A stretch of 21,245 nt of DNA, taken from a virus. The number at the start of each line of letters is the position of its first letter. The first letter of the stretch is position 1. Shown piece after piece: positions 1-21,245 of the stretch. The stretch covers positions 1 to 21,245 of IMG/VR virus record IMGVR_UViG_3300032092_000310; one strand, 5' to 3'. The notes under the pieces are model-generated. The model was not told the DNA's origin. It saw nothing but the letters and a program-made list of their open reading frames with translations, and ran no database searches. The position numbers were made by a program, and so were the translations under genes.

Positions 1-1
1 G

Positions 2-466
2 ACGACCGAGAAGATCACACTCGGGGCGATCCGCGACCTGGCTCACACCCACTCCGGGAACGACATCACCTCGGGGACCGTGGCCGCGGCCCGGCTCGGG
101 ACCCACGCCTCGACCCACCAGACGGGAGGCGCGGACGCGATCAACCCCGTGATCGTCACGCCCGGGAGCCTGTCGACCAGCCAGAACGACTACGCCCCAG
201 GGGTGTGCGACATCCTGCGGCTGACGAGCTCGACGGCGATCGACATCACCGGCCTGGTCGCCCCGAGCGTCGATGGTGCGCTCCGGCTCCTGATCAACAC
301 GAACGCCAGCGGCGGCTCGGCGATCACGCTCAAACATGAGAGCGCCTCGAGCACGGCCGCCAACAGGTTCCGCAACACGACCGGCGGCGACTACATTCTC
401 GCGGCCGACGGCGGCTCCGCCGTCCTCACCTACTCATCCGCAATCTCTCGGTGGAGGATCTTGTGA
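2..466 (+). CDS. Tail-fibre-like structural protein, 5' end missing
   Basis: The reading frame is open from the left edge (base 2), so the N-terminus lies outside the window; a GTG at 80 is only an internal codon. The 154 visible residues contain phage-fibre phrases: HTHSGNDITSGT followed by AARLG, then THASTHQTGGADAI, then a beta-rich C-terminal part ending in YSSAISRWRIL. His-x-His and THQxGGADAI segments recur in tail-fibre and receptor-binding proteins, and the C-terminal pattern (AITLKHESASSTAANRF, then a final RW-type strand) is common in phage surface proteins. The likely role is host recognition or tail decoration at the virion surface. It is followed by a GTGA overlap with the next gene. 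Base composition is more GC-rich than in the next gene. The functional class is reasonably sure, the exact role is not. Confidence 0.6.
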   Translation, partial: TTEKITLGAIRDLAHTHSGNDITSGTVAAARLGTHASTHQTGGADAINPVIVTPGSLSTSQNDYAPGVCDILRLTSSTAIDITGLVAPSVDGALRLLINTNASGGSAITLKHESASSTAANRFRNTTGGDYILAADGGSAVLTYSSAISRWRIL

Positions 467-1209
467 GCCGTTGGCAGCGTCTGGCATTTCGTGCGAAGCA
501 GTTTGACCCGCGGACGGTTCCGGGCCTGAAGATCTGGTACGACGTTGCCAATACAGCGTCGATGACGTTTAACGGAAGCACTGTCTCGCAGATTAACGAC
601 CTAAGCGGCAACGGCTTTCACGCCACTCAAAGCACAGCCAACAATCAGCCGGCATACAGCGCGACGGCTGTCGACTCGCGCCCAGGATTGACACATGACG
701 GCACTGATACGTTGATGTCTGCGGCGACGCCGTCCAATTTGGTTTTGAACGGCAGCACATCTCCAGCTCTTACGCTCGTCATTGTTGCCAGTTCTACGTC
801 GCCCAATGCCGGTTTGACGATTGGGTGCGACCCTGTTGCCAACGGGCGACTTTCTGCGTCTTTGCCATTCGACAACAACGCCACGAACGCATATTGGGAC
901 GTTGCTGGGACTGGTGGCGGAAGATTGGCGTTTTCAATTAGCACGGCACAGCGTGCCACCGGGATTTACGTTTTGCAACGCAATGGCGCATCTATGTTTG
1001 TTCGGAGGAACGGCATCGAGTTAGCGTCTAAGGCGAACGCCAGCCAGACCTTTTCAGCCTCTAGTTCCACCTTTGGTATTGGGCAAATCACGACCTCTGG
1101 CTTTTCTGGCGTTTGGTCCCAGTGCCTGGTCTACAGTCAAGCGTTGACTGTGCTGCAAATCCAGGCAGTGGAGCGATACCTCTCGCGTCTCACTGGCGTC
1201 GCGTTATGA
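463..1209 (+). CDS. LamG/concanavalin A-like phage structural protein
   Basis: The start is taken as GTG 463, which overlaps the upstream TGA (464-466); GTG 451 in the same frame is the alternative. The protein is about 248 aa. Near the N-terminus it reads PGLKIWYDVANTASMTFNGS and then VSQINDLSGNGFHATQ. The W-D-A-x-D/N, 'W/I-x-D-x-SGNG-HATQ' pattern is typical of LamG-like jelly-roll domains in phage and bacterial surface proteins. The rest is beta-strand-like and rich in Ser, Thr and Asn, ending in LQIQAVERYLSRLTGV, a usual C-terminal helix for this type. The likely role is a carbohydrate-binding or adhesion component of the virion. It is transcribed with the fibre-like gene before it. Codon and base use is clearly less GC-rich than the preceding gene, which hints at a separate origin. 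Confidence 0.55.
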   Translation: MSRWQRLAFRAKQFDPRTVPGLKIWYDVANTASMTFNGSTVSQINDLSGNGFHATQSTANNQPAYSATAVDSRPGLTHDGTDTLMSAATPSNLVLNGSTSPALTLVIVASSTSPNAGLTIGCDPVANGRLSASLPFDNNATNAYWDVAGTGGGRLAFSISTAQRATGIYVLQRNGASMFVRRNGIELASKANASQTFSASSSTFGIGQITTSGFSGVWSQCLVYSQALTVLQIQAVERYLSRLTGVAL

Positions 1210-1490
1210 GATATTTTCGGAGTTCCAGCGACGAAGTCTACGAGCAAGCACGGCTGACGCTGGACGCTGCGTGGGGACACCCGAACTCAGCCACTAAGAC
1301 CGTAACCTGTGTTGACCCTGCAAGCGTCGCTCCTCGTGACGCACAAGGGCGGATTGTGCTGGCCGTGAACGATGAGTTCTGCCAGTACGAAGCCGCTGCT
1401 GCCATGCTGCCGCAACTGCTCGCGAGCGGTGTTGTTGAGGAAATCGACGCGGCGACGTATCAGGCGGCAGTGCAGCCGCAACTGCCCTGA
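1206..1490 (+). CDS. Hypothetical phage protein, 94 aa
   Basis: The ATG at 1206 overlaps the TGA of the LamG-like gene (ATGA), so translation is probably coupled; the same frame stays open further upstream, but those starts would lie deep inside the previous gene. The protein begins MRYFRSSSDEVYEQARLTLD and contains TCVDPASVAPRDAQGRIVLA and a helical C-terminal half ending QAAVQPQLP. No catalytic motif is visible. It is a small soluble alpha/beta protein. The wording is familiar from small proteins next to fibre or surface genes in planctomycete-type phages, but I cannot assign a function. It may be a chaperone or accessory for the neighbouring fibre genes. That suggestion rests on position only. 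Confidence 0.6.
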   Translation: MRYFRSSSDEVYEQARLTLDAAWGHPNSATKTVTCVDPASVAPRDAQGRIVLAVNDEFCQYEAAAAMLPQLLASGVVEEIDAATYQAAVQPQLP

Positions 1491-1540
1491 ACTGCCCGTA
1501 CCGCCCCGCGACACCGTAGGCTAGGGGCAAGGAGACGAGA

Positions 1541-1897
1541 ATGAACGAAGCAGAAATCAAGCGACGGACCCGGCAGTTCAGCATCACGCTCGGCACGGCA
1601 ACCGCCGCTGCCACCACGCTGCGAGCCGATGACATGGCCGGCGGCGTTATCTCATGCGGCACCATGAGCACGGCATCCGTCTCGCTCCAATGCTGGGGAG
1701 CCATCGACGAGGCTGGACCGTATCGCCGCATCTATGACGCCAGCGGCTCCGCAGCCGACATCACGCTCGTCCCCAGCACCACGGACGGACGCATCTACGC
1801 TCTGCCCGATGCGCTCTTCGGCGTGCCATTCATCCGCATCGTGAGCGGGACGACGAACTCGACAGGCACCGTGAGCGTCGTGTCGTTCAAGTCGTGA
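1541..1897 (+). CDS. Small beta-rich phage surface protein, hypothetical
   Basis: The ATG at 1541 has a good Shine-Dalgarno AAGGAG at 1529-1534 (6-base spacing). The 118-aa protein is rich in Thr, Ser, Ala and Gly and looks like an all-beta fold. It has an N-terminal charged helix (NEAEIKRRTRQF), followed by strands such as SITLGTATAAATTLRADDM, a segment SLQCWGAIDEAGPYRRIYDA, and YALPDALFGVPFIRIVSGTT. The order 'T-x-L-x-c-dd-m-gg ... yDasG ... LPda-FgvpfIrIVSG' is seen in small decoration or fibre-accessory proteins of phages. No signal peptide, membrane segment or enzymatic motif is seen. It sits between fibre-like genes and the HNH nucleases. I infer a virion surface or decoration role with modest confidence. 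Confidence 0.55.
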   Translation: MNEAEIKRRTRQFSITLGTATAAATTLRADDMAGGVISCGTMSTASVSLQCWGAIDEAGPYRRIYDASGSAADITLVPSTTDGRIYALPDALFGVPFIRIVSGTTNSTGTVSVVSFKS

Positions 1898-1901
1898 CCC
1901 T

Positions 1902-2234
1902 GTGCCCACGCGAATCCCCACGCATCGACCGCCGCGTCTACGCTCCGCGAGTGTGGAGCATCGACCGAATGCGTACCAGCGTGGATACACCGACAAGCGA
2001 CATACCGCGTGGCGGCTCGCGGTGCTGACCCGCGACGCGTGGCAGTGCAGAGCGTGCGGCACAGTGTGCAGCGACAAGGGGCAAGCCCACGCGGACCATG
2101 TGAGCCCGGTCGTGCATGGCACCGATAGGTGCCAGGATGGACGAAGCCGGTATGACGTTGAAGGCGGGCAGTGTCTTTGCCAGGCGTGCCACAACACCAA
2201 AACGGCAAGGGAAAGCGGTCGCGGAAGGGCCTGA
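1902..2234 (+). CDS. HNH endonuclease (terminase-associated type)
   Basis: This is a 110-aa HNH nuclease. Residues about 37-52 read WRLAVLTRDAWQCRAC, giving the first zinc pair C49-x2-C52. The HNH core is AHADHVSPV (D65, H66), and the second zinc pair is C93-x2-C96 in CQACHNTKT with H97. This is the classic beta-beta-alpha metal finger. Small HNH proteins beside terminase genes are known to cooperate with the terminase in DNA maturation of cos-type, HK97-like phages. This one is separated from the small terminase gene by a second HNH gene. The start GTG 1902 has no clear Shine-Dalgarno; GTG 1953 is an alternative that keeps the whole catalytic domain. It may be a packaging nuclease or an independent homing nuclease. 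Confidence 0.85.
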   Translation: MPTRIPTHRPPRLRSASVEHRPNAYQRGYTDKRHTAWRLAVLTRDAWQCRACGTVCSDKGQAHADHVSPVVHGTDRCQDGRSRYDVEGGQCLCQACHNTKTARESGRGRA

Positions 2235-2248
2235 ACTTTGGTACACTG

Positions 2249-2269
2249 TGCCACCCGAAGGAGGTGGCA
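2249..2269 (+). promoter_or_regulatory. Stem-loop around the ribosome binding site of the second HNH gene
   Basis: TGCCACC (2249-2255) is the perfect reverse complement of GGTGGCA (2263-2269), with a 7-base loop at 2256-2262. The strong Shine-Dalgarno AAGGAGG (2258-2264) lies mostly in the loop and partly in the 3' arm, directly before the ATG at 2270. The structure could modulate initiation. It also fixes the start of the downstream gene, because no other start in that frame has such a binding site. Confidence 0.45.
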
Positions 2270-3250
2270 ATGGCGTGCCTGCGATGCGGTTCAGGATGGA
2301 CCACAAGAAAGGGCAAGGACATGGTTTCCTGCCCAGAGTGCTGCAAGCAACAGCGGTGCAAGGCTCGAAAGCAAGGGCGACTGCCGACGAGCGAAATCAA
2401 GACGTGCGAACGATGCGGGCAGCAGTTCGATGCCGTTGGTGGGAACGCGATTCTGCTATCGCGGCACTGTGCGACATGCAAGCCACTTGCTCGGTCTGAG
2501 TATCTTGCAAAGCGCAAGGCGGAAATTGCCACAGGACAGCGGAACGTCAAGCCGCAGAACAAGCGGCCGGCCCGTGAATGCGTGAGATGCGGCAAGAAAC
2601 TCAAAAAGGACCAGAGCAAGTTCTGCGGAAATGAGTGTTTCGCAGAAGCCCGCAAGGATGGCAGTCAACCATGGGATCGCACGAATCAGCTCGAGTCTGT
2701 GTGGCACCGTGGCGGATTGTGGGCGTCGGCCCCATCACGCAAGCCTGTGCGAGAGATCCTGACCAGCTTCCAGTCATTCATGCGAAGTCTCAATCGCATG
2801 TACCGAAAGGCGACCGAGTCGCTGCGGCCATGTAAGGTGTGTGGCTGTCCGTGCGGCAAGAGGCTTTGCTCTGATGAGTGCCGGCAGGCTAACGCTGACA
2901 AGGCTGCGGCGAATGAGCGTGCTGCAAGAAAGCGGTACAGGAAGACCGCAGGCAAGCACTTCAAGCAAAGGGCCAAGCGGTATGGCGTTGAATACGTGAG
3001 GTTCCCAAAGACGCTGGTCTTTGAACGCGATAACTACATCTGCCAGTTATGCAAGACTCCTGTGCTGGAGGCTGCTAGGTATCGCAAGAGTGATGGCAAG
3101 ATACATATGAAGTCTCCGACCATTGACCACATCATTCCCATGAGCAAGGGTGGACCGCACACGCCAGACAACTGCCAGACCGCGTGCTTCGGCTGCAACT
3201 CCAAGAAAGGCAGTCGCAGGATAGGACAGCTTCGGCTGGCTTTGCGGTAG
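2270..3250 (+). CDS. Zinc-finger-rich HNH homing endonuclease
   Basis: The start ATG 2270 is chosen for its strong Shine-Dalgarno; an upstream in-frame start at 2171 would run through the previous gene. The 326-aa protein carries a series of Cys pairs: C3/C6 with C21/C24, C46/C49 with C67/C70, C104/C107 with C119/C123, and a cluster at 188-204. The C-terminal part holds the nuclease: C258-x2-C261, the catalytic TIDHIIPMSKGG (D286, H287), N301, and C306-x2-C309 followed by NSKKG. This is the layout of a mobile HNH endonuclease with DNA-binding zinc ribbons. The base composition is visibly lower in GC than the packaging genes, which fits lateral arrival. It sits just before the terminase genes, a frequent insertion place. 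It is either a free-standing homing endonuclease or a diverged partner of the terminase; I prefer the first. Confidence 0.8.
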   Translation: MACLRCGSGWTTRKGKDMVSCPECCKQQRCKARKQGRLPTSEIKTCERCGQQFDAVGGNAILLSRHCATCKPLARSEYLAKRKAEIATGQRNVKPQNKRPARECVRCGKKLKKDQSKFCGNECFAEARKDGSQPWDRTNQLESVWHRGGLWASAPSRKPVREILTSFQSFMRSLNRMYRKATESLRPCKVCGCPCGKRLCSDECRQANADKAAANERAARKRYRKTAGKHFKQRAKRYGVEYVRFPKTLVFERDNYICQLCKTPVLEAARYRKSDGKIHMKSPTIDHIIPMSKGGPHTPDNCQTACFGCNSKKGSRRIGQLRLALR

Positions 3251-3361
3251 CCCCCCCTCCCGGGGGGCCAGTGCGGCTCTGGCCGGGCTGCGGAGGAATA
3301 CCGTTTGCCCTGGGGCACGTAGACAAAGCCGAAACGAACGCCCCCTAGAAGGCCCGCGAAA
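3251..3361 (+). other. Structured non-coding gap, candidate cos/packaging site
   Basis: This 111-base gap is the longest stretch without a gene in the window and lies directly upstream of the small terminase gene, where cos sites usually lie in HK97-like phages. It opens with a run of seven C (3251-3257), a short TCCC spacer and six G (3262-3267). This hairpin overlaps a second one, GGCCAG (3266-3271) pairing with CTGGCC (3279-3284) around a 7-base loop, so only one can form at a time. No U-run follows, so it does not look like an intrinsic terminator. A GGAGG at 3291-3295 is not followed by a usable start. The cos assignment is an inference from position and structure. Confidence 0.35.
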
Positions 3362-3823
3362 ATGCCAACCGGACGCAAACCAACGCCGAAAGCCATCCTT
3401 GAGATGCGGGGCAGCCAGGTTCGCGGCCCGCACTCGCGTGGCGGCATCGACGCTCCACCTGGCGTGCCGCCTCCTCCCGACTACTTGTGCGAAATCGGCC
3501 GGGCCGAATGGGAGCGGATCGTGCCCATGTTGGAGACGAGCCGCGTGATGAGTTTGCGGCATCAGCACACGCTCGCCGCCTACTGCGATGCACTGGCCGA
3601 CATGGTCAAGGCTGACCGCGAACTCCGCGAGCATGGCGCGACGTTCATGGACGATAAGGGTAGGGTGATGAACCACCCCGCGTGGTATCGCAAGAAAGAC
3701 GCCCGCCTGCACATGCTGCGGTTTGCCGAGCAGTTCGGCTTGACCGCATCGGCACTGGCTCGCGTTTCGGCAGTGGACAATGCCCCGCAAGAAGACGAAG
3801 AAGACCGACGCATGCTCGGGTGA
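3362..3823 (+). CDS. terS: Terminase small subunit, P27 family
   Basis: The 153-aa protein begins MPTGRKPTPKAILEMRGSQ, the characteristic start of P27-type small terminases (GRKP-TP--lk--rG). A proline-rich linker (about residues 36-41) follows, then the helical segment IGRAEWERIVPMLE, the segment LAAYCDALADMVKADREL, and a C-terminal FAEQFGLTASALARVS. The small subunit binds the packaging site and regulates the large subunit during DNA entry into the prohead. It overlaps the large subunit gene by 44 bases, which implies coupled translation. The Shine-Dalgarno is weak (GAAGG around 3347-3351). Length and order match the family. Confidence 0.88.
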   Translation: MPTGRKPTPKAILEMRGSQVRGPHSRGGIDAPPGVPPPPDYLCEIGRAEWERIVPMLETSRVMSLRHQHTLAAYCDALADMVKADRELREHGATFMDDKGRVMNHPAWYRKKDARLHMLRFAEQFGLTASALARVSAVDNAPQEDEEDRRMLG

Positions 3824-5336
3824 TTGCCCCGGATGCCTTGCCATCCGGTTCTTCGAAAAGCATTTGACCCACGTAAAGGGTCCGCTTGGTGGAAAGCCGC
3901 TGCTGTTGCAGTCGTGGCAAAAGTCGTGGCTGCACTCGCTCTATGGGACGCTTCGTGCTGACGGCCGGCGGCAGTATCGGACTACCTTGCTTGCGATTCC
4001 TCGCGGCAACGCCAAAAGCACGACCGCTGCCGGGATTGCGTTGAAGGGGCTCATGGAAAATGAGCCCGGCGGCGAGAACTATTCGTGCGCTGCCGACCGT
4101 GACCAGGCTAGGCTTGTCTGGGAAATCGCGAGCGGAATGGTGCAGCAGTCGCCGTTCCTAAGTCGGCACTTGAAGCTCTACCGAAACGCGATTGTGAGGC
4201 CGGCGACGCACAGTTCCTACAAGGCTTTGTCTGCCGAGGCGTTCACGAAGCACGGGTTGAATCCGCACGTTGTGGTGTTCGACGAATTGCACGCCCAAAA
4301 GAACCGCGAGCTTCACGACGTGATGGCGACCGCAATGGGCAAGCGGGCTCAGCCAATCATGGCGTACTTAACGACGGCGGGCTTTGATCGCCGGTCGGTG
4401 TGCTGGGAGGTGTGGAAGTACGCTGAGTCGGTTGCGGCCGGGGCCGTGAAAGACGAGACATTCTTGCCTGCCGTATACGCCGCTCCAGTCGACGCCGATT
4501 GGAAGGACGAAAAGGTGTGGGCGGTTGCCAACCCGAATCTAGGCGTATCGGTCAGCGTGGATTTCCTGCGGCAAGAGTGCCAAAAGGCAACGGAACTTCC
4601 GGCCTACGAAAACACCTTTCGGCAGCTCTACCTCAACCAGTGGACGGAGCAGGACACCCGCTGGCTCCGTATGGACGCCTGGGCTCGCGGTGGGCAGGCA
4701 TGCCCGGTGACGCTCCAAGGGCGGGAGTGCTGGGCGGGTCTCGACCTGGCGACCACGTTCGACACGACGGCGTTTGTGCTGGTGTTTCCGCTCGAGGATG
4801 GGCGGTACTGGGTGGAGCCGCATTTCTGGATTCCCGAGGAGAACATGCGGGAGCGGGTGCGGCGGGACAAGGTGCCGTATGACGTTTGGGCACGGCAGGA
4901 GCACTTGCATCTGACGCCCGGCAACGTGACCGACTTCGACCAAGTGCGGGCCGACATCAACACGCTGGCGAAGAAATACAACATCCGGCAGGTGGGAATC
5001 GACCGCTGGAATGCGACCCAGTTGGCGAATCAACTGCAAGGGGACGGGGTCAACGTCTTAGGCTACGGACAGGGCTACGGCTCCATGAGCGGGCCCGCGA
5101 AGGTGCTCGAATCGCTGGTCGTTTCGGAAAAGCTGCTGCATGGCGGGCATCCGGTGCTCGCGTGGCAGGCCGGAAACGTGGCGATTCAGCAGGACCACAA
5201 CGGCAACATCAAGCCCAGTAAGGCGAAGAGCAACGAACGCATTGACGGCATTGTTGCCCTTGTCATGGCTCTTGGCGTCCATGCGTCGCAAGAGGTGAAA
5301 GGGCCGGCAATCGAGCCCTCCATCCTCATCCTATGA
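3780..5336 (+). CDS. terL: Terminase large subunit
   Basis: This 518-aa protein is the packaging motor and nuclease. The ATPase part has LQSWQKSW (adenine-motif region, 43-50), a Walker A variant IPRGNAKST (about 73-81), Walker B VVVFDE (164-169) and the coupling motif LTTAG (197-201). The C-terminal RNase-H-like nuclease shows three acidic motifs: GLDLAT (D322), VGIDRW (D408) and ERIDG (D489). Length and order match the HK97/P27-partner terminase family. The N-terminus has an extra C12, C16, C19 cluster of unknown meaning. It overlaps terS by 44 bases and ends with an ATGA overlap with the portal gene. Confidence 0.95.
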   Translation: MPRKKTKKTDACSGDCPGCLAIRFFEKHLTHVKGPLGGKPLLLQSWQKSWLHSLYGTLRADGRRQYRTTLLAIPRGNAKSTTAAGIALKGLMENEPGGENYSCAADRDQARLVWEIASGMVQQSPFLSRHLKLYRNAIVRPATHSSYKALSAEAFTKHGLNPHVVVFDELHAQKNRELHDVMATAMGKRAQPIMAYLTTAGFDRRSVCWEVWKYAESVAAGAVKDETFLPAVYAAPVDADWKDEKVWAVANPNLGVSVSVDFLRQECQKATELPAYENTFRQLYLNQWTEQDTRWLRMDAWARGGQACPVTLQGRECWAGLDLATTFDTTAFVLVFPLEDGRYWVEPHFWIPEENMRERVRRDKVPYDVWARQEHLHLTPGNVTDFDQVRADINTLAKKYNIRQVGIDRWNATQLANQLQGDGVNVLGYGQGYGSMSGPAKVLESLVVSEKLLHGGHPVLAWQAGNVAIQQDHNGNIKPSKAKSNERIDGIVALVMALGVHASQEVKGPAIEPSILIL

Positions 5337-7576
5337 TTGCCCAAAACACCCGCATCCTGTGGCTCCCTGAAGGCGACGCCCGTAGCTGGGACTACGAATC
5401 CGGCGGCTGGGCCGGCGGCAACCGCAACCCGTCAGGCGTGCGGATTGACGCTGAGTCGGCTCTGCGTGCGACGGTCGTGCTCGCCTGCGTGCGGGTGCTA
5501 TCGGCGTCGGTCGCCGGGCTGCCGCTGCATCTCTACCGCAGGCTCGCGGGTGGTGGCAAGGAACTCGCCCGCGATGTGCCGCTCTATCGCGTGCTGCACA
5601 CGACCCCGAACGATTGGCAGACGAGCTATGAGTGGCGTGAAACGCTCATGCTGCACCTGCTCCTGCATGGCAACGCGTACTGCGAGATTCGCGGGGCAGG
5701 GGATTCGCGGCAGTTGATTCCGCTGCATCCCTCGCGGATGAAGGTCGACCGCCTGGAGAACGGGCGGCTGCGGTACACGTACCGCGAGGATCGGGGGTCG
5801 AGCACCGTCTACTCGCAGGATGCGGTTATGCACCTGAGGTGGCTTTCGGATGACGGCGTGAACGGGATGGTGCCTGTCGAGATTGCGGGCGACGCCATCG
5901 GGCTGGCTCGTGCCCTGGAGATTCACGGGGCGACGTTCTTCGGCTCGGGTGCTCGCCCCGGCGTCATCCTCTCGACCGACCAGATGCTATCGCCCGAGGC
6001 GGCGGAGAACACGCGGAACCAGTGGGAGCGAGCCCATCGCGGCCCCGACAGGGCTCACCGCACGGCGGTGCTCCAGGGCGGGCTCAAGGTCAATGAGCTC
6101 GGCGGCAACAACCAAGAGAGCCAGTTCCTTGAGACGCGGCGATTCCAAGTCGAAGAGATTTGCGGACGCATCTACGGGGTGCCGCCTCACCTCATTGGCG
6201 ACCTGTCGCGTTCGTCGTTCTCGAATATCGAACAGCAGAGCCTCGACTACGTGCAGAACGGCTTGATGCCCTGGCTGCGGCGGTTTGAGTCGGCCATCAC
6301 CCGCGACCTGCTCACCGATGATGAGACGTTCGCGGAGTTCGACGTGCGCGGTGCCTTGCGTGCGGACGCTGCGGGGCGGTCGGCGTTCTATACCTCGATG
6401 GCCCAACTGGGCGTGTTCAGCGTCAACGAGATAAGAGGGCTGGAAAATCTGAACCCGGTCGAGGGCGGTGACATTCGCGTCGTGCCGCTGAACTTCCAAA
6501 CGCTTGAGCAGGCGAACGCGGCGGCGCAGTTGGCGATGGCCCCGGCTGTCGAGGAAATCGTCACGGTTGACGAGACGCCAGCGGAGCCGGCTGCCGATGC
6601 GGCGGCTGGGGCAGCGACGCCGGATGAGCCCCAGGTGGCGGACGTGTCGCTCAATGGTGCTCAAATCACGGGGCTGCTCGCAATCCTGCAGGCTGTTAGC
6701 ACAGGCGTCCTCACGCGGACCGGTGCCGCTGCTGCGATTGCGGCAGCCTTCCCGGCCATGCCGAAGCCGCAGATTGACGCGATTCTCGCGGGCGTGCCCG
6801 AAAACACGGCCCCGGCGGTGCCTGCGGAACCGGCCGCGCCCCCGGCGTTCGGTCGTTCGCTCCCGGCGTCACGGGCGATGACCGTCTCAATTGACTTCGA
6901 CCGGACGTTCGCCGCCGACCCTGCCCTGTGGGGCGAGTTCGCACGCAAGGCGGTTGCGGACGGGAACACGGTCGTGATGGTCAGCCGTCGGCCTGACACC
7001 GCCGACAACCGGCAGACCGTCACCGACACGCTGGGCGACTACGCCGATGCGTTTTCGCAGGTGTTGCTCGTGGGCGAGCGGCTGAAGGACGAAGCCGCGA
7101 AAGAGGCTGGCGTCGAGGTGGACGTGTGGGTGGACGATTCGCCGCAGACGGTCAAGCCGCCGATGGATTGCGGGTGTGACGAGCACCGCAACTGCGGCAC
7201 CGGCAGCGGCGGATTCTCTTCAGGAAACACCTGCGGAAAGGGTGGCGGCGGCGGTGGTGGTGGCGGTTCGTCTGATGGTGGTTCATCGGGAGGCGGCTCG
7301 TCGGGTGGCGATGGTGCGGGAAGTGGCTCCGGCCCAGGCGGGCTAAAGCAGCCGTCGAAGAAACACGACGTGAAACTCCCGAAGTCAAAGAAGCGGTTGA
7401 CCATCGACCAAGGAAACGAGGCGATGAAGCAGCTTGGCTACAAGGTCGGAAAGACCTCGACGAAGAAGGTAGGTAAAGGGTGGGTCACGGTCGTGAGTGT
7501 CACTGACAGCACTGGGCACACGGCGACGCTGACGGCGGATGAAGTCAAAGACATCGTTTATGGGAATCAGAAATAG
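5333..7576 (+). CDS. Portal protein with C-terminal HAD-like domain fusion
   Basis: Residues about 1-400 are an HK97-type portal: RATVVLACVRVLSASVAGLP, NDWQTSYEWRETLM, HGNAYCEIR, the NNQESQFLETRRF segment and IYGVPPHLIGD. It forms the dodecameric DNA channel at the head vertex. The family usually ends near 400-450 residues; this protein has 747. After an Ala/Pro linker and a helical stretch (445-488), residues 516-607 resemble a HAD phosphatase: IDFDRT (D521, D523, T525), VVMVSRR (S551) and VWVDDSP (D601, D602). Then comes a Cys/Gly segment (C613, C615, C621, C634, with GTGSGGFSSGNTCGKGGG), a long Gly/Ser linker (about 637-670) and a basic C-terminal domain of about 75 residues of unknown fold. 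The HAD part begins with a Met (ATG 6878), but no Shine-Dalgarno supports a separate gene there. The ATG overlaps the terL stop. Confidence 0.9.
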   Translation: MIAQNTRILWLPEGDARSWDYESGGWAGGNRNPSGVRIDAESALRATVVLACVRVLSASVAGLPLHLYRRLAGGGKELARDVPLYRVLHTTPNDWQTSYEWRETLMLHLLLHGNAYCEIRGAGDSRQLIPLHPSRMKVDRLENGRLRYTYREDRGSSTVYSQDAVMHLRWLSDDGVNGMVPVEIAGDAIGLARALEIHGATFFGSGARPGVILSTDQMLSPEAAENTRNQWERAHRGPDRAHRTAVLQGGLKVNELGGNNQESQFLETRRFQVEEICGRIYGVPPHLIGDLSRSSFSNIEQQSLDYVQNGLMPWLRRFESAITRDLLTDDETFAEFDVRGALRADAAGRSAFYTSMAQLGVFSVNEIRGLENLNPVEGGDIRVVPLNFQTLEQANAAAQLAMAPAVEEIVTVDETPAEPAADAAAGAATPDEPQVADVSLNGAQITGLLAILQAVSTGVLTRTGAAAAIAAAFPAMPKPQIDAILAGVPENTAPAVPAEPAAPPAFGRSLPASRAMTVSIDFDRTFAADPALWGEFARKAVADGNTVVMVSRRPDTADNRQTVTDTLGDYADAFSQVLLVGERLKDEAAKEAGVEVDVWVDDSPQTVKPPMDCGCDEHRNCGTGSGGFSSGNTCGKGGGGGGGGGSSDGGSSGGGSSGGDGAGSGSGPGGLKQPSKKHDVKLPKSKKRLTIDQGNEAMKQLGYKVGKTSTKKVGKGWVTVVSVTDSTGHTATLTADEVKDIVYGNQK

Positions 7577-7578
7577 CG

Positions 7579-7857
7579 ATGGCGGCACGGTATGACCACA
7601 TCGACTTCACGCCCCCGGCTGGCGTCCGCGAGGAAGCGGCGAAGGGACTGGCGTGGCGTGACGAGCACGGACGTGGCGGCACGGCCGTAGGCGTGGCTCG
7701 CGCCCGCGACCTCTCCAATGGCACGAACATCTCCCCCGACACCGCCCGACGCATGGCGAGCTACTTTGCTCGTCACGAGGTGGACAAGCAAGGAAAGGGC
7801 TTCCGCCCAGGCGAGGACGGCTTTCCATCAGCCGGCCGCATCGCCTGGGCGCTTTAG
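7579..7857 (+). CDS. Small conserved phage protein ending at an in-frame TAG before the protease
   Basis: This 92-aa protein begins MAARYDHIDFTPPAGVREEA and contains GLAWRDEHGRGGTAVGVARA, a segment RRMASYFARHEVDKQGKGF, and GFPSAGRIAWAL. It is polar, has no membrane segment, and resembles a small domain found near phage head proteases and in some head proteins; I know no biochemical role. The remarkable point is its end: after GRIAWAL the TAG at 7855-7857 is followed in the same frame by LWGGDPGQAWANKLTKQM, which reads like the natural continuation of the family (as I recall it, IAWALWGGD-GQ-WANK). The same frame then runs on into the prohead protease. It may therefore be a truncated, recoded or readthrough form. 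It starts 2 bases after the portal stop without a clear Shine-Dalgarno. Confidence 0.75.
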   Translation: MAARYDHIDFTPPAGVREEAAKGLAWRDEHGRGGTAVGVARARDLSNGTNISPDTARRMASYFARHEVDKQGKGFRPGEDGFPSAGRIAWAL

Positions 7858-7938
7858 CTTTGGGGCGGAGACCCCGGCCAAGCGTGGGCCAACAAGCTGA
7901 CTAAACAGATGAACGCCGCAGACGAGGAGAACCGCAGC
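7858..7938 (+). other. In-frame continuation between the TAG and the protease start
   Basis: These 81 bases have no stop in the frame shared by the 92-aa protein and the protease. They encode LWGGDPGQAWANKLTKQM followed by NAADEENRS, which looks like a conserved C-terminal tail rather than spacer. The region also holds the Shine-Dalgarno GAGGAG (7924-7929), 9 bases before ATG 7939, the probable protease start. A further ATG at 7909 lacks such a site. Confidence 0.6.
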
Positions 7939-8592
7939 ATGGCAATCGAACGCCGTAGCCTCTACGAAGAAGAATCCGGCACGCTCCCCCTGCTCCGCAT
8001 CGAGAGCCGCAGCGAGGACGGCGCGGACGAGGCCCGATGGGTTGTCGGCTATGCCGCCAAGTTCGGCGTCAACAGCCTCGACCTCGGCGATTTCCAAGAG
8101 CGGATTGACCCCGGTGCCTTCGGCATCGTCGCGGAGCGGCGTGGCCGCAAGAAGCCGCTGGAGACGCGAGCGTTGTGGAACCACGACGCCAACTTCCCGC
8201 TCGCCCGCTATCCCGGCACGCTGCGAATGAACGTGGACGAAATCGGGCTGCGGTATGAGTTCCCGGTGCCCGACACGTCCTACGGGCGCGACCTGGCGGC
8301 GAACATCGAGGCTGGCATCGTGCGGGGTTCGTCGTTCTCGTTCCAGATTGCCCCCGGCGGTGAGTCGTGGAGCGTGGAAGACGGCCGCAGCATCCGCACC
8401 GTGACGAAGATCGACAGCCTCATCGACGTGGGACCGGTGACGTTCCCGGCGTATCCCGATGCGGACGTGACCGTGGCGAAGCGGTCGTTCGATGCGTTCC
8501 GCCAGCAGCGAGACGCCGAGAACGTGCGGCGTGCGACGGCACTGGCAAAGACTCTGAAACTCCGCGAGTATCTGGCGCAGCATGGCCGCTAG
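7939..8592 (+). CDS. HK97-type prohead protease
   Basis: ATG 7939 is preferred over ATG 7909 because of GAGGAG at 7924-7929. The 217-aa enzyme shows family hallmarks: VVGYAAKFGV and DFQERIDPGAF near the N-terminus, the catalytic His in ALWNHDANFPLAR (H82), EIGLRYEFPVPD, the catalytic Ser in IVRGSSFSF (S131 or S132), and IDVGPVTFPAYPDADV. It belongs to the herpesvirus-assemblin-like fold serine peptidases (U35/S78), which digest the scaffold or delta domain of the capsid protein during head maturation. A helical C-terminal tail follows. The upstream frame is open back to a TAG at 7855, so a readthrough fusion with the 92-aa protein is possible. It overlaps the zinc-ribbon gene by 11 bases. Confidence 0.92.
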   Translation: MAIERRSLYEEESGTLPLLRIESRSEDGADEARWVVGYAAKFGVNSLDLGDFQERIDPGAFGIVAERRGRKKPLETRALWNHDANFPLARYPGTLRMNVDEIGLRYEFPVPDTSYGRDLAANIEAGIVRGSSFSFQIAPGGESWSVEDGRSIRTVTKIDSLIDVGPVTFPAYPDADVTVAKRSFDAFRQQRDAENVRRATALAKTLKLREYLAQHGR

Positions 8593-8767
8593 TGGCGATT
8601 CGTGCCCGAAGTGCCGCGAGGGTCGCCTTGCGGTGGCATCGTCGCAGCGGTGCGGCGAGTACCAGACCCGCTATCTGCGGTGCCCGCGTTGCGGCTGCAC
8701 GGACAAGCAAGTCGTGCATAGCGGTGAGATTCGCCGCGTGAAGTCTTTTACTGTCGCCCCTGCATAA
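8582..8767 (+). CDS. Small zinc-ribbon protein
   Basis: ATG 8582 lies inside the end of the protease gene (11-base overlap). The 61-aa protein has two Cys knuckles, C8-x2-C11 (SCPKC) and C34-x2-C37 (RCPRCGC), plus C24 and C39, which is the pattern of a zinc ribbon. The second knuckle is preceded by YQTRYLRC. No other domain is visible. Such small zinc ribbons may bind nucleic acid or act as assembly or transcription factors; position between protease and capsid genes gives no firm role. The coding frame ends before the capsid leader. Confidence 0.7.
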   Translation: MAASGDSCPKCREGRLAVASSQRCGEYQTRYLRCPRCGCTDKQVVHSGEIRRVKSFTVAPA

Positions 8768-8800
8768 CTGCATGGGTCGGGGGTTCGCTTTTTAGTTTCG

Positions 8801-8840
8801 GGGTATCGGCGGCAGTGGTCGCCGCACCCGAACTAGGAGC
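8801..8840 (+). promoter_or_regulatory. Stem-loop leader and ribosome binding site of the capsid gene
   Basis: The 81-base gap before the capsid gene contains GGGT (8801-8804) and CGGCG (8807-8811), which pair with CGCCG (8820-8824) and ACCC (8826-8829). This gives a 9-bp stem with a small internal loop and an 8-base terminal loop. The Shine-Dalgarno AGGAG (8835-8839) follows, about 9 bases from the GTG start at 8849. A stable 5' stem close to the start of the most highly made protein could protect the mRNA. I see no convincing -35/-10 promoter. Confidence 0.4.
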
Positions 8841-8848
8841 GAAACCTC

Positions 8849-10222
8849 GTGGACAAGATCAAGGCACTGCTCGACGAACTGGCTTCCGTTGTCGCCGAGA
8901 TGGAGGCGATGACCGAGGACGCCCCCGAGGGTGAGGCTCCCGCCGAGCCCATGAACGAGGAGCAGGAGGCGTCGCTTCGCAGCCTTGAGCAGCGTGCCGA
9001 CAAGCTCCGCGAGCGAATCGAGTTCCTGCAGCGCGTGCAGGCGAAGGAGTTGGAACTCCGCGCCGTGCTGGAGCGTGGTGCCCCGGCCAAGCGCGTCGAG
9101 AAGACCGAGACCCCCGAGGAGACCCCCGCCGTGGAGAGCCGTTCCAAGGTGTTTGCCGTGCCGAAGAATCACCGGCCCCTTCGCGGTTTCAAGTGCGAGG
9201 AGCGGGCGTACCGTGCGGGCATGGCCATCAAGGCCACGCTGACCGGCGATGCCGAGGCGCGGCGGTGGTGCCACGACCACAACGTCGAAGTTCGTGCCCA
9301 GGCGAGCGGCATCAACTCGCTCGGCGGCGTGCTGACCAGCCCCGAACTGTCGGCCGAGGTCATCCGGCTTGTCGAAGAGTTCGGCGTGTTCCCCGCGAAC
9401 GCCCGCAACGTCACGATGCCGACCGGCGAGATGCTGATTGCCCGCCGGACGGGCGGCCTCTCGGCCCGCCCCATCGGTGAGAACGCGGCTCCCACGACCT
9501 CCGACGTGACGCTGGACAACATCCAACTCACGGCGAAGCTCTGGGGCATCGACAATCGGATTCCGATGTCGCTGTTCGAAGACTCCGTGGTCGATCTCGC
9601 CGACCTCATGGCGGTCGAGGTGGCCCAGGCGTTTGCCGAAGCCTTCGATAATTCGGGCTTCATCGGGACCGGCACCGGGGCGACCTACCATGGCACCACG
9701 GGCGTTGCGGTCGCCATCATCGACGGCACGCACACGGCTGGCGTGGTGGGTGCAAAGACCGGCAACCAGACCTTCGCCGGTCTGGAGTTGGCCGACTTCA
9801 CCAACACGGTCGCTCGCCTCCCGGTCTACGCTCGGGCTCGCGGGAATGCCAAGTGGTACATCTCGCCGGCTGGCTACGGTGCGTCGATGCTGCGGCTGAT
9901 GATGGCGGCTTCGGGCAACAACCAGGCCGACGTGGCGGGTGGTGCGAACCTCTCGTTCCTCGGCTTCCCGGTTGTCATCACGCAGCCGCTTGAGAATCGG
10001 CTGACCGGCACCAATTCGCAGGTGGCGTGCCTGTTCGGCGACCTCGCCCAGGCTGCGACCTACGGTGTCCGCCGCGAGGTGAGCATCAAGACCGATTCCA
10101 GCCGGTTTATCGAGTTCGACCAGATGCTGACGTTCGCTACGACTCGCGTGGCGATGGTTGCCAATGACCTTGGCGACACGAGCAAGGCTGGTCCTGTCGT
10201 TGCCCTCCGGTTTGCCGCCTGA
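8849..10222 (+). CDS. Major capsid protein, HK97 fold
   Basis: The start is GTG 8849 with AGGAG at 8835-8839. The 457-aa protein has an N-terminal acidic coiled-coil delta/scaffold region (about 1-90, with ELELRAVLERGA), a linker rich in Glu, Pro and Thr, and then the HK97 fold. Recognisable segments are the N-arm and beta region INSLGGVLTSPELSAEVIRL, MPTGEMLIARRTGG, ARPIGENAAPTTSDVTLDNI, KLWGIDNRIPMSLFEDSVVD, FAEAFDNSGFIGTGTGA, and FLGFPVVITQPL. The prohead protease just upstream probably removes the N-terminal region at maturation. The gene is followed by one small gene and then a strong terminator, which fits a highly expressed capsid unit. Confidence 0.93.
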   Translation: MDKIKALLDELASVVAEMEAMTEDAPEGEAPAEPMNEEQEASLRSLEQRADKLRERIEFLQRVQAKELELRAVLERGAPAKRVEKTETPEETPAVESRSKVFAVPKNHRPLRGFKCEERAYRAGMAIKATLTGDAEARRWCHDHNVEVRAQASGINSLGGVLTSPELSAEVIRLVEEFGVFPANARNVTMPTGEMLIARRTGGLSARPIGENAAPTTSDVTLDNIQLTAKLWGIDNRIPMSLFEDSVVDLADLMAVEVAQAFAEAFDNSGFIGTGTGATYHGTTGVAVAIIDGTHTAGVVGAKTGNQTFAGLELADFTNTVARLPVYARARGNAKWYISPAGYGASMLRLMMAASGNNQADVAGGANLSFLGFPVVITQPLENRLTGTNSQVACLFGDLAQAATYGVRREVSIKTDSSRFIEFDQMLTFATTRVAMVANDLGDTSKAGPVVALRFAA

Positions 10223-10247
10223 ACCCTGACACTCTAGGAGATCTGGT

Positions 10248-10676
10248 ATGAACTTTCTTGAGAACTCTCGGACGGTTGTCGGTACGACCGTGACTTCGGC
10301 GGCGGCCACCGCGACCCTGACGATTGACCGGCTGGGTTACGACTACGCCAGCATCGACGTTATCGTCGATAAGAGTTCGACTGCCGCCAACACGGCGGCG
10401 TCGATTCTCAGCGTGCTGACGCTGTCGGGTGGCGACACGACCACGGCCGGTGCCTCGATCTACACGGTCGCGGTTCCGGCGGCGTCGGTTGCCGTGACTT
10501 CGCAGCCCTCGGTTGTCCGCATGGACATCGACCTGCGGGGCAAGGGTCGGTACGTGAAGGTTGACGCGACCCCGGCGACCGCCCTGGCGACGACCATCGT
10601 TGCCCGGCTGTCGAAGGGTGAGGTTGGCCCGTCTTCGGCTTCGGTCAAGGGCGTGCTGGCTGCGTACTCCGGCTGA
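10248..10676 (+). CDS. Small head protein, possible decoration protein
   Basis: ATG 10248 has AGGAG at 10236-10240 (7-base spacing). The 142-aa protein is rich in Thr, Ala, Ser and Val and strand-forming throughout: TVTSAAATATLTIDRLGYDY, ASIDVIVDK, SVLTLSGGDTTTAG and VVRMDIDLRGKGRYVKVDAT. It has no enzymatic motif, signal peptide or membrane segment. Its place directly after the capsid gene and before the terminator suggests a capsid decoration or stabilising protein, but the sequence alone does not prove it. A minor tail or head-fibre protein is the alternative. Confidence 0.6.
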   Translation: MNFLENSRTVVGTTVTSAAATATLTIDRLGYDYASIDVIVDKSSTAANTAASILSVLTLSGGDTTTAGASIYTVAVPAASVAVTSQPSVVRMDIDLRGKGRYVKVDATPATALATTIVARLSKGEVGPSSASVKGVLAAYSG

Positions 10677-10701
10677 TTGCTTGACAGCCTGAACACAGTA
10701 G

Positions 10702-10745
10702 ATGGCGGGTGCGGCACAACGTCGCGCCCGCCATTTCTGTTTTCG
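10702..10745 (+). terminator. Strong intrinsic terminator after the capsid genes
   Basis: ATGGCGGGTGCG (10702-10713) pairs with CGCGCCCGCCAT (10723-10734) as a 12-bp stem with one G-U pair and a 9-base loop. The U-rich tract TTTCTGTTTT (10734-10743) follows at once. This is the clearest terminator in the window. It would separate the abundant capsid transcript from the genes beyond, probably by partial termination because the next genes need the same late transcription. Confidence 0.85.
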
Positions 10746-10755
10746 TGAGGCAGGC

Positions 10756-11487
10756 ATGATTGTCAAAGTCGGCGGCACGGATGTAGACGTTCGCATCGAG
10801 TGCATTATGAGCGGGCCGCGCTTCGGCCCACTGAGCAACGTCTTCGGATGGGCACAAGCCCTGATGCCTCTCGGCATCCGCCCGACGCTCGGGCAGGGTG
10901 CCCTCTGGGGGCAGGTGTTGCAGCGGTGCATGGAGCAATTCGCCGACTCCACCGAATACCTGCTCTGCACCGACATGGACTCGTTCTGGGACCGCAAGAC
11001 GGTCGAGGAACTGGTCGCCATGGCGATGGCGTTTCAGTGCGACGCCATGGCCCCGCTGCAGGTGAAGCGGGAGGACGGCCGCCCGATGTTCACGCTCAAG
11101 GGCACGCTCGACAATCCGCCCAGCGGCCCGACTGACCTGCCGATGTCGTGGTTCGCCGAGCCCGTGCAGGAGGTGGACAGTGCTCACTTCGGCTGCACAC
11201 TCATCAGCACGAAGGCTCTGAAGCGAACGCCGAAACCCTGGTTCCAAGACCAGCCCAATGACAAGGGCGAGTACGGCGACGGGCGAACCGACGCCGACAT
11301 TTGGTTCTGGAAGCAGTTCCGCAAGGCTGGGAACCGCGTCTACGTCTCGCCCCGCGTCAGTATCGGCCACGGCGAATGGGTCTCAGTCTGGCCGGGCAAG
11401 GATCTGCAAAAGCCCGTATTCCAGTACGTGTCGGATTACACGGCGAACGGTAAGCCCAAGACTGCATGGAGTGTGCCCCAATCATGA
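10756..11487 (+). CDS. Glycosyltransferase-like protein (GT-A type)
   Basis: The ATG at 10756 follows the terminator, with GAGG at 10747-10750; the in-frame ATG at 10702 lies inside the terminator stem and is rejected. The 243-aa protein has features of GT-A glycosyltransferases: PLGIRPTLGQGALWGQV, YLLCTDMDSFW with a DxD-like D73-x-D75 for metal and nucleotide-sugar binding, a DADIWFWKQFRKAG segment (D179, D181) and YVSPRVSIGHGE (H205). The last part resembles the C-terminal 'yvsp-v-igH-g' motif of family-2-like enzymes. It presumably transfers sugar to a virion or host molecule. Its location between capsid and connector genes is unusual. Donor and acceptor are unknown. Confidence 0.6.
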   Translation: MIVKVGGTDVDVRIECIMSGPRFGPLSNVFGWAQALMPLGIRPTLGQGALWGQVLQRCMEQFADSTEYLLCTDMDSFWDRKTVEELVAMAMAFQCDAMAPLQVKREDGRPMFTLKGTLDNPPSGPTDLPMSWFAEPVQEVDSAHFGCTLISTKALKRTPKPWFQDQPNDKGEYGDGRTDADIWFWKQFRKAGNRVYVSPRVSIGHGEWVSVWPGKDLQKPVFQYVSDYTANGKPKTAWSVPQS

Positions 11488-11726
11488 AAATAAGACTGAC
11501 GAAGAATTACTCGACCTATCGCATCGGGGCGGTGGTCGATTGCGAAGACGAGACGGCCCATCGGCTCATCCGCGACGGCTTGGCCGAGCGTGAGCAGCAG
11601 ATGGACCTCCTCGTGGAAACGGCGAGCGTGGAACACGACGCCGAGCGTGCCGACCTGACACCCAAGAAGCGAGGGCGACCGCGTGCGGTTCCGCAGCCTG
11701 AAAACCCTGACGCCGCCGACGGTTGA
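11484..11726 (+). CDS. Small phage protein, KIRLTK type
   Basis: ATG 11484 overlaps the TGA of the glycosyltransferase-like gene (ATGA); a start at 11466 in the same frame is less likely. The 80-aa protein begins MKIRLTKNYSTYRIGAVVDC and then reads EDETAHRLIRDGLAE, a short alpha/beta domain seen in small proteins near head-tail connector genes. The remainder is acidic, then basic and Pro-rich (TPKKRGRPRAVPQPENP), where KKRGRPR resembles an AT-hook. The 3' end overlaps the connector gene by 44 bases. Its function is unknown, perhaps a head-assembly accessory. Confidence 0.65.
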   Translation: MKIRLTKNYSTYRIGAVVDCEDETAHRLIRDGLAEREQQMDLLVETASVEHDAERADLTPKKRGRPRAVPQPENPDAADG

Positions 11727-12279
11727 GCCGGTCACGCTCGCGGAGGCGAAAGCCCACTGCCGCGTCGATACGTCCACCGACGATGCGTATTTGTCTTCGC
11801 TGGTCACTGCCGCGCGTGAGTGGTGCGAGGCGTACTGTGACGAGACTTTCGTCCATACCCAGTACCGGGTGACGTACGACCAGTTCCCCCGCGAGATTGA
11901 GTTGCCACGCCCGCCGATGGCAAGCAGCGGGACGGCAACGGCTGTGACCATCACCTACACGATGGAGAATCAGACCACGGCGACGCTGGCGACGAGCCAG
12001 TACCGCGTGGACCGCGATTCGACGCCGGGCGTGATTCGCACGCTCTACAACGGCTCCTGGCCGAGCCATCTGCTCGACTACAACGCCGTCAGCGTGACGT
12101 GGTGGGGCGGCAAGGGTGCGAGCGGGGCTGACGTTGAGCAGCGAATCAAGAACGCGATTCTGTGGCTCGTGGGCATGTGGTATGAGCGGCGGATGGCGGC
12201 TGACGCCGTGAACCTCTCGGAGATTCCGTTTGGCGTCAAAGCCTTGCTCGATTCCGCGAAGTGGGGGAGCTACCAGTGA
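11683..12279 (+). CDS. Head-tail connector protein, HK97 gp6-like
   Basis: GTG 11683 starts inside the end of the previous gene. The 198-aa protein has the gp6-like order: PVTLAEAKAHCRVDTSTDDA, the helix LSSLVTAAREWCEAYCDETF, a beta middle with REIELPRPPM, PGVIRTLYNGSWP, NAVSVTWWGGKGA, and the C-terminal helices IKNAILWLVGMWYERR and ALLDSAKWG. Proteins of this family form the ring that joins the portal to the head-closure protein. Length and place in the operon agree. It ends with a GTGA overlap. Confidence 0.85.
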   Translation: MRFRSLKTLTPPTVEPVTLAEAKAHCRVDTSTDDAYLSSLVTAAREWCEAYCDETFVHTQYRVTYDQFPREIELPRPPMASSGTATAVTITYTMENQTTATLATSQYRVDRDSTPGVIRTLYNGSWPSHLLDYNAVSVTWWGGKGASGADVEQRIKNAILWLVGMWYERRMAADAVNLSEIPFGVKALLDSAKWGSYQ

Positions 12280-12692
12280 GCATCCGAGGTCGCATCGCGG
12301 TCGATGTGCAGTTTGCCGACGATGACGCGTCGGCGGCTGTGAAGTCGCTCAAGAGCATCGCCCTGCAGGACGCCACCGAATACACCGAGGGCAAGGTGGC
12401 GGTGGTGTCGGGCACGGTCGGCACGGCTGGCGTCACGGTGCAGACGAACCCGATGCTGCCGCAGTTCCGCGACGCGGCGGGCGGCGTGGTGTCCTTCACT
12501 AACGTGTCCCGCGTGGCGTTCCAGAGCAGCCGCGATTGCGTGGTGTTCGACCAGACCTTGCCGAATGAGGTTGTTCGGTCGTTCGGTAACTGCGGCGTCT
12601 CGGATTGGGATGCCAGCGGCCACATGATTCGCATCGAGACGGAGTTCACTTCGGGCACCGCTTCCTACACCCTGGTGTTGTACGGCACATGA
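12276..12692 (+). CDS. Small structural protein, hypothetical
   Basis: GTG 12276 overlaps the connector stop and has GGGGGAG at 12263-12269; an in-frame start at 12261 is possible. The 138-aa protein is beta-rich: RGRIAVDVQFADDDAS, VAVVSGTVGTAGVTVQT, VSRVAFQSSRDCVVF, MIRIETEF. No enzyme motif or membrane segment is present. It lies between connector and closure genes, in the position of a virion component, and may be a tail- or neck-associated protein. I do not recognise a named family. Confidence 0.6.
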   Translation: MSIRGRIAVDVQFADDDASAAVKSLKSIALQDATEYTEGKVAVVSGTVGTAGVTVQTNPMLPQFRDAAGGVVSFTNVSRVAFQSSRDCVVFDQTLPNEVVRSFGNCGVSDWDASGHMIRIETEFTSGTASYTLVLYGT

Positions 12693-13009
12693 TTGACTTC
12701 GGCCGACTCCGCGAACGCGTGACGATTCAGAAAGCGACCGAGCGGCGGAACGCCATCGGCGAGACCGTGCAGACGTGGGAGCCGTTCGCGGAGCGATGGG
12801 CCAGCGTTGACGGCCTATCGAGTCGCGAGGTGTTGCTCCAGGGGCAGCAGCAGACCGAGGTATCGCATCGCGTGCGGATGCGGTACGTCACGGACATGAC
12901 CAGCACGATGCGGATTCTGTGGCGCGGTCGCGTGCTGGAAATCGCGTCGCTCTTGGAGCATGGCAACCGCAGCCATCACGAAGCCCTCTGCACTGAGCGG
13001 GTGGAATAG
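12689..13009 (+). CDS. Head closure protein (SPP1 gp16/HK97 gp7-like)
   Basis: ATG 12689 overlaps the previous TGA (ATGA), which decides the start over an upstream in-frame codon at 12605. The 106-aa protein reads MIDFGRLRERVTIQK, GETVQTWEPFAERWASVDGL, SREVLLQGQQQTEVSHRVRM and ends ILWRGRVLEIASLLEHGNR, followed by HHEALCTERVE. This is the order of the small beta-barrel head-tail joining proteins (R--R--i---------G----W---a--wA-v--ls-rE----q------hr--mRY---i----ril--gr---I). It closes the head and forms the neck. Confidence 0.88.
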   Translation: MIDFGRLRERVTIQKATERRNAIGETVQTWEPFAERWASVDGLSSREVLLQGQQQTEVSHRVRMRYVTDMTSTMRILWRGRVLEIASLLEHGNRSHHEALCTERVE

Positions 13010-13795
13010 ATGGCGACCGTTGGCATCTTCCTGTCGGCGCGAATGGAAGGGCTCCGCGAGTTGCAGGACGCCCTCGGCCGCACGCTGCAGGACAACCCGG
13101 CGAAGACGAAGTTGCTCGCGGCGGCGATTGAGAAGGCGATTCAGCCCGTGGAGATGCGGCTGCGGGAAGTCTCGCCTGTCGGGCCGACCGGCAACCTGAA
13201 GCGGGCGGTCACATCCAAGGTGGTCGAGTACGGCTTGGACGGCGTCGCGGTCGGCATCGTGGGCTATCGCCGTGCCGGGCGGGCGGATTCGTCCAGTGCC
13301 GCCGGCGGCAGCGTGCGGGCTGGCCCCGACCGGGCGTTTCATCAGTGGTGGCTAGAGAACGGCACGCAAGGCCGCTTGATAATGAAGCCTGCGGACAAGC
13401 CCTACACGCGGCTCGGTCACGTTCGGCGGATGAAGTCGGGCAAGACCGTCGATGTCGTGACGCACGAAGTGAAGCGGCAGGGCGGCTACATCGCGTCCAG
13501 CTACAACAAGTTGGGCGAGTTCAGGATGCTGCCGACGCCCCGGATGCCACGCGGGCAGAGCGGGCAGCGGGTGCAGACCGACCCCGGCACGCCGCAGGCA
13601 TTCTTCAAAAAGTCATCCACGCCTATTTCGATTCCGGCCATGCCGGTCGGCGGATCTACGGGGCGGCCGCCGCTCCAGACGGCGTTTGACCAGACGCGAG
13701 GCCAAGTCGCGGAAATCCTCCAGCGGGAACTGCGGCTGTCCCTGGAGCAGGCGTTGGCGACCCTGACCAGATCCGCAACAGGGAGCGTGGGATGA
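13010..13795 (+). CDS. HK97 gp10-like tail/neck protein, enlarged
   Basis: The 261-aa protein starts right after the TAG of the closure gene. The N-terminal part matches the gp10 family: MEGLRELQDALGRTLQ, a helix with KLLAAAIEKAIQPVEMRLRE, and SPVGPTGNLKRAV. A segment around residues 66-112 (GIVGYRRAGRADSS to FHQWWLENGTQGR) fits the family's core with its aromatic-E-xGT motif. Typical members are about half this length. Here an extra basic, Gly/Pro-rich region (about 120-220) is inserted before the final helix QTAFDQTRGQVAEILQRELR. It acts at the neck or as a tail terminator-associated protein. ATGA overlap with the next gene. Confidence 0.8.
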   Translation: MATVGIFLSARMEGLRELQDALGRTLQDNPAKTKLLAAAIEKAIQPVEMRLREVSPVGPTGNLKRAVTSKVVEYGLDGVAVGIVGYRRAGRADSSSAAGGSVRAGPDRAFHQWWLENGTQGRLIMKPADKPYTRLGHVRRMKSGKTVDVVTHEVKRQGGYIASSYNKLGEFRMLPTPRMPRGQSGQRVQTDPGTPQAFFKKSSTPISIPAMPVGGSTGRPPLQTAFDQTRGQVAEILQRELRLSLEQALATLTRSATGSVG

Positions 13796-14211
13796 GTTTC
13801 AAGGCTCCCGAAAAACTCCTGGCCGACCGGCTCCAGGCGGACCCTGCCGTGGCGTCGATTGTGGCGGGCCGCATCTACCCGGTCATTGCCCCGGCGTCGG
13901 CGGCGTTGCCCTTTGCGACGTGGCGGCGGCAAGGCGTCCAGCGTGAGCAGTCGCTTTCCGGCCCGGTCGGGATGCCCACCGTGACGCTTGCTATCGACCT
14001 CTTCGCGGAGGGCTATGAGCAAGTAAGAGACCTCGCGGATGCCGTCCGGTCGTGTCTGGATGGGTGGGGCGGCGGCGTGGGAAACTACGTGAGCGTTCGG
14101 CTTGTCAGCCTCTTGAATGAGGCGGATGGGTTCGTCCAGTTGGCCGGCGGTGATTTGCCGCCGGTCTATAGCGTGTCGCAAACCTATCAAGTTCTCTGGG
14201 GCCCTGAATAA
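13792..14211 (+). CDS. Tail completion protein (DUF3168/gp17-like)
   Basis: ATG 13792 overlaps the previous TGA. The 139-aa protein shows the DUF3168 plan: KLLADRLQADPAVASIVAGR, IYPVIAPASAALPFATWRRQ, MPTVTLAIDLFAEGYEQVRD, LADAVRSCLDGWGG, and a C-terminal YSVSQTYQVLW strand. Family members finish the tail and act at the head-tail junction. Order after the gp10-like protein agrees. The stop TAA shares its last base with the next ATG. Confidence 0.85.
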   Translation: MSFKAPEKLLADRLQADPAVASIVAGRIYPVIAPASAALPFATWRRQGVQREQSLSGPVGMPTVTLAIDLFAEGYEQVRDLADAVRSCLDGWGGGVGNYVSVRLVSLLNEADGFVQLAGGDLPPVYSVSQTYQVLWGPE

Positions 14212-14642
14212 TGTCGTTCTCGACTCCGCACGATACCAGCGTTTCCGGCCTTGGCACCAAGCTCACCATTTCGCTGAATGGTGTTTCGGCCACCTACGTC
14301 GTGACGAACATCGTTCTCTCCAACACGAACCCCGGCGCGGCTGCGGATTCGCGCATCGACATCGCCCACCTCGGGCAGACCACGGGCGAGCAAGCCCTGC
14401 GGATGGACACGCCGCTCGTTCTCCCGGCTGACGATGGCGGGTCGGGTCGCACCATCACGTTCGACTACATCGGCAAGTCGGTGATTTTTGACGGGGCGAC
14501 CGGGACGTATCACATTCAGGTCGCCGGGGCGACGCTCGTGGGTGGCACGACGGCCTCCTATCACACCGTGCAGTCCAGTACGCTGACGCTGGCGACGAAC
14601 GACGCGATTCGTGGTCAGGGCGTCCTCACGATCTCCCGCTGA
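14211..14642 (+). CDS. Probable tail tube protein
   Basis: The ATG at 14211 overlaps the TAA of the previous gene by one base. The 143-aa protein is beta-rich: SGLGTKLTISLNGVSATYVV, RIDIAHLGQTTGEQALRMDT, TITFDYIGKSVIFDGATGTY and a final RGQGVLTISR. The 'I-DIaHLG' motif after a first strand pair followed by long strands is seen in tail-tube proteins of siphophages, whose rings stack around the tape measure. Its position just before the tail chaperones supports this. It could instead be the second of two tube-like or minor tail proteins. Confidence 0.6.
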   Translation: MSFSTPHDTSVSGLGTKLTISLNGVSATYVVTNIVLSNTNPGAAADSRIDIAHLGQTTGEQALRMDTPLVLPADDGGSGRTITFDYIGKSVIFDGATGTYHIQVAGATLVGGTTASYHTVQSSTLTLATNDAIRGQGVLTISR

Positions 14643-14654
14643 CGGGAGGCCGCG

Positions 14655-15056
14655 ATGCCGATTCCGTGCCAGGGGTTCACGTTCACTTGGGGCGGCGCGA
14701 CGCTGTCTGAAGTGCAGGAGTTGGAGGTCAACCTTCAACGCGACCTGCCGCTCGGCCGCTCGACTACGTGGACGCCGAACCTCGGTGAAGTGCGGTTGCT
14801 CTCGTTGTCCATCGCTAGTTTGCCGACGAGCGAGTACGGGCGACGGAAGCAACTCACCATTCAGGCACCGGCCGCGACGATTCGCCGCTACCCGCCCCTA
14901 AACGGGGCAACTGCCGTCAATACGCCAGCCGCGACGCTGTGCGACGTGGACTGCATCTATCGCGGCGTGACTATCAACGCCACGGCGAACGGCGTCGTGA
15001 GATTTGCCCATGTCTTTAAGGTGATGGACACGGTCGGCCAACCGACCAATCCATAG
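14655..15056 (+). CDS. Second tail-tube-like or minor tail protein
   Basis: ATG 14655 has GGGAGG at 14644-14649 (5-base spacing). The 133-aa protein begins MPIPCQGFTFTWGGATLSEV and continues with QELEVNLQRDLPLGRSTTWT, GEVRLLSLSIAS, YGRRKQLTIQAPAATI, CDVDCIYRGVTIN and VVRFAHVFKVMDT. It is all-beta, comparable in size to its neighbour, and lies directly before the tail chaperones, where the major tail protein is usual. Either this or the previous gene is the main tube protein, the other a minor or terminator protein. I see no strong motif to decide. It ends at a TAG that overlaps the next ribosome binding site. Confidence 0.55.
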   Translation: MPIPCQGFTFTWGGATLSEVQELEVNLQRDLPLGRSTTWTPNLGEVRLLSLSIASLPTSEYGRRKQLTIQAPAATIRRYPPLNGATAVNTPAATLCDVDCIYRGVTINATANGVVRFAHVFKVMDTVGQPTNP

Positions 15057-15067
15057 GAGCAATCGAC

Positions 15068-15412
15068 ATGGCACTGACGGCAGAGCAGATCCTCGCGGCG
15101 GACGATATGGGGCTCAAGAAGGTCACGGTCCCCGAGTGGGGCGGTGACGTTCACGTCCGCGTAATGAGCGTCGGCGAGCGGGACAACTACGAGCGGCTGT
15201 GGATGGGCAAGCGTGAGACGGGCGTGGAGAACTTCCGCACCGAGTATCTGGCCCGCGTCCTGTGCGACGAGAAGGGCGACCTGCTCTTTTCGCGTGAGCA
15301 GGTGGCCGCGTTGGCGAAGAAGTCGGGGGCGGTGATGGGTCGCCTGTTCGACGAAGCGATGAAGCACAACCGGATGACCGAGGAGGATGTTGAGCAACTG
15401 GGAAAATCTTGA
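15068..15412 (+). CDS. Tail assembly chaperone (lambda G-like)
   Basis: ATG 15068 has AGGAG at 15055-15059. The 114-aa protein starts MALTAEQILAADDMGLKKVT and continues VPEWGGDVHVRVMSVGERDN, a segment RTEYLARVLCDEKGDLLFS, and a C-terminal MTEEDVEQLGKS. The pattern 'lta--iL---d---k-v-VPEWGG-v-vr-ms--er' is typical of tail chaperones that help the tape measure protein fold before the tube forms. The last codons contain a frameshift heptamer (15400-15406) that would fuse it to the next frame, as for lambda G and GT. Confidence 0.85.
   Translation: MALTAEQILAADDMGLKKVTVPEWGGDVHVRVMSVGERDNYERLWMGKRETGVENFRTEYLARVLCDEKGDLLFSREQVAALAKKSGAVMGRLFDEAMKHNRMTEEDVEQLGKS
15400..15406 (+). promoter_or_regulatory. 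Programmed -1 ribosomal frameshift site (GGGAAAA)
   Basis: In the frame of the chaperone gene the codons are CTG GGA AAA TCT TGA, so the heptamer is G GGA AAA, an exact X XXY YYZ slippery site two codons before the stop. Slippage by -1 gives GGG AAA and continues ATC TTG AAC into the next frame. Lambda G/GT uses the sister site GGGAAAG. This placement at the G/T junction is the expected one. Confidence 0.85.
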
Positions 15413-15741
15413 ACGCGAGCCCGACGCGGCGGTTCATCGTCGCGTTGTCTCGTGAACTCAAGATGACCCAGGGTGAGTTGTGCCGCCGGATGACTTCGGC
15501 AGAGTTGTCGGAACACATCGCCTACACGCGGTGGTTCTCGGCTCTGCCGGATTCATGGCGGCAGACGGGATTGTTGGCAGCGGTGGCCCTGGCACCGCAC
15601 ACGGAGAAAGGCAAACGACCGAAGCCCGACGATTTCGTGCCGGTAGACAAGCCGCCGCAGCATGAATCGCAGGACATCGCCGCGTTGATGGAACTACGCA
15701 AAGCCTTCGGGCTTGGCGACCTGGAACTGCCCGATGGCTAA
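15406..15741 (+). CDS. Tail assembly chaperone extension (lambda T-like), made by -1 frameshift
   Basis: The frame opens only at 15394 and its first start-like codon is TTG 15409, so independent initiation is unlikely. It is best read as the C-terminal part of a frameshift fusion: joining bases 15068-15406 with 15406-15741 gives a 224-aa protein. The shifted part has SRELKMTQGELCRRMTSAEL, the segment EHIAYTRWFSALPDSWRQTG, and a Pro/Lys-rich tail. The 'M-t-aEL-e--aY-r---lPD' pattern is typical of GpT-type extensions, which bind the tape measure. Its last bases overlap the tape measure gene. Confidence 0.82.
   Translation: MLNASPTRRFIVALSRELKMTQGELCRRMTSAELSEHIAYTRWFSALPDSWRQTGLLAAVALAPHTEKGKRPKPDDFVPVDKPPQHESQDIAALMELRKAFGLGDLELPDG
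15412..15458 (+). promoter_or_regulatory. Stem and possible pseudoknot downstream of the frameshift site
   Basis: AACGCGA (15412-15418) is the exact reverse complement of TCGCGTT (15440-15446), starting 5 bases after the slippery heptamer, the usual spacing for a stimulator. In addition, GGTTCA in the loop (15431-15436) can pair with TGAACT (15453-15458, one G-U), which would make an H-type pseudoknot. A competing stem (CGACG 15422-15426 with CGTCG 15438-15442) exists, so the folded form is uncertain. Confidence 0.5.
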
Positions 15742-18652
15742 CGTCCTCTCACTCGCGCTCAAAATCAACGCCGATGCGTCGGGCTTGAAGCTCGACCCGG
15801 TGTCGAAGGCGTTGCGCCAGTTGGGCGAAGAGACCGACCGCGTCTCGGGCATCTTCGACAAGTTCACGAGCACGAGCGAGGCGGCGGCTCGCTCCCAGGC
15901 GGCTACCGAACAGGCACTGAATGACCTCATCGCCGCTCGCAAGGCGGGGACGGTCACGGCGACTGAGTTTGCCGAGAGTTTTCGCACCGTCGAGGAAGCC
16001 GCGAAGAGGCAGGCGGCAGAGTTCCAGCGTGGTGCCGACATCACCGAGCGGTACGCGACCGAGGAAGAGAAGCGGGCCAGGACGCTGGCGGAACTAGAGC
16101 AGTTGCTTGCCGCCGGTGCCATCAAGGAAGACGTGTACGCCAGGGCGGTTGCCGATGCCAGCGGCGCGACCGCAGCGGCAGCGGAGGCTGAGAAGCAGCG
16201 GGTTGCCGCTCTTGCCGAGGCCGAGAAGCAGCGGCAGGCGGTTCTGGACGAAGGCTTGCGTCTCGCCCAGCGGTATGCGACCGAAGAGGAAAAGCGAACT
16301 GCCGGACTGCAACGCATCCAAGAACTTCTCGACCAAGGAGCCATCACCGAAGAGGTGGCGGCCCGTGCCAGGGCTGACGCCAGCGGTGCGAATGAGGCGG
16401 CGGCGAAGGCAGAGAAGCAGCGAGCAGATGCTCTTGCCGCAGCGTCACGAATCATCGAGGCGAACCTCGCGCCGCAAGAGCGGTACGATGCCCAGATTCA
16501 AGAGCTTCGCGGGCACCTTGACGCTGGCCGGTTGAGCCAGGAGCAATACAACCGGGCAGCCGCCAAGGCACAGCAAGACCTTGACCGCGTCGGGCAGCAG
16601 GCGTCGAAGACCGACAAGAACATCGAGTCGCTGACGAAGAACGTGCGGCTCCTTTCAGCCATCGAAATCGGTCGGATCTTGGTCGATGGGTTCCAGGCTC
16701 TCGGCAGTATCTTCTCTAGCGTCACGAATCAACTCACGTCGCTGGTCACGAGCGTCAATTCGTCGCTTGACACACTCAACGACTTTTCGGCTCGCACGGG
16801 CATCGGCGTCGAAGCCCTGCAAGGCTACTCACTGGCGGCGAAACTGGCTGGCGTGGATACGGAGCAGTTCGGTGCTGCCGTGCAAAAGCTCGCCGTGAAC
16901 ATCGGCAAGGCTACTCCCGGCGGCGAACTGGACAAGAGCCTGCGGCAAATCAACCTGTCGGTGGCGGAACTGCGGGCCCTCTCGCCAGAGCAGCAGTTCT
17001 CCACTATTGGCGAAGCTATTTCCAAGCTGCCGACGGCTGCCGACCGGGCGGCTGCGGCGGTTCAGATCTTCGGCAAGCAGGGGGCGGCGTTGGCCCCGTT
17101 GTTCCGCGAAGGGGCAGACAGCATCGACGAGTTGCGTGAGCGTGCCGAAAGGCTCGGCATCATCGTCAGCGAGACGCAAATCAACAACGTCGCGGCGATG
17201 AATGACGCGTTCGATTTGGTGAACTCTACGATTCAGGGCATCGTCGGGCAGGTCATCGGGAATCTGGCTCCCGCCGTGACTGCCGTGGTCGATGAGTTCC
17301 TGACGTTTATCGAGTCGTGGAGCGGGGCCGAAGGCACTGGCGGCACCGGCATCGCCAACGCGATTACGGATGTGCTGTTGGCTGGCTCGGAAGCTCTGGC
17401 TGGCGTGTTCGATTATTTCGTCGGCAACTTTGAAGGGTTCGGTGCGACGTTCACCAATGTTGCCACGGTCTTTCAGGCTGTTGGAAATATCTTTGTTGCC
17501 GTTGGCGAAACGTTCCGCGTGGTTATCAATCAGTACCAGATACTTTTCGACGGGCTGAAGCTGGCTCTCGGCAAGTTCCTTGAGTTCATCGGCTCGTGGA
17601 TTTCGTCCGACTTGGAGGAAGTCGGGCGGAAGATGAGCGAAGCCGCCGCAGGGTCAGCGAAGAAAAACGCCAGCGAGCTTCTAAGTGCGGCAAATGGTGC
17701 AGCCAAGGCGGTATCCAACGTCATCAGCGGTGACGCCGTCTCTGCGTCTGCGTCTGGCGAGCAGAACGCCACAAACTTCATCAAGGGGCTGCGAGACCGG
17801 CTGGCAAAAGAGCGTGCTCCAGAGTTCAAGATTGAGACCGGAATCGAGCAGACCCGCGAGCGGTTCGACTCGTTCTTCAATGGTCTCGTAGACCAGGGCA
17901 GTGCCATTGTCGAGCCGATGCGGCAGTTTGAGGCTGCGGTCGCTGCCGCCCAGGAAGACGGCAAACTGACGGCCGACGAAATCGCCCGCATCGAACAACT
18001 CCAGGCCAAGGTCAACTCCTTGCTTGATGAAGAGCTTTCCGCACGCGAGAAGGCCGCCGAGGCTGCAGCGAAGCAAGCTGAAGATGTAGACAAGATTGTG
18101 GCGGCAAGCCTGGAGCAAATGCGAATCGACAACGAGTTTGGCGGTGACTCACGCCGAGCCAAGGCCGCCGACAATCTGCTGAAACTCCAGTCAGAGCAAC
18201 TCCGCGTCGAGGAACAACTTGCCGCAGCCCGCGAGGCGGGAGACCAGGCGACGATTGACGCCCTCACGGGGCGGCTTGCCACTCTCGACCAAGTTGCCGC
18301 CCGCGAGAAGGACATCGCGGAAGGTGCTTTGGAGGGCGACAAGGAACGCCGCAAGGCTGGCAAGTCGGACCTGGAGCGAATCAACCAAGACATCGCCAAG
18401 CAGCAGGAAGCACTTGCCGCCCGCCAGTTCGAACTGGAACTAGAGCGTGCCAACGAACTGGCGAACATCCGCACGGGCTCGGTTCAAATCAACGACCTCC
18501 GCAGCGGCGGCATTTCGCAGTTCTTTGAAACGCTGCAGGAAGACCCGGCGATTGCCGAGGCAAAGAAGCAACGGGCCGAGCTGGAGAAGATCCGCAAAGA
18601 GATTGCCAAGCTCAACGCCGAGCGTGTTGACATCCTCGCGGGGACGGGCTGA
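15734..18652 (+). CDS. Tail tape measure protein
   Basis: ATG 15734 overlaps the end of the chaperone frame by 8 bases; a TTG at 15713 is less likely. The 972-aa protein is the longest in the window and follows the chaperones directly, as expected. The first 300 residues are charged coiled coil with repeats beginning RYATEEEKR at about 106 and 180 and a degenerate third copy near 250 (RYDAQIQELRGHLDAG). Near 312-350 a hydrophobic stretch (IGRILVDGFQALGSIFSSVT) appears, followed by the typical tape-measure phrases ARTGIGVEALQGYSLAAKLA, SPEQQFSTIGEAISKLPTAA and AAVQIFGKQGAALAPLFREG. Long helical, Ala/Glu-rich segments make up the C-terminal third. It sets tail length and is ejected to help DNA enter the cell. 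Confidence 0.92.
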   Translation: MANVLSLALKINADASGLKLDPVSKALRQLGEETDRVSGIFDKFTSTSEAAARSQAATEQALNDLIAARKAGTVTATEFAESFRTVEEAAKRQAAEFQRGADITERYATEEEKRARTLAELEQLLAAGAIKEDVYARAVADASGATAAAAEAEKQRVAALAEAEKQRQAVLDEGLRLAQRYATEEEKRTAGLQRIQELLDQGAITEEVAARARADASGANEAAAKAEKQRADALAAASRIIEANLAPQERYDAQIQELRGHLDAGRLSQEQYNRAAAKAQQDLDRVGQQASKTDKNIESLTKNVRLLSAIEIGRILVDGFQALGSIFSSVTNQLTSLVTSVNSSLDTLNDFSARTGIGVEALQGYSLAAKLAGVDTEQFGAAVQKLAVNIGKATPGGELDKSLRQINLSVAELRALSPEQQFSTIGEAISKLPTAADRAAAAVQIFGKQGAALAPLFREGADSIDELRERAERLGIIVSETQINNVAAMNDAFDLVNSTIQGIVGQVIGNLAPAVTAVVDEFLTFIESWSGAEGTGGTGIANAITDVLLAGSEALAGVFDYFVGNFEGFGATFTNVATVFQAVGNIFVAVGETFRVVINQYQILFDGLKLALGKFLEFIGSWISSDLEEVGRKMSEAAAGSAKKNASELLSAANGAAKAVSNVISGDAVSASASGEQNATNFIKGLRDRLAKERAPEFKIETGIEQTRERFDSFFNGLVDQGSAIVEPMRQFEAAVAAAQEDGKLTADEIARIEQLQAKVNSLLDEELSAREKAAEAAAKQAEDVDKIVAASLEQMRIDNEFGGDSRRAKAADNLLKLQSEQLRVEEQLAAAREAGDQATIDALTGRLATLDQVAAREKDIAEGALEGDKERRKAGKSDLERINQDIAKQQEALAARQFELELERANELANIRTGSVQINDLRSGGISQFFETLQEDPAIAEAKKQRAELEKIRKEIAKLNAERVDILAGTG

Positions 18653-18654
18653 CC

Positions 18655-19536
18655 ATGGCTGTGGTGACGTGGCGAGAACTGGCGCGGACCGCATCGCATC
18701 TCATCGGCGAATCGCCGAAGTTTGAGCGGCGTTGGGTCACGACGCTCGACAACCCGGATACGAATGCCACCGAAATCATCACCGCTGTCGGGGCGATTCA
18801 CTATTCGCCGCATCCCGAGTATGCGTTTGCCCGGCTGAACAACGTCGAGGTGAACGAGGCGTATGACGGCAACCGCTACTGGACCGAGGTTGTCGCCCAG
18901 TACGAAGTACCGCAGAGCGAATGGAGGGATGCCAACCTCTTGCCGTGGGAGCGGCCTGACGTGTGGAAGTTCCAGACGCAAGGCGTGGCGGTGCCTGCCC
19001 TGACGTGGATTGACGACAACACGACGAAGCCGCTGACCAACTCCGCAGGCGACTTCTTTGAAGGCGTCACGGTTGACGAGGCGCAGCAGAAAATCACCAT
19101 CACGGGGAATCGCCAATCGTTCCCGTCCGCGACGGCTGCGGCGGTGACGAACTGCGTAAATGACGGTTCATACCTTGGCTTCGGCACCGACTGCGTGAAG
19201 GTGCAGGGCATCTCTGCCGAGTCGGCGGTCGAGGTTGTGGACGATGTGGAGTATCCGTATTGGAAAATCACCGCCGAGCTACTGTGTCGGCAGACCGGGT
19301 GGAATCTGCTCTTGCCTGACGTTGGCTTCAACTACATCGACGGCACTGGGACAAAACGGCGAGCCTTCGTCATATCGCCCGAGCCAGAGCTAGAGGTTGT
19401 TGCATCCGCAAATCCGATTGCCTTGAACGGCAGCGGAGGCATGGTATTCGCCAACCCGCCAACCCCGGCGATTCTCACGCGCCGCGTCTACAAGCGGATC
19501 ACGATGTCCACGTACTTCGGCACGCCGCCGTCGTGA
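18655..19536 (+). CDS. Tail protein, unrecognised (distal tail region)
   Basis: ATG 18655 lies 2 bases after the tape measure stop. The 293-aa protein begins MAVVTWRELARTASHLIGES and holds ERRWVTTLDNPDTNATEIIT, HYSPHPEYAFARLNNVEVNE, YWTEVVAQYEVPQ, a PWERPDVWKFQTQGVAVPA segment and WNLLLPDVGFNYIDGTGTKR. The first half looks like alternating strands with aromatic residues; no enzyme motif is visible. Its place behind the tape measure is that of distal tail or baseplate proteins, so a tail-tip role is inferred. I do not recognise a family with certainty. Confidence 0.6.
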   Translation: MAVVTWRELARTASHLIGESPKFERRWVTTLDNPDTNATEIITAVGAIHYSPHPEYAFARLNNVEVNEAYDGNRYWTEVVAQYEVPQSEWRDANLLPWERPDVWKFQTQGVAVPALTWIDDNTTKPLTNSAGDFFEGVTVDEAQQKITITGNRQSFPSATAAAVTNCVNDGSYLGFGTDCVKVQGISAESAVEVVDDVEYPYWKITAELLCRQTGWNLLLPDVGFNYIDGTGTKRRAFVISPEPELEVVASANPIALNGSGGMVFANPPTPAILTRRVYKRITMSTYFGTPPS

Positions 19537-19548
19537 GAGGGGTAAAGC

Positions 19549-20082
19549 GTGTCCACTGCTCGCGTTGACTTCACTCGCGGTGCCGCCGAGCGTATCGCTC
19601 GCGTCGTGCGGCTCGTCGAGCAGGGCGACCGTGGGCAGAGCGGGCCGACGTGGGAGCGGGTGAACGACGTGACGATACCGGCGGGCTTGAAGCTCGCCAC
19701 GTTCACGGGCGATTGGGCAATCAACACCTACAAGACTGTGACGCTCTACGGCGTCACCAGCACGCCGAACACGGCGAGCGTCTTGAATCTCTGCGTGCCG
19801 GCTGTTGGATTCTCGACGGCCGCCACGAGCGAGACGCGATACGTCATTTTTGGCAAAGTGAAATACACGACTGACCCGGTCGTGGTGGAACTCCAAGCCG
19901 CGCCGACGAATACCGCGTGCGTGTTGACCCTCGGCGGCGTGGACCTCTCGACGATTGCGGGCTACTCCAGCACCGAGATTCAGTTGCTCGGGCACGGCGC
20001 GGCAGAGGAAGGCAGCACTTGCGTCAGCGGTCTTCAGTGGTACAGCATCTCCACCTGCGGTACGGCGACCAGCACGCCATGA
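19549..20082 (+). CDS. Tail protein, unrecognised
   Basis: GTG 19549 has a purine-rich site GAGAGGGGT (19535-19543). The 177-aa protein has an N-terminal helix (RGAAERIARVVRLVEQGDRG) and then a beta-rich body with GPTWERVNDVTIPAGLKLAT, the segment FTGDWAINTYKTVTLYGV, VELQAAPTNTACVLTLGGVD and a C-terminal GLQWYSISTCGT. No motif tells its activity. It lies between tail-tip genes and overlaps the next gene by an ATGA, so it is probably a minor tail protein. Its function cannot be named. Confidence 0.55.
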   Translation: MSTARVDFTRGAAERIARVVRLVEQGDRGQSGPTWERVNDVTIPAGLKLATFTGDWAINTYKTVTLYGVTSTPNTASVLNLCVPAVGFSTAATSETRYVIFGKVKYTTDPVVVELQAAPTNTACVLTLGGVDLSTIAGYSSTEIQLLGHGAAEEGSTCVSGLQWYSISTCGTATSTP

Positions 20083-21245
20083 CACTCATCACCTTCCAAG
20101 ACGGCAAGGCCGTCCTCCGTGACGGCAAGGTCGGCACAGGGCAAGGGTGCTGCTGCGATAGCGGCTGTCCACGTTGTGTCCGTGGCGGCGTGTGGGACTG
20201 TCGATATACGACGCAGGAGTCGTGCGAAAAATGCGACCGCACATACTCGTGCTACGAGAAGGTGCAAACACAGTGCGACGGCGACTGCCCTGAAGGTACA
20301 ACGCCAGCAGGCGACCAGCCAACGCTTGAGATTCGCGGGCAAACAGACGGATGCTATTGGTGGTCAATGGCGACCGCATCGGTCACTGTTGGGTGCGGCG
20401 TTATCCTGTCGGCTACGCTCACGGAGGGCGGCTATGGGTTTGCGAGGATTGGTCGCGTCTCGCCAACTGTGACGGCTGAGGTTGGCAGCGAAGGGACAGG
20501 CGCTGAACTCGACGTGACGCTGGAGCAGTACCAGGACGGCTGCGGCTTTGACTATTGGCGAGTCGCCTCGGTGGCAGTGACGGCCGCAGGCAGCGGATAC
20601 GCGACTTACGAATCGGTTGTGTTCACTGCCGCCAACGGCGACACGGAAGTCGCCGCAGCCTATGGGTATGTCGAGGCAGATGAAGACGGCGCTGTTACCG
20701 CAATCATCGTGACCTCGCAGGGCGAATATTACCGCGAGGACTCGTCGGCCCCGGCATACGTCGAGAAGATTTCCATCAAGGTGATCGGCGGCGGCGGCGG
20801 AAGTGGTGCCGACATAACAGCCACAGTAGACGCCGACCCCGACAGCCCGACGTTCGGCCAAGTCACTGGCCTGACGGTAGCCAACGGCGGCAGCGGGTAC
20901 GTCTCGCTATGCGAGAGCACCAGGCCCGTCGATGCGTGCGACGAATGTACGCCGCTCTCGTTACCGGAATCCGCAGAGTGCATAGTCGCGTCGGAGGAGG
21001 GGCCGTGTGGTGACTGGCAGACGGGGCATTCGTGTGACGAGGAATGCCCATGCCCTTGCGGGGAGGAGCCTGTTGAAATCCTGAGAGACAGTGGCGCATG
21101 CACGCCAGAACAACTTCAGCAGGTCGCCGACTTTCTCGAAATGATTGGCTACATAAACATAAACCGTACTCAAGAGATCCCGGAGCCGTTTCCACAGTAC
21201 GTTTGGACTGGCACATGCTGCGGGACGGTGAACTACCAGCAGGCA
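20079..21245 (+). CDS. Cys-rich tail protein with GGxGY repeats, 3' end outside the window
   Basis: ATG 20079 overlaps the previous TGA. The frame stays open for 389 codons to the right edge, so the gene continues beyond the window. The N-terminus has a GKAVLRDGKVGTGQGCCCDS stretch and a dense Cys region (many residues in the first 75, including CPRC, CEKC and CDGDC). A beta region follows with recurring aromatic turns: GGYGF, GSGY, GEYY and GGSGY, with IGGGGGSGADITATVDAD between them, a repeat type seen in phage tail and fibre proteins. A second Cys block (CDEECPCPCGEE, then CTPEQLQQVADFLEMIGYI) lies near the edge. The likely role is a tail tip or receptor-facing protein stabilised by metal or disulfides. 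The function is inferred. Confidence 0.6.
   Translation, partial: MTLITFQDGKAVLRDGKVGTGQGCCCDSGCPRCVRGGVWDCRYTTQESCEKCDRTYSCYEKVQTQCDGDCPEGTTPAGDQPTLEIRGQTDGCYWWSMATASVTVGCGVILSATLTEGGYGFARIGRVSPTVTAEVGSEGTGAELDVTLEQYQDGCGFDYWRVASVAVTAAGSGYATYESVVFTAANGDTEVAAAYGYVEADEDGAVTAIIVTSQGEYYREDSSAPAYVEKISIKVIGGGGGSGADITATVDADPDSPTFGQVTGLTVANGGSGYVSLCESTRPVDACDECTPLSLPESAECIVASEEGPCGDWQTGHSCDEECPCPCGEEPVEILRDSGACTPEQLQQVADFLEMIGYININRTQEIPEPFPQYVWTGTCCGTVNYQQA

Follow-up and report, generated by a model that had tools for sequence, protein, structure and literature searches.

We analysed a 21,245-nt contig of an uncultured virus (IMGVR_UViG_3300032092_000310, positions 1 to 21,245), referred to here as the window. 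On its plus strand, an ORF at 5333-7576 encodes 747 amino acids plus a stop codon. A Pfam search matches it to PF04860 over residues 48-372 (E = 4e-105), and NCBIfam and PHROG searches match it to TIGR01537 (2e-74) and phrog_12; the PF04860 and TIGR01537 matches lie above cut-off and identify an HK97-type portal. The portal core (residues 1-400; 5333-6532), which holds the Pfam and PHROG matches and aligns across the fetched loci, is followed by a Pro/Ala/Glu-rich linker at 6533-6871 with a helical stretch (ITGLLAILQ...IDAILAGV) and a GRSLPAS end. Arg514-Ala515 (6872-6877) then marks a module boundary and candidate protease site, and Met516-Val607 (6878-7153) form a capless HAD phosphatase domain carrying D521, D523, S551, R553, K585, D601 and D602; counted with the Arg-Ala boundary, the domain spans residues 514-607 (6872-7153). 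The tail continues with a Cys/Gly-rich linker at 7154-7330 (DEHR followed by NCGTGSGGFSSGNTCGKGGGG), which recurs in the portals of loci L137, L102 and L084 and in the prohead proteases of L241-L243. The tail ends in a C-terminal module at 7331-7573 (KHDVKLPK...LTIDQ...KDIVYGNQK), which has relatives in the L137 portal and the L241-L243 proteases and no Pfam or PHROG match.

Given that the window is an uncultured-virus contig, the HAD-portal fusion could be due to chimeric assembly or faulty annotation. However, the HAD domain lies inside the portal ORF in 164 fetched loci from many metagenomes, comprising 93 distinct portal cores and 70 distinct HAD domains; the figure of 164 counts loci rather than viruses, as one contig sometimes appears under more than one locus id. 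These independent contigs refute the artefact explanation, to which we give practically no weight.

Fold and catalytic residues of the HAD domain

An earlier note on this DNA had read HAD motifs in IDFDRT (D521, D523), VVMVSRR (S551) and VWVDDSP (D601, D602), and all three are located in the portal ORF as it described. The profile search that it proposed was successful in part: phrog_4919 (8.9e-14) and phrog_4256 (1.9e-13), neither with a known function, match the domain, whereas the HAD families of Pfam and NCBIfam do not recognise it, so that a search against those families alone would have missed it. PADLOC likewise returned no family for the domain. Our first tblastn scan gave 187 relatives.

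An AlphaFold (AF2) model built from 24 fused relatives has a mean pLDDT of 93 and a pTM of 0.83, and its order of elements, E-H-H-E-H-E-H-E, is that of a Rossmannoid HAD core with no cap insert. The best solved-structure match in VIA is the 3'-phosphatase domain of T4 polynucleotide kinase/phosphatase (Pnkp; PDB 1rrc, 5uj0), with Z 9.9, rmsd 2.8 and 93 aligned residues, and Pnkp entries fill the top seven rows, with those of T4 in first place (Z 9.3-9.9). The alignment covers the C-terminal phosphatase domain (residues 158-284) and sets model residue 1 at Pnkp residue 158, which brings the two motifs I into register, with D521/D523 on the D165/D167 motif. Bacterial Pnkp1 (Z 8.9) and MDP-1 (Z 8.5) rank next, and HAD structures occupy most of the top ranks. 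Because Foldseek against the PDB gave no match at E <= 0.001, the T4 Pnkp assignment draws on the VIA comparison and the motifs; sequence searches of the PDB returned nothing meaningful. A VIA Z of 7-10 can reflect a common arrangement, and the match speaks for the fold and not for the substrate. The domain also differs from T4 Pnkp in that it is fused to a portal, shares only 18% identity and lacks a kinase: Pfam, PHROG and NCBIfam found no kinase family in the 747-aa ORF, and hence no P-loop kinase of the Pnkp type.

Foldseek against BFVD matched standalone phage HADs (best E 1.2e-6), and predicted nucleotidases are among its matches. It also gave weaker matches to HAD-like regions in XkdF and in head maturation proteases, for example of Lactobacillus phage LJ, at an E of about 1e-3; this is a structural match only and concerns another head protein. 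The small standalone phage HADs of phrog_4919 and phrog_4256, such as Kuravirus SU10_045, are homologous to the portal domain and have the same invariant residues. The SU10 protein is encoded among small genes a few genes from the DNA polymerase, whereas the HAD described here is carried on a head protein.

When seven fused and eight standalone copies are aligned (24-28% identity between the groups), D521, D523, T525, R553, K585, D601 and D602 (model D8, D10, T12, R40, K72, D88 and D89) are invariant in all 15 rows. Motif I (DFDRT) has the form DxDx[TV], motif II has a Ser/Thr after a strand (position 551, Ser in fused and Thr in standalone copies), motif III is K585, a Lys/Arg position, and motif IV is the acidic pair D601-D602. 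K585 and R553, the latter at the SxR of motif II, are conserved residues beyond those listed in the earlier note, which had held that the HAD reading would fail if D521 or D523 were never conserved; both are invariant in fused and standalone copies alike. All catalytic residues are also invariant over 24 diverse fused copies. Together with the PHROG and BFVD matches and the tblastn relatives, these invariant residues indicate that the HAD signal is not due to chance, and the Rossmann core and complete catalytic set do lie within the portal ORF. The domain is under purifying selection (median pairwise dN/dS 0.20). Given this value, the predicted fold and the invariant catalytic set, we take the enzyme to be intact and probably active.

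Exchange of modules in the portal C-tail

A scan seeded with the portal core, which is less biased than one seeded with the HAD domain, yielded 80 loci that we scored by pattern. HAD is present in 40 of them, alone or with a TUDOR module, and TUDOR without HAD in 34; three complete tails scored for neither, and three sequences end before the end of the tail. One locus scored as "none" (L086) has a divergent TUDOR-like stretch. The 36 complete portals without HAD have tails with TUDOR, ART-PolyVal or zincin-like modules. The TUDOR module is Hva1_TUDOR (PF11160, 6e-7), and it can be stacked with HAD in a single tail. In place of HAD, the L102 portal carries ART-PolyVal (2.9e-15, Pfam), and the L084 portal carries a module with HEMGHH; because its match (0.0063) to the fold family of anthrax lethal factor is sub-threshold, we term this module only zincin-like. 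A glycine-linker module, consisting of a CGTGSGGF linker and the C-terminal module of 7331-7573, is found at the C-terminal end of the L241-L243 prohead proteases in other viruses as well. HAD is one of several variable, exchangeable modules of the portal C-tail, of which HAD, TUDOR, ART-PolyVal and the zincin-like module are predicted effector domains and the glycine-linker module is another member.

A quickly built tree of 101 portal rows requires at least 20 changes in the presence of HAD and 17 in that of TUDOR. HAD identity correlates weakly with portal identity (Spearman 0.12, 2556 pairs), and across two deep portal clades the HADs are 80% identical where the portals are only 54% identical. 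These observations show that the HAD module moves independently of its portal. In addition, 68 pairs of portals that are >98.5% identical differ in whether HAD is present.

The domain begins at ATG 6878 (Met516), which the earlier note had taken as a sign that an upstream gene was joined to a separate HAD gene at a Met. The Met itself does not support this: it is present in 46 of 70 distinct fused domains, with Leu in 21, and since 24 of the 70 have Leu or Val in its place, we rejected an internal start at ATG 6878 as unsupported. There is also no evident Shine-Dalgarno sequence upstream of this ATG and no promoter-like site near it. Standalone homologues, which the earlier note had suggested looking for, do exist, one of them beside a portal. 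On the L084 contig, which belongs to a Phycisphaerales MAG, the HAD is an overlapping gene of its own directly after the portal with the zincin-like module; it starts within the portal stop (ATGA) and keeps the leader ARSLPEARA, and the contig is masked partway through the gene. The distribution of the domain is that of an exchangeable cassette and not of one fusion event.

What marks the junction is Arg followed by Ala or Ser, a motif that recurs before several unrelated modules. It stands directly before HAD in 25 of 25 distinct contexts, and TUDOR starts after Arg-Ala in 29 of 29; an Arg also precedes the Cys/Gly linker in the six tails compared, which include both portals and prohead proteases. 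In the capsid protein, E[SKNT]R is conserved where the N-terminal (delta) region meets the core, and the HK97 capsid protein is cleaved at K103/S104 (PMC10275583). Because the R[AS] junctions resemble the capsid Arg site, we infer that both may be sites of the same prohead protease. This resemblance of motifs is not proof of cleavage, and Arg-Ala may simply travel with each module.

Among genomes, the HAD domain has only two matches, both Planctomycetota MAGs, and one of 392 sampled Planctomycetota genomes has the domain, this one being the same as one of the two MAGs. We therefore name Planctomycetota as the host only tentatively.

Proposed delivery and rival roles

Portal crown and wing domains sit inside the procapsid (PMC11445458), and the C-terminal tail of this portal most likely extends into the lumen of the head. 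The prohead protease (7909-8592) would probably cut at the Arg-Ala boundary during head maturation, releasing as many as 12 module copies inside the packaged head. Together with the DNA, the HAD would next reach the cell, where it would hydrolyse phosphomonoesters, most likely at nucleic-acid 3' ends as the phosphatase domain of T4 Pnkp does, and so might lessen host damage or defence in the early phase of infection. On balance we lean towards this reading, in which a capless (C0) HAD phosphatase is an exchangeable portal cassette that is cleaved off and delivered. Of this reading, our data show the fold, the conserved catalytic set, the purifying selection, the fusion, the separate-gene version and the independent exchange of modules, and from there we infer the lumenal position, the cleavage, the delivery and the substrate. 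Nucleic-acid 3'-phosphate ends are our best guess for the substrate, on account of the fold match to Pnkp and of an active site that is open and capless in the model, and the likelihood of a phosphoprotein or nucleotide as target is almost as high. We found no kinase or ligase partner in the 21 kb window and so no support for a repair pathway of the T4 type.

There is precedent for such cargo. MuF, portal and protease proteins fused to PBECR, 2H, Nudix or ART domains likewise carry a C-terminal enzyme domain on a head or portal protein and, according to the excerpts of two papers (Iyer 2017, PMC5512222; Iyer 2022, PMC9503650), are thought to be packaged and injected. By analogy, we propose that the portal-fused HAD is one such cargo. 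These fusions also contradict the statement in the earlier note that portals normally lack any enzyme part. HAD-portal fusions do not appear among those in the same excerpts, and the modules described here differ in that they are swapped within a single portal clade and can be combined in one stack (HAD+TUDOR). A search of the open-licence PMC literature found no report of a HAD-portal fusion or of its cassette behaviour, although such absence is weak evidence. As far as these sources extend, effectors fused to head proteins are already known, and it is the HAD-portal fusion and the cassette exchange for which we found no earlier report.

The delivered phosphatase could have another target: phosphoproteins, nucleotides or molecules that signal in host defence. 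Another close fold match is MDP-1 (Z 8.5), proposed to be a phosphotyrosine phosphatase; predicted nucleotidases are among the BFVD matches, and HADs without a cap generally take large substrates. T4 Pnkp and bacterial Pnkp1 outrank MDP-1, but because this margin is only about one Z unit, such a target, although less likely, is hardly weaker than the favoured substrate. Alternatively, the HAD could stay on the portal and work in the virion or in packaging, processing DNA ends or contacting packaged DNA. While its nearest fold is a DNA/RNA 3'-phosphatase, portals >98.5% identical manage without HAD, which means that packaging needs none, and interchange with ART and zincin-like modules suits effectors better; we consider this role unlikely. 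It seems very unlikely that the domain lacks catalytic activity and serves the portal tail only for structure or binding. Inactive examples do occur among domains fused to head proteins, such as the PBECR of phage Mu MuF in the excerpt of PMC5512222, yet the catalytic residues of the HAD are invariant over the diverse fused copies and in distant standalone enzymes.

We favour delivery of the HAD with the DNA, and it is tempting to speculate, quite tentatively, that it is part of a wider arrangement. In this virus clade, lumenal tails of portals and prohead proteases might carry cassettes swapped among viruses (HAD, ART, zincin-like, TUDOR and others) behind a shared Arg boundary, to be freed by the protease and injected with the genome as changeable effectors of the first minute. 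An essential structural protein at a single vertex serves as a carrier of exchangeable enzymes, and the exchange can be seen in portals that are nearly identical. Should the modules indeed be released and injected, unknown anti-host enzymes could be sought in portal tails, with the conserved Arg junction as a simple, testable rule for finding them.

A candidate stop hop and other genes of the window

Directly after the portal lie a 92-aa ORF (7579-7857) and the prohead protease (7909-8592), in the same frame and separated by an in-frame stop; the window reads CTT-TAG-CTT at 7852-7860. About 104 relatives have a single open frame at this place (IAWALWGGDPGQ), and 18 sequences, the window among them, have six additional bases that create CTT-TAG-CTT, CTT-TAG-CTA or CTT-TAA-CTA. 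Over the 16 codons after the stop, nine haplotypes have 8, 5 and 14 variable sites at codon positions 1, 2 and 3. This third-position bias is as expected if the stretch is still translated, and recombination with unsplit relatives could also explain it. A peptidyl-tRNA-Leu hop over the stop would yield exactly the fused protein, and the site is a candidate natural stop hop. The plain alternatives are readthrough or normal termination followed by reinitiation at ATG 7909. According to a 2016 review (PMC5009743), in-frame stop hopping has been shown with synthetic constructs and no natural cases are known; the CTT-TAG-CTT candidate may matter more than the HAD finding.

Two overlapping HNH-type ORFs (1902-2234 and 2171-3250) lie just upstream of the terminase genes. 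Between the capsid and connector genes, a 261-aa ORF (10702-11484) is glycosyltransferase-like by eye, with no Pfam match and a weak match to phrog_1574. Further along, GGGAAAA at 15400-15406, correctly phased (G GGA AAA), lies shortly before the stop codon that ends the ORF at 15068-15412, and the next ORF (15409-15741) is in the -1 frame. This is a candidate -1 frameshift of a pair of tail assembly chaperone genes, with the tape measure gene downstream of them.
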